NCBI RefSeq assembly: GCF_040784935.1
Contig: NZ_CP160680.1
Location: 3,876,501 to 3,940,500 of the forward strand
DNA: 64,000 nt
Source: Lewinella sp. LCG006
GTDB lineage: Bacteria > Bacteroidota > Bacteroidia > Chitinophagales > Saprospiraceae
Direction of reading: 5' to 3'
Within the stretch, counting starts at the first letter, position 1, and each line of letters begins with the position of its first letter. Shown here piece after piece: positions 1 to 64,000 of this stretch. The notes below the pieces were generated by a model. It saw only the letters and a program-made list of their open reading frames with translations, was not told the origin of the DNA and did not search any database. A program made the translations under genes and the position numbers.

Positions 1-380
1 TTCCTTCCATGGTGATCCATTCCGCGGCCGAATTAACACTTTTTTTACCCTTGCCAGAACGGGAAGAAAGAAAGATCTTTTTGAGGTGTTCTGAAAAAGA
101 ACCCGCTGATATGGAGGATCGTGATGAAGCGCGTAATGCTACTTATGCGTATCGATTATCCTGTTATAAAGAACAGATAAAAGTAGCTATTGATGACCAA
201 GCTGTGGAGTACGTTGTTAAAGTATATATTCACCCTCATGATGCAGAGCCGGGCTTGCAATATTTTTTCCCCAACCTGGATTTGTTACCTGGAGAACATC
301 AGATTATCATTCAGCACCTTGCTATTGAGGGAGCGCAAGAAAAAACAGATCGTATTCCATTTATTTACCTGCCTAAGTAA
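1..380 (+). CDS. hypothetical protein, C-terminal part (cut by window edge)
   Basis: The frame is open from the left edge to a TAA at 378-380. The first in-frame ATG is at 9, but no stop precedes it, so the gene probably starts outside the window. The visible ~123 residues are soluble-looking and rich in charged residues. They alternate short beta-like stretches (YVVKVYIH, HQIIIQHLAI) and end in IPFIYLPK, with no membrane segment. I do not recognise the family. A 96-base AT-rich gap separates it from the next gene on the same strand, so co-transcription is possible. A complete small gene starting at 9 is the alternative. Confidence 0.5.
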   Translation, partial: PSMVIHSAAELTLFLPLPEREERKIFLRCSEKEPADMEDRDEARNATYAYRLSCYKEQIKVAIDDQAVEYVVKVYIHPHDAEPGLQYFFPNLDLLPGEHQIIIQHLAIEGAQEKTDRIPFIYLPK

Positions 381-476
381 TAGTCGCTTATTAGGTTTAA
401 ATAATTTGTTAATCCTTGTTTTACTAAACATATTTTCCTAAATTTATTTTCAATTTTTCTCGCGACTAAATTGGGG

Positions 477-887
477 ATGAAAGATTTTTTTCTACAACGA
501 CTCTTGCAGCGTCTGGAAAAAGACGGTAATGACGACCTGGCCCTCATCATGGAGTTTGGGGCTAACAGTTATTCTACCCAAGAATTAAGTAATATTCTGC
601 AGCAGGTAGGTGACCAAAAGGAAATAGCCGGCCGTTGGCAGCATCGCTTGTTTTTAGTCGGTTTTAGTGTTTCCTTCTGGATTGCTACCTCCTTTATCGC
701 CGCCGCTTGTCAGGCGCAATTAATAAGTTTTCTCCTCCTCGCCATGGTACCTGTTTCTTTGCTGTTAGCCCTTGGTGGGCATTTTTATTTACGGCGTAGG
801 TTTCCTGCTTATCGGAATATCCATCTGGTAGCTTCGATTATACAACAAGAATTGGATCGGCGTAAAAAAGACGCATCTATTTTCTAA
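477..887 (+). CDS. small two-segment membrane protein, unknown function
   Basis: This encodes 136 residues from the ATG at 477. A TTG two codons earlier is in frame but less likely. Residues ~1-50 are charged and helical (RLLQRLEKDGND, ELSNILQQVGD). Two hydrophobic segments follow at ~60-80 and ~85-103 with a very short loop between them, then a basic tail (YLRRRFP, ELDRRKKD). The pattern is a cytoplasmic N-terminal helix bundle with a membrane hairpin. The stop lies 26 bases before the M20 amidohydrolase start, so the two may share a transcript. I do not recognise the family. Confidence 0.6.
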   Translation: MKDFFLQRLLQRLEKDGNDDLALIMEFGANSYSTQELSNILQQVGDQKEIAGRWQHRLFLVGFSVSFWIATSFIAAACQAQLISFLLLAMVPVSLLLALGGHFYLRRRFPAYRNIHLVASIIQQELDRRKKDASIF

Positions 888-913
888 CTTGTCAGGAAAT
901 AATCTTGACTAGT

Positions 914-2212
914 ATGAAAAATCTTTTAGCAATAGGCTTTTGCCTGTTTGCATTCACACTCCTAGGCCAGGGCGAATTCCAGGCACTTGTACACGAGCAG
1001 GCTGCTCAATTAGAAGAAAAGGTAATTGAATGGCGCCGTTATCTGCACGAGCACCCCGAATTGAGTAATCGGGAATTTGAAACAGCAGCGATGGTGGCTA
1101 AGCATCTTACTAGCTTGGGGATGGAGGTACGCACCAAGGTGGGCCTCACTGGTGTGGTAGGAATTCTTCGGGGCGGTAAGCCCGGAAAAACAGTCGCATT
1201 GCGTGCGGATATGGACGCCCTTCCCGTCACCGAGCGCGTCGATGTCCCTTTTGCAAGTAAAGTAAGAACGACTTTTTTAGGCCAGGAAACGGGGGTGATG
1301 CACGCCTGTGGCCACGATACCCACGTAGCCATGCTGATGGGTGCTGCTGAAATTTTGGCAGGCATGAAAGCGGAGGTACCGGGTACGGTGGTCTTTATCT
1401 TCCAACCAGCAGAAGAGGGTGCTCCTCCGGGAGAAGAGGGAGGCGCAGAGCTGATGGTGAAAGAAGGGGTACTGAAAGATCCTGCGGTGGATGCTATTTT
1501 TGGTATTCATATCAACTCAGAGACGCCCGTAGGCGAAGTGAGATTTAAACCTGGTGGTGCACTGGCGGCCGTCAATCGTATGGTCATCCGCGTAAAGGGT
1601 AAACAAACCCACGGTTCTACTCCTTGGACGGGCGTTGACCCCGTGACCATCTCTGCTCAAATTATTCTAGGCTTACAAACGATTGTGAGCCGCCAAACGG
1701 AATTGACCAAAGAGGCTGCTGTCATCAGTATCGGTAAAATCACGGGTGGGGTGCGCAGCAATATTATTCCGGAAGAAGTAGAAATGATCGGCACCATCCG
1801 CACCCTGGATCCAGAAATGCAACGAGAAATCCACGAACGTATTCGTCGCACCGTCACCCATATCGCCGAAGCATCCGGTGCCACGGCCGAGGTAGAGATA
1901 GAAAGAGGCTATCCTGTTACGTACAATGATCCAGAGTTGACGAGCATGATGGGCAAAACCATGCAGGCCGTTGCAGGGGTAGATAATGTGATTTTGACGC
2001 GGGCACGCACGGGCGCCGAAGATTTTTCTTTTTACGCGGAGGAAATTCCTGGCCTTTTTGTTTTCCTTGGCGGAATGCCTGCTGGGCAAGATCCTTCCCA
2101 GGCGGCACCACACCACACGCCCGATTTCTACATTGATGAATCAGGATTACAGTTAGGTGTGGAGCTTTACGCTAATTTTGCACTCGACTATTTACTGTTG
2201 ACTAAGGAGTAA
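914..2212 (+). CDS. secreted M20-family amidohydrolase (amino-acid/peptide deacylase)
   Basis: The product (432 residues from the ATG at 914; a TTG at 905 is in frame upstream) belongs to the metallo-amidohydrolase branch of peptidase family M20, which removes acyl groups from N-acyl amino acids or hippurate-like substrates using metal ions. Visible signatures are RADMDALPV, the metal-binding ACGHDTH near residue 130, the FQPAEEG motif near 160, and a C-terminal GAEDFSF segment. The inserted lid domain lies in the middle. A hydrophobic N-terminus (NLLAIGFCLFAFTLLGQG) looks like a signal peptide, so the enzyme is probably periplasmic or exported. The length fits the family. The exact substrate cannot be read from sequence. 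Confidence 0.9.
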   Translation: MKNLLAIGFCLFAFTLLGQGEFQALVHEQAAQLEEKVIEWRRYLHEHPELSNREFETAAMVAKHLTSLGMEVRTKVGLTGVVGILRGGKPGKTVALRADMDALPVTERVDVPFASKVRTTFLGQETGVMHACGHDTHVAMLMGAAEILAGMKAEVPGTVVFIFQPAEEGAPPGEEGGAELMVKEGVLKDPAVDAIFGIHINSETPVGEVRFKPGGALAAVNRMVIRVKGKQTHGSTPWTGVDPVTISAQIILGLQTIVSRQTELTKEAAVISIGKITGGVRSNIIPEEVEMIGTIRTLDPEMQREIHERIRRTVTHIAEASGATAEVEIERGYPVTYNDPELTSMMGKTMQAVAGVDNVILTRARTGAEDFSFYAEEIPGLFVFLGGMPAGQDPSQAAPHHTPDFYIDESGLQLGVELYANFALDYLLLTKE

Positions 2213-2290
2213 ATTCTATCGGAAAAATAAGGCCTTTAGGCGGATCAATTTGCCCTTATGGCCTTACTTTTTCATCTTGAAGGTTATTAA

Positions 2291-2326
2291 AACTGGCCTT
2301 TCGGCTAAAATGTCGAAAGGCCAGTT
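2291..2326. repeat. perfect 13-bp inverted repeat hairpin
   Basis: AACTGGCCTTTCG at 2291-2303 pairs perfectly with 2314-2326 across a 10-base loop, in the gap between the M20 gene and the EI24-like gene. No T-run follows on the + strand; on the - strand it is followed by TTTTAATAA. It may terminate the M20 transcript despite the missing T-run, or act as an RNA stability element. A weaker AAGGCC/GGCCTT pair precedes it. Confidence 0.6.
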
Positions 2327-2358
2327 GAGATTGTAAAACATTTTACAAGCGTTTCACC

Positions 2359-3105
2359 ATGCAAAGTTTTCTAACCGGAGCGACCTCCTACCTGAAAGGA
2401 CTTCAACTTATCGCCAAGCACCGTCTTTGGCTCTATTTCTGGATGCCGGTATTGCTGAGTCTGGTATTTGGGGTACTGGTGTTGCAAACCGCTTGGGGAG
2501 TAAGTGATGACCTTGGTGGATGGTTGATTTCTTTTTATCCTTTTGAATGGGGAAAAAACACCTTCGAGAAAATTGCTACCGTAACGGGAGGTGTGAGCTT
2601 GGTTGCATTTACGTTGCTAATCTTTAGATATATCATCATGGCGGTAGCAGCGCCATTTATGAGTATTTTATCAGAGCGGTTAGAGCAAAAGATGTATCCT
2701 CATCTGCCAAAGACAAATTTCAGTTTACCTAAAATGCTAAGTGACCTCATACGAGGAGTGAGGATCGCATTGCGTAATGTCATTCGGGAGGTTGTCATTA
2801 CTTTACTGCTTTTGGTTTTGGGTATTATTTTGCCGATCATAAGTCCGCTGGTGCCCATTATGATTATTCTGGTACAAGCCTATTATGCAGGATTTGGCAA
2901 TTTTGATTATACCCTGGAGCGGCGCATGGGGGTGAGGGAAAGTGTTCGTTTTGTAAAAAATAATCGGACCCTCGCTATTGGCAATGGGATTGTTTTCGTC
3001 GTCTTGTTGATGACGATAGTAGGTTTTCTTTTTGCTTTGCCATTGGGCACAGCTGCGGGAGCCGTAGTTACTTTGGAAAAGTTAGAGGGGAATCCTGAAA
3101 ACTAA
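2359..3105 (+). CDS. EI24/CysZ-like integral membrane protein
   Basis: This is a 248-residue membrane protein with at least four long hydrophobic segments (about residues 22-45, 78-102, 145-175 and 205-232) and the EI24-family layout. That layout has an N-terminal FLTGATSYLKGL motif, the AAPFMSILSERLEQKMYP segment after the second helix, and NFDYTLERRMGVRESVRFVKNNR near residue 180-200. EI24/CysZ proteins include a proteobacterial sulfate permease, but most Bacteroidetes members have no proven substrate. The start is the ATG at 2359, 33 bases after a strong hairpin. Its last 4 bases overlap the end of the convergent histidine kinase gene. Confidence 0.8.
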   Translation: MQSFLTGATSYLKGLQLIAKHRLWLYFWMPVLLSLVFGVLVLQTAWGVSDDLGGWLISFYPFEWGKNTFEKIATVTGGVSLVAFTLLIFRYIIMAVAAPFMSILSERLEQKMYPHLPKTNFSLPKMLSDLIRGVRIALRNVIREVVITLLLLVLGIILPIISPLVPIMIILVQAYYAGFGNFDYTLERRMGVRESVRFVKNNRTLAIGNGIVFVVLLMTIVGFLFALPLGTAAGAVVTLEKLEGNPEN

Positions 3106-4430
3106 AAGGTAGGGGGGTGTAGTGAGAATGAAAAAGTAGTACCGTAACCGAGACCTTTGGAGTTGACACTGATTTCGCCGCCATGTTTTTCGATAATCCG
3201 GCGACAAAGACTCAACCCCAAGCCGTTTCCTTCAAAATCTTCTTTATTATTCAAACGGGTAAATAACTTGAAAATACTATCGGCATATTGAGGCTCTATT
3301 CCGATGCCATTGTCTTGGAACTTAAAATGATATAGCTCTCCTATTTTTGTGAAAGTCAAACTAATCGACGGAGCATGATTTGGTCGGTGGAATTTGATCG
3401 CATTGGCAATCAGGTTTTGAAAGAATTGAGCCAGTAAGGTTTCAAAACCAGCGACAATAGGAAGATAAGGATAGCAAATGGTCGCTTGGGTATCTGCGAT
3501 TACTACAGAAAGATTTCTTTTTACATTTTCCAATACACTATTTAAGTCTACTGCCGTTAAATCATGGTTCGTATCACTAATCTTTGCATAATCCAATAAG
3601 CCATTTAGAAGTTGTTCCATTCTACGAGCAGCATCGATGGCGAAGTCAAGGTACTCCTCTGTTTCTTCTTTTGGTATATGCTCTTTTCGCCGTTTGATTA
3701 AACTCAAAAAGCTGGCAATGGTACGTACTGGTTCTTTAAGATCATGAGAAGCTGCATGGGCATATTGTTCCAAATCTTTATTGGATCTGCGTAAATCCAG
3801 GACCAATCTTCGGAGCTTACTGGTTCGGCTTTCCACCAGTTCTTCCAACTTTAATCGGTATTGATGAAGCTTTTCTTGGGCTTGCGCATGGCTTATCCTG
3901 CTGGCAGACATGGCTGCTACGGTTTCCAGAAGATACAAATCGTCGTTGGTGAAAAAATTGCGTTCCGGGTGTTCAGAATCAATAACGCCAATAACTTTCC
4001 CGTCGAGGATGATCGGGACAGCCAATTCAGAAAAACGCAAAGCATCATCAAAAATATACCGAGAATCAGTGCTGGTATCTTTGATGATAATAGACTTTCC
4101 ACTTTGCGCAACGTACCCTACAATACCTTTACCAAAAGGGATCTCCAGGCAATTGATAATTTCGTGTGCTGCCGGATTTTTTTCGCCGTGAGCAGCCTTC
4201 TGTACCAGTACCTGTCGGTCTTCATCTAAGAGATAAACCACACAATCAACAAAGCCAAGTTTAGCAATTACATTGGTCGTAATAGACCAGATGATTTCTT
4301 CAACAGTGTTTTGGCGTAATAAAGAAGTTGCAAAATTGTTGATAATCGTTAAGTGTCGCTCCTTTTTTCGCAGGAACGCTAATTGATGCTGAAGCGCAGT
4401 ATTCGATTGATTATCAGAATGCTCTTCCAA
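3102..4430 (-). CDS. GAF-domain sensor histidine kinase
   Basis: This is a 442-residue kinase without membrane segments, so it is cytoplasmic. A GAF sensory domain covers about residues 28-190 (VGYVAQSGKSIIIKD, GKVIGVIDSEHPE). A coiled coil follows (LEELVESRTSKLRRLV), then a HisKA dimerisation domain with the phospho-acceptor His in SHDLKEP at about residue 229, and an HATPase_c domain with N box LIANAIKFH, G1 box DNGIGIEP and G2 box GNGLGLSLCRRI. No response regulator is adjacent, so it is an orphan sensor whose partner lies elsewhere. It is convergent with the EI24-like gene and overlaps it by 4 bases. Confidence 0.92.
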   Translation of the reverse strand: MEEHSDNQSNTALQHQLAFLRKKERHLTIINNFATSLLRQNTVEEIIWSITTNVIAKLGFVDCVVYLLDEDRQVLVQKAAHGEKNPAAHEIINCLEIPFGKGIVGYVAQSGKSIIIKDTSTDSRYIFDDALRFSELAVPIILDGKVIGVIDSEHPERNFFTNDDLYLLETVAAMSASRISHAQAQEKLHQYRLKLEELVESRTSKLRRLVLDLRRSNKDLEQYAHAASHDLKEPVRTIASFLSLIKRRKEHIPKEETEEYLDFAIDAARRMEQLLNGLLDYAKISDTNHDLTAVDLNSVLENVKRNLSVVIADTQATICYPYLPIVAGFETLLAQFFQNLIANAIKFHRPNHAPSISLTFTKIGELYHFKFQDNGIGIEPQYADSIFKLFTRLNNKEDFEGNGLGLSLCRRIIEKHGGEISVNSKGLGYGTTFSFSLHPPTF

Positions 4431-4512
4431 TTGCTTGTGGTGTTTAACGTTAGTACTATATACGTGAAGTTAAGAAAAGTAATGCTTAATATTTTTTTCT
4501 ATCTATGAAAAT

Positions 4513-4542
4513 AGCCGATCTAACCAGAAGGTTAAATCGGCT
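4513..4542 (-). terminator. hairpin terminator downstream of arsM
   Basis: AGCCGAT plus TAACC (4513-4525) pairs with GGTTA plus ATCGGCT (4530-4542) around an AGAA loop, with one internal mismatch. On the - strand it is followed by ATTTTC, and on the + strand by GTTTTATC, so it could work in both directions. It lies 85 bases past the arsM stop and in front of the kinase start. Confidence 0.6.
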
Positions 4543-4626
4543 GTTTTATCAGATAAATGCAGTCTCTATCGTAAGGTGAATTCATTGATTTACCAGAAAA
4601 TAGGACATCATTTAGCAATGAACGCT

Positions 4627-5496
4627 TTATTTCTCGCCATAAACAGTAATACTGTAGATGCCGAAATCTTTGCTGAAGGCAGCTATTTCAGTAGCATTCA
4701 GGTGGTGAGCAAGCACTTCTTCCGGGAGGACAATTGGTTTCTTTTTCTGTACTTGCAAGTGCTTAAAGCCTTGTTGACGAAGTAAACCCAGATAGTCTTC
4801 GTATTGAATCGCACCAGCAACACATCCCGCATACATTTCTGCATCCTTTTGAAGTGCTGGAGGTAAATCCCCTTCCAATACAATGTCGGAAATACTAAAA
4901 TGACCACCGGTCTTGAGGATACGGTGCGTTTCCGCAAAGGCCTTTGTTTTATTGGGCACTAGGTTGAAAACACAGTTGCTGACGACCACATCAGCTGTTT
5001 CCGCAGGCAGTGGAATGCTCTCAATGTCCCCTTTTATAAAAGACACATTGTTGTACCCCAGGGCAAGGGTGTTTTTTCTAGCTTTCATCAGCATGTCATC
5101 CGTAAAATCTACGCCAATCACTTGTCCGCTTGGCCCTGTTTCGGAGCGTGCTACAAAGCAGTCGTTACCCGCTCCTGACCCCAAATCGACGACTACATCT
5201 CCTGCTTTGATCTTGGCAAACTCCGTGGGCAGGCCACATCCCAACTTCAGGTCGGCATCGGGGGCATAACCCGCTAGTTCGTCGTACTCATCGGCCATGA
5301 TGCTGTAGTCCATGGTTTGGTCGCCGCAGCAACCGCCACCAGCTGCCCGGCGCGCGATAGCACCATACTTTTCTTGTACCAGTGCCTTGAGTTCTGTAGC
5401 CGATTTGTTGGTGTTGTCCTCCGTGCAGCAATCACTGGCACAGCAGTTGTTATCGGCGAGCGGTAGGCTGGCCGTGGTTTCATGCTTGTTTTCCAT
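4627..5496 (-). CDS. arsM: arsenite S-adenosylmethionine methyltransferase
   Basis: ArsM methylates As(III) to mono-, di- and trimethylarsenicals using SAM and a thiol reductant. The protein has 289 residues. It contains the SAM-binding VVDLGSGAGND motif at ~102-112, then GVDFTDDML and the post-motif NCVFNLVPNK. The cysteines expected for arsenic binding are present: C87 in LGCGLP, C175 in SNCVFN and C225 in AGCVAG. An unusually cysteine-rich N-terminus carries C18/C19, C23/C24 and C56/C57, which may bind extra metalloid. The gene follows arsR by 21 bases in the same direction, so the two form an arsenic-responsive operon. Confidence 0.93.
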   Translation of the reverse strand: MENKHETTASLPLADNNCCASDCCTEDNTNKSATELKALVQEKYGAIARRAAGGGCCGDQTMDYSIMADEYDELAGYAPDADLKLGCGLPTEFAKIKAGDVVVDLGSGAGNDCFVARSETGPSGQVIGVDFTDDMLMKARKNTLALGYNNVSFIKGDIESIPLPAETADVVVSNCVFNLVPNKTKAFAETHRILKTGGHFSISDIVLEGDLPPALQKDAEMYAGCVAGAIQYEDYLGLLRQQGFKHLQVQKKKPIVLPEEVLAHHLNATEIAAFSKDFGIYSITVYGEK

Positions 5497-5517
5497 TGTT
5501 AATGGTATTGTGCTGTT

Positions 5518-5844
5518 CTAACAGCAGGTTGGTGTGAGAATATTGCTAATGAATTGATGTAAAAGTGGACTCATCTTTTCAAGGTACTCCACATTAAGGC
5601 AATAACAGGATTTTACGCCCTCTACTTCTCCCTTGATCAAGCCCGCTTCTTTCAAGGCTTTTAGATGTTGGGAAACGGTAGCTTGAGACAAAGGCATTAC
5701 TTCGACGATCTCGCCACAGATACAACTTTGTTTTTGTGCTAAGGTCTGTAAAATCGCAATCCGTGCCGGATGGCCCATTGCTTTCGCTAAAGCCGCCAAT
5801 GCTTGTACCTCTTCCGGAAAGACATCTGATTTGTTAATTGCCAT
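5518..5844 (-). CDS. arsR: ArsR/SmtB-family metalloregulator
   Basis: The product is a 108-residue winged-helix repressor. I start it at the ATG ending at 5844; a TTG 21 bases upstream lies inside the promoter -7 box and is unlikely. The HTH is at about residues 52-72 ([18 protein letters not shown]). C41 and C43 in SCICGEI match the position of the classical ArsR As(III)-binding cysteines. C80, C82 and a C-terminal C107-C108 pair give other possible metalloid sites. In this family, binding of As(III)/Sb(III) releases the repressor from its operator. It is the first gene of the arsR-arsM operon and most likely represses its own promoter. Confidence 0.92.
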
Positions 5845-5858
5845 TTGTTTTATTTTAT

Positions 5859-5893
5859 ATCGCAAATATACGATTAATCATTGTGCTTGTCAA
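5859..5893 (-). promoter_or_regulatory. arsR promoter with candidate ArsR operator
   Basis: Reading the - strand, TTGACA begins at 5893. After TTG come exactly 20 bases and then TATATTTG (5870-5863), a full Bacteroidetes -33/-7 promoter. The short inverted repeat ATCG (5859-5862) / CGAT (5871-5874) brackets the -7 box and is a candidate operator for autorepression. The promoter match is visible; operator function is inferred. Confidence 0.7.
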
Positions 5894-5962
5894 TACTTCC
5901 TCAAAAAAAATCTTTGATCAAACCCTGACAATCCTTCTGCGCTAGACCTCCGTTGAAAATTT

Positions 5963-5970
5963 TACCTTTG
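5963..5970 (+). promoter_or_regulatory. -7 box TACCTTTG upstream of hemL
   Basis: This is a perfect match to the Bacteroidetes -7 consensus TAnnTTTG, 21 bases before the hemL ATG. It would leave a very short leader. No clear -33 TTG is seen at the expected distance. Confidence 0.5.
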
Positions 5971-5991
5971 CGGCAGCAAAAAATAGCAAGC

Positions 5992-7302
5992 ATGGAGTTT
6001 ACCAACCGCATTAACCGTTCCGCATCAGCGGCCTTGTTCGAAGAAGCGAAACAATATTTCCCAGGAGGCGTCAATTCACCAGTACGGGCTTTTAAGTCGG
6101 TATCTGGTCCACCGCTGTTTATCCGTGAAGGAAATGGTTGTCGCATGACGGATGAGGACGGCAATACTTTCCTGGATTTTTGCTGTTCTTGGGGCCCGCT
6201 TATACATGGCCACAACAATGATCGCATCCGCGAATTTGTTATAGAAACCCTGAGTAAAGGCACTTCTTTTGGTACACCGAACCGGATGGGCAACCAATTA
6301 GGTAAGCTCATCCTGGAGCACCATTCCTTTATCGAAAAGATTAGATTTGTCAGCTCGGGCACCGAAGCCGTGATGTCGGCTATTCGCCTCGCACGTGGTG
6401 TGACCGGTAAGAACAAGGTCCTCAAATTTGAAGGCTGTTATCATGGGCACGTTGATAGTTTGTTGGTAAAAGCAGGCTCTGGGCTGGCTACTTTTGGTAC
6501 CTCTACCTCTGCTGGTGTCCCTGAATCTTTTGCGCGAGAAACCCTGGTGATTCCTCTTAATGACCGCGATGCACTTGAGCAGACCCTCAGTGAGCACGCG
6601 CACGATATTGCCTGTATCATTGTTGAGCCCGTGCCCGCCAACAATGGCCTGCTGCTACAGGAACAGAGCTTTCTGGAATGCCTTCGGCTCAAAGCCTATA
6701 AGCACAATGTGCTGCTTATTTTCGATGAGGTCATTTCTGGTTTCAGAGTAGGCTTCGAAGGTGCGGCAGGGTATTACGGCATTCAGCCTGATATTATGAC
6801 TTTCGGGAAAATCATTGGCGGCGGATTCCCCGTTGGCGCTTATGCGGCCAGTGCCGACATCATGTCACACATCGCACCCGAGGGACCTGTCTACCAAGCG
6901 GGTACTTTATCGGCCAATCCCGTCGCGATGGCGGGCGGTTACGCTGCTTTAGAGCAATGTCTGGCAGATGGTTTTTACGAAGCCATGGCCAACAAGACCA
7001 CTCATTTCGTAGCGGGCATCCAGGCACATTGCGACAAAAACGGCTATGAAGTCAATATACCTCACATCGGATCTATCTTTTGGGTGGCTTTTAGCCGTGA
7101 GCAAATCCGTGCCGCCAGCGAAATTGATCCGGCCAGTATGGACAAGTTCAAAGTACTTCACCATGAGCTTTTACAACGAGGGGTATATCTCGGGCCTTCC
7201 GGCTATGAGGTAGGCTTCGTCAGCGCTGCTCACACCACAGAAGATCTCGAAGAAGCCAGTGCTCATATTTGTGCAGCACTTGATGTAGTGTTTGGTGGTT
7301 AA
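5992..7302 (+). CDS. hemL: glutamate-1-semialdehyde 2,1-aminomutase
   Basis: HemL converts glutamate-1-semialdehyde to 5-aminolevulinate, the C5-route precursor of heme, with pyridoxal phosphate. The product has 436 residues from the ATG at 5992; an upstream TTG at 5953 overlaps the promoter region and is rejected. The N-terminus FPGGVNSPVRAF is characteristic. SSGTEAVMSAIRLARG binds the cofactor phosphate, FDEVISGFR follows, and the PLP lysine sits in TFGKIIGGGFPVGAY at about residue 272. HAQAGTLS-type family motifs are represented here by YQAGTLSANPVAM. It is a single gene with its own promoter, divergent from arsR. No other heme genes are nearby. Confidence 0.95.
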   Translation: MEFTNRINRSASAALFEEAKQYFPGGVNSPVRAFKSVSGPPLFIREGNGCRMTDEDGNTFLDFCCSWGPLIHGHNNDRIREFVIETLSKGTSFGTPNRMGNQLGKLILEHHSFIEKIRFVSSGTEAVMSAIRLARGVTGKNKVLKFEGCYHGHVDSLLVKAGSGLATFGTSTSAGVPESFARETLVIPLNDRDALEQTLSEHAHDIACIIVEPVPANNGLLLQEQSFLECLRLKAYKHNVLLIFDEVISGFRVGFEGAAGYYGIQPDIMTFGKIIGGGFPVGAYAASADIMSHIAPEGPVYQAGTLSANPVAMAGGYAALEQCLADGFYEAMANKTTHFVAGIQAHCDKNGYEVNIPHIGSIFWVAFSREQIRAASEIDPASMDKFKVLHHELLQRGVYLGPSGYEVGFVSAAHTTEDLEEASAHICAALDVVFGG

Positions 7303-7403
7303 AACAGGCTATTGGTTGGAGCGTTTGATTGTTAGGGGAGTAAGGGGGCCGTTTACGGAAGAGTGTTCAAAATTGTGTGCCATCCCTTCGGCACGTGCAG
7401 ATA

Positions 7404-7432
7404 TGCCTGCCAACAAGCTGGTCTTGCAGGCA
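7404..7432 (-). repeat. CTGCCTGC-family palindrome, copy 1
   Basis: TGCCTGC at 7404-7410 pairs with GCAGGCA at 7426-7432. Read on the - strand, the 30-base unit differs from the copy at 38697-38727 at only about two positions, so these are copies of one interspersed element. Other members are at 43035-43065, 51450-51480 and 51518-51549. Confidence 0.7.
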
Positions 7433-7658
7433 GAGCCTGTCTGCAGCAGATAGGCTGCAGAGGCCACAGATGTTTTTTTGTTACTGGTTATCAGTGTTTT
7501 AGCAATTATTTCGTCACGCACCCATTAATGACCAGTCTCCAGAAGAGGGAAGTCAGAAACGATTTGGATCCGTAAGCCAAAAACCTTTACACTTTTACAC
7601 CCTTACACTTTTCCAACCAACCATCACCCCCCGCAACCTTCAAACTATCCAACCATTA

Positions 7659-7720
7659 TGTAGTAGTCTTGTAGTAGTATTGTAATAGCCAAAATCCATT
7701 GTAGTAGTCTTGATGTAGTA
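7659..7720. repeat. degenerate GTAGTAGTCTT tandem repeat
   Basis: GTAGTAGTCTT occurs at 7660-7670 and 7701-7711, with variants GTAGTAGTATT at 7671-7681 and GATGTAGTA at 7712-7720. No coding frame is implied. Function is unknown. Confidence 0.6.
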
Positions 7721-7847
7721 ATAAATAGTAAAGGTGTCTAAATAAAGAATAATATTGTGCTTGAGCTAGTGCGTGCAAAATACTAAGCTGTAAATCTTTT
7801 TCATCAATTGCTTTTCTTTCATTTGTATGGTGCTTTATTCCTGACGT

Positions 7848-8324
7848 ATGATATTATCAACTATTAGCATCGCCGCTGATTATTGGCCCTTGATTTTAGG
7901 CTTGGCGTTATTGTTGACAGTGATGTTTTTGTACTTAAGGAAAAAGATGATTCAAACAAGGGAAAAGCAAAAAGAGCTGATTGAAAAAATTGCTGCATTA
8001 GAAGAAAAAATAGCTAAGCAATCCGCCGAAATACCTACGGGGAAAAAAAGCGAAATACGCTTGGTTAAAGAGGAAATTGAAAAGGCAATTGATACAAAAC
8101 TGGGTGCTTCCTCCTGGGATATACTCAACCTCCTGATCGAAAATCCATCTACAAGTAACAAGGAGATTGCTGAAAAAGTCTCTTTGAGCGTAGAGGGTGT
8201 AAGTTCGTCCTTGAGAAGAATGTACGTTTCCTTTGGGGTGAAAACCGCTAATAATAAACGAATTGCGCTGGTGATGAAGGCTTTGGAGCTTTCGGAAGTT
8301 CCTATAGATAAGGAACAATCCTGA
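7848..8324 (+). CDS. membrane-anchored LuxR-type HTH protein
   Basis: The protein has 158 residues in three parts. A single membrane segment lies at about 12-30 (YWPLILGLALLLTVMFLYL). A long charged coiled coil covers ~33-75 (KQKELIEKIAALEEKIAKQ). A C-terminal HTH of GerE/LuxR type lies at ~98-150 (LLIENPSTSNKEIAEKVSL, VSSSLRRMYVSFGV, RIALVMKAL). There is no receiver or periplasmic sensor domain. This suggests a regulator held at the membrane, probably as a dimer through the coil. Bacteroidetes often place such coil-HTH modules behind TPR sensor regions; here the module stands alone. It lies 195 bases upstream of the 30-unit adhesin gene, which makes that gene its first candidate target. This is inferred from position only. 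Confidence 0.75.
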   Translation: MILSTISIAADYWPLILGLALLLTVMFLYLRKKMIQTREKQKELIEKIAALEEKIAKQSAEIPTGKKSEIRLVKEEIEKAIDTKLGASSWDILNLLIENPSTSNKEIAEKVSLSVEGVSSSLRRMYVSFGVKTANNKRIALVMKALELSEVPIDKEQS

Positions 8325-8519
8325 CCCAGCATGGGAACGTTTGCAAGGGTTCGTTTTCGAAATTATGAACGGTCGACCGTGCAAATGATAGTCAAATAAG
8401 AATTATCAAGCTTTGCTTGGTAAAAAGCTAAGCTCTTGCGCTTATTTTAGTGCGTTTTATAGAGTCGATGCTAATTTTGACAAATAAATTAACGAAGTAC
8501 TGATTCTTTAAAAAAGCTT

Positions 8520-11500
8520 ATGTCGAAATTTCTACCATCTAGTCTGCTGCGAAAATTATTGGTTATTGGCCTCTTGGTATTGCCAGGGCTAGTAGCTGCT
8601 CAAAGGACAATCGTCTTAACTCAAAACGCGGGAGACGCGACAATAGGCCTAGACAGAAAAAATTTTGGCGGCCCCTACAGCCAAGGGTACCATCATGATT
8701 TTGACTTCGGTTCCAGTGTTAGCCCTTGTGAGCGCATTGTTTCGGTTAGTCTGGCGATATCCATTCAGAGTTTTAGCTCGAATATACCTCCAGGGTGCAG
8801 CCACTCTAGTGTTTACTATAACATTTATTATGGTTGCAATCCATACAACGGCACGGGAGGAACTTGCCCAACGGCCAACCTATTAAATGAACCTTTTTTC
8901 CCTCCTGGTGGTGCTCCCTATAATAGAACTTATAATTGTCCTGCGAATAATTTTGATTTTGGGGGCAACTTTAGTGCAGACATCGTACCCGTTTATTCGA
9001 CCGGATGTACTGACGGTCAGAATGCTATTATAGCAGGCCACGTGACCTATGCTTATACGATAACCGTAACCATTGAGACGGACTTGATTACCTGCACAGG
9101 CACGGGTTGCTTGGCTGGAACAACTACCGTTCAAGCCTGTGATGATGGTGATCCTTGTACATCCAATGATATGGAAACCATCCTGGATTGTGATGGTAGC
9201 ATCTGTGTGCCTTGTATGGGTACGCCTGTCGTAAGCTGTACCAATACGGTGACACTCCCTTGTGACGATAACGACCCCTGTACCGCCAACGATATGGAAG
9301 TGGTAGAGGCTTGTGACAATAGTGTGGTCTGCGTGCCCTGTGCAGGAACACCGGTGCCTTCGTGTACCATTACGACAAGTTTGCCCTGTGATGACAATGA
9401 CCCATGTACCATAAATGATGTAGAAATTGTCGAAGATTGCGACAATTCCATTGTATGTGTGCCTTGTGCGGGAACGCCGGTGCCTTCGTGTACTGTTACG
9501 ACGAGCTTGCCCTGTGATGATAACGACCCTTGTACAATCAATGATGTAGAAATTGTTGAAGATTGCGACAACTCCATCGTATGTGTGCCTTGTGCGGGAA
9601 CGCCAGTACCTATGTGTACCAATACCGTCACCTTACCCTGTGATGATGGAGACATTTGCACTGAAAACGATGTCGAAATCGTAGAAGCCTGTGACAACAG
9701 TATTATCTGTGTCCCTTGTGCCGGTGTACCCGTACCCGTTTGTACCAATACCATTACGTTGCCTTGTGATGACAACGACCCTTGTACAGAGAACGACGTA
9801 GAAATTGTCGAGGATTGTGATATCACTCAGGTTTGTGTGCCCTGTGCAGGAACGCCCATACCGGTTTGTACCAATACGATTGTTCTTCCCTGTGATGATG
9901 GCGACCCTTGTACCATAAATGACGTAGAAACCGTAGAAGATTGCGACATCTCGCAAATTTGTATTCCTTGTGCGGGTACTCCAGTAAATACTTGTGTAAA
10001 TACCATCACCCTTCCTTGTGACGACGGCGATCCTTGTACTGAAAATGATGTAGTTACGGTTGACGATTGTGATAATTCGCAAATCTGTATCCCTTGTCAG
10101 GGAACGCCCGTCACCACCTGTACCAACACCATTGTCCTCCCCTGCGATGATGGCAACCCTTGTACGGAGAATGACGTCCAAACGGTGGAGGACTGTGACA
10201 TCTCGCAGATTTGTATTCCTTGTGCAGGTACACCTATTGTAAGTTGTACATCAACGATCAGTCTTCCTTGTGACGATGGCAACGCTTGTACGACCAATGA
10301 CATGGTCATTGTCGAAGCCTGCGATAATAGTATTGTCTGTGTCCCTTGTCAGGGAATTGCACAAACCTGCGCTACTGGCCCTACTACTACGCAAGCTTGT
10401 GACGACGGCAATCCCGGTACCATCAACGATATGGAAACCATCCTTGATTGTGATGGCAGCATCTGTGTACCATGTATGGGTACGCCTGGCGATTGTAGTA
10501 CGACACCCACTACCACACAAGCTTGTGACGACGGTAACCCCTGTACCATCAACGACATGGAAACCATCCTCGACAGCGATGGTAGTATCTGTGTACCCTG
10601 TATGGGCGTGGTGCAAAATTGCAGTACTGGACCGACCTCGGTTGTTAGCTGCGATGACGGCAACCCCTGTACCATCAATGATGTGCAAACCATCCTTGAT
10701 TGTAATGGCAGCATCTGTGTGCCATGTATGGGCGTAGTGCAGGACTGTGCCACCGGTCCCACGACTACACTACCTTGTGACGACGGCAACCCTGCTACGA
10801 TCAATGATATGCAAACTATTCTAGATTGCGATGGTAGCATCTGTGTTCCCTGTATGGGCGTACCTGGCGATTGCTCCAATAGCCCCACTACCACCCAGGG
10901 CTGTGACGATGGCAACCCATGTACCATCAATGATATGGAGACCATTCTGGATGCCGATGGTAGTATTTGTGTACCATGCATGGGCATAGCACAGGATTGC
11001 GCCACGGGGCCTACGACGACACAAGCTTGTGATGATGGCAATCCTGCAACCATCAACGATATGGAAACCATCCTGAATTGCGATGGTAGCATCTGTATCC
11101 CTTGTATGGGTACACCCGGTGATTGTAGCACAGCACCGACTACAACCCAGGCTTGTGATGATGGTAACCCTTGTACCATCAATGATATGGAAACCATCCT
11201 GGATGCCGATGGTAGCATCTGTGTGCCTTGTATGGGTACGCCGACAGATTGTACAACGGGTACGACCTCCGTAGTTGCCTGTGACGATGGCAACCCCTGT
11301 ACCATCAATGATATGCAAACCATCCTTGATTGTGACGGTAGCATTTGCGTACCTTGTATGGGTACGGTATTAGATTGCAATACAGGGCCTAGCACTACGC
11401 AAGCCTGTGATGATGGCAATCCGTTTACGATCAACGACATGGAAACCATCCTCGATTGTGATGGTAGCATTTGTGTGCCCTGTATGGGCGAACCCGTAGA

Positions 11501-13685
11501 TTGTAACACGGGCACCACCACGGTTCAAGCCTGTGATGACGGCGATCCTTGTACGATCAATGACCAGGAAACGATTCTAGATGCCGACGGTTCGGTTTGT
11601 ATCCCTTGTAGCGGTACGCCTGCCCCTTGCGGCACGGATGGCAGCTGTGAGCAAGTCCAAGCCTGTGACGACGGCAACCCATGTACCATCAATGATGTAG
11701 AGACAATTCTTTTGTCAGATGGTAGCATTTGTGTGCCTTGTATGGGCACGCCTACAGATTGTAATACAGGTGCAACTTCCGTTGTTCCTTGTAATGATAA
11801 TAACCCCTGTACGATCAACGATGTACAGACCATCCTTGATTGTGACGGTAGCATCTGCGTACCCTGCATGGGTACCGTTTTAGATTGTAACACAGGGCCC
11901 AGCACCACGCAAGCCTGTGATGACGGCAATCCGTTTACGATCAACGACATGGAAACCATCCTCGATTGTGATGGTAGCATTTGTGTGCCCTGTATGGGCG
12001 AACCTGTAGATTGTAACACGGGCACCACCACGGTTCAAGCCTGTGATGATGGTGATCCCTGTACGATCAACGACCAGGAAACGATATTGGATGCCGACGG
12101 TTCGGTCTGTGTTCCTTGTACTGGTACACCTGCCCCTTGTGGCACGGATGGTGCTTGTGAGCAAGTCCAGGCCTGTGACGACGGCAACCCATGTACCATC
12201 AACGATGTAGAGACAATTCTTTTGTCAGACGGTAGCGTCTGTGTGCCTTGTATGGGCACGCCTACGGATTGTGCTACTGGTACAACTTCCGTTGTTCCTT
12301 GTAATGATAATAATCCCTGTACGATCAACGATGTACAGACGATCCTTAATTGCGACGGTAGCATCTGCGTACCTTGTATGGGTACCGTTTTAGATTGTAA
12401 CACGGGGCCTAGCACCACGCAAGCCTGTGATGACGGCAATCCGTTTACAATCAATGATGTAGAAACCATCCTCGATTGTGATGGTAGCATCTGTATCCCT
12501 TGTATGGGCGAACCTGTAGATTGTACCACGGGCACCACCACGGTTCAAGCCTGTGATGACGGCGATCCTTGTACGACCAATGACCAAGAAACGATTTTGG
12601 ATGCCGATGGTTCGGTCTGTGTTCCTTGTACCGGCACACCTGCCCCTTGTGGCACGGATGGTACTTGTGAGCAAGTCTTGCCATGTGACGACGGCGACCC
12701 CTGTACCATCAATGATGTAGAAACGATTCTCTTGTCAGATGGTAGCATTTGTGTACCCTGCGCTGGAACGATTCTCGATTGTAGCAACGGCCCCACCACT
12801 GTTCAAGCCTGTGATGATGGTGATCCTAATACCTTCAATGACCAGGAAACCATCCTCAACTGTGATGGCTCGATTTGTATCCCTTGTGCAGGCACACCGT
12901 GTAACCTTGATTTGGCACCGGTAATCAATACCACCAATGAAAGCTGTTTTGGTGAAAACGATGGTAGTATTGGCATCGAATCAGTGGCAGGTGGCCAGGA
13001 GCCTTACCTGTTCTCCCTCAATGGTGGTGCTTTTGTTACGGATGTCTTATTTGCTGGCCTTGCGCCAGGTGCTTACACTTTGACGGTGCAGGATGCAGAA
13101 GGCTGTGAATCCACTACGAATATCAGTATTTTACCAGCTGCTAACCTCTTCCTTATTTTGACGTCAGACGCAGTAGAAGATGAAGTACTTTTGGGAGATA
13201 GCGCACAGCTTTCTTTCACGACCAACGCAGTGATTGATACCATCATTTGGACTTTTGATCAAACCCTAAGTTGTACCGACTGTTTGGAACCTTTTGTGTC
13301 ACCTGAACAACAAACAGTTTATACGGTTACTGTCGTGGACGAAAATGGCTGTATTATAAGTGATGAAATTAGGATCTTTGTGGACAGAACGGAGCGCATC
13401 TACATTCCAAATATATTTTCGCCCAATGACGATGGTGTTAATGATGACTTTGTGATTTATGCGGGAGCTAATGTGAAGATGATTCGCCGCTTCCAAATAT
13501 TTGATCGCTGGGGAGGAGCTGTTCTTTCCTGGGAAGATATTCCGGCCAATGACAGCCAGTTTGGCTGGGACGGAACCTACCGCGGGGAGGACGTAAATCC
13601 GGGCGTTTACCTCTACGTAGTAGAAATAGAACTGACCGATGGCACGCTGCTGACCAAGACTGGAGAAGTAGTGCTGCTGAAGTAA
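8520..13685 (+). CDS. giant Cys-rich 30-repeat surface protein with T9SS type B tail
   Basis: The 1721-residue protein begins with a signal peptide (LLVIGLLVLPGLVAAQ, cleavage near residue 27). Residues ~28-194 form an N-terminal domain of beta-sandwich appearance. Residues 195-1460 are 30 tandem 42-44 residue units of the CDDGNPCTIND...CDGSICVPC type. Residues ~1461-1545 resemble a SprB-type repeat (NESCFGENDGSI), followed by an Ig/PKD-like stretch. From about 1626 a gliding-associated C-terminal domain follows (IYIPNIFSPNDDGVNDDF, FDRWGG, WDGTYRGE, PGVYLYVVE), the tail that directs T9SS export. It is most likely an extracellular, disulfide-stabilised stalk or adhesin, but ligand and role are unknown. 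A hairpin terminator follows, so it appears monocistronic. Confidence 0.88.
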   Translation: MSKFLPSSLLRKLLVIGLLVLPGLVAAQRTIVLTQNAGDATIGLDRKNFGGPYSQGYHHDFDFGSSVSPCERIVSVSLAISIQSFSSNIPPGCSHSSVYYNIYYGCNPYNGTGGTCPTANLLNEPFFPPGGAPYNRTYNCPANNFDFGGNFSADIVPVYSTGCTDGQNAIIAGHVTYAYTITVTIETDLITCTGTGCLAGTTTVQACDDGDPCTSNDMETILDCDGSICVPCMGTPVVSCTNTVTLPCDDNDPCTANDMEVVEACDNSVVCVPCAGTPVPSCTITTSLPCDDNDPCTINDVEIVEDCDNSIVCVPCAGTPVPSCTVTTSLPCDDNDPCTINDVEIVEDCDNSIVCVPCAGTPVPMCTNTVTLPCDDGDICTENDVEIVEACDNSIICVPCAGVPVPVCTNTITLPCDDNDPCTENDVEIVEDCDITQVCVPCAGTPIPVCTNTIVLPCDDGDPCTINDVETVEDCDISQICIPCAGTPVNTCVNTITLPCDDGDPCTENDVVTVDDCDNSQICIPCQGTPVTTCTNTIVLPCDDGNPCTENDVQTVEDCDISQICIPCAGTPIVSCTSTISLPCDDGNACTTNDMVIVEACDNSIVCVPCQGIAQTCATGPTTTQACDDGNPGTINDMETILDCDGSICVPCMGTPGDCSTTPTTTQACDDGNPCTINDMETILDSDGSICVPCMGVVQNCSTGPTSVVSCDDGNPCTINDVQTILDCNGSICVPCMGVVQDCATGPTTTLPCDDGNPATINDMQTILDCDGSICVPCMGVPGDCSNSPTTTQGCDDGNPCTINDMETILDADGSICVPCMGIAQDCATGPTTTQACDDGNPATINDMETILNCDGSICIPCMGTPGDCSTAPTTTQACDDGNPCTINDMETILDADGSICVPCMGTPTDCTTGTTSVVACDDGNPCTINDMQTILDCDGSICVPCMGTVLDCNTGPSTTQACDDGNPFTINDMETILDCDGSICVPCMGEPVDCNTGTTTVQACDDGDPCTINDQETILDADGSVCIPCSGTPAPCGTDGSCEQVQACDDGNPCTINDVETILLSDGSICVPCMGTPTDCNTGATSVVPCNDNNPCTINDVQTILDCDGSICVPCMGTVLDCNTGPSTTQACDDGNPFTINDMETILDCDGSICVPCMGEPVDCNTGTTTVQACDDGDPCTINDQETILDADGSVCVPCTGTPAPCGTDGACEQVQACDDGNPCTINDVETILLSDGSVCVPCMGTPTDCATGTTSVVPCNDNNPCTINDVQTILNCDGSICVPCMGTVLDCNTGPSTTQACDDGNPFTINDVETILDCDGSICIPCMGEPVDCTTGTTTVQACDDGDPCTTNDQETILDADGSVCVPCTGTPAPCGTDGTCEQVLPCDDGDPCTINDVETILLSDGSICVPCAGTILDCSNGPTTVQACDDGDPNTFNDQETILNCDGSICIPCAGTPCNLDLAPVINTTNESCFGENDGSIGIESVAGGQEPYLFSLNGGAFVTDVLFAGLAPGAYTLTVQDAEGCESTTNISILPAANLFLILTSDAVEDEVLLGDSAQLSFTTNAVIDTIIWTFDQTLSCTDCLEPFVSPEQQTVYTVTVVDENGCIISDEIRIFVDRTERIYIPNIFSPNDDGVNDDFVIYAGANVKMIRRFQIFDRWGGAVLSWEDIPANDSQFGWDGTYRGEDVNPGVYLYVVEIELTDGTLLTKTGEVVLLK
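9102..12899 (+). repeat. 30 tandem coding units of 126/132 bp
   Basis: The array is 3798 bases long and encodes exactly 1266 residues: 27 units of 42 residues and 3 of 44 (units 21, 25 and 29). Units 2-10 have the cysteine spacing C-x7-C-x5-C-x10-C-x5-C-x2-C. Units 11-30 have C-x9-C-x5-C-x10-C-x4-C-x2-C. The junction between the two classes is at 10362. Cysteines 1, 2, 5 and 6 are present in every unit; cysteines 3 and 4 vary. Because the period is a multiple of three, the antisense strand also stays open for long stretches, which creates spurious minus-strand frames. Confidence 0.95.
11370..12773 (+). repeat. 510-bp higher-order repeat, 2.75 copies
   Basis: Copies run 11370-11879, 11880-12389 and 12390-12773 (the last lacks its fourth unit). 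Each complete copy holds four units of 42, 42, 44 and 42 residues. The DNA is nearly identical between copies, including silent positions, so these are recent segmental duplications within the older 126-bp array. Confidence 0.92.
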
Positions 13686-13691
13686 AATAGT

Positions 13692-13730
13692 CCAAGTAGC
13701 ATTTGGTCTTTTAGGCCAAATGCTGCTTGG
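13692..13730 (+). terminator. hairpin downstream of the 30-repeat gene
   Basis: CCAAG-AGCATTTGG (13692-13706, one mismatch) pairs with CCAAATGCT-CTTGG (13716-13730). It starts 7 bases after the stop codon. No T-run follows, so it may be a factor-assisted terminator or an mRNA 3' end protector. Confidence 0.6.
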
Positions 13731-13904
13731 GAATATTAGTTGGTGAATGGTAGTAATATCACTACCTTTATAGGCTGAAACGAAGTTTTGTTTTTTGACG
13801 ACCTGATTGTAACTAATTTAATTTTAAGTGTTTAAGGTATTATTGCCATAAACCTTATTGATACGTATTACGACCTTAATTTTTTTATAACAAATTGTAA
13901 TCTT

Positions 13905-16900
13905 ATGCGACAAGCGAACTTTACGCTTTATCACGCATGGCGATGTTGCTTCGGCTTATTGCTCATGCTCGCCGTCCCTATCATTGGGGAGGCGCAAACC
14001 AATATCATCCACGGTGCAGGAGGCGTAGTGGAACCATTGAATGCCTGCGCCGACTTTTTCAGTGGAGACATTTACACCGATAGCGGTGGTGCTGGTAACA
14101 GTTATGCTAATAACGAAAACTTAGCATTGACGTTCTGTGCGGAGGCTGGTGAGACAGTGAGTTTTACCTTCAACTCTTTTAATGTTGAAAGTTGCTGCGA
14201 CCGGTTAGCGGTTACTGGAGCTGCCACAGGAAACGGGAATTATGCTGGTACCACTCTTCCTCCGGTCATTACATCTTCAGTAGGAGGCTGTATTACTTTT
14301 ACTTTCACATCTGATGGTTCGGTTACTCCAGCTGGATGGACCGCTACGATTTCTACATCTAGTGGATGTACAGGAAGTAATCAAGAGATTCAACATCGTC
14401 CTCCACCTGCCATTTACACGGCATGTAGCGACTTTGAAGATGGTGATACCTACACCGATAGTGGAGGGCCTGGTGGTAACTATAGCAATAATGAAAATAG
14501 TACTACTCAAATTTGTGCGGACGCTGGTGCAACAGTGACAGCTACTTTTGTTAGCTTTGCATTGGAGACCTGTTGTGATCGCTTAACGGTTTCTGGTGCT
14601 GCTACTGGTAATGGTACTTATACGACTACTCCTCCAGCGATTACTTCCACGGTCGGTGGATGTATCAACTTTAACTTTACCTCGGATATTTCAATAACCA
14701 GTTCTGGTTGGGTAGCTAATTTAACTACTTCGGTAGCTTGTGCTCCTCCTACTGCTGACATTACGTTCTGCGTAGATTTGACGTGTGAGGCCAATACTCC
14801 CGGCTTTGCTGCCCAGGCGATTGCTTTTGACTTCAACAGCTTCAACTCAGGTCCTACGCCTTTGACGAATACTGGTGATAATATCTGGTGTCGTACGGAG
14901 ACTTTACCTGTAGGTGAAGTACGTTATAATTTCTTCTATGCTGCAGCAGCAGGTGCCGGTGGCCCTGAGAACCTTGCTGGCTTGAACGGATCAGCTTGTA
15001 CCAGCACCGTTGCTGGTGAGGTAAAGCGTTCTTACACCGTAGTGGCGGGACAAAACGAAACGGTAACCTACGCCTGGGAAAGTTGTGACGCAACAGCAGC
15101 ATGTCTTACGGATATTGAGTTCTGTGTAGATCTCAGCTGTGAGGCAGATGCACCTGGCTTCGCTGCCCAGGGGCTTCAGGCCAGCTTTAACGGCTACAAC
15201 TCTGGTGGTTCACCACTAACGAATACCGGAAACAACATTTGGTGTCGCACAGAATCTTTGCCTGCGGGTGATATTCGCTTCGGTTTCTTCTATGCCGCCG
15301 CCGCTGGTGCTGGTGGCCCTGAAAACCTTGCCGAGCTGCCTTGTGCAACTCCTGGCGACGGAGGTTGGAAGCGCGACTACACGGTAGTAGAAGGTGTTTC
15401 AGAAACCCTTACCTACGCATGGGAAAGCTGTGAAGCAGAATCAGCTTGTGGTGCTTTAACAGATATTACCTTCTGTGTAGATTTTACTTGTGAAGCTGAC
15501 ATTCCAGGTTTCGCTGCCCAAGGACTTCAAGCGAACTTTAACAGTTTCAATTCTGGTGGTTCACCATTAACGAACACTGGAAACAACATTTGGTGTCGTA
15601 CGGAATCTTTACCTGCGGGTGATATTCGTTTCGGCTTCTTCTATGCTGCAGCAGCTGGTGCTGGTGGCCCTGAAAACCTGGTGGAACTACCTTGCGCTAC
15701 GGATGGTGCCGGTGGCTGGAAGCGCGACTACACGGTTGTAGCTGGTATGCCAGAAACACTGACTTACGCCTGGGAAAGCTGTGTGCCAGAAGCAGATTGT
15801 GGTATTCCTGGTGCGAGCGTCGAGTTCTGTGTAGACGCAAGCTGTTTACCAGACGTACAGAACGTAAGTATCTTCGGTGGATTCAACGGTTGGTGCGGAA
15901 GTTGTAACTTCTTGTCTGACGATGATGGCGACGGAATTTACTGTGGAACAATCTTCCTTGCTCCTGGTAACCAGGAATACAAGTTCCTCTTCAATGGTAT
16001 GGAGGAAAGTTTCTCTGAGGGTGATCCCTGTACGACGACTAACTTTGGTTTCACGAACCGTCTTATCGTAGTTGAAGACGGTGTTAACCAAATGGTTACT
16101 TTCGGCTTCAATAGCTGTGACGAAGTATGTACGCCTCCTCCGGGAGCGAATGTAGAATTCTGTGTAGATATTGGTTGTATCATGCCTACGGGTACGGTCA
16201 ACGTGTTCGGTATTTTCCCTAACTCGTTTTTCGATCCTTTCGCCAACCCAATGATGCAACAAGGACCAGAGTCAAGCATCTACTGTACGACGGTATTTCT
16301 GGAGCCTGGTGATACTGAATTCAAGTTCATCATTAACCCAGGGATGGGTGCAAGTGAAATCAACGAGAATTTCAGCGTAGGTGACCCTTGTACGGTTTCT
16401 TGTTGTGATGGCCAATTCACCAACCGTGTCATTACGGTGGTTGACGGTGTCGATCAAAACACCTCTTACGTCTTTGATGTACCCTGTGAAAGCACTTTTG
16501 AAGAGCCAACGGTAGAATTCCCTGCTTTGGCTACGATTTGTGACGGAACCTTCTCTTACACTTTCACCGGTGGCGCTACGCCAGCAGGTGGTGTTTACAG
16601 TGGTGAGGGTGTTACCGATAATGGTGATGGCACTTTTGATGTAGATCTAGCTGCTTTAGAACCAGGCGAATACACCGTTACTTACACCTTGATGGGTGAT
16701 TTAGCATGTGTTTACGAAGCAACTTCTACGCTAGTTGTAGAGGACTGTGGCGTCGCAATTACAGACCCTTGTTCTTGTAATGACGATGCATCTCCTATCA
16801 CTTTCGATGCAGCAGCAGGAACTTACGATAATCCTAACGATGGCACCTTTGGTGAAGTTGTAGCGATTACTGGCCCAATGGGCGCAGCATTACCTGCTGG

Positions 16901-19900
16901 TCTTGATTTTAGAGTAGTTAGCGCTACTGGAGCTATCGGTGTTGCCGCTGGTGATGCCCTGGTGTACAATGGTAGCATTTACACGATCGGATTTGATCAT
17001 GCCGATGATGTTGGTTATTCCTTGACGGTTGACCAGTTCATTAATGGTCAGGCTGTAGGATTCAATTTCATGATTGGTAATGCTTGTGCTTACCCAACAC
17101 CAGTATTTGATCCTGAATTAGACCCTATCTACTGTAATTTCGAAGGTGCGATCACCCTTGGTGGTACGGATGATGACGACATCAACGGACCTGATGGTGT
17201 GACCTTCACGATCAATGGTGTTGCAGCTACTGTATTTGACCCTACGGCTTTGCCTTCTGGTCTGAATACTGTAGTGATGACCTATACTGGTGCAGATGAT
17301 GGCAATGGTGGTGTTTCTGTTGATGGCGGAACTACACCAGCTTACCGCGGATGTACGCAGACGGTAGAAACAGTAATTGAAGTAGAGAACTTCGGTCCTG
17401 CTTGTGTCGCAGACCTAAACGTCACGCTCGGTGCAAACTGTACTTCTGTAATCAAGCCACAAATGGTATTGACAGGTAGATATGATTGTGCTGATGAAAT
17501 CATCGTAACGGTTGATGGAGGAAACACCGATGTAATTTCTGGTTGTGGTGCACACACCTACTCTGTAGATATCTTTGTTGCTGGTGAGCTCGTCTACACC
17601 TGTTGGGGTAATATCAACGCTGAAGACAAGACTGATCCTAAAATCGACTGCCCAGCGAACACAAGCACCGTAACGCAGGACTACGCTGCTCACCAAGCAA
17701 GTGGTAACCTCAATGCTGGTGATGCAACCTTGAACTTCAACAACTACAGCTGTTTGAACCAGGGCTTCCTGGCTGATGGTATCCACAACTATGACGTAGT
17801 AACTTTCACTACGCCAGACTTTGCTATTCCTGTTGACGTATACACGATCTTGATGGAAACTGCTTGGGGTGATGGAAGCATGTTCCTTTTCCAGGGCGGT
17901 TTCGATCCTACAGCACCATGTGAGAACCTCATCGGTTCTTCTGACGATGCTTTCGTACCTGGTGGAAATGTTTTCGATCCAGCACTACGTTTGAGCCTGC
18001 CTTTGTTGCCTAACACAACCTATACCTTGGTATTGACCAACTGGTTGACGACGCAGTTTGGTAACTGGACGGTAAGCATCTATTCTGATAACAACACGGG
18101 TGTTTCTGGTCCAGAGTTTACCCCTGTAAATATTACCGATACCCGTGATTTGGTATGTGAGGATATCGACTTCATCCGCTTCCAGACGCCTCAGTCATGG
18201 ATTGCAAGTGCAGATGGTACCTTGAACTTCACGGCTACGCGTAACACCTTCTTTGGAGGTAGCACTGCTGCTTTGAATGCTTTCATTGCAAAAGTAAACC
18301 TGACTGGTTTCCCTGTAGTTAGCGACAACTGTGGTCCGGTGAAAGTAACCCTTTCTGATGCAGTAAGCTCTGCAGGTGATTGTGGTGATGTAACGCTGAC
18401 GCGTACCTTCACGGTCTCAGACCGTTACGACGGTGCCTGTGTTGGTGCTCCTCGCGTAGTAGCATGTACACAGACGATTACCTTCCGTAAGCCAACGATT
18501 GGCGACTTGGTATTCCCACCATTTGTAGCTCCTTTGGAGTGTGATGAGAACTTCGCTGTTGATGCGAATGGCAACCCTCATCCATCTGCATCTGGCTACC
18601 CTTGGATTCGTACGGCATTTGGTTTCTACGACCTTGATCAGACTTACTGTAACATCGGTGCATCTTACTCTGATGAGCCACGTATCACTGTTTGTGAAGG
18701 TACTTACAAGCTCCGTCGTGAGTGGAACATCATCGACTGGTGTAACCCAGGTGGATCTGGTACCTTGAACCAATTGATCAAAGTATTTGATGCTACTGGT
18801 CCAGTTATTTCTGGTATTCCTAACGTAATCAACGTATCTACGTCACCATTCAGCTGTTTGGCGAACGTAGCGATTCCATGTCCTACCCTTACTGACGGCA
18901 ACGGATGTTCAAGCGTAGCTGGCACGACTTACACGGTATTGGCTTTCGGCGAATCATTCTTCGCTGGTGGTGACTTGTGTGACGGTGATGTAGTATCAGC
19001 ACCAATTGGTGAGCACATCCTGATCATCTGTGCCGAAGATGCTTGTGGTAACGAAACTTGTGAAGAATACACGGTAGTGGTTACCGACGACATCGAGCCA
19101 ACAGCTTCTTGTAACGACGACATCAACGTATCCATCGGTGGTGGTGATGTAGCCAACGGTATCGAAGGTATCGCGCGCCTCTTCGCTGCGGATGTTGACG
19201 AAGGTTCTAACGACAACTGTGGTGAAGTAACCTTGGAAGTACGTCGTAACTACTGGCGCAACAACACTTGTGATGCAAGTGCCAGCCGCTGGAGCCCATG
19301 GGGCGACTTTGTAGACTTCTACTGCTGTGATATCGACAACGAAATCACTATCGAACTACGGGTAACCGACGAAGCTGGCAACACCAACATTTGCTGGCAG
19401 GTTGTTACTCCAGAAGATAAATTGAACCCATTCTGCTACGCACCAGCACCAGTCACCTTGACTTGTTCTGATCTGCCATTGGCTTTCCCTGGTGATATTG
19501 CTACGGCTTACGACGAAGACTTTGCTGCTACTTCTACCATGATGAGCGCGATCTTCGGCGGTGCTACCGGTACAGACAACTGTGCGGTGGATACCATCGT
19601 AGAGCGTACGCCAAACTTGCAGGTTAACGATTGTGGTTGGGGAACCATCACGCGTCGTTTCGAAGCTTGGCAATTGCGCCCAGAGGGCGATGCTAACGGC
19701 AACGGAGCTATCGACATCAACGAAGTATACCGTTCGACGAACAGCTGTAGCCAGCTGATCACGATCACGGAAGTACACGACTTCACGATCGACTTCCCAG
19801 AAGATGCTGACGCTGATTGTGGTGATCCTGATGTACCAACGATCATTACGACCACTGTAGGTTGTGATGTATTGAGCGTAAACATTGGTGAGCCAGTGAT

Positions 19901-22331
19901 CTTCTCTGCTACGGGTGATGAGTGCTACAAGTTCTCGATCACTTACGATGTAATCAACTGGTGTGTTTGGGATGGTGAGTACGAAGGACTTGTTCTTCCT
20001 CGCATGACCGAAGACGACGGTGAGGCACTTCCTGTAGACCGTGCGGTAGAAGGCAACGAGCGCCCAGTAGTACGGGTGGTGAGTGGCTTTGGCCCAGTAG
20101 ACAACAACTGTGATGGTGTAGCTGATGCTCAGCAAGGCATCCAGTACAGCGTAGTGATCGATCGCCGCCACAATGACCGTGACGGAGATTCTGACATCGC
20201 TGATGTGATCTATGACAACATCCCAGGCAACACTCCTGGTTGTATTCCTGCTGACCAGTTTGGTCGTCGCAACTACGGTCGCTACATCTACACGCAATTT
20301 GTGAAAGTGTACGACTCTACCGCACCAGTGGTAGCAGTGGGAGAGTACGGTGGCCCAACGGCTAACTGCCCTAACCTGCTTCCTGGCCAGTTTGGTGATG
20401 ATGATGGTAACTGTGAAGAAGCAGTAAGCATTCCGTTCAGTGTATCTGACGAGTGTGAATTGTTTGACGGCGCAGGTAACCTGGTGGTAAGCATCGTATC
20501 TGCTGAGCTTGATGCTTTCGCAGTAGACGCTAACGGCGACGGCGACATCAAGTCGAACGAATTCGTAGCTGATCAGAACGTACTTTCCTTGATCACCGAC
20601 AACGGTGACGGCACTTACGTATTCGCAGGTACCTTCCCAATCATTACCAACGCGATGGGAGACAATGTCTACCACGCCGTACGCGTATTGTTTGAGGACG
20701 GTTGTGGTAACCAGACCAGCGAGACCATCGTGTTCGATGTGATCGACTGCAAAGGACCAGCACCAGTATGTATCAACGGCTTGACCGTAACCTTGATGCC
20801 TCAGGAAGATGGTGGTTGTGCGATGGCGATCTGGGCTTCTGACTTCGAAGGTTCACCAATCAGTGACTGTACTGGTCAGGGACCAGAACTGTTCGGTGGT
20901 CTACCTCGCGTGACGAAGTACGCTATCTACCGTGCAGCAGATGTAGAAGCTGATCCTAACTTCGTACCAAGCCCAGATGATACTGGATTGGTATTGACCG
21001 ATCAAGATGATCCTACAACGGTTGTCTACGTATACGCTTTCGACGAAGATGGTAACTACGACTACTGTGAGACTTATGTACTGGTACAGCAGCACGTTGA
21101 CTGTGGCGTTGGTGGCACTGGAACTATCCAGGGTGTTATCGCTACGGAAAGCAACGAGACAGTAGAAGGTGTAGAGGTGAGCATCAACGGCGGTATGTCT
21201 GCCATGATGGTAACCAATGCCAATGGAACGTACAACTTCAGCAACCTGGCTTTAGGAGGTGACTATACGGTTACTCCTTACCTGAACGCCAACCCACTGA
21301 ATGGTGTGTCTACCTTTGACCTGGTACTGATGAGCAAGCACATCCTTGGCGTACAGCCATTGGATAGCCCTTACAAGCGGATCGCAGCGGACATCAACCG
21401 TTCAAACACGATCACGACGCTGGATATGATCCAGTTGCGTAAGTTGATCTTGAACATTGATACGCAGTTTGCTAACAACACGAGCTGGCGCTTTGTGGAT
21501 GCAGCTTACGAGTTCCCTGTAGCGACGAACCCATGGTTCGAAGCATTCCCAGAGTTGATCAACGAGAACAACCTGGCGGGTGATGTACTGGATGCCGACT
21601 TCGTAGGTGTTAAGATTGGTGACGTAAACGGTTCTGCACAAGCCAATGCTTTGGCTGGTGACGATCGTACGTTGAACGGTCAGTTCAACTTCGAAGTAGA
21701 GAACGTAAGCGTGAAAGCTGGTAACGTATACACGGTAGCATTCCGTGGTGCTGATATGGCATCAGTAGAAGGCTTCCAGGGTACCTTGAACTTGAACGGA
21801 GCAGAGTTGGTAGACATCGAGTACGGTGTAGCTACAGCTGAGAACTTCGGTATGCGTTACGCTGCTGAAGGTATGATCACTGCTTCTTGGAACGGTAAAG
21901 CTACTTCTGAGGACGTATTGTTCAGCCTGGTAATCCGCCCAACAGTGGATGCTGAGTTGAGTGACGTAATCAACGTATCTAGCCGTTACACTGCTGCTGA
22001 AGCATACGGAAATGGTAACACCATGAACGTAGGCGTAAACTTCTCTAACGGAGCAGTTGCCGTAGCAGGTTTCGAAGTATACCAGAACACGCCAAACCCA
22101 TTCGCAGCAACAACCTTGATCGGTTTCAACTTGCCAGCGGATGCAGAAGCAACCGTAACGATCAGCGACGCTAGTGGTCGCGTACTGACTGTAGTACGTG
22201 GTGATTACGCAGCTGGTTACAACACGATCAACTTGACCAAGGAGATGATCCAAGGTGCAACGGGTGTATTGACTTACACGGTAACGGCCGGTGAGTTCAC
22301 TGCAACCAAGAAGATGATTGCTGTAAAGTAA
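13905..22331 (+). CDS. giant modular secreted protein with CUB-like, CBM-like, dockerin-like and cohesin-like parts and T9SS type A tail
   Basis: The protein has 2808 residues. A signal peptide ends near residue 31 (PIIGEAQ). Two CUB-like domains follow at ~40-145 and ~160-280 (paired CCDRL motifs). Three near-identical ~118-residue E-set/CBM48-like domains lie at ~284-636, and two divergent ones at ~636-865 (GGFNGW, EYKFLFNG). A long region of Ig/HYR-like modules carries DNCG and EWNIIDWCN signatures. A carboxypeptidase-regulatory-like fold (~2405-2460) precedes a dockerin-like pair (NGVSTFDLVLMSKHILG and ADINRSNTITTLDMIQLRK). A cohesin-like beta domain (~2595-2720) and a T9SS type A tail (YQNTPNPF) end the protein. 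It is likely surface-displayed and may bind glycans. Strong use of codons such as AAC, TTC and CGT suggests high expression. The UUCG hairpin after it ends the transcript. Confidence 0.87.
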   Translation: MRQANFTLYHAWRCCFGLLLMLAVPIIGEAQTNIIHGAGGVVEPLNACADFFSGDIYTDSGGAGNSYANNENLALTFCAEAGETVSFTFNSFNVESCCDRLAVTGAATGNGNYAGTTLPPVITSSVGGCITFTFTSDGSVTPAGWTATISTSSGCTGSNQEIQHRPPPAIYTACSDFEDGDTYTDSGGPGGNYSNNENSTTQICADAGATVTATFVSFALETCCDRLTVSGAATGNGTYTTTPPAITSTVGGCINFNFTSDISITSSGWVANLTTSVACAPPTADITFCVDLTCEANTPGFAAQAIAFDFNSFNSGPTPLTNTGDNIWCRTETLPVGEVRYNFFYAAAAGAGGPENLAGLNGSACTSTVAGEVKRSYTVVAGQNETVTYAWESCDATAACLTDIEFCVDLSCEADAPGFAAQGLQASFNGYNSGGSPLTNTGNNIWCRTESLPAGDIRFGFFYAAAAGAGGPENLAELPCATPGDGGWKRDYTVVEGVSETLTYAWESCEAESACGALTDITFCVDFTCEADIPGFAAQGLQANFNSFNSGGSPLTNTGNNIWCRTESLPAGDIRFGFFYAAAAGAGGPENLVELPCATDGAGGWKRDYTVVAGMPETLTYAWESCVPEADCGIPGASVEFCVDASCLPDVQNVSIFGGFNGWCGSCNFLSDDDGDGIYCGTIFLAPGNQEYKFLFNGMEESFSEGDPCTTTNFGFTNRLIVVEDGVNQMVTFGFNSCDEVCTPPPGANVEFCVDIGCIMPTGTVNVFGIFPNSFFDPFANPMMQQGPESSIYCTTVFLEPGDTEFKFIINPGMGASEINENFSVGDPCTVSCCDGQFTNRVITVVDGVDQNTSYVFDVPCESTFEEPTVEFPALATICDGTFSYTFTGGATPAGGVYSGEGVTDNGDGTFDVDLAALEPGEYTVTYTLMGDLACVYEATSTLVVEDCGVAITDPCSCNDDASPITFDAAAGTYDNPNDGTFGEVVAITGPMGAALPAGLDFRVVSATGAIGVAAGDALVYNGSIYTIGFDHADDVGYSLTVDQFINGQAVGFNFMIGNACAYPTPVFDPELDPIYCNFEGAITLGGTDDDDINGPDGVTFTINGVAATVFDPTALPSGLNTVVMTYTGADDGNGGVSVDGGTTPAYRGCTQTVETVIEVENFGPACVADLNVTLGANCTSVIKPQMVLTGRYDCADEIIVTVDGGNTDVISGCGAHTYSVDIFVAGELVYTCWGNINAEDKTDPKIDCPANTSTVTQDYAAHQASGNLNAGDATLNFNNYSCLNQGFLADGIHNYDVVTFTTPDFAIPVDVYTILMETAWGDGSMFLFQGGFDPTAPCENLIGSSDDAFVPGGNVFDPALRLSLPLLPNTTYTLVLTNWLTTQFGNWTVSIYSDNNTGVSGPEFTPVNITDTRDLVCEDIDFIRFQTPQSWIASADGTLNFTATRNTFFGGSTAALNAFIAKVNLTGFPVVSDNCGPVKVTLSDAVSSAGDCGDVTLTRTFTVSDRYDGACVGAPRVVACTQTITFRKPTIGDLVFPPFVAPLECDENFAVDANGNPHPSASGYPWIRTAFGFYDLDQTYCNIGASYSDEPRITVCEGTYKLRREWNIIDWCNPGGSGTLNQLIKVFDATGPVISGIPNVINVSTSPFSCLANVAIPCPTLTDGNGCSSVAGTTYTVLAFGESFFAGGDLCDGDVVSAPIGEHILIICAEDACGNETCEEYTVVVTDDIEPTASCNDDINVSIGGGDVANGIEGIARLFAADVDEGSNDNCGEVTLEVRRNYWRNNTCDASASRWSPWGDFVDFYCCDIDNEITIELRVTDEAGNTNICWQVVTPEDKLNPFCYAPAPVTLTCSDLPLAFPGDIATAYDEDFAATSTMMSAIFGGATGTDNCAVDTIVERTPNLQVNDCGWGTITRRFEAWQLRPEGDANGNGAIDINEVYRSTNSCSQLITITEVHDFTIDFPEDADADCGDPDVPTIITTTVGCDVLSVNIGEPVIFSATGDECYKFSITYDVINWCVWDGEYEGLVLPRMTEDDGEALPVDRAVEGNERPVVRVVSGFGPVDNNCDGVADAQQGIQYSVVIDRRHNDRDGDSDIADVIYDNIPGNTPGCIPADQFGRRNYGRYIYTQFVKVYDSTAPVVAVGEYGGPTANCPNLLPGQFGDDDGNCEEAVSIPFSVSDECELFDGAGNLVVSIVSAELDAFAVDANGDGDIKSNEFVADQNVLSLITDNGDGTYVFAGTFPIITNAMGDNVYHAVRVLFEDGCGNQTSETIVFDVIDCKGPAPVCINGLTVTLMPQEDGGCAMAIWASDFEGSPISDCTGQGPELFGGLPRVTKYAIYRAADVEADPNFVPSPDDTGLVLTDQDDPTTVVYVYAFDEDGNYDYCETYVLVQQHVDCGVGGTGTIQGVIATESNETVEGVEVSINGGMSAMMVTNANGTYNFSNLALGGDYTVTPYLNANPLNGVSTFDLVLMSKHILGVQPLDSPYKRIAADINRSNTITTLDMIQLRKLILNIDTQFANNTSWRFVDAAYEFPVATNPWFEAFPELINENNLAGDVLDADFVGVKIGDVNGSAQANALAGDDRTLNGQFNFEVENVSVKAGNVYTVAFRGADMASVEGFQGTLNLNGAELVDIEYGVATAENFGMRYAAEGMITASWNGKATSEDVLFSLVIRPTVDAELSDVINVSSRYTAAEAYGNGNTMNVGVNFSNGAVAVAGFEVYQNTPNPFAATTLIGFNLPADAEATVTISDASGRVLTVVRGDYAAGYNTINLTKEMIQGATGVLTYTVTAGEFTATKKMIAVK
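14755..15811 (+). repeat. three tandem copies of a ~118-residue CBM-like domain
   Basis: Copies start near 14755, 15105 and 15457. Each begins with an ITFCVD-type strand and ends with YAWESC. The segment from the WCRTE motif to the GAGGPENL motif is almost unchanged between copies, while the linkers differ. Two more distant relatives follow at about 15812 and 16141. Confidence 0.85.
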
Positions 22332-22357
22332 TGATAGATGGTTATAGGGTGAATTTG

Positions 22358-22554
22358 TGAATTTGCCCTATTCCAATAAATACGATTACAGGCGGCGGTA
22401 TCCTTCGGGGTGCCGCCGTTTTTGTTTTTTTGTACTTAAACAGACTACACAAACCGGAATTTTGCGAAGTAGGCATAGACAACGGAATACAGCGACGTAG
22501 GCACAGCCAACGCCGAACGGGGAGGGACTTACAGGGCAAATTCATGAATTTGCC
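22358..22554. repeat. inverted repeat TGAATTTGCCCT flanking a ~160-base segment
   Basis: TGAATTTGCCCT at 22358-22369 is the exact reverse complement of 22533-22544. The right arm is itself part of a perfect 20-base palindrome (22535-22554). The arms enclose the giant gene's terminator. It could be a small non-autonomous element or a folded 3' UTR. Confidence 0.5.
22393..22431 (+). terminator. strong intrinsic terminator with UUCG loop
   Basis: CGGCGGTATCC (22393-22403) pairs with GGGTGCCGCCG (22408-22418) over a TTCG tetraloop, with two G-U pairs, followed by TTTTTGTTTTTTT. It is the clearest terminator in the window and ends the 13905 gene. Confidence 0.93.
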
Positions 22555-22663
22555 TGAGATTTACCCAACCCGTCCGTTGATTAGCGTGCAGGCCGGAGGC
22601 TGGAGCGCGGGCCCCGAATACCATACCGATCTTCAGTCACAAACATAAGAGGGATGGGAGCCG

Positions 22664-22721
22664 CTCCGTAGAGCAGGGTTTTATACCCTGCCACTCCGTA
22701 GAGCAGGATTTTATATCCTGC
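22664..22721 (+). repeat. GGGTTTTATACC-family hairpins, two tandem copies
   Basis: CTCCGTAGAGCAGG starts at 22664 and again at 22694, a 30-base period. Each copy folds as GCAGGGT/ACCCTGC or GCAGGAT/ATCCTGC; the second has compensating changes on both arms, so the hairpin itself is conserved. Related copies are at about 49871-49900 (inverted) and 56163-56269. Confidence 0.75.
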
Positions 22722-22756
22722 ATGAAGGAGCTTTATCAGTCGAGAGATGGCACGGC

Positions 22757-22795
22757 CCAAAAAGAGAAAAGGGCACCAATCATAACTGGATGCCC
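22757..22795 (-). terminator. terminator of the nucleotidyltransferase gene
   Basis: GGGCACC (22771-22777) pairs with GGATGCCC (22788-22795). On the - strand a TTTTCTCTTTTT tract follows. It lies ~50 bases past the stop at 22846. Confidence 0.8.
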
Positions 22796-22845
22796 TCTCT
22801 ATTTTATGGTATATAATCTGAAGATCGAATGGATCGTTTTTGTCT

Positions 22846-23748
22846 TTATGACCAGAGGTTGGTAGGATACACTTTCCGATCTAGTAGACTTTTGAATGCT
22901 TCTACGACTTTGGGTTTGTCTTCTTGATAAGTGACGCCATACCAGCGTTCATTACTGGTAAGGACGCTCATTTTTGCTTGGCCGGATTGGATAAGGGTAT
23001 CGATTACTTTTGGGATCAAAAACTCGGCGCGGGGTTGTCCGGCAGTTTCTGCAACAAATTCATGGAACATTCTTTCCGTTTGAGCAAAAATTGCAGGGTG
23101 GAAGCCGAAGAAATTCATGCTAACGACGCTGTCTATACTCAGCTCATGGGCTTGATCATTTCCCTCTAAATAGGAGACGCTATCGCCACGCTGACCAATC
23201 TTTAATCGCTCTTCAATACTTTCGAGGTAGCCATCGGAGGTTGTGGTTGCCACTCCTCGGTTGACGGTGCCGTGGTCTGAAAGGGTGTTGCGCAGGATAT
23301 AGCCAACCATGGCGTGGAGCTGAGGCGTACATTCTTGGGTAAGGAAACGGTGGATGGTTTTGAAGGCATCTACCCCATAGTAATCATCGGCGTTGATGAC
23401 CGCGAAAGGTTCATTGACGGCGGTTTTAGCCACCAACATGGCGTGTGCAGTGCCCCAAGGTTTTTCGCGATAATCGGTATCAATGCCAGTAGGTACAAAA
23501 CTTTCTTTTTCCTGAAAAACGTAGTCTACTGCGATCTTGTCTTCAAATTTTCCCGCAAATTTCTCTTTAAAAGCTTCTTCAATATCCCGGCGGATAATAA
23601 AAACGACCTTACCAAAACCTGCCCGGATGGCATCATAAATAGAATATTCAATGATAGGCTCTTCGTTGGGCCCAACACCGTCAATTTGTTTTAAGCCACC
23701 GTAGCGGCTACCCATTCCGGCAGCAAGAATTACAAGAGTTGGTTGCAT
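22846..23748 (-). CDS. sugar-phosphate nucleotidyltransferase family protein
   Basis: This 300-residue GT-A-fold nucleotidyltransferase transfers an NMP from an NTP to a sugar phosphate. The N-terminal LAAGMGSRYGGLKQ (about 8-21) binds the nucleotide phosphates and base. The acidic NADDYYG near residue 124 is the metal-binding site, and PWGTAHAML binds substrate. The sequence lacks the C-terminal left-handed beta-helix of GlmU/GlmM-type enzymes. The likely role is making an activated sugar for surface glycans, but the actual sugar cannot be named. A TACCTTTG promoter box lies just upstream and a terminator downstream, so it is a single-gene unit. Confidence 0.85.
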   Translation of the reverse strand: MQPTLVILAAGMGSRYGGLKQIDGVGPNEEPIIEYSIYDAIRAGFGKVVFIIRRDIEEAFKEKFAGKFEDKIAVDYVFQEKESFVPTGIDTDYREKPWGTAHAMLVAKTAVNEPFAVINADDYYGVDAFKTIHRFLTQECTPQLHAMVGYILRNTLSDHGTVNRGVATTTSDGYLESIEERLKIGQRGDSVSYLEGNDQAHELSIDSVVSMNFFGFHPAIFAQTERMFHEFVAETAGQPRAEFLIPKVIDTLIQSGQAKMSVLTSNERWYGVTYQEDKPKVVEAFKSLLDRKVYPTNLWS

Positions 23749-23774
23749 AGTAAGGTTGGTTTTTGCTAATAGCG

Positions 23775-23782
23775 CAAAGGTA
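23775..23782 (-). promoter_or_regulatory. -7 box TACCTTTGCGC for the nucleotidyltransferase
   Basis: Perfect TAnnTTTG on the - strand, 27 bases before the start codon, followed by GCGC as in several other promoters here. Confidence 0.55.
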
Positions 23783-23806
23783 AAAAAAATCGATAAGCGA
23801 AAATTG

Positions 23807-24103
23807 TTACTTACGCTTACTGATTTTATTTAAGGTGATATGGCGCTGTGCTTTAGCGCGAAACCGGTCTACACCACCTACACTTTTTTGTCGATGTTTG
23901 GTGCTTCGGCCTTGAACCCTGGCCCGCCACTTGCGCCAGTTGCGAGGGTGCATTTCGCGCCGCATCAATGTGATGACTTCGGCTTCACTTAATCCAAACT
24001 GGTCTTTGATGGCATCGAAAGGCGTACGATCCTCCCAAGCCATTTCAATGATACGGTCGAGGTCGCGATCGGTGATCTGGTATTTTTTGTATATATTCAT
24101 CAC
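23807..24103 (-). CDS. DUF2805/TIGR03643 family protein
   Basis: This is a small basic protein of 98 residues. The first ~60 residues match a conserved bacterial family of unknown function: DRIIEMAWEDRTPFDAIKDQFGLSEAEVITLMRR contains an HTH-like pattern, followed by the hallmark MHPRNWRKWRARVQGRSTKH. The C-terminal ~30 residues are Lys/Arg-rich. A nucleic-acid-binding role is plausible from charge and the HTH-like region, but it is unproven. The gene lies between the nucleotidyltransferase and the divergent ferritin gene. Confidence 0.85.
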   Translation of the reverse strand: MMNIYKKYQITDRDLDRIIEMAWEDRTPFDAIKDQFGLSEAEVITLMRREMHPRNWRKWRARVQGRSTKHRQKSVGGVDRFRAKAQRHITLNKISKRK

Positions 24104-24133
24104 CTCTACAACTATAAATACCCTTTTGGGGTT

Positions 24134-24141
24134 TAAATTTG
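24134..24141 (+). promoter_or_regulatory. possible -7 box TAAATTTG for ferritin
   Basis: Matches TAnnTTTG 39 bases before the ferritin ATG. No -33 element was seen, so support is weak. Confidence 0.35.
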
Positions 24142-24180
24142 GGTCTTGAATTACAGTGATTTTGAGTTAAAAAAATATTT

Positions 24181-24702
24181 ATGATTTCAAATGCGATGGT
24201 GGCTGCCTTAAATCAGCAAATTTCTTTGGAAGCTTATGCTTCTTTTTTGTATTTATCCATGGCTTCTTGGTGTGACCGCGAAGGGATGGAGGGTTGTGCT
24301 TTGTTTATGCATCGGCAATCGGCAGAGGAAAGGATGCACATGCTAAAAATATACGATTACATTTCGGAAGTAGATGGTCATGCTTTGACGCCTGAAATTA
24401 AGCAGCCCCCTCACGAATTTAGTTCTGTCCAGGAGATGTTCCAAAAGGTGTATGCTCACGAACAGAAGGTCACCGCCTCAATCAATGAATTGGTAGCGCT
24501 GTCGAATCGGGAAAATGACCACAGTACGGGCGTCTTTTTGCAATGGTATGTGAATGAACAAAGGGAAGAGGAAGCACTTATGCGTTCTATTCTTGATAAA
24601 ATAAAGCTGATTGGCGATGGTCCACAAAGCCTCTATTTTATCGATTTGGAAATCGCCAAAATTAATGCAGCAGCCATTAAGGCGGAAGGAGAAGAAGCAT
24701 AA
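24181..24702 (+). CDS. ftnA: non-heme ferritin
   Basis: Ferritin oxidises Fe(II) and stores it as a mineral inside a 24-subunit shell in the cytoplasm. The product has 173 residues, the usual length. Ferroxidase residues are all present: E17, E50, H53, E94 and Q127, with Y24 nearby. The PEIKQPPHEFSS loop between helices B and C is typical of bacterial ferritins; no heme-binding Met pattern of bacterioferritin was noticed. The stop is 2 bases before the start of the next gene, so the two are probably co-transcribed. No Fur-box-like palindrome was recognised upstream. Confidence 0.95.
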   Translation: MISNAMVAALNQQISLEAYASFLYLSMASWCDREGMEGCALFMHRQSAEERMHMLKIYDYISEVDGHALTPEIKQPPHEFSSVQEMFQKVYAHEQKVTASINELVALSNRENDHSTGVFLQWYVNEQREEEALMRSILDKIKLIGDGPQSLYFIDLEIAKINAAAIKAEGEEA

Positions 24703-24704
24703 CA

Positions 24705-25061
24705 ATGTCTACGACTACGATCCTTGATTATTGGGAACCAGGGGACGACCCTACAATGGTACTTCGCTATTTCTATTTTGATGCAGAGGCCCAACTTGCG
24801 GCACTCTCTCTACGCCAAGCTGGGGTTCCCAGCTTTATTACCAGTTCAAATGCCCAAACCATGCTGCCTACTGGGCAAGGGTGGATTGGGCTTCATATTC
24901 GAGAGCGCGATTTTCAGCAAGCTGTTGAAATATTGAAGGCCGCTGACATGTGGGAAGAGGTAGCGCAAAATGAAAAACAGAAAAATCAGTACTGGGTACT
25001 GTGGACTTTGGTCGCTTTATTGGGCTTGTTTTTTATAGGATTTCTAATTGCCGATGCTTAG
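24705..25061 (+). CDS. DUF2007-type small protein with C-terminal membrane anchor
   Basis: The product has 118 residues. Residues ~18-85 match the DUF2007 (putative signal-transducing) fold: VLRYFYFDAEAQLAALSL, then GVPSFI and a GWIGLHIRERDFQQAVEIL pattern typical of that beta-alpha-beta module. Residues ~97-116 form a single hydrophobic helix (YWVLWTLVALLGLFFIGFLI), which would anchor the domain to the inner membrane facing the cytoplasm. It starts 2 bases after the ferritin stop, an arrangement that implies translational coupling. Function is unknown; a link with iron storage is only positional. Confidence 0.7.
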   Translation: MSTTTILDYWEPGDDPTMVLRYFYFDAEAQLAALSLRQAGVPSFITSSNAQTMLPTGQGWIGLHIRERDFQQAVEILKAADMWEEVAQNEKQKNQYWVLWTLVALLGLFFIGFLIADA

Positions 25062-25127
25062 TACGGTGGCGGTGTGTAGTTTTAAAAGTTAATTGTTTAA
25101 ATTGCGTTGAAATACCATTTTAAAGCA

Positions 25128-26588
25128 ATGAACACCCCAAACCCACATTTGTGGAAACTGATAAACGGATTGACGCCGGCTGAAAAACGCTATTTTAAAA
25201 CGCATTTTGCTTCCTCTGGCAATCAACTTACGCTGCTCTTTGATACACTGAATGGACAGGAAGTATATGATGAACAGAATGCACGAGATGTACTCGGCGT
25301 AAAAGCATCACAATTCAAAGTCCTCAAGCATCAGTTGCAAGAGCTGTTGATGAAAAGTTGGGTGGCCAACAGCAGCAAGCGGAGTATAAAGTCTAGAATA
25401 AGAATTGGTTTAGAAGAAGTTGACCTACTGCTCGAACGGGAGCATTTCGAAGAAGCAGGCAAGAAACTTGCTTACCTGGAGCAGCAGTGTAGCCATTATG
25501 GTTTCACTTTGTATCATTATGAAGTCAGAGAGCGGCTGCACGAAATCCAGCACCTGGAGTTGGATTTTTCGGATCCAGAAGCCAACCAGCATTATGAAGA
25601 GCTGGTGCATTTACAAAGGGTACTTTATCAAAAACAACAGCTATCAGCCATCCAGCAAAAGTTGGAAGACTGGAACTCTTTTACGCCAGCCCGACACAAG
25701 GTATTACAGGAGTTGAAAAAAACACTGGAAGCCTTGAAGGCTGAATACATGGATTTGAGTAGCTGGATGGCCTGGATGCAAAATATGACCATTTGTTTAG
25801 AACTATTAGGTGATGAGCAGACGGCTACCAGGTATCGCGAACAAATCATGGAGGCTTACGAACAGGAACCTTCTTTGAAAGAAAACCTGCCACTGGGTTA
25901 TCTGACGGCTTTAAAGCATGCTGCTAGCCCTGCAAGGCGCTTGTTATCAATTGAATATGTTGAAAGTATTGCCCTCCAGGCTCGGCATCTGATTGCTCGT
26001 TATCCGCAATATTCACCTCACTATATCTATTTTTTATGGGCTCGAATTCGGGCCAATTACCAACATAAAGAATGGGGGCGGCTGATTGGAACCTTGGCTC
26101 GTGAAAGTAAGCGACATTTAGATGCTTATCAATTAGGAACCTTTAGGACCGCTTCAAAAATTTACGTTGTTTTGGGAGTGGCTCACTTACTTAAAGGCAA
26201 GTTTCCAGCGGCGGAAGCCTATTTTACTGCTTATCGCAAAAGTAAAATGACTAAAGATGAAACCTTGAACCATTGTGTCAACCTATTGGAACTGATTATG
26301 TGGGTGGAAGCGGACAACCAGGAGCGCCTGCGGCAACGAATTGCTTATTTTAAGAGAAAGCAGAAAAAGAGCAAACAGGAAAATTATTCATTGCTCTATA
26401 ATTTTCATTTAGAGTTGTTTTCTGACATTTGCAAAACACCTTTCTCTAAAGATGAACTTACCGCAAATACTTTGCTAGAAGTGGCCAATTATCCCTTTGA
26501 CCCTATTCTTTATTACTTCTCTTTTTTTCACATCGAAAGATGGCTACAGGCAACAGCTACACGCCAACCTTGGCTGGCAATTATCTAG
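25128..26588 (+). CDS. large helical repeat-like protein, unknown
   Basis: The product has 486 residues from the ATG at 25128 (a TTG at 25107 is in frame). It has no signal peptide or membrane segment. The sequence is almost entirely alpha-helical and rich in Leu, Gln, Glu and Arg. Stretches resembling TPR-type helical hairpins are visible (LLLEREHFEEAGKKLAYLEQ, KGKFPAAEAYFTAYRKS). The N-terminus LWKLINGLTPAEKRYFKTHF is a short helical module. A cytoplasmic scaffold is the likely role. I do not recognise a named family. A bidirectional hairpin terminator follows. Confidence 0.65.
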   Translation: MNTPNPHLWKLINGLTPAEKRYFKTHFASSGNQLTLLFDTLNGQEVYDEQNARDVLGVKASQFKVLKHQLQELLMKSWVANSSKRSIKSRIRIGLEEVDLLLEREHFEEAGKKLAYLEQQCSHYGFTLYHYEVRERLHEIQHLELDFSDPEANQHYEELVHLQRVLYQKQQLSAIQQKLEDWNSFTPARHKVLQELKKTLEALKAEYMDLSSWMAWMQNMTICLELLGDEQTATRYREQIMEAYEQEPSLKENLPLGYLTALKHAASPARRLLSIEYVESIALQARHLIARYPQYSPHYIYFLWARIRANYQHKEWGRLIGTLARESKRHLDAYQLGTFRTASKIYVVLGVAHLLKGKFPAAEAYFTAYRKSKMTKDETLNHCVNLLELIMWVEADNQERLRQRIAYFKRKQKKSKQENYSLLYNFHLELFSDICKTPFSKDELTANTLLEVANYPFDPILYYFSFFHIERWLQATATRQPWLAII

Positions 26589-26597
26589 CAATGGGGC

Positions 26598-26630
26598 AAA
26601 AAAAAGGCACCCAGCCGAAAGACTGGGTGC
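26598..26630 (-). terminator. terminator between convergent genes
   Basis: GCACCCAG (26607-26614) pairs with CTGGGTGC (26623-26630). On the - strand it is followed by CTTTTTTTTG, a strong T-run, so it best serves the lipoprotein gene ending at 26773; it may also stop the + strand gene. Confidence 0.85.
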
Positions 26631-26772
26631 TAAAAGTAGTCTGTAATACCGTGCTTATTTAAATGGTCCCTAAAATCTTTATCATTGATTGAACCTGATG
26701 TCTCTGTTTGTTGAAACAAAGATAAGTTGAAAGGGAAGAAATAAAATACTTGATTATTTAAAAGTTAATGGT

Positions 26773-28422
26773 TTAATTTGGAAAAGCGTCACTTAAATTG
26801 ACTTCAGCTTCCAAATCCCAATTGGCTCTAAGCGTTTCTAGAGGGCGGATCACCACGCGCTCAGGTTGTTGCTTGGTGGTATAATTTCCCGTATCCCATT
26901 GTTGGTTTTGATTATTGTCCTCAATGATTTCAAGCAGGTAATCTCCGGGAGGTAGGGCTTTGAATTGGAGGTTATAGGAAAGGTTGTCGCTCAGCGGGAA
27001 TACAGCTACGGGAGGTTTGCCTTTTATGAGTAGGCGCACCAAGTAGTGTTGAGCACTGTCGGTAGCGGTAAATGTGATGCTAAGGTTACCAAGCTTTTTG
27101 GGGTCGCCTCCTGTCCATCTTTTAGTGAGCGTGTCTGTATTGGTGGCGCCCCAATAATCGGTAACGGCACCTGGGTAGAGGGACAGTTCGTAAGCGGCCC
27201 CTGTTTGCCAATTGCTTTGCAGTAACAACTGGCTGTATTTGGTTGTATCCCGTTGCCATTGGAAGGGCATCTTTTCTAAAAGGGTATCCTGGCGCAGATA
27301 GACCAGCGCCGTATCGAGACTTTGAACCGGGCGATTAAAACTCAGCGTCAGGGCTTGGCCGGGCGGTATTTGGGTTGGTGCTCCGACCAATGATTTCAAA
27401 GCCATGGCAGGAAGCTTTTGGGCTGCCGCACTAGCGGATGCCGAAGGAACGAGGATGGTGTCAGCGAGGATGGTGTCGCTGTTTACATAAAGTGGCCACC
27501 TGTTATCGGCTTGGTGCCAGAGCAGTAGCGAGTCTTTTTCCATGTCCTCAAGATAGGCTTGCTCGCTAAGGAGGCTTAGGTCTTGTAGGGGGAGTCTGTT
27601 GAATACCAGCTTCAATCGCCCCCAAACAGAAGAATCTACTTCGGCAATTTTTAGAGGAACCGTCTCTTGGAAAAGGCGGAGGTTGATGGGGATGACCGTG
27701 TCTGCACTGATCATGATGGGCTCCCCTAGGAACGCGATGGCTTCGGATGCCTGGTTGTAGCGGTAATTGGCGTCACCATCCTTGAGCGCGGTAATTTTGT
27801 AATTGCCAGCCCTTAAGTTGGATAAGAAAAATGCGCCCTGCTTATCCGTCCGCCCAAAATAGAACGGTTTCTCAGTGCGAAAAACAGAATCTGCCAGATT
27901 CTCGTACAGCATGACGAGTGCGTTATCCACAGGTTCGGAGGTGTAAGCATCGAGAACTTGCCCCCTGATTTTTAGTGAATCAATGTAAGGGCCTGTAGAA
28001 AAGACAAATCGAAGGTCTTCAGCAGGATTACCTTCCGTTAAATCTTTCACCGCTTCGCCAAATTGAATGACGTAGGTGACATTGCTTCTAAGTGTATCTT
28101 TATCACCAAAATCTACGATCACACTTTTGCCTTTAAGGCTAACCTTATAGCCCTGCAAAGGGGGCGAAATGACCACCTGCTGATTGGCCTGGTCCAGTTT
28201 GACCCATTCGTCAAAAGTGAGCTGAATGGAAGACGGGCGGAAATTTGTCTGGAGATTAGGGGTTGAGCGAGTGGAATCAATCCGAGGAGGCTGTTCATCG
28301 CGTGGGCCTCCAGTGGGGGCAATAGGATTAGCGCATTGCCACAGGGCCGTAGCCATGAGTAATAACAAGAAGAGTGACAACTGCCGGTATGGGCTTCGTA
28401 AAGAAAGAGATGGACTATTCAT
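26773..28422 (-). CDS. Ig-like (Big_5) domain lipoprotein
   Basis: This 549-residue exported lipoprotein has the lipobox ALWQC with the acylated Cys at residue 30 after a hydrophobic leader. The mature N-terminus ANPIAPTGGPRDEQPPRIDS is a hallmark of a Bacteroidetes lipoprotein family. An SbsA-type Ig-like (Big_5) domain follows at ~50-150 (IQLTFDEWVKLD, GKSVIVDFGD). Next comes a transthyretin-like module (~160-240; IRGQVLDAYTSEPV, LRAGNYKITALKDGD), then a second Ig-like region and a C-terminal DxNxxxxWD segment near 515 (EDNNQNQQWDTGNY). It should sit in the outer membrane. Function is unknown. It appears to be a single gene. Confidence 0.82.
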   Translation of the reverse strand: MNSPSLSLRSPYRQLSLFLLLLMATALWQCANPIAPTGGPRDEQPPRIDSTRSTPNLQTNFRPSSIQLTFDEWVKLDQANQQVVISPPLQGYKVSLKGKSVIVDFGDKDTLRSNVTYVIQFGEAVKDLTEGNPAEDLRFVFSTGPYIDSLKIRGQVLDAYTSEPVDNALVMLYENLADSVFRTEKPFYFGRTDKQGAFFLSNLRAGNYKITALKDGDANYRYNQASEAIAFLGEPIMISADTVIPINLRLFQETVPLKIAEVDSSVWGRLKLVFNRLPLQDLSLLSEQAYLEDMEKDSLLLWHQADNRWPLYVNSDTILADTILVPSASASAAAQKLPAMALKSLVGAPTQIPPGQALTLSFNRPVQSLDTALVYLRQDTLLEKMPFQWQRDTTKYSQLLLQSNWQTGAAYELSLYPGAVTDYWGATNTDTLTKRWTGGDPKKLGNLSITFTATDSAQHYLVRLLIKGKPPVAVFPLSDNLSYNLQFKALPPGDYLLEIIEDNNQNQQWDTGNYTTKQQPERVVIRPLETLRANWDLEAEVNLSDAFPN

Positions 28423-28510
28423 GCCACAAAAATAGCATAAGCTTTACGCAAAAGTGGCTAAAAGGGGGAAGGTAAATTTTCTTTAACGCTCAAGCCGGAA
28501 TTTCGGTAAG

Positions 28511-29077
28511 CTACCAGTTCCAGCTCCAACCAACTTGAACATTACTAAGGATATTGTTCTCAGGTAGATCATCAAGATGAAGGTAATGAAGATTTAAGCT
28601 ACCAGCTTCATTGAAGTCGAAACCTACTCCCAGCATGATGGTCGCCGTTGGCGCAATATTCCTGTTGACAATACCTCCTGCTGTTTCAGGATTGGCAAAC
28701 CAAAAACTTTCTTGTGGGCGGCACATATTTACGCCAAAGAAGCCGCCAGCTTCAAGCGTACAATTCCCTATCCGGTAGCCCGCTAGTAATGGCAAACCTA
28801 TTCGGTATTGTTTTTCAATGGTTAAAACGGAGGGGTCAGCAACGGTAGTGGCACGATTGTACTCAATACCAAGCGAAAGAAAGGTGTTCTCTTCGGTGCT
28901 GATCATACGTCGTTTCGACTTATACTTGATGAGGGTGTTTCCTTCGGTACAGTTGAAGGACAAACTGGCTAAGCGAGAAGATATTTGCTGAGCTACCGCA
29001 GGGCAACGCACCAACATCATCAAAAAAAATACAGCACAAATTTTTGTAATTACCGGCATTTTTATCGTTTTATCCAT
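28511..29077 (-). CDS. secreted protein, possible small outer-membrane barrel
   Basis: The product has 188 residues with a signal peptide (ICAVFFLMMLVRCPAVAQ, cleavage near 30). The rest is a series of short amphipathic strands ending in aromatic or glycine residues (FLSLGIEYN, YRIGLPLLAGYRIG, TIMLGVGFDF, SLNLHYLHL), finishing with NVQVGWSWNW. This ending is common in beta-barrels inserted in the outer membrane. Four cysteines remain after cleavage. I do not recognise the family. It is transcribed away from the LysM gene. Confidence 0.6.
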   Translation of the reverse strand: MDKTIKMPVITKICAVFFLMMLVRCPAVAQQISSRLASLSFNCTEGNTLIKYKSKRRMISTEENTFLSLGIEYNRATTVADPSVLTIEKQYRIGLPLLAGYRIGNCTLEAGGFFGVNMCRPQESFWFANPETAGGIVNRNIAPTATIMLGVGFDFNEAGSLNLHYLHLDDLPENNILSNVQVGWSWNW

Positions 29078-29263
29078 CTTTAAGTGTGACCGGTAGGCGA
29101 TTTTTCGTCAAAACTTTTGAAAAGTTACAGATAACTTTACTATTATTGAGACGAGTAGAACGAAGAAAGTAACGGAAAGACGTGACTTTTATTATTCGTT
29201 GCTGTCTCAATAGAAACCTAAGATGCTTAATCTTTCATTTTTTACCTAAAAAATCAATTAGAT

Positions 29264-29647
29264 ATGTCTTTACAAGACAAATACCGTTCTGTGTTAAACC
29301 TTGGAGAAGAACTGGGTATCCAGGATGGTTACGTTGAAGAAACCGATGGTCGTCTGAAAATGGGTGGTGTAGCCGCAAACCAGTACCACAAGAACCTACT
29401 TTGGGACAAAATCAAAGAAGTTGGTGGCGAAAACCCTAGTGATTTGATGGCTGACATCAAAGTTGCTCAAACTGACCACTTTGCTAAGCACACCGTAAAA
29501 AGTGGTGATACCTTGGGTAAAATCGCTAAGCAGTACTATGGTAAGGCTGGTGCTTACATGCAAATCTTCAATGCCAATACAGACATCCTGAAGAATCCTG
29601 ATGTGATTCACCCTGATCAAGAATTGACGATTCCTTTTCCTGCTTAA
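29264..29647 (+). CDS. LysM-domain protein of the YgaU/Kbp type
   Basis: The product has 127 residues and no signal peptide. Residues ~75-126 form a LysM domain (HTVKSGDTLGKIAKQYYG, IFNANTDILKNPDVIHPDQ). The N-terminal ~70 residues may form a small BON-like domain, as in the E. coli potassium-binding protein Kbp (YgaU), which has the same order and similar length. The absence of a signal peptide also fits Kbp better than a cell-wall enzyme. The upstream region has an inverted repeat ATTGAGAC/GTCTCAAT (29145-29152, 29204-29211). Codons such as AAC, GGT and CGT suggest good expression. A strong terminator follows at once. Confidence 0.75.
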   Translation: MSLQDKYRSVLNLGEELGIQDGYVEETDGRLKMGGVAANQYHKNLLWDKIKEVGGENPSDLMADIKVAQTDHFAKHTVKSGDTLGKIAKQYYGKAGAYMQIFNANTDILKNPDVIHPDQELTIPFPA

Positions 29648-29674
29648 TTTAAGTTTGAGAAGATCTTAACCCGG

Positions 29675-29713
29675 AGGGCTTAGTGGTTGTTAAATACTAC
29701 TAAGCCCTTTTTA
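29675..29713 (+). terminator. intrinsic terminator after the LysM gene
   Basis: AGGGCTTAGT (29675-29684) pairs perfectly with ACTAAGCCCT (29699-29708), followed by TTTTTATTAT. Confidence 0.9.
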
Positions 29714-29725
29714 TTATCTTGTGCC

Positions 29726-30064
29726 ATGCCTGATCTGCCCCTCAATAAACGTTACTATACCATCGGCGAAGTGGCCGAAATGTTCGGAGTTTCCAAATCA
29801 CTCATCCGGTTTTGGGAAAACGAATTTGATTTCCTACGTCCACACAAAAACAGCAAGGGGGATCGTCGGTTTACACCAAAAAATATCGAACAGTTTTCGT
29901 TGATCCACAGCCTGGTCAAGGAGCGTGGTTTCACCCTTGATGGGGCCAAGCAGGAAATTATTCGCCAGCAGCAATTCGATAAAGAAAAGGCAGAGGCACT
30001 GTCATCCTTACGCAACCTTCGTTCTTTTCTCCTAGAGATCAAGCAGGACCTGGAAAATACCTAA
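29726..30064 (+). CDS. MerR-family transcriptional regulator
   Basis: The product has 112 residues from the ATG at 29726; an in-frame TTG at 29687 lies inside the preceding terminator and is rejected. The winged HTH is at about residues 10-75 (YYTIGEVAEMFGVSKSLIRFWENEF, then the wing GDRRFTPKNIEQF). A C-terminal helix for dimerisation follows (LDGAKQEIIRQQQFDKEKAEALSSL). There is no effector domain and no cysteine cluster, so it is not a metal sensor of the MerR or CueR type. It resembles the short MerR proteins common in Bacteroidetes. The target is unknown. It starts 13 bases after the LysM terminator. Confidence 0.88.
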   Translation: MPDLPLNKRYYTIGEVAEMFGVSKSLIRFWENEFDFLRPHKNSKGDRRFTPKNIEQFSLIHSLVKERGFTLDGAKQEIIRQQQFDKEKAEALSSLRNLRSFLLEIKQDLENT

Positions 30065-30136
30065 TTTGAAGGATGCAGTATGGCAGCATTAAGCTCCACC
30101 TCTCTACGCTTTACCCTTAGCTCGAGTAGCGTCCAG

Positions 30137-31570
30137 TTACCCTAAACGCTCTCTCAATAATTGATTGACCTTCTTCGGATCGGCTTTCCCTTGAGATATT
30201 TTCATCACTTCTCCCATAAAAAAGCCGATGAGTCCTTTCTTCCCACTTTGGTAAGCTTTTACTTTATCAGGAAAGGCCGCCACTACACTTTCGACCCAGC
30301 TTCCCATTTCGTCTTCATCGTCTGATTGCAGCCAGTTGTTGCTTTGGGCCAGGCTTGCTGCCGACTGATCAGGTGTGCCCAGCATGGCTGGAAACAACTC
30401 CTGGTAGGCAATGGAGTTACTGACTTTCCCGTCCTCAATCAAAGCGATAAATGCTGCCAATTGCTTATTGGAAAGTGGAAATTCCGCCAATGTTTTGCCT
30501 TCCTCTTTGGCCCAGGGCATGATTTTATTGATCATCAAATTGGCCGCAGCGTCATAGCTGTTCGTCGCCTTTACCAAGGCTAGAAAGAAGTGGGCTGGCT
30601 CTGGCTCTGCCGTCAAGACATCGGCATTGTAGTCTGAAAGTTGAAATTCGGCAACCAATTGCTGGCGTACTTCCCAGGGGAGGGCCGGCATTTCTTTTTT
30701 AATGTTAGCCACTTGTTGCTCGGTCAACACCACTGGAGGTAGATCAGGCTCCGGAAAGTAGCGGTAATCGTGGGCATCTTCCTTTGAGCGCAAGGGACTG
30801 GTAACGCCAGTGACGGGATCAAAATTGAGGGTTTGTTGTTCTACGGTACCACCGGCTTCTACAATTTTCTGCTGGCGTTGTACCTCGTATTGGATGGCTT
30901 TACGCGCGTAGCGCATAGAGTTGAGGTTTTTGATCTCACAGCGGTTGCCGTAATAATCAGCGCCCAGTGGACGAATAGATACGTTGCAGTCGCAGCGCAT
31001 GCTTCCTTCTTGCATATTCCCATCGGAAATATTGAGGTAGCGTACCAGTTGGCGCATGGCAGTCATCAGCGCATCTACCTCGGCTGCGGAGCGCAAATCG
31101 GGTTCCGTTACAATCTCCAAGAGGGGAGTTCCCGCCCGGTTGAGATCAATATAGCTGTAGGGATCATCGCTATCGTGCATGGATTTGCCCGCGTCTTCTT
31201 CCATGTGTACGTGGTGAATACGGATGGTTTTGGGTTTGCCTTCCACCATCACTTCAATTTCACCCCCCACACACACGGGGTGGGCATCCTGGGTGATTTG
31301 GTAGCCTTTGGGGAGATCGGCGTAGAAATAATTCTTACGATCAAAAGTATTCCTCAGGTTGACCTTGCTGCCCAGCGCCAGGGCCAGCCGTACGGCATAG
31401 TTCAATTGCTCTTTATTCAGGCGTGGCAAGGTGCCAGGATGCCCCAGCGAGATGGCACTTACCTGGGTATTAGGAGCATTCCCAAACTCAATGCTATCAC
31501 CACAGAAGGCTTTACTCTGGGTACTAAGCTGAACGTGTATTTCTAAACCGATAACCGTTTCGTAGGTCAT
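30137..31570 (-). CDS. gatB: Asp-tRNA(Asn)/Glu-tRNA(Gln) amidotransferase subunit B
   Basis: GatB is the kinase and tRNA-binding subunit of the GatCAB complex, which converts Glu-tRNA(Gln) and Asp-tRNA(Asn) to the amidated forms in the cytoplasm. The product has 477 residues, normal for the family. The N-terminus YETVIGLEIHVQL, the GHPGTLPRLN and DRKNYFYADLPKGYQI motifs, and HMEEDAGKS with the Mg-binding acidic residues are clear. The C-terminal YqeY-like helical domain begins near 330 and ends with DPKKVNQLLRERL. gatA and gatC are not in the window. A 20-base palindrome lies 50 bases upstream of the start. Confidence 0.97.
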   Translation of the reverse strand: MTYETVIGLEIHVQLSTQSKAFCGDSIEFGNAPNTQVSAISLGHPGTLPRLNKEQLNYAVRLALALGSKVNLRNTFDRKNYFYADLPKGYQITQDAHPVCVGGEIEVMVEGKPKTIRIHHVHMEEDAGKSMHDSDDPYSYIDLNRAGTPLLEIVTEPDLRSAAEVDALMTAMRQLVRYLNISDGNMQEGSMRCDCNVSIRPLGADYYGNRCEIKNLNSMRYARKAIQYEVQRQQKIVEAGGTVEQQTLNFDPVTGVTSPLRSKEDAHDYRYFPEPDLPPVVLTEQQVANIKKEMPALPWEVRQQLVAEFQLSDYNADVLTAEPEPAHFFLALVKATNSYDAAANLMINKIMPWAKEEGKTLAEFPLSNKQLAAFIALIEDGKVSNSIAYQELFPAMLGTPDQSAASLAQSNNWLQSDDEDEMGSWVESVVAAFPDKVKAYQSGKKGLIGFFMGEVMKISQGKADPKKVNQLLRERLG

Positions 31571-31619
31571 AATGATCGTAGCTATTATCGTAAAGAGATG
31601 CGTGGCGATTACATGACAG

Positions 31620-31639
31620 CTTTTGGCTTAAGCCAAAAG
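31620..31639. repeat. 20-base perfect palindrome upstream of gatB
   Basis: CTTTTGGCTTAAGCCAAAAG has no loop bases. It lies 50 bases before the gatB start and 75 bases after the DUF3667 stop. It could be a dimeric regulator site or a terminator stem for the upstream gene. Confidence 0.55.
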
Positions 31640-31713
31640 TACGTCTCAAAGGTAACTGTGAAATTGGGTTTGCCCAAAAAATGGCCTTTCATATGGCTGC
31701 TTTTTTACAGCGG

Positions 31714-32799
31714 CTAATAAAGCAAAGCTGCCAGTAGAATGGTAATAATCAAAGCGATGAGGAACGTAAATGCGTAAAGTAAATTGAGCAAAGAAAACTT
31801 GACGAAAGTCTTGAACCTGGATTGCTTGTAGACTCGCCTTAAGGCCATGAAAAAGTAGATTTCCATCACCAATAAACCAATGCCCCAAATGGTATTTATT
31901 TTTGCCTCGAAAGCTGGGATGCTATCCATTATCAGGAGCATGGTGAGCATTAGAAACACAAAGGCATGGGTATGAAACGAAAAAATGAGATGTTCAACGT
32001 AGAAAACGGAACGTCGCACATAAAAGATCTTTAAAAAAAAGGCCAATATGGGCATCATCACCAACATCATCCATACCGTTTGGTTGAGGATGTAGTTGCC
32101 AAGGTTTTCGCCTTGCTCGCGTAGCCGGATATTTTGGCGAAGAATAAGTTTATTCCAGAAAGTCTCTACCTGATAACGGCTAAATAGGGAATCAATAGGG
32201 AGGGAGGCAATGTCTTTTTTATCAATTTTGAAACCCGACAAAAATTCTTCCTTTCCCGACCAATCAACACGCACGCCGATGGCAAGGGAATCTTGGACGT
32301 TTTTGAACATCAATACTTTCAAGCTATCTATTGGAGCGTGGTAAGCCGGATCGAACTGGGTTTTTATCTGTAAAGTATTGGTATCCAGCTTTTCTAAAAA
32401 CTGGCGGTAATGAATGTCGGAGCTGAAGTTGTCGTCTACATCCAGGAAAAACTCTTCGGTGAATTCAGATTCCAAAAAACTGATGCCAGCAATTGTGACC
32501 AGAGCGAAGATAAAAAACAAGCGCAATGGACGAATGTAGCGTTGTTGGCGTCCTTTGAAAAAGGCAATGGTCAGTTTTCCAGGCACAAATAAAGCCAGTA
32601 ACGTGCGCCAGATTTTGGCGTCGAGGTTGAGAGTATTGGAGAGAAAATCCCCGATCAGCTCTTTAACAGTGATCTTGCCGTCGGTGTATTTTTGGCCACA
32701 ATGTGAGCAGTACTGACCAAAGCGTGGCAGTGGGTAATAACAATTGTGGCAAGTACGAAAATCCTGCCCGGACTTATCGGTTTGTGATTTAGATGCCAT
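31714..32799 (-). CDS. DUF3667 membrane protein with zinc ribbon
   Basis: The product has 361 residues from the ATG ending at 32799; a TTG five codons earlier is rejected. A cytoplasmic zinc ribbon lies at the N-terminus (C17-x2-C20 and C31-x2-C34 in CHNCYYPLPRFGQYCSHCG). The family segment (VKELIGDFLSNTLNLDAKIWRTLLALFVPGKLT) follows, and then about five membrane helices at ~98-118, ~235-260, ~275-300, ~305-325 and ~340-360. A soluble loop of ~110 residues sits between the first and second helices. The start overlaps the end of the amidase gene by 11 bases, so the pair is translationally coupled. The family has no known function. Confidence 0.85.
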   Translation of the reverse strand: MASKSQTDKSGQDFRTCHNCYYPLPRFGQYCSHCGQKYTDGKITVKELIGDFLSNTLNLDAKIWRTLLALFVPGKLTIAFFKGRQQRYIRPLRLFFIFALVTIAGISFLESEFTEEFFLDVDDNFSSDIHYRQFLEKLDTNTLQIKTQFDPAYHAPIDSLKVLMFKNVQDSLAIGVRVDWSGKEEFLSGFKIDKKDIASLPIDSLFSRYQVETFWNKLILRQNIRLREQGENLGNYILNQTVWMMLVMMPILAFFLKIFYVRRSVFYVEHLIFSFHTHAFVFLMLTMLLIMDSIPAFEAKINTIWGIGLLVMEIYFFMALRRVYKQSRFKTFVKFSLLNLLYAFTFLIALIITILLAALLY

Positions 32800-33793
32800 T
32801 TTCTTCCACCTCAAGGATCGCGGCTACGTGGGCGTCGGCAATCTTTTGGCGCACACTGTCCTTCATCAGTTCCATGGCTTCTTTTTTGTTGTTATAGAAG
32901 CCATTTTCGGTGAGGACGGCCGTCATCATGGTTTTTCGTAAAACGTAAAACTGACTATCGGGGCGCGACTTGAGATGGCGGTTGGCAAAACCAGTGGCTT
33001 CTACAATATGGCGCTGAAAGACGCTGGCCAGGCGCTGGCCTTTCTTACTGCCATGGTAAAACCAGGTTTCAATGCCTTTGATACTATCGGCTGCCCAGTG
33101 CTGGCTACTTTTGGCTGGGCCAGCATTGGAGTGAATCGATACGAAGATTTTGGGCAGGTCAGATTGCTTGTTGTTGGCTCGATCTACACGGCCTTGCAAG
33201 AAGTTGTCGGTATTTACTTCCGGAACAACATTGAAGTATTTGACACCTTCCGCTTCCAGTTTGGCTATAATTCTTTTGACAATGTCGCGGTTGAATTCGT
33301 ATTCAAAAAACTGCGTTTCACCATCGTCAAAAATGGGGCTACGCTTGCCAGCAGTTTTGCTGCCGTGGCCATTGTCCAGGCACCACAGGTAGCGTGGTTT
33401 ACGACCGGTAGGAGGGGCTGGTGTAGGTGTAGGCTCTGGCTCTGGTACTGGTTCAGGTTCTGGCGTAGGCTCTGGTTCTGGGGCTACGGGTTCATTGCCC
33501 GCTGGGTTGTCTTCAAAGATGTTTTCGTCGAAATCTTTATCCGGTTCTCCGGGGAGAATAATGACTTCTTCCATCTCGTGCGCAACGATGATGACGGTAT
33601 CGGGCTGCAGTTCGGAGGCATCTTGCGGCTGTCCTACAATCGGAGGAGGCAGTGTAGGTCGTGATGACGTAGGGCGCGTAGTCCCCGTTGCCGATCCGGT
33701 ACTAGCAGTAGAGGAGGAGGTGTCGCCAGATTTGTTGGTGCCAAAAAGAGAAGAGAAGAAACGCCCCAGGGCAGCAAATAATTTTCCGAGCAT
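32789..33793 (-). CDS. N-acetylmuramoyl-L-alanine amidase (Amidase_3)
   Basis: This zinc enzyme cuts the bond between MurNAc and the stem peptide of peptidoglycan. It has 334 residues. Residues ~1-20 form a hydrophobic helix that may anchor the protein. A Ser/Thr-rich region and a Pro/Glu repeat linker (PEPEPTPEPEP, ~100-135) follow, and then the catalytic domain at ~138-330. Zinc ligands are in LDNGHGS, EYEFN and VSIHSNAG, and the catalytic Glu is in VLTENGFY. The Pro/Glu linker suggests the domain is held away from the membrane. It is the first gene of a two-gene unit with the DUF3667 gene. Confidence 0.92.
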   Translation of the reverse strand: MLGKLFAALGRFFSSLFGTNKSGDTSSSTASTGSATGTTRPTSSRPTLPPPIVGQPQDASELQPDTVIIVAHEMEEVIILPGEPDKDFDENIFEDNPAGNEPVAPEPEPTPEPEPVPEPEPTPTPAPPTGRKPRYLWCLDNGHGSKTAGKRSPIFDDGETQFFEYEFNRDIVKRIIAKLEAEGVKYFNVVPEVNTDNFLQGRVDRANNKQSDLPKIFVSIHSNAGPAKSSQHWAADSIKGIETWFYHGSKKGQRLASVFQRHIVEATGFANRHLKSRPDSQFYVLRKTMMTAVLTENGFYNNKKEAMELMKDSVRQKIADAHVAAILEVEENGI

Positions 33794-33816
33794 GATTGGG
33801 CTTATTAGTTATACAC

Positions 33817-33824
33817 CAAAGGTA
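33817..33824 (-). promoter_or_regulatory. -7 box TACCTTTG for the amidase gene
   Basis: Perfect TAnnTTTG on the - strand, 24 bases before the start codon. No matching -33 TTG seen. Confidence 0.5.
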
Positions 33825-33887
33825 ATAAAATTAGTGTGAGCTTGGTATAAAACAATTTTTTCATGCTGTTGATTTGGGGGGGGGATT

Positions 33888-33927
33888 GGCTAGGTAGAGA
33901 CATGATGCATCGTGTCTCTACCTAGCC
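33888..33927. repeat. 15-bp perfect inverted repeat after ppa
   Basis: GGCTAGGTAGAGACA (33888-33902) is exactly complementary to 33913-33927. It lies 30 bases past the pyrophosphatase stop and is a likely 3' end hairpin, though no T-run follows. A run of nine G (33876-33884) sits next to it. Confidence 0.65.
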
Positions 33928-33956
33928 TGTATTGGTGATGAAAATCTAACACCGAC

Positions 33957-34682
33957 CTACAGATCATTCAACATCCCCTGCTGCCGCTGGCTGAAGCTGA
34001 ACGCATCAAAGAGGGTGAGGGATAGTGCGCTTTCCAGATCGCCGTACTTGTTTTCGTAGTCTAACTTGCTACGTCGGATGACTTCGTGGGCTTCTTCGAC
34101 GCCATAAATGTGGGTGATCTCACACTTTGGTGCCTCACCGGGTAGCTGCTTGTAGGTAAGGAAATAGTGCTTGAGACGATCCAGAACCGTTGGAGGTAGT
34201 TCTGAAATATCGCGCCAGTTGGAGTAGACTTCATCTTTGGCCATCACGGCAATGATCTTGTCATCGGCCTCACCACCGTCGATCATTCGTAATCCGCCGA
34301 TAGGAACAGCGTTCACGATGATGTTTCCGTGGGTGACTTCGCGTTCGGTCAAGACACAAATGTCTAGCGGGTCATCATCACCAACGATGTTTTTCTTGCC
34401 TGTTTTCTCCATGCAGTAGGCCGCTACTTCGTCTTTGCAGTACGTCTGAGGGATGAAGCCATAGAGGGCCGGAACGATATTGGAAAACTTCTGCGGCCGG
34501 TCGATCATCAGGAAACCCGACTTTTTGTCGACCTCGTACTTTACCGTATCGGAAGGGATCACTTCGATGAAGGAGGTCACTGTTTCCGGAGAATTGGGAT
34601 GGGTATCAATACCATGCCAGGGGTGCGAGGTATAACGCAGCCCGATCATTTGCCAGATTTTGTCGAAAGATTGTTGGCTCAT
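33957..34682 (-). CDS. ppa: inorganic pyrophosphatase, family I
   Basis: This soluble enzyme hydrolyses PPi to two phosphates and so drives biosynthetic reactions. It has 241 residues, longer than the ~175 of E. coli because of N- and C-terminal extensions, but with the family core intact. The core includes FIEVIPSDTVKYEVDK with the catalytic Lys, YGFIPQTYC, and the metal-binding signature DDDPLDICVL near residue 100, followed by GLRMIDGGEADDKIIAV. A TAGCTTTG promoter box lies 20 bases upstream. It is transcribed alone. Confidence 0.94.
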   Translation of the reverse strand: MSQQSFDKIWQMIGLRYTSHPWHGIDTHPNSPETVTSFIEVIPSDTVKYEVDKKSGFLMIDRPQKFSNIVPALYGFIPQTYCKDEVAAYCMEKTGKKNIVGDDDPLDICVLTEREVTHGNIIVNAVPIGGLRMIDGGEADDKIIAVMAKDEVYSNWRDISELPPTVLDRLKHYFLTYKQLPGEAPKCEITHIYGVEEAHEVIRRSKLDYENKYGDLESALSLTLFDAFSFSQRQQGMLNDL

Positions 34683-34701
34683 TGGGGATATATATTTAGC
34701 G

Positions 34702-34709
34702 CAAAGCTA
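34702..34709 (-). promoter_or_regulatory. -7 box TAGCTTTGCGC for ppa
   Basis: Perfect TAnnTTTG on the - strand, 20 bases before the ppa start, followed by GCGC. Confidence 0.55.
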
Positions 34710-34926
34710 CGGAATTTACAGACGATTTCAGCATTGTAGCAGGGCAAGGGCCTAGCGTAAAGCGATGAGAGGAAACGGAAATAGTACAATATTTTACCAA
34801 TCATTTGGCGGCTTCCTCAATATTTGGAAAGGCAGGGTGCTTAACTGGGAAAAGATGGTTTTGGGTATGCTTGGAACCGGCAAAAATATCCTGATTTTAG
34901 TTGAAGTTTCTCAGATGAGCGTTACG

Positions 34927-35550
34927 CTAAATCATCGTGAGCAAGCGCTCAAAGAACAGCATACTCGCCACCAGAAAAGCTCCACCCGAGAGCAGCCAGT
35001 TCCATTTTTTTGCAGCAAGATTGAATTGTTCGACAAACAGATAGGCGAGGCTCAGGAGGATGACAACGATGAGGACTTGCCCCAATTCTATGCCCAGATT
35101 GAAACCCAATAGCTGGATGACCAACTGTTGTTCCTCCCCAGGAAATAGCATGGAGCGGAAAGTGTTGGAGAAGCCCAGTCCGTGGATGAGCCCAAAAAGC
35201 AAGGCGAAAAAGTAAACAAGCCGCAAACGAGTAGGAAAGACACTGGAAGAGGCAGCATCGGGCAAGCGGTCTTGGTTGACGCTGAGGTTATACACGGCTG
35301 TAAGCATGATGGTGGCCGGTATGAGCATCTCTACCCAATCGGCGGGCAAGCGCAAGGAATCGGTACCCGCCAATACCAAGGTGAGGCAATGACCAATGGT
35401 AAATGCGGTGACCAACAGCAAAACCCGTCGCCAATCGACAAGGGTATAAACGGCACAAAGCGCACCTAAAAAGAGGATGTGGTCCAGTGCCGCCCAGTCG
35501 ACAATGTGCTGCCAGCCGAGCTGGAAGTAAAAAAGAAAAGTGTTTTCCAT
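34927..35550 (-). CDS. HupE/UreJ-like membrane protein
   Basis: The product has 207 residues with six or more membrane helices. The family hallmark is clear: an N-terminal GWQHIVDWAALDHILFL, where the His-Asp-His pattern is thought to bind metal in HupE/UreJ nickel permeases, then FTIGHCLTLVLA and FGLIHGLGFSN in later helices, each with conserved histidines. Members near hydrogenase or urease genes transport nickel; no such genes are here, so the substrate (nickel, cobalt or other) is not known. It is divergent from the sulfotransferase gene. About 244 bases separate it from ppa, with nothing recognisable inside. Confidence 0.85.
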   Translation of the reverse strand: MENTFLFYFQLGWQHIVDWAALDHILFLGALCAVYTLVDWRRVLLLVTAFTIGHCLTLVLAGTDSLRLPADWVEMLIPATIMLTAVYNLSVNQDRLPDAASSSVFPTRLRLVYFFALLFGLIHGLGFSNTFRSMLFPGEEQQLVIQLLGFNLGIELGQVLIVVILLSLAYLFVEQFNLAAKKWNWLLSGGAFLVASMLFFERLLTMI

Positions 35551-35601
35551 GAGGCAAATTTAATTTATTCCGTTCTTTGAACTTAATATATTAAGCTCAA
35601 A

Positions 35602-36273
35602 ATGGATTTAATCTCTTTGCACATTCCTAAAACGGGAGGCACATCATTCTACCATATTTTGGAGCAGGTTTATGGTTGGGCACTGGACAGGCGGTATCGT
35701 AGAAGGGATTGCCTCGCCGCTGCGAAATTACCTGGTGGTCTTGAAGCATCTATCGCCGCTAATGCCAAAGTACTTCACGGTCATTTTTATTATCAGGAAA
35801 TCAAAACCTTGCACCAAAACACTGGAGCTAAGCTAGTAACCTGGCTTCGTGATCCGGTTGAGCGGGTGCGTTCTAACTTCAGGTTTTTTAAGTATGGATT
35901 GGAAAACCCTGAGATTAACCCACGGAATTATGAGCTTAATAAACATCGCTCTCGAGAAACCCTGATGGAGTATGCCTCTTTACCGGAATGTCAAAATGTA
36001 ATGACGAGGTTCACTGCTGGCGCGGAGGTAGAAGATTTCTTTTTTATTGGCTTACAGGAACGGTTTGCGGAGGATGTTCATCTGCTTGGCAAACAACTAA
36101 GCTGGGACTCCGTCGTCGTTCCTCATGAAAATGTCTCTACTACCCAGCAGCAAGCGTTGAGTAAGGAGGAATTATCCCTTTTAAGGGAATGGAACGCGGC
36201 GGATATTCGCTTGTATGTGAAGGCGCTGGAATGGCGTCAGTTGCCGGTACCACAAGTCTTGCAAGGACGATAG
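35602..36273 (+). CDS. sulfotransferase family protein
   Basis: The product has 223 residues. The 5' PAPS-binding loop is clear at the N-terminus (SLHIPKTGGTSF) and the 3'-phosphate motif follows (WLRDPVERVRSNF, near residue 95). Together these place it in the family-2-like carbohydrate sulfotransferases, which move sulfate from PAPS to sugars. There is no membrane anchor or signal peptide, so it acts in the cytoplasm. In a bacterium that exports many surface glycoproteins, a surface-glycan precursor is a reasonable acceptor. No PAPS-synthesis genes or glycosyltransferases sit next to it. It stands alone between HupE-like and ribE. Confidence 0.85.
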   Translation: MDLISLHIPKTGGTSFYHILEQVYGWALDRRYRRRDCLAAAKLPGGLEASIAANAKVLHGHFYYQEIKTLHQNTGAKLVTWLRDPVERVRSNFRFFKYGLENPEINPRNYELNKHRSRETLMEYASLPECQNVMTRFTAGAEVEDFFFIGLQERFAEDVHLLGKQLSWDSVVVPHENVSTTQQQALSKEELSLLREWNAADIRLYVKALEWRQLPVPQVLQGR

Positions 36274-36375
36274 TTGATACCTGCGGAAGAATTCCGTAAA
36301 GGAGCCTAGAAAATCCATCCATACTCAACTAAACCTCGTATTTTCCGTTTCTTTTGGAAACGAAGAAATCCATCT

Positions 36376-36975
36376 ATGTTTACCGGAATTATTGAAGCCG
36401 AAGGGCGTGTAGAACACATCGAGCAGGAAGGCACCAATTTTCATTTTACAATTGCCAGCTCAATCAGTGACGAACTCAAAATTGACCAGAGTGTGGCACA
36501 CGATGGCGTATGTCTGACGGTAGTGGCACTGGAACCAGGCAAGCACACCGTCACGGCCATTGAAGAAACCATGAAGCGGACGCGCCTCGGGGAGTGGCAC
36601 AGGGGTACGGTGGTGAACCTGGAGCGCGCGATGCGCCCGGATGGCCGCCTGGATGGCCACATGGTGCAAGGGCATGTGGATAAAGTAGGCGAGTGTATTT
36701 CGGTAGAAGACGTAGACGGGAGCTGGTATTTTCGTTTTCGCTACGAAGCGGCACCAGAACATTTGTTGGTAGACAAAGGCTCGGTCTGTGTGAATGGTGT
36801 GAGTCTTACGGTCGTCGATCCTACGGATGATGAATTCAGCGTGGCCATTATTCCCTACACCTATGAGCATACCAATTTCCATCAGTTGATGCCTGGCTCA
36901 AAGGTGAATCTGGAGTTTGATATCATTGGTAAATACATCGCCCGGCATCTAGCGCTATACCAGGGTAGAGGGTAG
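36376..36975 (+). CDS. ribE: riboflavin synthase alpha subunit
   Basis: This enzyme dismutates two 6,7-dimethyl-8-ribityllumazine molecules into riboflavin and a pyrimidine. It has 199 residues with the usual two lumazine-binding repeats: MFTGIIEAEG at residue 1 and DGHMVQGHVDKVG near residue 93, each followed by a VCLTV or VSLTV segment. The C-terminal helix IGKYIARHL mediates trimer formation. A small CGTTTC/GAAACG hairpin (36346-36362) stands just before the start, but the long conserved FMN riboswitch was not recognised. No other rib genes are adjacent. Confidence 0.95.
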   Translation: MFTGIIEAEGRVEHIEQEGTNFHFTIASSISDELKIDQSVAHDGVCLTVVALEPGKHTVTAIEETMKRTRLGEWHRGTVVNLERAMRPDGRLDGHMVQGHVDKVGECISVEDVDGSWYFRFRYEAAPEHLLVDKGSVCVNGVSLTVVDPTDDEFSVAIIPYTYEHTNFHQLMPGSKVNLEFDIIGKYIARHLALYQGRG

Positions 36976-37144
36976 AAAATTTGGTTGGAATGACCTCCGT
37001 TTTTTTAGCCCCGTATAGGCCGCAACACAAGATCGCACAGCGTTTTTTGTGGGTTTTAGTGTTTTGAACTTTGGTGGACTATAAAGTTCCAAGTCATCTA
37101 TGTTTTGAATATCTTAGCTCCTCTTGATTATTCAAAATCTAAGC

Positions 37145-38635
37145 ATGTTATCACCAGAAGAACGATGGGGCGAATTTTTCGAGGCTGTTCAGTTAGCGCA
37201 AGTATTCCCCGATGGAAAAACCTTTGTGGATTGCGAACCCAAATACCCTGCTGAGCAGATTTTGTTGAACTACGCAAAGGCAAAAAAGCAGTCGGAGTTT
37301 TCTCTTCGCGCTTTTGTCTTGGAACACTTTTCGCTCCCTCCCGCCTATGGTTCTGATTTTATTGCGAATGCTGATCGTTCCATGAGCGAGCACATTCGCA
37401 GCCTGTGGCCGGTGCTCACTCGTCAGCCCGACGAAGAAGGGGAGGGTAGTCTCCTACCTTTGCCTTTTCCTTACATCGTTCCGGGCGGGCGTTTTCGGGA
37501 GATTTATTACTGGGACAGTTATTTCACGATGCTGGGGCTTGCCGCCGATGGGGAGGAGGAAATGATGGCGCACATGGTGAATAATTTTGCTTACCTCATC
37601 GACCAGGTAGGTTTTATTCCCAATGGTAACCGTACTTATTTTTTGACGCGCTCGCAGCCGCCGTTTTTTTCGAGCATGGTGGCGTTGCTGGCGGAACATA
37701 AAGGGGGCGATACTTACGTTCAATACCTTCCTCAGTTGCTACGAGAGTACGATTTTTGGATGCATGGACAAGATAAAGTGGATGCTAATACCCCCGCGTT
37801 TGAACACGTGGTACGAATGCCCGACGGGCAACTGCTCAATCGCTACTACGACCGTAGTGCCACCCCCCGCCCCGAGAGCTACCGCGAAGATGTAGAAACC
37901 GCCGAGGAGCAGGGGGGCGATGCCGCCCAACTCTTCCTGGATATTCGAGCAGCTTGCGAATCTGGCTGGGACTTTAGCGGCCGCTGGTTCGCGGATAGCC
38001 AATCACTGGCCAGCATTCACACCACCGAGATTGTACCAGTAGATTTGAATGCCCTGCTGTACCACCTGGAGCAGTGTATCGCCCTTGGTTATCAGCAAAA
38101 ATTAGACGAAGGGCAAGCTGCTCTTTTTCAGGAAAAAGCGAATCGACGAAAGGCCGCAGTACAGCAATATTGCTGGGACGAAGCCACTGGTTTTTTTCGG
38201 GACTACGACTTCAAGGCCGCACAGTTTACGCCTGTTTTGAGCATGGCCGGGGCCTACCCCTTGTTTTTTCAAATGGCTACGGAACAACAAGCGGCACGGG
38301 TAGCTGATAAACTGGGCAAGGAGTTTCTGCGGCCCGGAGGCTATACCTCTACCCTCATTACCACTGGCCAGCAATGGGATGCTCCCAATGGATGGGCCCC
38401 ACTCCAGTGGATGGCTTATAAGGGCTTACTCAACTACCAGCACCATGCCCTTGCCGAAAAAGGACGAGATTGCTGGTTGGCCAATAACCGCCGGGTGTAT
38501 GAAAATAACACCAAGATGGTAGAGAAATACGACGTAGAAAATATCGAAACCGAAGCGGGCGGCGGCGAGTACCCGCTACAAGATGGTTTTGGTTGGAGCA
38601 ATGGGGTAGCACAGGCCCTGCTGAAAACCGTTTGA
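37145..38635 (+). CDS. treF: trehalase, GH37
   Basis: This enzyme hydrolyses trehalose to two glucose molecules with inversion. The product has 496 residues from the ATG at 37145; a TTG at 37124 is in frame upstream. Both GH37 signatures are visible: PGGRFREIYYWDSYF near residue 120 and QWDAPNGWAPLQ near 415. RSQPPFFSSMV and the C-terminal GGGEYPLQDGFGWSNGV are also present. The catalytic acids are expected in the DFSGRW region and the GGGEY region. No signal peptide is present, so it is the cytoplasmic type. A mutarotase-like gene follows 116 bases later, a sensible partner for handling the released anomers. Confidence 0.93.
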   Translation: MLSPEERWGEFFEAVQLAQVFPDGKTFVDCEPKYPAEQILLNYAKAKKQSEFSLRAFVLEHFSLPPAYGSDFIANADRSMSEHIRSLWPVLTRQPDEEGEGSLLPLPFPYIVPGGRFREIYYWDSYFTMLGLAADGEEEMMAHMVNNFAYLIDQVGFIPNGNRTYFLTRSQPPFFSSMVALLAEHKGGDTYVQYLPQLLREYDFWMHGQDKVDANTPAFEHVVRMPDGQLLNRYYDRSATPRPESYREDVETAEEQGGDAAQLFLDIRAACESGWDFSGRWFADSQSLASIHTTEIVPVDLNALLYHLEQCIALGYQQKLDEGQAALFQEKANRRKAAVQQYCWDEATGFFRDYDFKAAQFTPVLSMAGAYPLFFQMATEQQAARVADKLGKEFLRPGGYTSTLITTGQQWDAPNGWAPLQWMAYKGLLNYQHHALAEKGRDCWLANNRRVYENNTKMVEKYDVENIETEAGGGEYPLQDGFGWSNGVAQALLKTV

Positions 38636-38695
38636 TTTGTCTAACTTCGCAAATAAAGGAACAGCACGAAAATAAAACCTCTGTGTCTCCGCCCC

Positions 38696-38728
38696 CCTGC
38701 CTGCAAGGCCAGCTTGCTGGCAGGCAGG
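38696..38728. repeat. CTGCCTGC-family palindrome, copy 2
   Basis: CCTGCCTGC (38696-38704) pairs with GCAGGCAGG (38720-38728), with an inner CCAGC/GCTGG pair. It is nearly identical to the reverse of the copy at 7404-7432. Confidence 0.75.
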
Positions 38729-38751
38729 TCCGTGGCTAAAAAATAATTTCC

Positions 38752-39693
38752 ATGTTTGAAATAACTACCGATGCCTTTGGGCGCTTTAAACGTTACACCC
38801 TGGCGCATTCTATCGTGCCTTTGAAAATCCAGTTTGTCCCGGAGCGGGGAGGCTGCCTGTTGAGCCTGGTGATGGAGGGTGAAGAAGTGCTGGACGGTTA
38901 CCAGACCCCAGAGGAGCTCGATTTCAACAACTGGGGCAAGAGTGGGGTATTGTACCCGTTTCCCAACCGCCTCAAGGATGGTCGCTTTACCTGGGAAGGG
39001 AAGACCTATCAATTTCCTACCAATGATGTTACTCACCAGAATGCCCTGCACGGTTTCGGGATGCAACGCCCCCTGGAAGTGATGGAAGTAGAAGTAGATG
39101 AAAATAATGCCAGGATTCGCCTGGAAGGCAAGTACACGGGCGAGCACCCCCACTATCCCTGGCCTTTCACCTTTGGGTTGAGCTATGAGCTGCATGCCCC
39201 CAATCAATTATGGGTGAAATTATCGCTGCGCAATGATGCGGATGTCGCAATTCCAGCGGGCTTGGGCTGGCATCCTTATTTTCAGCTTGCCGCTACGGCA
39301 GCGGAGCACACCCTGCGTTTACCCCAGGTAGAGATGGTAGGTATTGATGCGCGGATGATTCCCACGGGAAAACGCTATAATTACGAGGATTTCCTGACAC
39401 CCAAGCTTATTGGTGCTACGGTGCTCGACAATTGTTTTGCGGTAACCGACACCTCACTGGAAGTCAGTGCCCACCTGAGTGGTAGCCGTGGTACCCTCCG
39501 CTATTGGCAGGAAACGGGCAAGGACAAGTTCAACTTCCTACAGGTGTTCACCCCGCCGTATGGCACCTCCGTTGCGCTGGAGCCGATGACTTGTAATGTC
39601 GATGCTTTCAATAACGGGGAGGGCTTGGTGACGCTGGCACCTGGTGCAACTTTAGCGGCGAAGGCTGGGGTGGTGTACGAGGTAAACGATTAG
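38752..39693 (+). CDS. aldose 1-epimerase-like protein (mutarotase fold)
   Basis: The product has 313 residues and no signal peptide. It has the galactose-mutarotase fold with key motifs NALHGFG (substrate His), LGWHPYF (second His) and VALEPMT (catalytic Glu near 280). GVLYPFPNRLKDG is the usual substrate-binding Asn-Arg segment. The enzyme interconverts the alpha and beta anomers of aldoses. Following trehalase, the substrate may be glucose, but the family also includes hexose-6-phosphate epimerases. It is followed by the AraC gene after only 7 bases, so trehalase, mutarotase and regulator may form a sugar-use unit. Confidence 0.88.
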   Translation: MFEITTDAFGRFKRYTLAHSIVPLKIQFVPERGGCLLSLVMEGEEVLDGYQTPEELDFNNWGKSGVLYPFPNRLKDGRFTWEGKTYQFPTNDVTHQNALHGFGMQRPLEVMEVEVDENNARIRLEGKYTGEHPHYPWPFTFGLSYELHAPNQLWVKLSLRNDADVAIPAGLGWHPYFQLAATAAEHTLRLPQVEMVGIDARMIPTGKRYNYEDFLTPKLIGATVLDNCFAVTDTSLEVSAHLSGSRGTLRYWQETGKDKFNFLQVFTPPYGTSVALEPMTCNVDAFNNGEGLVTLAPGATLAAKAGVVYEVND

Positions 39694-39700
39694 GTCTGCT

Positions 39701-40537
39701 ATGTTTTCGGTAAAGGAAAAATATCAAAGCTCATTGGGCAAAGTCCGCTTTTCACAAGCCATGGCGGGTGCTCGTTTTGGTAGTGAAACCAAGGGGCTTG
39801 CCTTGAAATATGTTGCTCAGGGTACGGAACATTATGAGATCAACCAGCAAAATATTTCGGTTCAGGCGGGCCAGTTGTTGATATTACCTCAGGATAATAA
39901 ATTTGCAGCATTCACCGATAATCATCAAGGAAAAGCAAGCGGGATCTGTATTGATTTGGATACTGATTTTGTACAAGGTATTATTCCTGATGTTGTTAAC
40001 CTGGATTTACTGTTTTTTGTCCCTTTTCAGGGAGAAGGATTTTTAGCGCTTACGCAATCTTTAAAGTACTTTTCGAAACATGGTTTTGATGAGAAACTCA
40101 AGGATATACATCTTGAGACTTGGTGTGCCGACTTACAACAATTGGCCTCAATGGTACATCTCCTTGATTCAGGCCTTACGAAGGAGACCAAAAAATTGAG
40201 TACGCAAAGGTGTCTTTTGGTAAAGCTATTTCGGGCAAAAAATTACATTCACCATCATTATCGCCAGCGCATTTCTCTTTCCTTGTTATCGCGCCATGTT
40301 GGGATTTCTTCCTTTTATTTTGCTCGATTATTTCAGGCATGTTTTCAACAGTCACCTCAGCAGTTACAAGTAGCTTTACGCATGCAAGCGGCGGTGGTCT
40401 TGTTGCAGGAACACAAGCGCTCGCTTAGTGATATTGCATATACTTTGGGGTACTGTGATTTAGCCTCCTTTTCCAACCAGTTTAAACAGCATTATCAGGA
40501 AAGTCCGTCGCTATGGCGGAAAACACACTGCTTGTAA
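39701..40537 (+). CDS. AraC-family transcriptional regulator
   Basis: The product has 278 residues. The N-terminal ~150 residues form a cupin-like sensor (YVAQGTEHYEINQQNISVQAGQLLILPQ). The C-terminal ~100 residues are the double HTH of AraC/XylS proteins (ISLSLLSRHVGISSFYFARLF, then LSDIAYTLGYCDLASFSNQFKQHY). It starts 7 bases after the mutarotase-like gene and may control it and trehalase; this is inferred from position. The small-molecule effector is unknown. Confidence 0.9.
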   Translation: MFSVKEKYQSSLGKVRFSQAMAGARFGSETKGLALKYVAQGTEHYEINQQNISVQAGQLLILPQDNKFAAFTDNHQGKASGICIDLDTDFVQGIIPDVVNLDLLFFVPFQGEGFLALTQSLKYFSKHGFDEKLKDIHLETWCADLQQLASMVHLLDSGLTKETKKLSTQRCLLVKLFRAKNYIHHHYRQRISLSLLSRHVGISSFYFARLFQACFQQSPQQLQVALRMQAAVVLLQEHKRSLSDIAYTLGYCDLASFSNQFKQHYQESPSLWRKTHCL

Positions 40538-40668
40538 TTTTACTTAAAACAGCGATATCTCCTTGGGTCAAATGTTCTGTAAAGGGGCTGCTGTTTGATA
40601 ATTAGCAAGATTTTACAAATTATTATGCACAAATCCAGCCGATCTTTGGTGTTCACCAAGCTGAGTAG

Positions 40669-41970
40669 ATGATGCGTAAAATTGTGGTGTTTTTAGTGTT
40701 TTTGAGTGTTAGCAATGGTTGGCTTTGCTGTCAGGAGTCGGATTGGGATAAGCTAGTGGACAAGTTTTCGGTAGCTTATGGAGAACTCGGAATTTCTCCT
40801 CTGCGAATCGCTTTTGCGGACAATATGGATGGTATTCAGGACAATGAAGGCTTGGCACAACAAGCTTTATTGTTTCAACAATTGCGTTCCAGTCTACTTG
40901 CTACTGAGCGCGAGCGTTTGTCCTTTAAGCAACAACTAGAATATGATTTACTTTGGTACCAACTAGCCTTAAACGAAGAAAGGATAAAGCTGGAAAAAGA
41001 GTGGTGGCAAGAACCTTCGCAGGTGCTTTTTAGAGAAGGATTGGCCAAGCTGTCCAATGGCCAAGCCTGGTATGCGTATTTTTTGAAAAGGTGGTTGGAT
41101 GTTTCCGTCACACCAGAGGAGATGTACGCATTTGGTATGCAGGAAGTTGACAAAGTGCTGAAGGCAATGAAAGCGATTCAAATCCAAAGTGGAATGGATA
41201 GTATAGCTTTTCATCATCACATCAATAGTGAACAGTTTTTCTACACAGAACAAGCAGAAGTCCAGGCAGCATTCGAGGCTTTTTCAGCAGAAATGCTTAA
41301 AGTTTTACCCGCTTTTTTTCCTGAAATGGATAAGATTCCAGCGGTGGGGATAGCTTTGAGTTTTGACGAACGCCTGGCACAGGTGCCTGGTTATTATCGT
41401 GACAACACTTTTTTTTATAACTTTTTTGGCAATGCCTTTAACAAGCGAGAAGTCCGCTGGTTTTTTCTCCATGAAGCCATTCCGGGGCATCATTACGAAG
41501 TTTCCTATAGTAGAATGCATACCTTGTCTCCTGTCCAACGATTGTTTAATAATCCAGGTTACAGCGAAGGTTGGGCTGCTTACGTGGAAGAAATAGGTAA
41601 TGAGATAGGGGCTTACAAAGATATTTATGATGAATTGGGAAAGTGGGAGTGGGACATCATTCGATCGGTAAGAGTACCGCTTGATGTTGGCCTTAACTAC
41701 TATGGTTGGTCGGATGAAGAAGCACTGTCCTTTTGGCAAAAGTACATTAGCGGAAAGGACAACATCGCAGAACGGGAGATCGCCAGGATGCGTCGTTGGC
41801 CCTGCCAGGTAATTACGTATAAATATGGGGCTGATAAAATCATGGGGTGGAAGGCGGAACTTTCAAAACAAGTCGATTTTGATTTGAAACAATTTCATAC
41901 GGCACTGCTACAGTATGGTCCTTTGCCATTTTCCCTATTGGAGCAACGGTTGTTTGCTGCCGTGGAGTGA
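40669..41970 (+). CDS. DUF885-family secreted metallopeptidase-like protein
   Basis: The product has 433 residues with a signal peptide (IVVFLVFLSVSNGWLCCQ). The family motif HEAIPGHHYE near residue 268 has the HExxxH-type zinc-binding arrangement typical of DUF885 proteins, followed by YSEGWAAYVEEIG, which supplies the third ligand Glu. Some family members act as carboxypeptidases. It is shorter than the usual ~550-600 residues; the missing part appears to be in the N-terminal half. The start uses the first of two adjacent ATG codons. The next gene begins 17 bases after its stop, so the two are co-transcribed. Confidence 0.85.
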   Translation: MMRKIVVFLVFLSVSNGWLCCQESDWDKLVDKFSVAYGELGISPLRIAFADNMDGIQDNEGLAQQALLFQQLRSSLLATERERLSFKQQLEYDLLWYQLALNEERIKLEKEWWQEPSQVLFREGLAKLSNGQAWYAYFLKRWLDVSVTPEEMYAFGMQEVDKVLKAMKAIQIQSGMDSIAFHHHINSEQFFYTEQAEVQAAFEAFSAEMLKVLPAFFPEMDKIPAVGIALSFDERLAQVPGYYRDNTFFYNFFGNAFNKREVRWFFLHEAIPGHHYEVSYSRMHTLSPVQRLFNNPGYSEGWAAYVEEIGNEIGAYKDIYDELGKWEWDIIRSVRVPLDVGLNYYGWSDEEALSFWQKYISGKDNIAEREIARMRRWPCQVITYKYGADKIMGWKAELSKQVDFDLKQFHTALLQYGPLPFSLLEQRLFAAVE

Positions 41971-41987
41971 TTGGAAAAAATAGCATT

Positions 41988-42893
41988 ATGAAAAGTATAC
42001 TATTGTTTTTTTGCTTCTTGTGTGTGCTTCAACTACAAAGCCAGGAGGAAAGAGATACATTTAGTTATCGGGAAATACGCGACATTCCGTATCTGTCTCC
42101 AGAAGAAATAGTAGCGGATAGCTTACAGCGTCTGCACCTGGTTTTGCCGGAAGGGATAGAACAACCTTCTTTGTTGTTATGGATTGGTGGCGGAGCTTGG
42201 TCGTTTGTTGATCGAAATATGGAGATGAACTTAGCTCGGCAATTTGCTCGCCGAGGGATTGCCGTAGCGGCGGTTGGGCACCGATTGAGTAGTGGTGCTT
42301 TCTCTGAGCGTAGAAAGGCTACAGGTGTTCAGCATCCCTCTCATATTCAAGATATTGCTGCTGCTTTTAAATGGTTACAGGAAAACGGGGCGGAATATGG
42401 CTATAACGCTAAGCATATTTTTGTGGGTGGTTTTTCTTCGGGGGCACACCTGGCAGCATTATTAGCTACCGACGAGCGCTATTTAGCTGCCCACGGCCTG
42501 AGTCAGGAACACATTAGAGGCATTATTCCAGTAGCTGGAGCTTATGACCTGGTTGATTATTATAATGCTTTTGCCAATAGCGAATCTCCAGAAAGTAGAG
42601 CAATGGCGATCACCCATGTCAATGATGTTTTTGGAGATGCCTTAGTTGAAGCTTCCCCTACGACTTATTTGGATCAGTTGAAAACGCCTATGCTACTCAT
42701 TTCAGAGGGCGCACTTTATGAATATACCAAAGTATTTGAAGAGAAAATTTGGGCCTCAACCTATCGCGACTGCCAGATATTCCACGTTTTTAACTTTAAT
42801 CACGCTGGGCTATGGCGGGATATCTCCAATGCGCCTGACAGCCAAACCAGAAAGGTGATGATTGATTTTATTAAGAGGAATGGTGAGCGTTAG
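41988..42893 (+). CDS. secreted alpha/beta hydrolase (esterase/lipase-like)
   Basis: The product has 301 residues from the ATG at 41988; a GTG at 41967 overlaps the previous stop and is rejected. The signal peptide is SILLFFCFLCVLQLQSQ. The oxyanion-hole region LLLWIGGGAWSF replaces the more common HGGG. The nucleophile Ser is in VGGFSSGAH, the Asp is expected near the MLLISEGALYEY strand, and the His is in NFNHAGLW near the end. These are features of the BD-FAE/acetyl-esterase group. Substrates may be esters on polysaccharides. It pairs with the DUF885 peptidase. Confidence 0.85.
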   Translation: MKSILLFFCFLCVLQLQSQEERDTFSYREIRDIPYLSPEEIVADSLQRLHLVLPEGIEQPSLLLWIGGGAWSFVDRNMEMNLARQFARRGIAVAAVGHRLSSGAFSERRKATGVQHPSHIQDIAAAFKWLQENGAEYGYNAKHIFVGGFSSGAHLAALLATDERYLAAHGLSQEHIRGIIPVAGAYDLVDYYNAFANSESPESRAMAITHVNDVFGDALVEASPTTYLDQLKTPMLLISEGALYEYTKVFEEKIWASTYRDCQIFHVFNFNHAGLWRDISNAPDSQTRKVMIDFIKRNGER

Positions 42894-43357
42894 TTATTTT
42901 TTCCCTAAGTGAGCTAATCCGCGGTTTCTTATAGTCTGCCAAGGCAGGATTTGTGAGAATATGACGCCGCTATTTTTTCGACTCGCAAGGCGAAAAACGT
43001 AGGCATAACCGGAGTTACGGCGAGGCTTTTCAACCTGCCTGCTCGGCAGCCTTGCCGGCAGGCAGGCGCAGCGAGACGAGAAAAGAGCAAGTCAGAAATC
43101 ACAAATCCTACCTTGGAGGACTATAATACCGCAAACACCGTTGTTTGTCCTGCTGCGTATTATGTTGTGGAAAGGATGAAGGACTTATTCTATTATAGGT
43201 AATATTAGGTAGGAATAAATGAAGATTGCCTTTGACTTGATAATGAGGAGGGTTTTAATAACCTTTGCGCATAGCGCAACTTTAGTGGCTACAAGGAGTT
43301 GGCTAAAATCCCAAGAGCACATAATACTCAAAATTAGAAACAAAAATTTATTAATAG
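42894..43357. other. 464-base gap with MITE-like element, no gene
   Basis: The first part (42930-43124) is the repeat element described separately. The rest, 43125-43357, is AT-rich and leads into the IF-1-like gene. It contains a near-promoter word TAACCTTTGCGC at about 43259, one base off the TAnnTTTG spacing. No small gene could be supported. Confidence 0.55.
42930..43124 (+). mobile_element. MITE-like non-coding element, copy 1
   Basis: The ~195-base element has terminal inverted repeats built on TATAGT, CCAAG and AGGATTTGTGA (left end at 42930-42955, right end at ~43099-43124). Its interior carries a CTGCCTGC-family palindrome (43035-43065). The reverse complement of this copy matches the element at 51390-51618 over nearly its whole length, with different inner modules. 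No coding capacity for a transposase is present, so it would be non-autonomous. Confidence 0.7.
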
Positions 43358-43687
43358 ATGAGTCTTAAACAGGAATTGAGAATAGTAAAAATCAAAGAAA
43401 ATTTAGGAGAAGGGATATATCTTTCAGAAGACGTATTTAATAAAGAAGAAGTAAGAATAAGTTTGTCTGGAAAACTTCGTATGAATTACTATAGTATTCC
43501 TATCAATATGGTGGTTTATGCTTGCGTAATTAATTCAGATAGAGAAAAAGGAAGGTATATTTACACTTGGAGAGATGCGATGAGCTTAGACAATACAGAA
43601 ACTTTACTTGATAAGCAGAGGAAAATTTTGGATGCTCAGTTTATAGAGTTATTTGGAAAGGATGAATATCTAAAACTCCCTAAATAG
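43358..43687 (+). CDS. IF-1-like OB-fold protein, unusual
   Basis: The product has 109 residues, AT-rich in codon use compared with its neighbours. Residues ~30-68 align by eye with translation initiation factor IF-1. The IF-1 hallmark SGKMRKNYIRI corresponds to [11 protein letters not shown] here, and the following KGRIVF corresponds to KGRYIY. The N-terminal strands ([19 protein letters not shown]) fit the start of the same OB fold. A C-terminal extension of ~35 residues ([23 protein letters not shown]) is not part of IF-1. It is too divergent to be the housekeeping infA and sits alone beside a repeat element. Its last 18 bases overlap the convergent macro-domain gene. Function is unknown. 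Confidence 0.6.
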
Positions 43688-44185
43688 CTTACTATACAAC
43701 TGATAATTCTCCTCATCAAAGCAAATAAAATACACCGTTTCCAAGCTCTCCAGCGAAGCATTTTTTACGGCATTAATGGCAATGGCTGCGGCCGCGGCTT
43801 TGGGATAGTGGTAAACACCTGTACTGATATTGGGAAACGCGATGGTTCGGAGCTTGTATTCCTCTGCCAACTTGAGGCTATTGAGATAGCAGTTTATTAA
43901 TTTTTGTTTTTCATTGGATTGCCCTTCATTCCAATATGGCCCCACCGTATGAATGACGTATTGCGCCGGAAGCTCTCCAGCGGTGGTGATGACCGCCTCG
44001 CCTACGTCACAACCACCTTGCCGGTTTCTGATCTGGATGCATTCATCTAAAATGGCTTTGCCGCCAGCTCGGTGGATGGCTCCATCTACGCCACCTCCAC
44101 CCAGTAGGGAAGTATTAGCAGCATTGACAATAGCGTCTACTTCCAGTTGGGTAATGTCGCCCTTCAAGAGTTTTATCTGCATCAT
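43670..44185 (-). CDS. macro-domain protein (YmdB-like, ADP-ribose/O-acetyl-ADP-ribose)
   Basis: The product has 171 residues and consists of one macro domain. Visible motifs are [19 protein letters not shown], with the adenine-binding Asp and the catalytic-type Asn, [15 protein letters not shown] around the ribose, and the C-terminal [17 protein letters not shown] phosphate loop. This is the MacroD/YmdB subgroup, which removes ADP-ribose from proteins or hydrolyses O-acetyl-ADP-ribose. The gene converges with and overlaps the IF-1-like gene by 18 bases. No ADP-ribosyltransferase partner or toxin is visible nearby. Confidence 0.92.
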
Positions 44186-44222
44186 TGATGTATTTGCGGA
44201 AAAAGAGTAATAGTCACTTTCG

Positions 44223-44257
44223 AACCATCAACCAACAACAATCAACAATCAACAAAC
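44223..44257 (-). repeat. T/G-rich 3' flank repeat (TTGTTGGTTGATGG), copy 1
   Basis: Directly after the M1 peptidase stop. Read on the - strand it shares TTGTTGGTTGATGGTT with the flank of the gene ending at 50916. Confidence 0.55.
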
Positions 44258-45931
44258 CTACTCCACCTCCTTCATCTTCACCAAAAAGCGATCCGTCGCT
44301 ACCGTAAAGTCACTCGCCGAGGTATTGAAAAGGGTGGTCTCCTGCCATTTGGTGGTACTTGGCGTTACCCGAATCATCTTTTGTTTATTGCCAAACATAA
44401 TCGGCATAGAAAACCCTTCCGCATCAGCGGCCCAACGGTAGCGCACTTCCAGTTTTTTGCCCTGCTGTTTGAGTTGGTACTCCAAAACCGGTGGCTGTGG
44501 ATAGTGGAGGTATTGCTGAAAGAAGGACTGCCAATCTTTCCCTGTCGCCTCGTTGACGTAATCGATAAAGTCTTGTGTAGTGACGAGACTGATGGCGTGT
44601 TTTTGGTAGAAACCCTTGAAGATGGCCCACCATTTTTCGTCATCGCCGATGGCATTGCGCAACGTGTGTAGCACCCAGGCTCCTTTGAAGTAGTGGTCGC
44701 TGCCGCCCCAGTTTTCCCAGTTGACGCCGAGGGGCCCAATGATCGGTTCCTGATTGTAGATGTACAGTTGCTGCTTCACGAGGTAGCGGATCGCGTCCTC
44801 ATAGCTCATGGTGTATTCTACGTAGACGGCTTCGAGGTAGGTCGTGAAGGATTCTTGTATCCACATCTCGGCCAGGTCGGATACGCCAATGCTGTTGCCA
44901 AAATATTCGTGGCCGGTTTCGTGAACGATGATGTAGTCCCAATCCATGTCATTGGGGATCATGCCGCCCAGGTAGCCGCGCATGTATTGGTTGCCGTAGG
45001 CAATGGCACTCTGGTGCTCCATACCGAGGTAAGGCGTCTCTACCAGCGCAAAGCCATCTTCCCAGAAGGGGTATTTATCCAGGTATTTTTCGTAACAAGC
45101 CAGCACCGAATGCACTTGCTGAAAGTGTTTTCTTGCACGGTCTTCATTGTAGTCTAGTACATAATAATCCAATGCCAGCGTGTCGCCATCGGCTGCGTAA
45201 TATTCGTCTGAAAAATGCGCATAATGGCCGATGTTGAGCGTCACATTGTAGTTGTCGATAGGGTAGGAGACAAACCAGTCGTAACGGTTGTATTGATCGC
45301 CTTCCTCCACTTCTCGCAGGTTTCCATTGGCTACCGCCATCATATCACTGGGCACCGTCAGACTGATAAGCATACTATCCGGTTCATCCGAAAGGTGGTC
45401 TTTGTTGGGCCACCACAGACTGGCACCATCGCCTTCGCAAGCTACGGCTATCCAGTCGCGGCCGCGCTTGTCTTCCGACCACACGAAGCCACCATCCCAG
45501 GGAGCGTTACTTGCTACCGTGGGTTGACCGTGGTAATGGACGGTAAAACTTCCCTTATCCCCTGCCCTTTGTACGCCTGGGAAATCTACAAAAACGGCAT
45601 TGTATTCCCTAATGAAAGAAAGCACCTGTTCACCCATGACAATGCGGTCGATGATCATGTTCTCGAACAAGTCGATTTGCAAACGCTGGAAGTCCGTCAC
45701 CGCCGTAAAGGCAATTTCTACCTCGCCTCTGATGATTTTTTTACGAGTATCTACCCTCAGCTGTAGCCCGTAGTAATGGACATCGTAGCAGGTGCGCTCC
45801 GGGCGCAAACTACCGCGCAGCGTATCCGCCCTGGTGAAAGAATGGTGCTGATAGAAATCAGTAGATTGGCCCCGAAGGCCAATACCTGCCAAAAGCATAA
45901 AAGATAGAGCAAGGAATAAGCGCATTTGCAT
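44258..45931 (-). CDS. secreted M1-family metallopeptidase
   Basis: This 557-residue aminopeptidase-type zinc enzyme has a signal peptide (LFLALSFMLLAGIGLRGQ). The N-terminal beta-saddle domain starts with YDVHYYGLQLRVDT. The exopeptidase motif appears as GMEHQSA rather than the classical GAMEN. The zinc site VHETGHEYFGN and the downstream WIQESFTTYLE, which provides the third ligand, are intact. The C-terminal ARM-like domain of ~250 residues seen in larger members is short. In Bacteroidetes such secreted M1 enzymes degrade peptides from external protein. A TATCTTTG promoter box lies about 20 bases upstream. Confidence 0.92.
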   Translation of the reverse strand: MQMRLFLALSFMLLAGIGLRGQSTDFYQHHSFTRADTLRGSLRPERTCYDVHYYGLQLRVDTRKKIIRGEVEIAFTAVTDFQRLQIDLFENMIIDRIVMGEQVLSFIREYNAVFVDFPGVQRAGDKGSFTVHYHGQPTVASNAPWDGGFVWSEDKRGRDWIAVACEGDGASLWWPNKDHLSDEPDSMLISLTVPSDMMAVANGNLREVEEGDQYNRYDWFVSYPIDNYNVTLNIGHYAHFSDEYYAADGDTLALDYYVLDYNEDRARKHFQQVHSVLACYEKYLDKYPFWEDGFALVETPYLGMEHQSAIAYGNQYMRGYLGGMIPNDMDWDYIIVHETGHEYFGNSIGVSDLAEMWIQESFTTYLEAVYVEYTMSYEDAIRYLVKQQLYIYNQEPIIGPLGVNWENWGGSDHYFKGAWVLHTLRNAIGDDEKWWAIFKGFYQKHAISLVTTQDFIDYVNEATGKDWQSFFQQYLHYPQPPVLEYQLKQQGKKLEVRYRWAADAEGFSMPIMFGNKQKMIRVTPSTTKWQETTLFNTSASDFTVATDRFLVKMKEVE

Positions 45932-45946
45932 ATAATTTTACTTTTG

Positions 45947-45955
45947 CAAAGATAA
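45947..45955 (-). promoter_or_regulatory. -7 box TATCTTTG for the M1 peptidase
   Basis: Matches TAnnTTTG on the - strand about 20 bases before the start codon. My position may be off by one base. Confidence 0.5.
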
Positions 45956-45975
45956 AAACGTTTTCTAACGAAAAA

Positions 45976-46530
45976 TCACCCCAAATCATCCAAGATCATC
46001 TCCTTCTTCGAATCGGTAGGATGATCATTGTTTGCATAATAGATCACCACTATCAGAAGACCAATATTCAAGATCAGGGTGTAATAAAAAAGGTACCCCT
46101 CCTGCTCATCAAGTCGGAAGAGGATATAATAGCGTTGGCCGAAAAGGTCGTCAAGTGCTGAGAAAAATCGCTGGCTATAACGTTGGTCAATGGCTGCTAT
46201 AGGTCTCGTGCCTTCAAGTAACAACATGGGGGCAAAAACCAAGAGGTAATTTAACAGGCTGTGAATTTTGTACCACCATTGCTGCTGGTACTTCATCGCC
46301 AATCTTTTACCTAAAAAGCTGGCAAGAAGAAAATAACCTCCAATAAAGACGAGAATGATTGGAAGGCTGACGTCCACCGAGGTAGATTTTGCCAAGATGC
46401 CTTTTAAAAAGGGTAATATCTCCGTGTCGTATTCCACCCCCTTGCCAAATACCCTTACTCTTCCTCCTGCTACAAAAGGAATCATCACTGCACAGGTTGC
46501 AGCCAAGAAATAATCAATTTTTGATTTCAT
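45976..46530 (-). CDS. four-helix membrane protein, unknown
   Basis: The product has 184 residues with hydrophobic segments at about residues 8-23, 57-74, 90-106 and 150-168. A basic segment (LGKRLAMKYQQQWWYKIH) lies before the third helix, and the soluble stretch between the third and fourth contains RYSQRFFSALDDLFGQRYY. The tail is acidic (TDSKKEMILDDLG). I do not recognise the family. It begins 6 bases after the stop of the PKD/T9SS gene, so both are on one transcript, which could link it to display of that protein. Confidence 0.6.
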   Translation of the reverse strand: MKSKIDYFLAATCAVMIPFVAGGRVRVFGKGVEYDTEILPFLKGILAKSTSVDVSLPIILVFIGGYFLLASFLGKRLAMKYQQQWWYKIHSLLNYLLVFAPMLLLEGTRPIAAIDQRYSQRFFSALDDLFGQRYYILFRLDEQEGYLFYYTLILNIGLLIVVIYYANNDHPTDSKKEMILDDLG

Positions 46531-46536
46531 ATACGA

Positions 46537-49500
46537 TCACCTAATCAACGTCACATCCCCCTTACGCTCCTCCACGCTACCGTCGGGTAGCTGAAAGCGA
46601 CACCAGTAGACCAATACTTCTTGCGGGTGAGGCTGCCCCTTGAATCTTCCGTCCCAACTAGCTGTAGGGTCTTGGCTGCGGTATACCTCGCTGCCCCAGC
46701 GATTGTAGACAAACAGCTCGAAATCAGTAGGCAAGCATTCGTCGGCGTAAAACAAACGGAACTGATCATTGACGCCATCCTCATTGGGAGAGAAAATATT
46801 GGGAATCATGACTTCGCAAACTGGCGGCGGAAGGCAGTCTTCAACATTCAACGTAAGTACCGTGTCAACCTGGCAGCCATTATCCCAGTATGCTTCCAGT
46901 GCAATAGGGTAAGGCCCTGCCACGGAAGCGCTAAAGTTATCAAGCAATAGCGTATTACGCATTTCACCACTGGGCAGTTGCCACACGATACTATCGGGGG
47001 GAGTGCTGAAACTTGGGGTAAGTAGCAGTAAAGAATCCCTGCACAGGGTACCCTCTACGGTAAAGCCCTCCAGTTGGAAGGTAGAACAATCTGGCAAACA
47101 TTCCTCAATGGTGATTGTAACCGTTGTTTCTGCTTCACAATTCGTAGTGATTTGGTCCAATACAAAAATGAAGGAATATTCCCCCGGCTCACTAAAGCTG
47201 GTCGTCAAGGCATCGCCCTGGAAGGTTTCAAACGTCGGGAGGAGCACCCAAAAAATATCTATTGGTTCGTCCGAAGCATAGATTCCCGTCAGGGTAATCG
47301 TGCTGTCTACACATAAAGAACCGCCAATGACAATATCCTCAATAATCAGGTCGCTACAATCGGAGGTGCAGTCGTTGACTTGTAGCACAACGTTGTCGGA
47401 ATAAACACAGCCATCCTCGGTAGTAATGGACAAAAGGACCTCAGTAGGCCCTGGTATTTCAAAAAGGTAAGTAACGGAAGGGGTATTAAAGGTTTGCCCC
47501 TCAATGCTCCAAAAATATTCGGTGATGGTAGCTGGGCTGTTGGCGGTAAAGTTGACCATCTCACCTGCACAAATGACCGGAAGAGCAAACCCTCCGATAT
47601 TCACATTTTCATTACAGTCAACACCGCAGTTTTGTATCGTAAAAATGAGGCTACCATCGTACAGACAACCTAAGCTGTTGAACAAAAAGAAATCGACGGT
47701 GTACTCACCTGGATTGGCAAAACTCACTTCTGGGTTTAGTTCGCTGAACACCTGCCCGTCCGAAAAACTCCACTGCACTTCAAAAGGAGGAACACCAATG
47801 GCAGCATAAGAAGAACTGAATTGTAAAACCTCCCCAGGACACAATTCCCCATCTACACTCAAGGCCACAGTACCTTGATCAAAGCAGGGCTCACAATCCT
47901 CGATGGTCACGGTTTGGGTGGTGATAAATTCGCAGCCAAGGGCATTGCCTAAGGTCAAGGTCACCGTGTAGATGCCCGCTGCTGCGTAAAAGTGGTCCGC
48001 TTCCGCAGTGCTCACCGTTTCAGAACCATCACCAAAGTCCCAGCTGATACTCGTAGGGGTAAAATCTGCACTATAGCTAAAGATTTGCTGATAGAGGGCA
48101 CAGCCGATTCCTGTCACTAGGGGGCTGATCTGTGCATTTGCCGGATTGCAAGGGTCTTCCTCACAATCCACTACGGTGAGCATCAGACTGGCACTGACCA
48201 TCGTTCCGGCAGGATCAGTAGCCGTCAACACCACTTCGTAAGTACCCGCACTGGTGTAGGTATGTGTTGGTTCGGGCAGAGAACTTCCAGTCGCATCGCC
48301 AAAATCCCAACTGAAATCCGTCAGATTGAGGTTGGAGTTGAAGGTGAACTGCTGCAAAGAATCGACGCACAATATCCCCGATCGCTCAATGTCGAGGCAA
48401 GCATAATCCTGGGGTATTATTGCTGTATAGCCGAGATGATTGGTATACGAATCCGCAAACCCAAAGCCGTAGCTGTAAGCTTGCACGCCCTCGGCTGCAT
48501 GTAGCTCGTGTGCGCCAGGGCCTACTTGCACACGCGTGTATTCCCACGCCGGATTCCCCGTAAAGGGAACAAATCCGCTTACCAGACTGCCGTCCAGGAT
48601 CACGTTGTCTGTCGCTTCCGCTGGTCCGAGGATAGTCACGTAGTGTTGGTCAAAATGAAAGCCCGACATGGTGTTGTTCATGCGGTTGGACGCCAACCAG
48701 CGAAAGCTCGTACCCACAAAATCGGCGGGCAGATAGGAGAGCCCGTTGGGGTCGCCTGCTTGCGAAGGTTCGCAGCTGAAGTTGTTTGTATACTGGGTCA
48801 CACTCACCGGTGCGGTGCTGCTGATCACGGTTGCCTCGGTCACCAAGGTGCTGAAAAAATCACCACGGTCAAGTAGCGCTACGCTCTCACAATCAAAAAA
48901 TAGCGTCGTGTTATCTTCGGCGGCCACAATCTTCACACGATCACCACCCTGGCCCGAGAAAGGTACAAAGTAGTACAATTCCCGCCAACCCTCCAGCGGC
49001 AGGCTTTGGTCCCACACGTGGCTATCCGCGCCCCCGTTACAGGTGCCATTAATGATGTCGGCTTGCTGTGAGCCGCTGAACACGGCCAATGGCTGGCCAC
49101 TTAGGCTGCGCACCCGCGTGCCGGTCAGCTCGCCCAGCGCTTGTATCTGGTAGTTTTGCCCGGTGCTCAGGGTCACCGTAAAGGGAACTCCCGCAGGTCT
49201 CAAACCCAGCGTCAGGGTGCTGGGGGTGATCTCCACCACGGTATTGTCCTGCGTTGCCACAATGACAAGGCTCCCCGGTTGGGCTGGTCCCGCTTCGTCA
49301 ACAATCGAGGTGATGAGGTATTCCGTTCCCAGTTCGGTCACAGGTAGTACATTGCTGCTTTCGCTGAAAAACAAACGGTAGTGATAAGCTTGCACCCGCA
49401 CGGGCGCATCAGCCGTTATCCTTAATCCTTTGTTGTCGATCTGCTCCGAGCCCTCACTGTAGTAAACGGCAGCGGGCAGGAATATTTCGGTACTTCCCGA

Positions 49501-49722
49501 AGGTACAGAGAAGGGAATAGAAAGTCCGGTAGCGGGGACATCAATACTGCCGCTAGTAGGCGCATCGGCATTAATAATCACTGAAAAAGCGGGTGCGTCA
49601 TTAAAGGCCAGGGTCAGGTTCTCCATGTAACCCAGCCAAAATAAGGTACCCGCGCTGCTCTGGGCCAAAATGCCGACGTGGATACACAACATCAAGGAAA
49701 ACAGAAGTAGACAACGGGTCAT
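46537..49722 (-). CDS. large PKD-repeat surface protein with IgGFc-binding-like N-terminus and T9SS type B tail
   Basis: This secreted protein has 1061 residues with a signal peptide (LLLFSLMLCIHVGILAQ). Residues ~25-435 resemble the IgGFc-binding N-terminal module found in many Bacteroidetes surface proteins (GTEYLITSI, PVSVTQYTNN, WDQSLPLEGWRELYYFVPF). From ~445 on there are repeated PKD/Ig-like domains, each starting near a DC pair and holding WDFGDGS or WSFSDGQ motifs. The last ~80 residues form the gliding-associated C-terminal domain (VMIPNIFSPNEDGVNDQF, VYNRWGSEVYRS, WDGRFKG). It is likely exported by T9SS and used in adhesion. It is followed closely by a small membrane protein gene. 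Confidence 0.88.
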   Translation of the reverse strand: MTRCLLLFSLMLCIHVGILAQSSAGTLFWLGYMENLTLAFNDAPAFSVIINADAPTSGSIDVPATGLSIPFSVPSGSTEIFLPAAVYYSEGSEQIDNKGLRITADAPVRVQAYHYRLFFSESSNVLPVTELGTEYLITSIVDEAGPAQPGSLVIVATQDNTVVEITPSTLTLGLRPAGVPFTVTLSTGQNYQIQALGELTGTRVRSLSGQPLAVFSGSQQADIINGTCNGGADSHVWDQSLPLEGWRELYYFVPFSGQGGDRVKIVAAEDNTTLFFDCESVALLDRGDFFSTLVTEATVISSTAPVSVTQYTNNFSCEPSQAGDPNGLSYLPADFVGTSFRWLASNRMNNTMSGFHFDQHYVTILGPAEATDNVILDGSLVSGFVPFTGNPAWEYTRVQVGPGAHELHAAEGVQAYSYGFGFADSYTNHLGYTAIIPQDYACLDIERSGILCVDSLQQFTFNSNLNLTDFSWDFGDATGSSLPEPTHTYTSAGTYEVVLTATDPAGTMVSASLMLTVVDCEEDPCNPANAQISPLVTGIGCALYQQIFSYSADFTPTSISWDFGDGSETVSTAEADHFYAAAGIYTVTLTLGNALGCEFITTQTVTIEDCEPCFDQGTVALSVDGELCPGEVLQFSSSYAAIGVPPFEVQWSFSDGQVFSELNPEVSFANPGEYTVDFFLFNSLGCLYDGSLIFTIQNCGVDCNENVNIGGFALPVICAGEMVNFTANSPATITEYFWSIEGQTFNTPSVTYLFEIPGPTEVLLSITTEDGCVYSDNVVLQVNDCTSDCSDLIIEDIVIGGSLCVDSTITLTGIYASDEPIDIFWVLLPTFETFQGDALTTSFSEPGEYSFIFVLDQITTNCEAETTVTITIEECLPDCSTFQLEGFTVEGTLCRDSLLLLTPSFSTPPDSIVWQLPSGEMRNTLLLDNFSASVAGPYPIALEAYWDNGCQVDTVLTLNVEDCLPPPVCEVMIPNIFSPNEDGVNDQFRLFYADECLPTDFELFVYNRWGSEVYRSQDPTASWDGRFKGQPHPQEVLVYWCRFQLPDGSVEERKGDVTLIR

Positions 49723-49861
49723 AAGCGGTGTGTTTTAGGCCATTGTTTAAGCGAAGGTATTGGCATAACGGGTTTAGAGGGTGTTTTGCTTACTAGGGTA
49801 GAGGAAAAAGATGTCTTCTAGCAGGCATTATTTGGGGGCCAGGCTGTCTACCACTCCACTC

Positions 49862-49906
49862 CGTTTCTCCGTAGTCAGGTATAAAACCCGACGCTATGGA
49901 GAAACG
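49862..49906 (-). repeat. GGGTTTTATACC-family element inside a larger hairpin
   Basis: CGTTTCTCC (49862-49870) pairs with GGAGAAACG (49898-49906). Read on the - strand, the interior contains GGGTTTTATACC, the core shared with the repeats at 22664-22721, in the opposite orientation. Confidence 0.6.
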
Positions 49907-49978
49907 AAGCAGAGCAGGGTGGGGGCAGACGTGTTTCGTTTTTTTGGGGTATTCTCTTTCTTCATCCCGCGTCATTTG

Positions 49979-49986
49979 TACCTTTG
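49979..49986 (+). promoter_or_regulatory. -7 box TACCTTTGCGC for fabG
   Basis: Perfect TAnnTTTG followed by GCGC, 41 bases before the fabG ATG. Confidence 0.55.
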
Positions 49987-50027
49987 CGCCTGAATATTCT
50001 TATTTACCTTCATTCTAATTCAAAAAC

Positions 50028-50777
50028 ATGGCTCTACTACAGGATAAAGTTGCCCTCATCACCGGTGGATCACGTGGCATTGGCGCTAGCATTGTAAACC
50101 GTTTTGCGCAGGCAGGTGCCCAGGTAGCCTTTACCTATCACTCTTCCAAAGAAAAAGCAGATGCACTGGCCGCAGCAGTTGCTGCCGAGCATGGCGTTAC
50201 GGTTAAAGCTTACCAGTCGGATGCAGCTTCTTTTGCTGCTGCCGAAGAATTGGCCAAGCAGGTGTTGGAGGATTTTGGGAAAATCGACGTTCTGGTCAAT
50301 AATGCTGGTATCACGCGCGACAACCTTATCCTGCGTATGAACGAAGAGCAGTGGGACCAGGTCATGGACAATAACCTCAAGTCGGTCTTCAACCTCACCA
50401 AGCAAGTGGTGCGCCCCATGATGAAAAGCCGTGCGGGTTCTATCATCAATGTTTCTTCGATTGTGGGAATCACGGGCAACGCAGGTCAGTCGAACTATGC
50501 TGCGTCGAAAGCAGGTATCATTGGTTTCTCCAAGTCGATTGCCAAAGAATTGGGCTCACGCAATGTTCGTTGCAATGTCATCGCTCCTGGCTTCATCGCT
50601 ACCGATATGACCGATGAATTGGATGAGAAAACCCGCGATGCTTACCTGGCAAATATTCCGCTACGCCGTTTCGGTGAAGGTACCGAAGTAGCAGATGCTT
50701 GTGTATTTCTCGCTTCAGATATGAGCTCCTACGTTTCCGGTCAGGTACTGAGCGTTTGTGGCGCCTTGAATTGCTAG
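50028..50777 (+). CDS. fabG: 3-oxoacyl-[acyl-carrier-protein] reductase
   Basis: FabG is the NADPH-dependent reductase of the fatty acid elongation cycle. It has 249 residues of the classical short-chain dehydrogenase fold: TGGSRGIG cofactor loop near residue 14, NNAG near 90, the catalytic Ser in INVSSIVG and Tyr-Lys in YAASKAG near 155-160. The C-terminus YVSGQVLSVCGALNC is typical, with Cys-Gly in place of the commoner Asp-Gly. It stands alone, with a TACCTTTG promoter and a strong hairpin after it. fabI is also in the window, about 6 kb away. Confidence 0.93.
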   Translation: MALLQDKVALITGGSRGIGASIVNRFAQAGAQVAFTYHSSKEKADALAAAVAAEHGVTVKAYQSDAASFAAAEELAKQVLEDFGKIDVLVNNAGITRDNLILRMNEEQWDQVMDNNLKSVFNLTKQVVRPMMKSRAGSIINVSSIVGITGNAGQSNYAASKAGIIGFSKSIAKELGSRNVRCNVIAPGFIATDMTDELDEKTRDAYLANIPLRRFGEGTEVADACVFLASDMSSYVSGQVLSVCGALNC

Positions 50778-50798
50778 CATATTACCCGCTAAAGTTAG

Positions 50799-50846
50799 AA
50801 CCGCTTAAGGCACTTTAGGATTATTCCTTCAGTGCCTTAAGTGGTT
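50799..50846 (+). terminator. long hairpin after fabG
   Basis: AACC-CTTAAGGCACT (50799-50814) pairs with AGTGCCTTAAG-GGTT (50831-50846), a 16-position stem with a G-T wobble. It lacks a T-run and may serve both the + and - strand genes. Confidence 0.7.
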
Positions 50847-50888
50847 CAATATCAAGTCGGAGTTTGGAAGTGGGAAGGTCAGTATTTG

Positions 50889-50915
50889 AACCAACAACCA
50901 TCAACCAACAACCAT
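50889..50915 (-). repeat. T/G-rich 3' flank repeat (TTGTTGGTTGATGG), copy 2
   Basis: Lies directly after the stop of the minus-strand gene at 50916. It shares TTGTTGGTTGATGGTT with the flank of the M1 gene at 44223-44257. Confidence 0.55.
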
Positions 50916-51368
50916 CTAAGCCTTATTATTCACCACCTTTTTCAGGAAAATCCGCCCGCGTTCGCGTTTGGCGTCAAAGATTTCCTGACGGATTTCCTGC
51001 CAGTAGCCATTTAGAGAGCTGCCGTTGATGGACCGGTTCCACATCAGCTGGTATTTACGTAAGAAAGGAGGCACATAATTATCACCGTTGCGATTGACGT
51101 ATTCTACCTCGTCAAGGTAGACCGAAAGATCGTCGTACAAGAAGCCAGAAAGGTTCATTTCAACAATCCTTGTATCACTGAGGTAGACATAAGATCGGCC
51201 CGATACTTTTTTGCCCTGTCGTTCAAGGTAAATCTGCACAGGGTAGCCTTTGGTAGATTGTATTCCCCCCACGGTAATCGTTCCTTCCCAAAGTCCTTCA
51301 AATTGAAGTTGGGCAGCAAGTGACCATGAAAATAGCAGACAGCAGCCAAGGACCAGAGATCGCAACAT
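50916..51368 (-). CDS. secreted small protein, unknown (lipocalin-like pattern)
   Basis: The product has 150 residues with a signal peptide (SLVLGCCLLFSWSLAAQ, cleavage near 19). The mature part starts with FEGLWEGTITVGG and continues as alternating strands (VQIYLERQGKKVSGRSYVYL, IVEMNLSGFLYDDLSVYLDE) ending with GSSLNGYWQEIRQ. This resembles small beta-sandwich or lipocalin-like proteins that measure a G-x-W start. I do not recognise a named family. Its start is 22 bases from the end of the MITE-like element, so the element could carry or disturb its promoter. Confidence 0.65.
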   Translation of the reverse strand: MLRSLVLGCCLLFSWSLAAQLQFEGLWEGTITVGGIQSTKGYPVQIYLERQGKKVSGRSYVYLSDTRIVEMNLSGFLYDDLSVYLDEVEYVNRNGDNYVPPFLRKYQLMWNRSINGSSLNGYWQEIRQEIFDAKRERGRIFLKKVVNNKA

Positions 51369-51389
51369 AGCTTGGTGTTTTTTTGTGGT

Positions 51390-51618
51390 TATAGTTCACC
51401 AACCCAGGATTTGTGAATTCTGACTTGCTCTTTTTCCGCCTCGCTGCGCCTGCCTGCCAGCGAGGCTGCCGAGCAGGCAGGTTGAAAAGCCTCGCCAACG
51501 CGCTGCGTTGCCTGCGCCTGCCTGCCGTGAGGCCACGCCGAGCAGGCAGGTTTTTCGCCTTGCGAGTCAAAAAAATAGCGGCGTCATTTTTTCACAAATC
51601 CTGACTTGGTGAACTATA
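51390..51618 (-). mobile_element. MITE-like non-coding element, copy 2
   Basis: The ~229-base element has terminal inverted repeats: TATAGTTCACCAA then CAGGATTTGTGA at the left (51390-51414) and the mirror at the right (to 51618). It matches copy 1 (42930-43124) in reverse orientation. It carries two CTGCCTGC-family palindromes (51450-51480 and 51518-51549) where copy 1 has one. Short open frames crossing it are not believable genes. Confidence 0.72.
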
Positions 51619-51647
51619 GCGAAGATAGGGATTTTTAGGAAAAAGCG

Positions 51648-53123
51648 TTACCCCACTGCCATGGGTAATTGGAACCAAAATTCTGCCCCACTTTGTTCAC
51701 GGTTGCGTACGTGGATTGTCGATTGATGGATCTCAAGGATTTTTTTCACAATGGCGAGCCCCAGGCCGCTACCGGTTGCCGTTGTTTTCTTTGTCTCTAA
51801 TTGTCGATATCGCTCAAAAATATGGGGTTGTTGTGCTTCTGGTATGCCGGGGCCAGTATCTGCAACCATAATACATACGCCCTCTGTCATGTTTTCGAGT
51901 TGAATGCTCACTTGGCCACCAGCGGGGGTATGCTTCAGGGCATTGTCCAGTAGGTTTTGCAGTACGCGCTCTACCAGGCCAATGTCCGCAAAAACCATGG
52001 GCAGGTCACGAGGTGCGTTCCAGTCGAGGGTGATGTCTTTTTCTTGAGCCAAAACCTGGTATTTAAAAACAATATCCTGGCAAAGCTCCTGGATCGGGAA
52101 GGGCTCCTTTTGCGGCACAATCTGCTGGGCTTCCAATTTAGAATATTCAAACAATTGAGCAATCAGGCGCGAGAGTTTCTCCGAACTGTCCATCACCGTC
52201 TGTAGGTATTTTTTGCGTTCTTCGGCTGTGATGTGCTCCTCCTTCATCTGAAGGGTTTCAATGTAGCCTTGCATAATGGCCAGCGGGGTGCGCAGATCGT
52301 GGGAAACATTGCCAATAAGTTCCTGGCGAAGGCGGTCTACTGATTTCAGTTGCTCAATGCTTTCGGTTACTTTTTCGGCCATCTCATTGAAAGTATCTCC
52401 TAATATAGCGAGGCTGCCTTGGTCTTTTTCGGAAATACGGGCGTCATAATCACCTTCCTGAAACCGTTTCACAACACTGATAATCCTTCGTAAGTTACGT
52501 GTCAGCCGCCAAAAAGCCAGCAAGCCAATTAGTAAGGTTGCCGCCAGAATTAGGTAGAATAGTCGGCCACCTAGGTTCATGATGTAGTGCATGCTCAGGG
52601 CACTGGTAATACTGTTTCGTGTTTCACTTGCGAGGATGACGTAAGCGTAGCCACTAAGTTGTTCGTTCTCGTAAATAGGGGCGGTAGAGAAAATATTTTC
52701 TTCGTCGGGTTGTTTGGGGTCTTTACCCAAAATCAGTTGAGGCTTGCTATTCGCCAAAAAAGTTTTGATCGGTCCGAGGTCTACACGGTCCAGTTTTACT
52801 TTGCTATATGGCACAACATAGTCGATGATTTTCCCGGTAGTGTCTAGCAAGTAAACTTCAAGACTGGGGTTGATGACCATCATGGAATGCATGATGTCGT
52901 GGGTAGCCGAGGTGTCTGGCTTTCCACTTTTAATGGGCTGGGTCTCTTTGACGATGTGTTTGGCAACATCACCGTAGAGTTGCTGATTGATTTCCAGAAC
53001 ATAGGTACGCGCAGCCATCGAGGTAACAAAGATATACCCCGCGCCCAACCCAATCAGCAGCAGCAGTAGGGTGAAGGCAATGTTCCAGAAAAGAGAAAAA
53101 TGATCGTTGGTTTTTTTATTCAT
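51648..53123 (-). CDS. transmembrane sensor histidine kinase (HAMP-HisKA-HATPase)
   Basis: This 491-residue kinase has a first membrane helix at ~14-33, a periplasmic sensor region at ~35-185, and a second helix at ~188-208. A HAMP linker follows (RLTRNLRRIISVVKRFQEGDYDARI), and the HisKA domain has its phospho-His in GNVSHDLRTPLA near residue 275. HATPase_c follows, with N box LLDNALKH, G1 DTGPGIPE and G2 GSGLGLAIVKK. The periplasmic part looks like a PAS-like/Cache fold, so the signal is extracytoplasmic. It starts 3 bases after the stop of the response regulator gene, forming a standard two-component pair. Confidence 0.95.
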   Translation of the reverse strand: MNKKTNDHFSLFWNIAFTLLLLLIGLGAGYIFVTSMAARTYVLEINQQLYGDVAKHIVKETQPIKSGKPDTSATHDIMHSMMVINPSLEVYLLDTTGKIIDYVVPYSKVKLDRVDLGPIKTFLANSKPQLILGKDPKQPDEENIFSTAPIYENEQLSGYAYVILASETRNSITSALSMHYIMNLGGRLFYLILAATLLIGLLAFWRLTRNLRRIISVVKRFQEGDYDARISEKDQGSLAILGDTFNEMAEKVTESIEQLKSVDRLRQELIGNVSHDLRTPLAIMQGYIETLQMKEEHITAEERKKYLQTVMDSSEKLSRLIAQLFEYSKLEAQQIVPQKEPFPIQELCQDIVFKYQVLAQEKDITLDWNAPRDLPMVFADIGLVERVLQNLLDNALKHTPAGGQVSIQLENMTEGVCIMVADTGPGIPEAQQPHIFERYRQLETKKTTATGSGLGLAIVKKILEIHQSTIHVRNREQSGAEFWFQLPMAVG

Positions 53124-53126
53124 GTT

Positions 53127-53828
53127 CTACAATTCTTCGTTGAAGCGGTAACCTACGCCCCAGGTGGTAAGGATATAGCGTGGTTGATCTGCCTGGGGCT
53201 CAATCTTCCGACGCAGGCGATTGATATGCGAGTTGACGGTATGCTCAAAGCCATCAAAATCATAACCCCACACCAAGGTAAGCAAGCGCTGGCGGTCGTA
53301 ACTTTTTCCTGGATTTGCAGCCATCAAGGCCAGTAACTCGAATTCTTTGGGCGAAAGTTCTACTCTCTTTTGCTCAAGCGTTACTTTTCGTTTTTCCAGG
53401 TCAATGACCAGATCACCAAAATTCAGTATGCTTGATGGTTCCGCTTGTTGTTTTTGCTGGGCCAAACTGCTCCGCCGGAAAATGGCCTTCACCCTGGCAA
53501 TGAGTTCCCGAACACTAAATGGCTTGGTCAGGTAGTCATCGGCCCCCGTTTCTAACCCCAATACTTTGTCAATCTCCTCTGATTTTGCGGTAAGCATTAA
53601 AATCGGGGTGTTGATTTTTTGCATCCGTAAGCGTCGGCAAACTTCTAATCCATCAATCTGCGGCAACATCAGATCCAGGATGATCAGGTCGAAGGCACTG
53701 CCTTCTGCCGCTACGAGACCACGGAGGCCATCGCTCGCCCGTACCAGGCTACAGCCTAAGTCATTGAGGTGAATCTCTATGAGGTCAACAATTTGGGGAT
53801 CATCTTCAATGATCAAAACCCTCTTCAT
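53127..53828 (-). CDS. OmpR/PhoB-family response regulator
   Basis: The product has 233 residues from the ATG ending at 53828; a GTG 45 bases upstream is rejected because the receiver begins directly at MKRVLIIEDD. The receiver spans ~1-115 with the acidic pair ED near 8-9, the phospho-Asp in LIILDLMLPQ near 52, and Lys in LTKPF near 101. The winged-helix DNA-binding domain is at ~135-232 (VELSPKEFELLALMAANPG, then HINRLRRKIE, GVGYRF). It is first in the operon with the kinase gene, with which it shares almost no gap. Targets are unknown. Confidence 0.95.
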   Translation of the reverse strand: MKRVLIIEDDPQIVDLIEIHLNDLGCSLVRASDGLRGLVAAEGSAFDLIILDLMLPQIDGLEVCRRLRMQKINTPILMLTAKSEEIDKVLGLETGADDYLTKPFSVRELIARVKAIFRRSSLAQQKQQAEPSSILNFGDLVIDLEKRKVTLEQKRVELSPKEFELLALMAANPGKSYDRQRLLTLVWGYDFDGFEHTVNSHINRLRRKIEPQADQPRYILTTWGVGYRFNEEL

Positions 53829-53919
53829 AAGCTCTTTTTTGTAATCATCGGCAAATTCGCCAATAAGTATCACAAAAGCATCACGAAGAACAGATTAAGG
53901 ACAAATAGCGTCTTGGCCC

Positions 53920-55197
53920 TTACACTGGCTGATGTTCCTGGTATTCCTGTCGGATATAAGCCTGGAGTTCTTCCAGCGTATCAAAGCGTTGGAACAATTG
54001 TTGGAGACTATCGGTCTTTTCAGCTTCTGCCGCGGTAGGTAATACAAACTGCTTGACATCCTCTACACTTACGGTGTCGTCGCTCAAGATCAGTAGGCGT
54101 TCCACCACATTACGGAGCTCGCGGATATTCCCCGTCCAGTTCAGTGCTTGAAGTTGTTCAATGACCTTGTCATCCCACTTTTTGGGCGCAACACCATATT
54201 CCTGGCAAATCTGCCGATTGAAGTGGTCAATGAGTAAAGGAATATCATCGCGCCGCTCATTCAAAGGAGGAACCTCAATGAGAATGACGGAAAGGCGGTG
54301 GTAGAGGTCTTCCCGAAAACGGCCGGCAGCAATTTCCTGGCGCAAGTCTTTGTTGGTGGCCGCTAGCAGCCTTACGTCTACTTTTAGATCTTTGTTGCCC
54401 CCTACGCGGGTGATTTGGTTTTCTTGAAGTGCCCGGAGTACTTTGGCCTGGGCTTTGAGGCTCATGTCGCCGATTTCATCGAGAAAGAGCGTCCCCTTGT
54501 TGGCTTGCTCAAATTTGCCGATCTTTTGTTGGCTAGCACCGGTAAATGAACCTTTCTCGTGGCCAAACAGCTCACTTTCGATCAATTCAGCGGGAATGGC
54601 GGCGCAGTTGACTTCCACGAGTGCTTGTTTGGCTCTGCTGCTCTGTTGATGAATTTGACGAGCCACCAGCTCTTTGCCCGTACCATTGGGGCCCGTGATC
54701 AGGATGCGGGCCTCCGTAGGAGCTACTTTTTCAATGGTCTCCAATATTTTGGTCAAGCCTTCCGATTTACCAATCATCTTGGGGGCTTCCTTGGTCTGCA
54801 CCTTCCTTTGCAAGGCCTTTTTTTCACCAATCAAAGTAGATTTGTCCTGGGCATTGCGCAAGGTGATGAGCAGCCGGTTGAGATCGAGTGGTTTACTGAT
54901 AAAGTCAAAAGCACCTTTCTTGACCGACTCCACCGCCGTGTCAATATCAGCATGCCCCGAAATCATAATTACGGGTGTTTCCGGAGAAAGAATAGCGATA
55001 CGATCGAGCGCGTCCATACCATCCATTTGTGGCATCTTGATGTCCAGGACGATAACGTCGAATTTGCCTTGCTTCAACTTTACCAGACATTCGGTTCCAT
55101 TGGTTGCTTCAACAACTTCGTATTTTTCAAACTCAAGGATATCTCGAAGGGCTCTCCGGATGGCGGCTTCATCGTCTACGACTAATACTCGTGGCAT
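53920..55197 (-). CDS. NtrC-type sigma-54-dependent response regulator without clear HTH
   Basis: The product has 425 residues from the ATG ending at 55197; an upstream in-frame start would add a non-receiver tail. The receiver is at ~1-120 (VLVVDDEAAIRR, phospho-Asp in VIVLDIKMPQ). The AAA+ domain is at ~140-375: Walker A is GPNGTGKE, and the sigma-54 contact loop reads GSFTGA instead of GAFTGA. Walker B is GTLFLDEIGDM, the second region is RFREDLYHRL, and the R-finger region is WTGNIRELRN. After it, only ~50 residues remain (FDTLEELQAYIRQEYQEH), with no Fis-type HTH. It therefore may activate from solution or through a partner. A histidine kinase partner is not adjacent. Confidence 0.92.
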   Translation of the reverse strand: MPRVLVVDDEAAIRRALRDILEFEKYEVVEATNGTECLVKLKQGKFDVIVLDIKMPQMDGMDALDRIAILSPETPVIMISGHADIDTAVESVKKGAFDFISKPLDLNRLLITLRNAQDKSTLIGEKKALQRKVQTKEAPKMIGKSEGLTKILETIEKVAPTEARILITGPNGTGKELVARQIHQQSSRAKQALVEVNCAAIPAELIESELFGHEKGSFTGASQQKIGKFEQANKGTLFLDEIGDMSLKAQAKVLRALQENQITRVGGNKDLKVDVRLLAATNKDLRQEIAAGRFREDLYHRLSVILIEVPPLNERRDDIPLLIDHFNRQICQEYGVAPKKWDDKVIEQLQALNWTGNIRELRNVVERLLILSDDTVSVEDVKQFVLPTAAEAEKTDSLQQLFQRFDTLEELQAYIRQEYQEHQPV

Positions 55198-55272
55198 ATT
55201 GCAAATCGGTTGGGGGTGAAAAATGACTTTCTTTCCTATACGTATTAGAAAAAAGAATGTTTCGTAAAGAGA

Positions 55273-55307
55273 GATCCCGAATACAGCAAATAGCCGCATC
55301 CGGGATC
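55273..55307 (-). terminator. possible terminator hairpin
   Basis: GATCCCG (55273-55279) pairs with CGGGATC (55301-55307). On the - strand a TCTCTCTTT stretch follows. It would close the FMN reductase transcript. Confidence 0.45.
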
Positions 55308-55330
55308 AAGACAATTCATTAAAAAAGCGT

Positions 55331-55444
55331 TCAGTAGAGATATTGTAGCGCTACCTGATCGTAGTAACCGAATTCACCATCCTCATTAGAGCTAAAGCAA
55401 GCGAGCATTACGCTGGCCCAGTCGATACCCGATGGGGTGCCTGT
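55331..55444 (-). pseudogene. in-frame 37-codon coding-like tail after the FMN reductase stop
   Basis: Directly after the TAA of the FMN reductase gene (55445-55447) the same frame continues for 37 sense codons to a TGA at 55331-55333. The translation has protein-like composition (IDWASVMLACFSSNEDGEF, then GYYDQVALQYLY) and no low-complexity bias. It does not look like part of a flavodoxin-fold reductase. It may be the leftover 3' end of another gene after a deletion that joined it to the reductase gene, or a readthrough extension. Confidence 0.4.
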
Positions 55445-55972
55445 TTAGAAACTATTTGATTTGGCGATGATGTTTTCAACGAACTGATCCAGAAGTATTT
55501 GCACTTCAGGCTTCATCGTCAGCGTCCGGCCCAGCCAAGTGTGGAGATCGCCACCATAATCCATCGCTAAATAATCTGCCGAAAGGCGAAATGGGGTGAA
55601 AAAGTGGGGAACTGCTTCGGAATCACTTCCTACGGCAATGGTCCAAAGATGTTTTCCCGTCAAGGCGGGAAGAAATTCCTGGTGATATCGCAGCAGATCA
55701 GAAAACCGATCCAGAAAGGTCTTCATCTGAGCACTCATCGTGTACCAATAAACAGGCGTAACCAATACCCACTGATCGGCATCAATGGTTTGTTTAATAA
55801 GCCCCATGAAATCATCGGTAGCAGGATAATTGTCTTCGTAAGAGAAAGGAGCTATCTCGTGGTCGCTCAGGTCAATGGCCGTAGCGGAAAGTTGCTTGCT
55901 CAGGTAATTCGCAATGGTAGTGGTGTTGCCTTGATGGCGGGAGCTAGCGTGGAAGACAATGATGGATGACAT
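55445..55972 (-). CDS. NAD(P)H-dependent FMN reductase/flavodoxin-like oxidoreductase
   Basis: The product has 175 residues with a flavodoxin-like fold. The N-terminal strand-loop IIVFHASSRHQGNTTTIANYL holds the FMN phosphate-binding loop. VTPVYWYTMSAQMKTFLDRF is the typical NADPH-dependent FMN reductase motif near 70-90. Such enzymes reduce flavins, quinones or azo compounds in the cytoplasm. Substrate is unknown. It is followed without a gap by a puzzling in-frame tail described separately. Confidence 0.85.
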   Translation of the reverse strand: MSSIIVFHASSRHQGNTTTIANYLSKQLSATAIDLSDHEIAPFSYEDNYPATDDFMGLIKQTIDADQWVLVTPVYWYTMSAQMKTFLDRFSDLLRYHQEFLPALTGKHLWTIAVGSDSEAVPHFFTPFRLSADYLAMDYGGDLHTWLGRTLTMKPEVQILLDQFVENIIAKSNSF

Positions 55973-56074
55973 AGCAGAAGTTTGCCAGGGAGGATTTTAT
56001 CACGTAGTGACATAGGTTTTTAAAACAAAGACTTCGGGTTAGCACCCTTATTTGGCGTTTTGATAAACCTATTT

Positions 56075-56113
56075 TGCCACGGAGGCTTTAACGCTTGCAA
56101 TGCCTCCGTGGCA
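56075..56113 (-). repeat. 12-bp perfect hairpin downstream of fabI
   Basis: TGCCACGGAGGC pairs with GCCTCCGTGGCA over a 15-base loop. On the - strand it is followed by AAAATAGG, so it is a stem without a T-run. Confidence 0.6.
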
Positions 56114-56162
56114 TTATAGTGCCTAAGCACAGGGGGCTTGATCATTTATTGGAAAATGGTCT

Positions 56163-56269
56163 GTAGAGCAGGGTTTTACACCCTGCTGCACAAGGCATGA
56201 TAGGGAAGGAGCAGATAGGGGTTTTACACCCCGCACTCCCCGCACGAAGGAGCAATCAGGGTTTTACCC
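56163..56269 (+). repeat. GGGTTTTACACC-family hairpins, three degenerate copies
   Basis: GCAGGGT/ACCCTGC at 56168-56186, GGGGT/ACCCC at 56218-56232, and GGGT/ACCC at 56259-56269. Each is preceded by GAGCA. Spacing is about 45-50 bases. Same family as 22664-22721. Confidence 0.65.
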
Positions 56270-56290
56270 GCCGCACCGAAGAGTAGCGAT

Positions 56291-57094
56291 TTACCCTTCC
56301 AGCAGTGCCGGATTCATACCCATGTTGGAGAACCCACCATCGTGGAAAAGATTTTGCATCGTCACGTAGCGACTCAAGTCACTAAACAGCTGGATACAGT
56401 AGTTGGCACAGGCCTCCGCGGGCGCATTGCCCAGTGGCGACATCTTGTCGGCGTAGTTGAAAAATTCACCAAAACCTTTCACACCCTGGCCGGCGGTGGT
56501 CATGGTAGGTGACTGGCTGATGGTATTCACACGTACTTTATTGCGGGTGCCAAAATGGTAGCCAAAGCTGCGGGCGAAACTCTCCAGGAGCGCCTTACTT
56601 TCGGCCATTTCACTGTAATCAGGAAACGTACGCTGTGCTGCAATATAGGTGAGGGCCAAGATAGAGCCCCAATCATTCATAGCATCCTGTTGCCAGAGCA
56701 CCTGCATCATTTTATGGAAAGAGATGGCAGAAACATCAAAAGTTTTCATCATCCAATCGTGCTTCAGATCCGTGTACTCCCGGCCTTTGCGGACATTTAC
56801 GGACATACCGATCGAGTGGAGGACGAAGTCGAGCTTGCCGCCCATTGCTTCCTGGCTTTTGACGACTAGGTTCTCCAGGTCTTCCATGCTCGTAGCGTCA
56901 GCAGGAATAATTTCGGCATTGAGTCGCTCCGCTAATTCGTTGATTTTACCAAAACGCATGGCCACGGGGGCATTGGTAAGGACAATTTGTGCTCCTTCTT
57001 CTGCACAACGCTCTGCGACTTTCCAGGCGATGGATTGTTCGTCGAGTGCTCCGGAAATGATGCCACGCTTGCCGGCTAACAGATTATTTGCCAT
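56291..57094 (-). CDS. fabI: enoyl-[acyl-carrier-protein] reductase (NADH)
   Basis: FabI makes the last reduction in each round of fatty acid elongation. The product has 267 residues. The N-terminus GKRGIISGALDEQSIAWKVAE is the modified cofactor loop of FabI (GxxxxxSIA). The catalytic Tyr and Lys are in PDYSEMAESKALLES with the FabI-type Y-x6-K spacing. HSIGMSV replaces the NNAG motif of other SDRs, and the substrate-loop region is TAGQGVKGF. It would be the target of triclosan-type inhibitors in this family. A TATCTTTG promoter box lies upstream, in the space shared with the divergent beta-mannosidase gene. Confidence 0.95.
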   Translation of the reverse strand: MANNLLAGKRGIISGALDEQSIAWKVAERCAEEGAQIVLTNAPVAMRFGKINELAERLNAEIIPADATSMEDLENLVVKSQEAMGGKLDFVLHSIGMSVNVRKGREYTDLKHDWMMKTFDVSAISFHKMMQVLWQQDAMNDWGSILALTYIAAQRTFPDYSEMAESKALLESFARSFGYHFGTRNKVRVNTISQSPTMTTAGQGVKGFGEFFNYADKMSPLGNAPAEACANYCIQLFSDLSRYVTMQNLFHDGGFSNMGMNPALLEG

Positions 57095-57170
57095 AGGTTA
57101 CCCAATTTTGAGTTGAGAATTTAGCTGTAAATTCAATTTATTTTTCTAAGAATCTGATTTTCTTCTCTCG

Positions 57171-57178
57171 CAAAGATA
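57171..57178 (-). promoter_or_regulatory. -7 box TATCTTTGCG for fabI
   Basis: Perfect TAnnTTTG on the - strand, 77 bases before the fabI start, inside the divergent region shared with the beta-mannosidase gene. Confidence 0.5.
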
Positions 57179-57207
57179 ATTAATCTTAGGACTTGTATCT
57201 TTCCGCC

Positions 57208-59568
57208 ATGAATCGACTATCCTTCCTTTTACCAGCAGTAGGTCTTTTCTTTTCGCTACTGTTAATGAGCCAAATCCTTATGGGGCAAGAAGTATTACGT
57301 GAATCATTGAGCACGGGCTGGACCATCAAATCCACCGAGTTTTCCGACGCAGAAGAGCTATCAACGCCTGTACCCAGCACCGTTCAGGAAGTGCTGAGCA
57401 GGTCGGGTTTGTTGCCTGATCCCTATTATGGAACCAATGAAACGGAGGTGCAATGGGTAGGGGAGCGCAACTGGGAGTACAACCTGTTTTTTACACCCGC
57501 CGCTTTTGATACCAAACGTGCTTACCGGCTCAACTTTACGGGCTTGGATACTTACGCCAAGGTTTACCTAAACGACAGCCTGATCCTGACGGCAGACAAC
57601 ATGTTTCGCTCTTGGCAGGTGCCCGTCACCGAGTTGTTGAAAGCGGGAACGAATCACTTGCGGGTAGCTTTTACCGCCCCGATTGAAGCTTTGGCAGCAA
57701 CGATTGAAAACCTGCCTTACGCCCTGAATAAAACCTCCGTCAATGATACCGGCACGCCACGGATGGCCAATTTCGCCCGCAAGGCACAGTTTCAATTTGG
57801 TTGGGACTGGGGGCTGCGGCTGGTCACCCAGGGCATTTGGCGCCCTGTTTACCTCGAAAGCTGGGAACATGCCCGCTTGGAGGAGGTCCAGTATTTTCAG
57901 GAAAACCTTACTACTGCCCACGCTCGGATGCGCGTACAGGCAAGTATTGATCGTCGTAGTGAGGGCAATTACGAGTTGCGCCTGCGCGATCTGAACACCA
58001 GCCGCCTTTTAGCAAAACGGGCATTGACGAAAACGGAAGCAGCCGTCGACTTCAACTTCCAGATCGATCAGCCGCGGCTGTGGTGGCCCAATAGTCATGG
58101 AGTGCCACATCGTTATCACTTGAGCCTTGAACTGTGGCGCGACGGAGAGCTGCAAGATCAGCAAGAAAAGAAAATTGGCATCCGCACCGTCGAGCTGGTT
58201 CAAGAACCTGACACTTACGGTACCAGCTTTTATTTCAAAGTCAATGGTCGTCCCATTTTCACCAAAGGTGCTAGTTATATTCCTCAGGATGCCATTCTGA
58301 CCAGGATCACGGCTCAACAAAAGACGACACTGCTTCAGCAGACACACGATGCTCATTTTAACCTTATCCGGGTTTGGGGTGGGGGGATTTATGAAGATGA
58401 TCATTTTTATGATCAATGCGACTCGCTGGGGCTGATGGTTTGGCAGGATTTTATGTTTGCCTGTGCCGCCTATCCTGCTGATCCGGCATTTTTAGCCAAT
58501 GTAGAAGCCGAAGTGAGGGAAAATGTGCGTCGCCTGCGCAATCACCCCAGCATCATCACCTGGTGTGGCAACAACGAAGTGGATCTGGCAATGCGCAATT
58601 GGGGCTGGCAAAGGCAATATGATATCAAAGGAGAGGACGAACAGGATATGTATCGGAATTACACCAAGCTATTTCAGGAGTTGATTCCTGAGGTTTTGGC
58701 GGAGGAAGATCCCGAGCGACCTTACGCTCATACCACCCCGCTGAGTTCTTACTACAACGCTTCCCAAAGAGGGCACAATACCCTTCACTATTGGGGTGTA
58801 TGGCACGGGCCTGATGATTTTACCGGCTATGAAACCAAGGTAGGGCGCTACATGAATGAGTACGGTTTTCAATCATTTCCAGACATGGAAACCATCGCCA
58901 GTTTTGCCGATAGCAGCCAGTGGTCGCTGGAAAGCCCAGTAATGGCACACCACCAAAAGAGCTATATTGGCAACGGCCTCATCGGGAAGTTTACGGAACA
59001 ATACGGTGAACCTGCTGCCGATTTTCCTGCTTTTGTGGAGCAATCCCAAAAGGTGCAGTACGAAGGTATCCGGAGGGCTATCCTGGCGCACCGCCTGCGA
59101 TACGGTTACTGTATGGGGACGACTTTTTGGCAATTGAATGATTGCTGGCCAGCCCCCTCTTGGTCGGCCATTGATTACTATGGTCGGCCAAAGGTTTTGT
59201 TTGAGGAATTGCCTAATCTTTACGCTCCCATCGTAGCCGCAGCAGTAGGAACGCCAAAAGATCCCCAACTGGCAGTGATTTCGGATTATCCTGGTGGAGC
59301 AGAAGTAAGTCTCTTCTGGACGAAACGACAAAACGGCAATGCCATCGTCTTGGGAAGTGGTGAGAAAAAAGTGTTGGTCTTAAGGGCCGGAACACAGTTG
59401 ATCGCACCACCCGCGGGGATGGTGCCAGGGAAGGACGAGCAAACAGAGGTGAATCTCTTTGTTCAGGGAGAATTGATGTCTACCTTCAAATGGTCGGGGC
59501 GGCAATTGCCTATTCGCTTGCCAGAGGAGAGTGACTGGCAGGAATTTCCTGAATTGTTAAAGGAGTAA
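57208..59568 (+). CDS. exported beta-mannosidase, GH2
   Basis: The product has 786 residues from the ATG at 57208; a TTG at 57193 is in frame upstream. The signal peptide is FLLPAVGLFFSLLLMSQILMGQ. The GH2 sugar-binding jelly roll is at ~30-190 (WEYNLFFT, GLDTYAKVYLNDSLI, FQFGWDWGLRLVTQGIW), and the Ig-like domain at ~200-290. The TIM barrel has the acid/base Glu in ITWCGNNEVD near 460 and the nucleophile Glu in MNEYGFQSFP near 555. The C-terminal Ig-like part is short. It cleaves terminal beta-mannose from mannan or N-glycan fragments, probably in the periplasm. No SusC/SusD pair is present here. Confidence 0.92.
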   Translation: MNRLSFLLPAVGLFFSLLLMSQILMGQEVLRESLSTGWTIKSTEFSDAEELSTPVPSTVQEVLSRSGLLPDPYYGTNETEVQWVGERNWEYNLFFTPAAFDTKRAYRLNFTGLDTYAKVYLNDSLILTADNMFRSWQVPVTELLKAGTNHLRVAFTAPIEALAATIENLPYALNKTSVNDTGTPRMANFARKAQFQFGWDWGLRLVTQGIWRPVYLESWEHARLEEVQYFQENLTTAHARMRVQASIDRRSEGNYELRLRDLNTSRLLAKRALTKTEAAVDFNFQIDQPRLWWPNSHGVPHRYHLSLELWRDGELQDQQEKKIGIRTVELVQEPDTYGTSFYFKVNGRPIFTKGASYIPQDAILTRITAQQKTTLLQQTHDAHFNLIRVWGGGIYEDDHFYDQCDSLGLMVWQDFMFACAAYPADPAFLANVEAEVRENVRRLRNHPSIITWCGNNEVDLAMRNWGWQRQYDIKGEDEQDMYRNYTKLFQELIPEVLAEEDPERPYAHTTPLSSYYNASQRGHNTLHYWGVWHGPDDFTGYETKVGRYMNEYGFQSFPDMETIASFADSSQWSLESPVMAHHQKSYIGNGLIGKFTEQYGEPAADFPAFVEQSQKVQYEGIRRAILAHRLRYGYCMGTTFWQLNDCWPAPSWSAIDYYGRPKVLFEELPNLYAPIVAAAVGTPKDPQLAVISDYPGGAEVSLFWTKRQNGNAIVLGSGEKKVLVLRAGTQLIAPPAGMVPGKDEQTEVNLFVQGELMSTFKWSGRQLPIRLPEESDWQEFPELLKE

Positions 59569-59613
59569 TATGTTTAGATTGTCCAAAATCCCTAGCAAAT
59601 GCTGATATTTTTG

Positions 59614-59621
59614 TAGTTTTG
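59614..59621 (+). promoter_or_regulatory. -7 box TAGTTTTG for the BNR-repeat gene
   Basis: Matches TAnnTTTG, 25 bases before the start at 59647. No clear -33 TTG. Confidence 0.45.
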
Positions 59622-59646
59622 AGCTACTTAACTTAATCCCAATACA

Positions 59647-62600
59647 ATGAAATCGTTCTCTCTCGCTTTCGCGCTAATATTTTTGTCTTTTTGTCTCTTT
59701 TCTCAAGTCACCTGGGATGCTTTACCCAATGGGCCCTACGGTATGTCGACGAATAAAGTCTTAACGGGACCGGAAGAATCTGTTTTTCTATTAGGTGTTT
59801 CAGAACAATTGGTGAGTCGCTCTTTAGATGGCGGTGAAAATTGGACGCAACTTTTCCCTACGGAGCAAGTAGCTATTAGCGGCTTTGTTGAGGAAATCAC
59901 GGCAGGCGCTGATGGGACATTGGGAATTATCGTTAATGGTGATGTCCTTATCATCGGACTGGAAGAAACAGAATGGACTTATTTTCCGGGGATAAACGCC
60001 AGGAATCTGGCCATCTCTGCTGATGGAACCATAGTTATTATTACCAATAATCACCAAATTCACTATTTGCCTCCTGGAGAAAGTACGTGGACGAACGTTA
60101 TGCATAGTGAAAGTTCTCTATTTGGTGAGCTTACAGCCTTGCCCAATCAAGCATTTATCCTTTGGTGGGAGGGGTCAATAAGACGTTTTTCGCTGGTAGA
60201 TAATTCTTTGGAAGTAATTTACACCAATGGCACTGTACTGGATGATGTAAAAGCTCACCCTTCAGCGGGCATCTTCGTGGTAGTTGATAATACTTTATTT
60301 CACAGCAATGATTACGGAGATACGTGGAATACGTTACCTACCACCGCTGAGATGGAGTTCAATCAAGTATTTTTTGGTGGAGATGGAAGAATCTACCTCA
60401 TGATTGATCGTTTCCTGGATCCACAACATCACGCTTCTACTGATGGCGGCCAAAGTTGGAACCCTTCCACTGCGCTGTTACAAGAAACGTTCAGTGCGCC
60501 ATCATCAGTAGTACTTAGCGATGATAGTGAAATCTTTTATTATGAAGGTTTTTGTCATGAACAATTACTAATTAAAACGATTGACGATGGATTATCTTAT
60601 TCTGACCTCAGTCGGGCTTTTCGTTATACTACAATAGAAATACTCACCAATCCTGCCGATGATATACTTTTCGTAGGTGCTTGCAATCTTGATCTTCAGT
60701 ACAGTACCAATGGGGGAGAGGATTGGCAAAATTACCCCCGTCCCAATGGTCAACCGGTCGAGTACATCAGAGAAGGCACACTGGGGGGATTATTGGCACT
60801 CACCATCACCAACGAATTATTACTATCTACCAACTTGGGAGAAGATTGGACGGACATTACCCCTCTTGGCCTTGGAAATGGAGGTATTAATGAGGCTTAT
60901 ATTTACGATGCTGATCATATTCTTGCTTTCCAAACCTTTGGGAATACTTTTTATACAGCAGATGGCGGAGCAAATTGGACGATCGTAGCCACACCTGAAA
61001 ATATCGTAAAGGCCGTCGTTCATCCAGATGGGTACTTCTTTGGTTTTGATCCTTATTTACCCGATGACGACGAAGACTTTATTTATCGGTTTAACCCACA
61101 GACACTTAGTTGGGAGGTTACGAATTTTCCTTATGGAGTTGCTGAACTGCATTGTACAAAAACAGGTGTGCTGCTAGGCTACTACGTTGGCCCTAATCAA
61201 CAACAAGGGGCAGATTTGCTGGTTTCTTATGATCTAGGCGAGAATTTTGACGTTGCTAACAATGTTCCGTACCGTCCCCGTCTTAATCAACTTAATGCTT
61301 TTCCGATGGTTTCTAATCGCCTTGGTCATATTTTTATGATTTCTGAGGAAAAGGTTTATCGCAGTCAGGATGATGGTTTTACGTGGGAAATATATTACGA
61401 AGCGATAGAGATGGATGATCCGGTGCCTAATTATGCCCTTTATATTGATCGGAATGATTATTTGTATTTTTATCGCTTTATACTTTACCGAACGACGGAG
61501 CCTACTGCTAATCCAGCGATTTTTTTAGGCCATGTTTGGCTTGATCGTAATGAAGATTGCCTTACGCAAGAGCCAGAGGAAGATAACTTGCCGGGGCAGC
61601 TCATCCAGGCTTCTAACGAAACGGCTACCTATTTTAGCTACACTAATTCAGAGGGGGACTATCAACTGAATGTACCCATGGGGGATTATGAGCTTAAGTT
61701 GATTAATACTAACCCCTTATTCGTTGCTTGTAGCGATCCGATAAACATAACCGTAGGGGAAGATGAGGCTATCACTGCTGATTTAGCTGTCTACTCGACG
61801 GTTGATTGTGCTTGGCTGCAACCTCAGGCGTCTACGCCATTTTTGCGACGCTGTTTTGAAAATATTTATTACGTCACGGTATGTAACGAGGGAACGATTG
61901 CTTCAACATCAACACCAGTTACTGTAACCCTGGATGACTTTTTTGTCTTCCTTGGGAGTAGTCTTCCCGTTGATAATCAGGATGGGCAACAATACACATT
62001 TACGCTGCCTGCTTTGGAAGTTGGAGCTTGCCAAACCTTTTCGATTAACCTGGAGGTATCCTGCGACGCCGATCTGGGACAAGAACATTGTTTGCAGGTA
62101 GATATACCACTTGCTAACGAATGCACTATGGCTGGTCTGAGTGGGAGTTATACGGAATGCCAGATCAATATTGGCTCCTACGATCCTAACGACAAGAGGG
62201 CTTTTGTAGCAGGGCGGGAAATAGATACTTATCTTCTACCAGGCACCGAAGAATTGAGCTATCACATAAGATTTCAAAATACGGGTAGTGATACTGCTTT
62301 TACGGTGGTCGTCACAGACACCCTTCCAATAACCTTAGATCCTTCGACTTTTCGGTTTGAAAATAGTAGTCATCCGTGCGAAACAGCATTTCGCACAGGA
62401 GAAGGTGGATTAACTGTTTTAGAATTTACTTTCAATGATATCCTATTGGTTGACTCTATGACCAATGAACCTGCTTCCCATGGGTTTGTGAAATTCGCAA
62501 TTGCTCCTCTTGATAGCTTGGAGCTAGGTACTTCCGTTCTTAATTTTGCGGATATCTTTTTTGATTTTAATGAACCAGTGCGCACCAATACTTCCAGTCT

Positions 62601-62892
62601 GCTGTATGATTTTCCTTCAGGTACGGAAATACCTTTATCAGAGAAATACAAGTTACATGCTTTCCCAAATCCGTTTACGGGGCAGGTCTTCTTTGAGATA
62701 CAGGGCCCTCCTGCCCCTGAGCAATTATTATGGGAGTGTTTTAATGCTCAGGGAAAACTGATCGCCAAAATGTTAGTTTCAGAAAAACGGTGGAATTGGT
62801 CTGGAAACCATCTACCCGCTGGTTTCTATATTTATCGCCTCTCCAATAGGGAAGGCCTCTTGGTAACGGAGAAATTGATAAAGACAAAATAA
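59647..62892 (+). CDS. secreted BNR/Asp-box repeat protein with DUF7619-like domain and T9SS type A tail
   Basis: The product has 1081 residues with a signal peptide (FALIFLSFCLFSQ). Residues ~30-620 form a beta-propeller-like region with repeated Asp-box motifs (DGGENWTQL, NDYGDTWNTL, TDGGQSWNPS, TNGGEDWQNY, ADGGANWTIV, QDDGFTWEIY). A SdrD/carboxypeptidase-regulatory-like fold follows (~630-715; GHVWLDRNEDCLTQEPEEDN), then the domain starting with SYDPNDKRAFVAGREID, which is common before T9SS tails. The C-terminal sorting domain is at ~1005-1081 (LHAFPNPFTGQ, GFYIYRLSN). It is probably surface-exposed. Asp-box motifs alone do not show sialidase activity, and no sialidase catalytic residues were recognised. 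Confidence 0.87.
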   Translation: MKSFSLAFALIFLSFCLFSQVTWDALPNGPYGMSTNKVLTGPEESVFLLGVSEQLVSRSLDGGENWTQLFPTEQVAISGFVEEITAGADGTLGIIVNGDVLIIGLEETEWTYFPGINARNLAISADGTIVIITNNHQIHYLPPGESTWTNVMHSESSLFGELTALPNQAFILWWEGSIRRFSLVDNSLEVIYTNGTVLDDVKAHPSAGIFVVVDNTLFHSNDYGDTWNTLPTTAEMEFNQVFFGGDGRIYLMIDRFLDPQHHASTDGGQSWNPSTALLQETFSAPSSVVLSDDSEIFYYEGFCHEQLLIKTIDDGLSYSDLSRAFRYTTIEILTNPADDILFVGACNLDLQYSTNGGEDWQNYPRPNGQPVEYIREGTLGGLLALTITNELLLSTNLGEDWTDITPLGLGNGGINEAYIYDADHILAFQTFGNTFYTADGGANWTIVATPENIVKAVVHPDGYFFGFDPYLPDDDEDFIYRFNPQTLSWEVTNFPYGVAELHCTKTGVLLGYYVGPNQQQGADLLVSYDLGENFDVANNVPYRPRLNQLNAFPMVSNRLGHIFMISEEKVYRSQDDGFTWEIYYEAIEMDDPVPNYALYIDRNDYLYFYRFILYRTTEPTANPAIFLGHVWLDRNEDCLTQEPEEDNLPGQLIQASNETATYFSYTNSEGDYQLNVPMGDYELKLINTNPLFVACSDPINITVGEDEAITADLAVYSTVDCAWLQPQASTPFLRRCFENIYYVTVCNEGTIASTSTPVTVTLDDFFVFLGSSLPVDNQDGQQYTFTLPALEVGACQTFSINLEVSCDADLGQEHCLQVDIPLANECTMAGLSGSYTECQINIGSYDPNDKRAFVAGREIDTYLLPGTEELSYHIRFQNTGSDTAFTVVVTDTLPITLDPSTFRFENSSHPCETAFRTGEGGLTVLEFTFNDILLVDSMTNEPASHGFVKFAIAPLDSLELGTSVLNFADIFFDFNEPVRTNTSSLLYDFPSGTEIPLSEKYKLHAFPNPFTGQVFFEIQGPPAPEQLLWECFNAQGKLIAKMLVSEKRWNWSGNHLPAGFYIYRLSNREGLLVTEKLIKTK

Positions 62893-62938
62893 TTTGAAAT
62901 ACTGTGGCAAAGAGAAGGAGAGGTTTTCGGCATTAAGC

Positions 62939-63319
62939 TTACCCTCCAGTCACGGATCGTAAGGCTTCCATCTGGGTAGCCCAGAGCTGCTTTTGGTCTT
63001 CTACTTCATCAGCATCGCAAAAATCGGTAATGACAAGAATCGTTTCTCCGGTTACCGGAGATCGGTCCATGTTGAATTCAAGATATTCTCTCTCATCATC
63101 AGCATCTTCCCAGTGGAAACGGAGGAGTTCTTCCTCGATGTCTTCAATGAGTTCTGCTTCTTCTTCCGCGCCATTCCATTCAAAAATGTACATCCGTCCT
63201 TGAATACGAACTTGGTCACAAAACCAACGGATCAGGCAGTCTGGTGTGCTTAAAAATTGGTACAAAATGGCCGGAGATGCGCGAAAGATGAATTCTTTCG
63301 AAAATTTTACTCTCTCCAT
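62939..63319 (-). CDS. START-like (AHSA1-type) domain protein
   Basis: The product has 126 residues. The N-terminus VKFSKEFIFRASPAILYQFLSTPDCLIRWFCDQV is the typical start of the Bacteroidetes START-like family, a helix-grip fold with a hydrophobic cavity, and LRFHWEDADDEREYLEFNM forms the central sheet. It has no signal peptide. Very acidic stretches (GAEEEAELIEDIEEE) are notable. Ligand and function are unknown. It is convergent with the BNR-repeat gene, 46 bases between stops. Confidence 0.85.
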   Translation of the reverse strand: MERVKFSKEFIFRASPAILYQFLSTPDCLIRWFCDQVRIQGRMYIFEWNGAEEEAELIEDIEEELLRFHWEDADDEREYLEFNMDRSPVTGETILVITDFCDADEVEDQKQLWATQMEALRSVTGG

Positions 63320-63526
63320 AGTAAGGGCATGGGTTTAGTGAGAATTTTACGCTCACAAATAATTAATGCGAATCCGTGAATCGGTTCGGCACAATAAAAG
63401 AGAAAGCAGCCATTTTTCCAAATCTTTACTTGCATTAAGTATAAAAAATATAGATTGTTGTAAGGACACAACTATTCTCTTTATCAGTTTGTTACTAAAA
63501 GGCAAACAATTATATCGGCTAGAAGC
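63320..63526. other. AT-rich gap upstream of the rpoD leader
   Basis: No gene or clear motif was found. It is very AT-rich, especially around 63420-63480, which is common upstream of strong promoters. Confidence 0.5.
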
Positions 63527-63557
63527 TTGACAATTAGCTGTTTTGCACGTATTTTTG
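63527..63557 (+). promoter_or_regulatory. strong promoter TTGACA-N17-TATTTTTG upstream of the rpoD leader
   Basis: TTG at 63527-63529 (within TTGACA), then 20 bases, then TATTTTTG at 63550-63557, followed by CGC. The -33/-7 spacing equals that of the arsR promoter. It is the best match to a housekeeping Bacteroidetes promoter in the window and should start transcription near 63563. Confidence 0.75.
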
Positions 63558-63562
63558 CGCTT

Positions 63563-63717
63563 AAATTTCGATAAAATATTATTTTTCTAATTTATATGGC
63601 GGTAACTCAAATACTCAAAATCTCTTCCTGTCAGATGGGGTTAGTTAGGGTTGCCAAGTTCCAATAAATGAATTCGAGCGTAAATCCGGCTTGTATGCAG
63701 CGCAAGGCGGGTTTTTT
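63563..63717 (+). ncRNA. candidate structured leader or small RNA before rpoD
   Basis: The segment runs from the predicted start of the strong promoter to a terminator-like hairpin, about 155 bases, with no coding frame. Inside, GGC-AAC at about 63598-63606 can pair with GTTGCC near 63650. Its size is compatible with a small RNA or an attenuator for rpoD. I cannot match it to a known family by eye. Confidence 0.4.
63682..63717 (+). terminator. terminator-like hairpin just before rpoD
   Basis: AAATCCGGCTTG (63682-63693) pairs with CAAGGCGGGTTT (63703-63714) with one mismatch, followed by TTTATTTT. It stands only 28 bases before the rpoD ATG, so it must be read through or rpoD must use the transcript partly. 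Confidence 0.6.
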
Positions 63718-63744
63718 ATTTTCGACAATAAAGAGGCTAAATAA

Positions 63745-64000
63745 ATGAGACAGCTTAAGATCACAAAATCCATTACTAACCGCGAAAGTCAGTCCCTAGA
63801 GAAATACCTCCAGGAGATCGGTAAGGTGGATTTGTTGACACCGGAAGAAGAGGTGGAATTAGCGAAGCGGATCAAACAAGGTGATCAGGCCGCTTTGGAA
63901 AAATTGACCAAAGCTAACTTACGATTTGTGGTTTCGGTAGCGAAACAGTACCAAAACCAAGGGCTTTCCTTAAGTGATTTGATCAACGAAGGCAACCTGG
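63745..64000 (+). CDS. rpoD: primary sigma factor, 5' part (cut by window end)
   Basis: The ATG at 63745 opens a frame that stays open to the window end, giving 85 codons. The translation starts [22 protein letters not shown], the standard N-terminus of Bacteroidetes primary sigma factors, which lack the long region 1.1. Region 1.2 ([26 protein letters not shown]) and the beginning of region 2 ([32 protein letters not shown]) are intact. It directs RNA polymerase to TTG/TAnnTTTG promoters such as those listed here. The leader with hairpin suggests regulated expression. Confidence 0.95.

Follow-up and report, generated by a model that had tools for sequence, protein, structure and literature searches.

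The shaft of the adhesin SprB is composed of many SprB repeats. In Dictyostelium, the CTDC repeat is found in tandem in extracellular proteins and has a CDDGNxCT-like consensus, while the Sel1-like repeats of HcpC and HcpB are alpha-helical. In the latter two proteins of Helicobacter, disulfides are described to join consecutive tandem repeats (PMC3851747). TraA of Myxococcus, as far as its description is considered here, is composed of a variable beta head, a cysteine-rich beta-hairpin shaft that dozens of disulfides are predicted to stiffen, and a sorting tag (PMC12045341).

In this work we describe an array of thirty cysteine-rich units in Lewinella sp. LCG006. The DNA analysed, called the window below, is a stretch of 64,000 nucleotides (contig NZ_CP160680.1, positions 3,876,501 to 3,940,500). 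An earlier note on this stretch had recognised the repeats and had proposed that the third cysteine of one unit bonds to the fourth cysteine of the next. The evidence presented here makes it very probable that the protein is a disulfide-stapled rod, exported by the type IX secretion system (T9SS) and displaying an N-terminal beta head.

Domain organisation and export

The open reading frame at 8520-13685 has a hydrophobic, signal-peptide-like start, as judged by eye, and its features are the following.

8520..13685, plus strand: open reading frame of 1721 amino acids, with signal-peptide-like start, beta head, 30 cysteine-rich units, SprB repeat and CHU_C
8601..9137, plus strand: N-terminal head, residues 28-206 (about 180 amino acids), beta-rich in a middling model
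9138..12935, plus strand: tandem array of 30 units of 41-44 amino acids each, with the register taken from C2
12936..13034, plus strand: SprB repeat, PF13573, 34.4 bits against a cut-off of 28, E 1.6e-8 (tail scanned alone)
13401..13646, plus strand: CHU_C / T9SS type B sorting domain, PF13585 and TIGR04131

The sorting domain scores above the cut-off with both models (PF13585 1e-13, TIGR04131 7e-11; PF13585 6.7e-15 with the tail alone) and, judged by this domain, the protein is a T9SS type B cargo. The SprB match is absent from the whole-protein Pfam scan, and a single SprB stretch appears in the scan of the tail only. The genome encodes SprA, the T9SS translocon (TIGR04189, 2339.5 bits, cut-off 200). 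Among the tails of homologues, scanned for 10 of the 17 listed reading frames, nine carry CHU_C and the tenth Por_Secre_tail. The overall layout is read as head, shaft and surface anchor.

The head domain is common to many array proteins (e.g. those of loci L126, L048, L109 and L050), and L126 carries it twice, in the order head-array-head-array. No Pfam match was found for the three heads scanned. The repeat units match no accepted Pfam or NCBIfam family in whole-protein and piecewise scans; DUF6536 reached 20.7 bits on the repeats in the Pfam scan, below its cut-off of 23.7. A whole-protein search of the PDB identified no solved relative by sequence, its one match (E 0.8) being at the level of chance. 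The array protein holds 180 cysteines and could form up to 90 disulfides per chain; searches of the Lewinella sp. LCG006 genome gave one DsbA-like match and detected neither DsbB nor VKOR.

Just past the stop codon, at 13691-13731, there is a terminator-like element, consisting of a hairpin of 19 pairs and, after it, a tail weakly rich in T. The adjoining gene (13905-22331) encodes a 2808-amino acid protein, probably secreted too, in which CUB domains and, more weakly, regulatory-like and dockerin regions were matched.

Cysteine pattern in the window array

Cysteines are numbered C1 to C6 in the order used in the earlier note, with C3 in NPCT and C4 in LDCDGS. Parsing of the reading frame, with the first C2 at 9138, returned 30 units whose loss pattern agrees exactly with the one described there. 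C1, C2, C5 and C6 are invariant across the 30 units. C3 is missing in units 11, 14, 16, 19, 23, 27 and 30, where it is now G, A, A, F, F, F and N respectively, and C4 is missing in units 12, 15, 17, 20, 24 and 28, each directly after a C3-less unit. Units 21, 25 and 29 are also without C4, and only these follow a 44-amino acid unit with an extra cysteine (APCGTDGxC). The additional cysteine reported ahead of unit 1 is real as well, and is located just outside the start which had been given to the array.

9093..9095, plus strand: extra cysteine (ITC) lying 15 residues ahead of the C2 of unit 1 and a candidate to pair with C4 of that unit
10416..10418, plus strand: C3 of unit 11 replaced by Gly (GGT), with C4 of unit 12 replaced by Ser (AGC) at 10575-10577
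10794..10796, plus strand: C3 of unit 14 replaced by Ala (GCT), with C4 of unit 15 replaced by Ala (GCC) at 10953-10955
11046..11048, plus strand: C3 of unit 16 replaced by Ala (GCA), with C4 of unit 17 replaced by Ala (GCC) at 11205-11207
11424..11426, plus strand: C3 of unit 19 replaced by Phe (TTT), with C4 of unit 20 replaced by Ala (GCC) at 11583-11585
11934/12093 (units 23/24) and 12444/12603 (units 27/28), plus strand: copies of the loss in units 19/20
11646..11648, plus strand: extra linker cysteine located 6 residues ahead of C2 in unit 21, with C4 of that unit replaced by Ser (TCA) at 11715-11717
12156 (unit 25) and 12666 (unit 29), plus strand: copies of the extra linker cysteine
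12828..12830, plus strand: C3 of the last unit (30) replaced by Asn (AAT), without a successor unit

Units 23-28 show 87-98% DNA identity to the units four places earlier. As they are near-copies, the losses in 23/24 and 27/28 copy the one in 19/20, and junction 20/21 likewise has its counterparts in 24/25 and 28/29. The codons at the lost C3 sites are GGT, GCT, GCA, TTT and AAT, and those at the lost C4 sites AGC, GCC and TCA; taking together copies and codon differences, the window alone holds about four independent C3/C4 losses and one extra-cysteine event. By simple arithmetic, the naive chance of six lost C3 falling on exactly the six partnerless junctions out of 29 is 1 in 475,020, and with copies collapsed (4 of 21) it is about 1 in 6,000. 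Near-copies of this kind also favour an alternative explanation, in which the pattern is a by-product of tandem duplication, one module of two to four units having carried it by accident and having been amplified.

Homologue search and sample

In the window's own genome all 27 matches lie inside the reading frame 8520-13685. A search of 60 genomes at E <= 1e-6 gave matches in 9, including two from outside the family, and a family search at E <= 1e-12 gave matches in 65 of 398 genomes. The class sample and the phylum sample yielded one genome each out of 395, in both cases the window's own. The 34 loci of the species-level collection are about half Saprospiraceae, with one from Neolewinella persica, some from Myxococcales and others. 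Ten of them (L065-L067, L070, L071, L073, L074 and L076-L078), from Myxococcales, Byssovorax, Deltaproteobacteria or Proteobacteria, match the CDDGxxCT motif, and several of these have a spacing of about 24-28 or about 50 amino acids, resembling a shorter cousin of the unit.

Sampling in the genome search left out 14 of the 65 matching family genomes, and 60 longer stretches were taken, several repeating loci already sampled. A unit HMM was made from 29 of the 30 window units and re-estimated once on its matches, and every open frame of at least 60 amino acids was parsed. After removal of contained copies the array set comprised 81 reading frames with at least two units, mostly from the same family. 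One of these, L068, was dropped from later counts because of its differently built, mis-parsed units, and three junctions containing N were skipped; as two of the remaining 80 reading frames (L072 and L076) have no adjacent units, 78 arrays were retained. The 772-amino acid reading frame of L068 appears to carry a related repeat of a simpler subfamily, in which a shortened CxC hairpin (CDDGDxxTxxDVYQADCSCAGxxxDC) replaces CxxC; C3 is absent from all six of its parsed units.

No parsed unit lacks C2 or C6, and C5 is absent only in the differently built L068 and L076. C1, C2, C5 and C6 probably form two bonds within the unit, a pairing which rests on parsimony because the parsed units contain no informative loss.

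The junction rule across arrays

Out of 512 parsed junctions, 337 have C3 in the first unit, C4 in the following one and one cysteine in the linker, 112 have neither C3 nor C4 and one linker cysteine, and 58 have C3, no C4 and two linker cysteines. The other five (C3 absent, C4 present, no linker cysteine parsed) are all in L068. According to the earlier note, C3 of one unit and C4 of the next should not be lost independently in homologous arrays. This prediction held throughout: without L068, C3(n) and its partner in unit n+1, either C4 or the extra cysteine, occur together or are missing together at all 507 of 507 junctions, and none of the 78 arrays, 40 of which are informative, is discordant. 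The exactness is specific to the offset of +1, since discordant cases number 89/507 at -1, 282/589 at 0, 203/426 at +2 and 63/367 at +3.

The role of the extra cysteine as substitute partner, suggested for three window units, extends to the homologues. All 58 junctions that retain C3(n) but lack C4(n+1) contain it, and it never occurs beside a C4. In each of the 58 it precedes C2 by exactly 6 residues, while the spacing to the other linker cysteine is 4, 5, 6 or 7. The linkers carrying it are of at least three forms, e.g. APCGTDxxCExx, SSCxAxCTTT and DCSNVxCQTT.

Array copies and relatives share ancestry, so the 507 junctions are not 507 independent events. Single-linkage clustering of the 112 lost junctions gave 76, 43, 7 and 1 clusters at 90, 80, 70 and 60% identity, a range which bounds the number of separate losses only loosely. 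Collapse into a single cluster at 60%, together with the 1010 alternation of stapled and unstapled junctions seen in many arrays, is what tandem duplication would produce. On the other hand, the lost pairs show 27 residue combinations (with the C4 site placed five residues ahead of C5, an approximation in a few unit forms), and in the window the codons at lost sites differ. Lost junctions are spread over 11 of the 22 mapped genera and extra-cysteine junctions over 10 of them (11 loci are unmapped). When the partner string was rotated within each array, which keeps its periodicity, the 35 arrays with lost C3 gave a mean of 143.5 discordant junctions out of 383 and a minimum of 86 in 20,000 trials, never near the zero observed. 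The several linker forms of the extra-cysteine rescue also argue against one amplified module, and duplication as the source of the rule is in our judgement quite improbable. The absence of half-lost junctions is, in any case, independent of how many separate losses occurred.

The homologue arrays carry the window pattern far past chance. A later batch of 20 stretches added 13 new arrays with 33 of 33 junctions concordant; all of these are stapled and contribute no new loss, which makes this a weak test.

Spacing of missing staples

Two missing staples in a row were never seen, against 24.6 expected and a minimum of 11 in 10,000 within-array shuffles, which are uncorrected for the amplification of two-unit modules that may contribute to this spacing. 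As unstapled junctions are never consecutive, any unit flanked by parsed junctions on both sides is stapled to one of its neighbours or to both. Several of the alternating arrays run 1010101 over most of their length. Long stretches of such strict alternation are present in L057, L122, L134 and L115, hinting at a two-unit structural module.

Tentatively, and with somewhat less than even confidence, we propose that these observations reflect a lineage-restricted junction code with three states, a C3-C4 staple, a C3-linker staple or none, which is changed only by double replacement and does not allow two consecutive unstapled junctions; the staple pattern would tune stiffness or hinge spacing along the rod.

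Cysteine parity at the chain ends

If the junction cysteines are oxidised in pairs, the ends of each chain should balance as well. For the heads, the cysteines apart from C1 of unit 1, plus C4 of unit 1, sum to an even number in 16 of 16 (from 15 reading frames, L126 having two); a seventeenth, L123, was left out as no unit follows directly. C4 of the first unit is present in all 16, and the head result is thus a test of parity and not of paired loss. For the 46 tails, the cysteines following C6 are even in number in 15 of the 16 that lack the last C3 and odd in 22 of the 30 that have it; in tails shorter than 400 amino acids the figures are 13 of 13 and 12 of 15.

Parity is broken in 9 of 46 tails, 8 of 30 with the last C3 (even count) and 1 of 16 without (odd count). 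The eight exceptions with C3 are two L048 reading frames, where the head is split over two frames, L122, and five tails longer than 500 amino acids; the ninth is also a tail longer than 500. Some tails may be truncated at the end of the fetched stretch. In L108 and L133 the cysteine count of the whole tail is odd, as the parity rule predicts.

These counts bear on the possibility that the two junction cysteines bind a metal or another ligand rather than each other. The acidic CDDGNP loops beside C3 could, from their sequence, hold ions. Two cysteines alone make a poor metal site, an extracytoplasmic location favours cysteine oxidation, and the mostly even counts of heads and tails fit disulfides. 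Of the alternatives considered we regard ligand binding as the least probable, and hardly to be expected.

Predicted structure

A model of units 17-22 (window 11121-11915) was obtained with AlphaFold2 from 92 alignment rows of the window and related loci. Mean pLDDT is 91.7 and pTM 0.49, the latter leaving the relative placement of units uncertain. The model contains no helix and predicts an all-beta protein. In each modelled unit a strand of 5 residues directly precedes C2, strand B (9 residues, 19-27) follows C3, C4 sits in a turn, and C5 and C6 lie on a third strand, also of 9 residues. Strand B is thus predicted to lie between C3 (residue 18) and the C4 position (residue 29). A pairing of C3 with C4 inside one unit is disfavoured by this model, as the two are at opposite ends of the nine-residue strand and, by strand geometry, would be some 30 A apart. 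C3 of unit n, the C4 turn of unit n+1 and the cysteine at the foot of strand A would instead face one junction.

Foldseek comparison of the six-unit model with the PDB gave no convincing fold match (TM-scores of 0.02-0.14 among the matches listed). The head model is middling, with 10-residue blocks of 57-88. The head plus two units gave weak jelly-roll or beta-sandwich matches (Eph ligand-binding domains, the Cel9A CBM, virus capsid jelly rolls), with TM-scores of at most 0.33 to the query and 0.48 to the target among the matches listed.

The same covariation would arise if C3(n) were bonded to C4(n+1) of a neighbouring rod, giving a cross-linked sheet or fibre. An exact offset of +1 would in that case need perfect register between molecules, while the predicted strand order already has C3 ending one unit and C4 or the extra cysteine starting the next, and the chain ends mostly balance inside one protein. 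A bond between molecules is to our mind improbable, if marginally less so than duplication.

Bonding between consecutive units of one chain, the reading of the earlier note, is supported both by the co-loss in homologues and by the predicted strand order. The array would be the shaft of a cell-surface protein sent out by the T9SS. Each unit would fold as a three-stranded antiparallel sheet, with strand A running up to the C2/C3 loop on top, strand B running down to the bottom turn with C4, and strand C running up with C5 and C6. With the units stacked head to tail, the junction disulfide would run from the top of unit n, where C3 would lie, to the lower end of unit n+1, where the partner of C3 would be C4 in the B-C turn or the extra cysteine at the foot of strand A. 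A staple would be dropped only when both its halves are lost and never twice in succession, so that each unit would stay bonded to at least one neighbour. The resulting rod may be stiff, and the jelly-roll-like head, held by it at a distance from the cell, may serve in adhesion or binding.

Comparison with known systems

As a natural example of disulfide partners across repeats being indicated by covariation alone, the arrays are unusually clean. They supply hundreds of junctions in three states on one unit type, which gives direct access to a question that can rarely be tested, namely how a disulfide can disappear or change partner with no harmful single-cysteine intermediate. If the rods behave as proposed, they would constitute a modular stiff spacer with a built-in hinge pattern.

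Neither the junction rule nor the rule on consecutive staples was met in the literature searched, which is no proof of their being unpublished, and no paper was found there for the string CDDGDPCT. A literature search on thrombospondin type 3 repeats for comparison returned nothing. Eukaryotic cysteine-rich repeats were set aside, as the portion of the source considered gives no motif link to these units (PMC7379824).

With SprB-type T9SS adhesins the window protein shares the SprB repeat and CHU_C at its C-terminus; its shaft, in contrast, is made of 30 cysteine-rich units, and only one SprB stretch is present, in the tail. The likeness to the Dictyostelium CTDC repeat (PF00526) lies in the CDDGNxCT-like motif and the tandem extracellular arrangement, and weak matches were obtained in 9 of 22 two-unit pieces. 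Membership of PF00526 was rejected, since the best E-value of 0.021 is not significant and unrelated families score alike in that scan; the whole-protein scan had no PF00526 match at E <= 1.

The Sel1-like repeats of HcpC are helical, whereas the window array is predicted to be all-beta. HcpC and HcpB thus set a precedent for disulfides between repeats as a kind of bond; the portion of that report considered does not describe junction bonds that are optional and compensated (PMC3851747). What was not met in the searched literature is a junction rule that is both exact and optional and in which the partner can be relocated.

By its described layout, TraA is the nearest analogue that we met. The portion of the TraA report considered here states no junction pairing rule (PMC12045341), and TraA differs from the window protein in belonging to another phylum and in being sorted by MYXO-CTERM instead of the T9SS. 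Both appear to combine a beta-rich N-terminal recognition head, a cysteine-rich shaft and a C-terminal surface-sorting tag.
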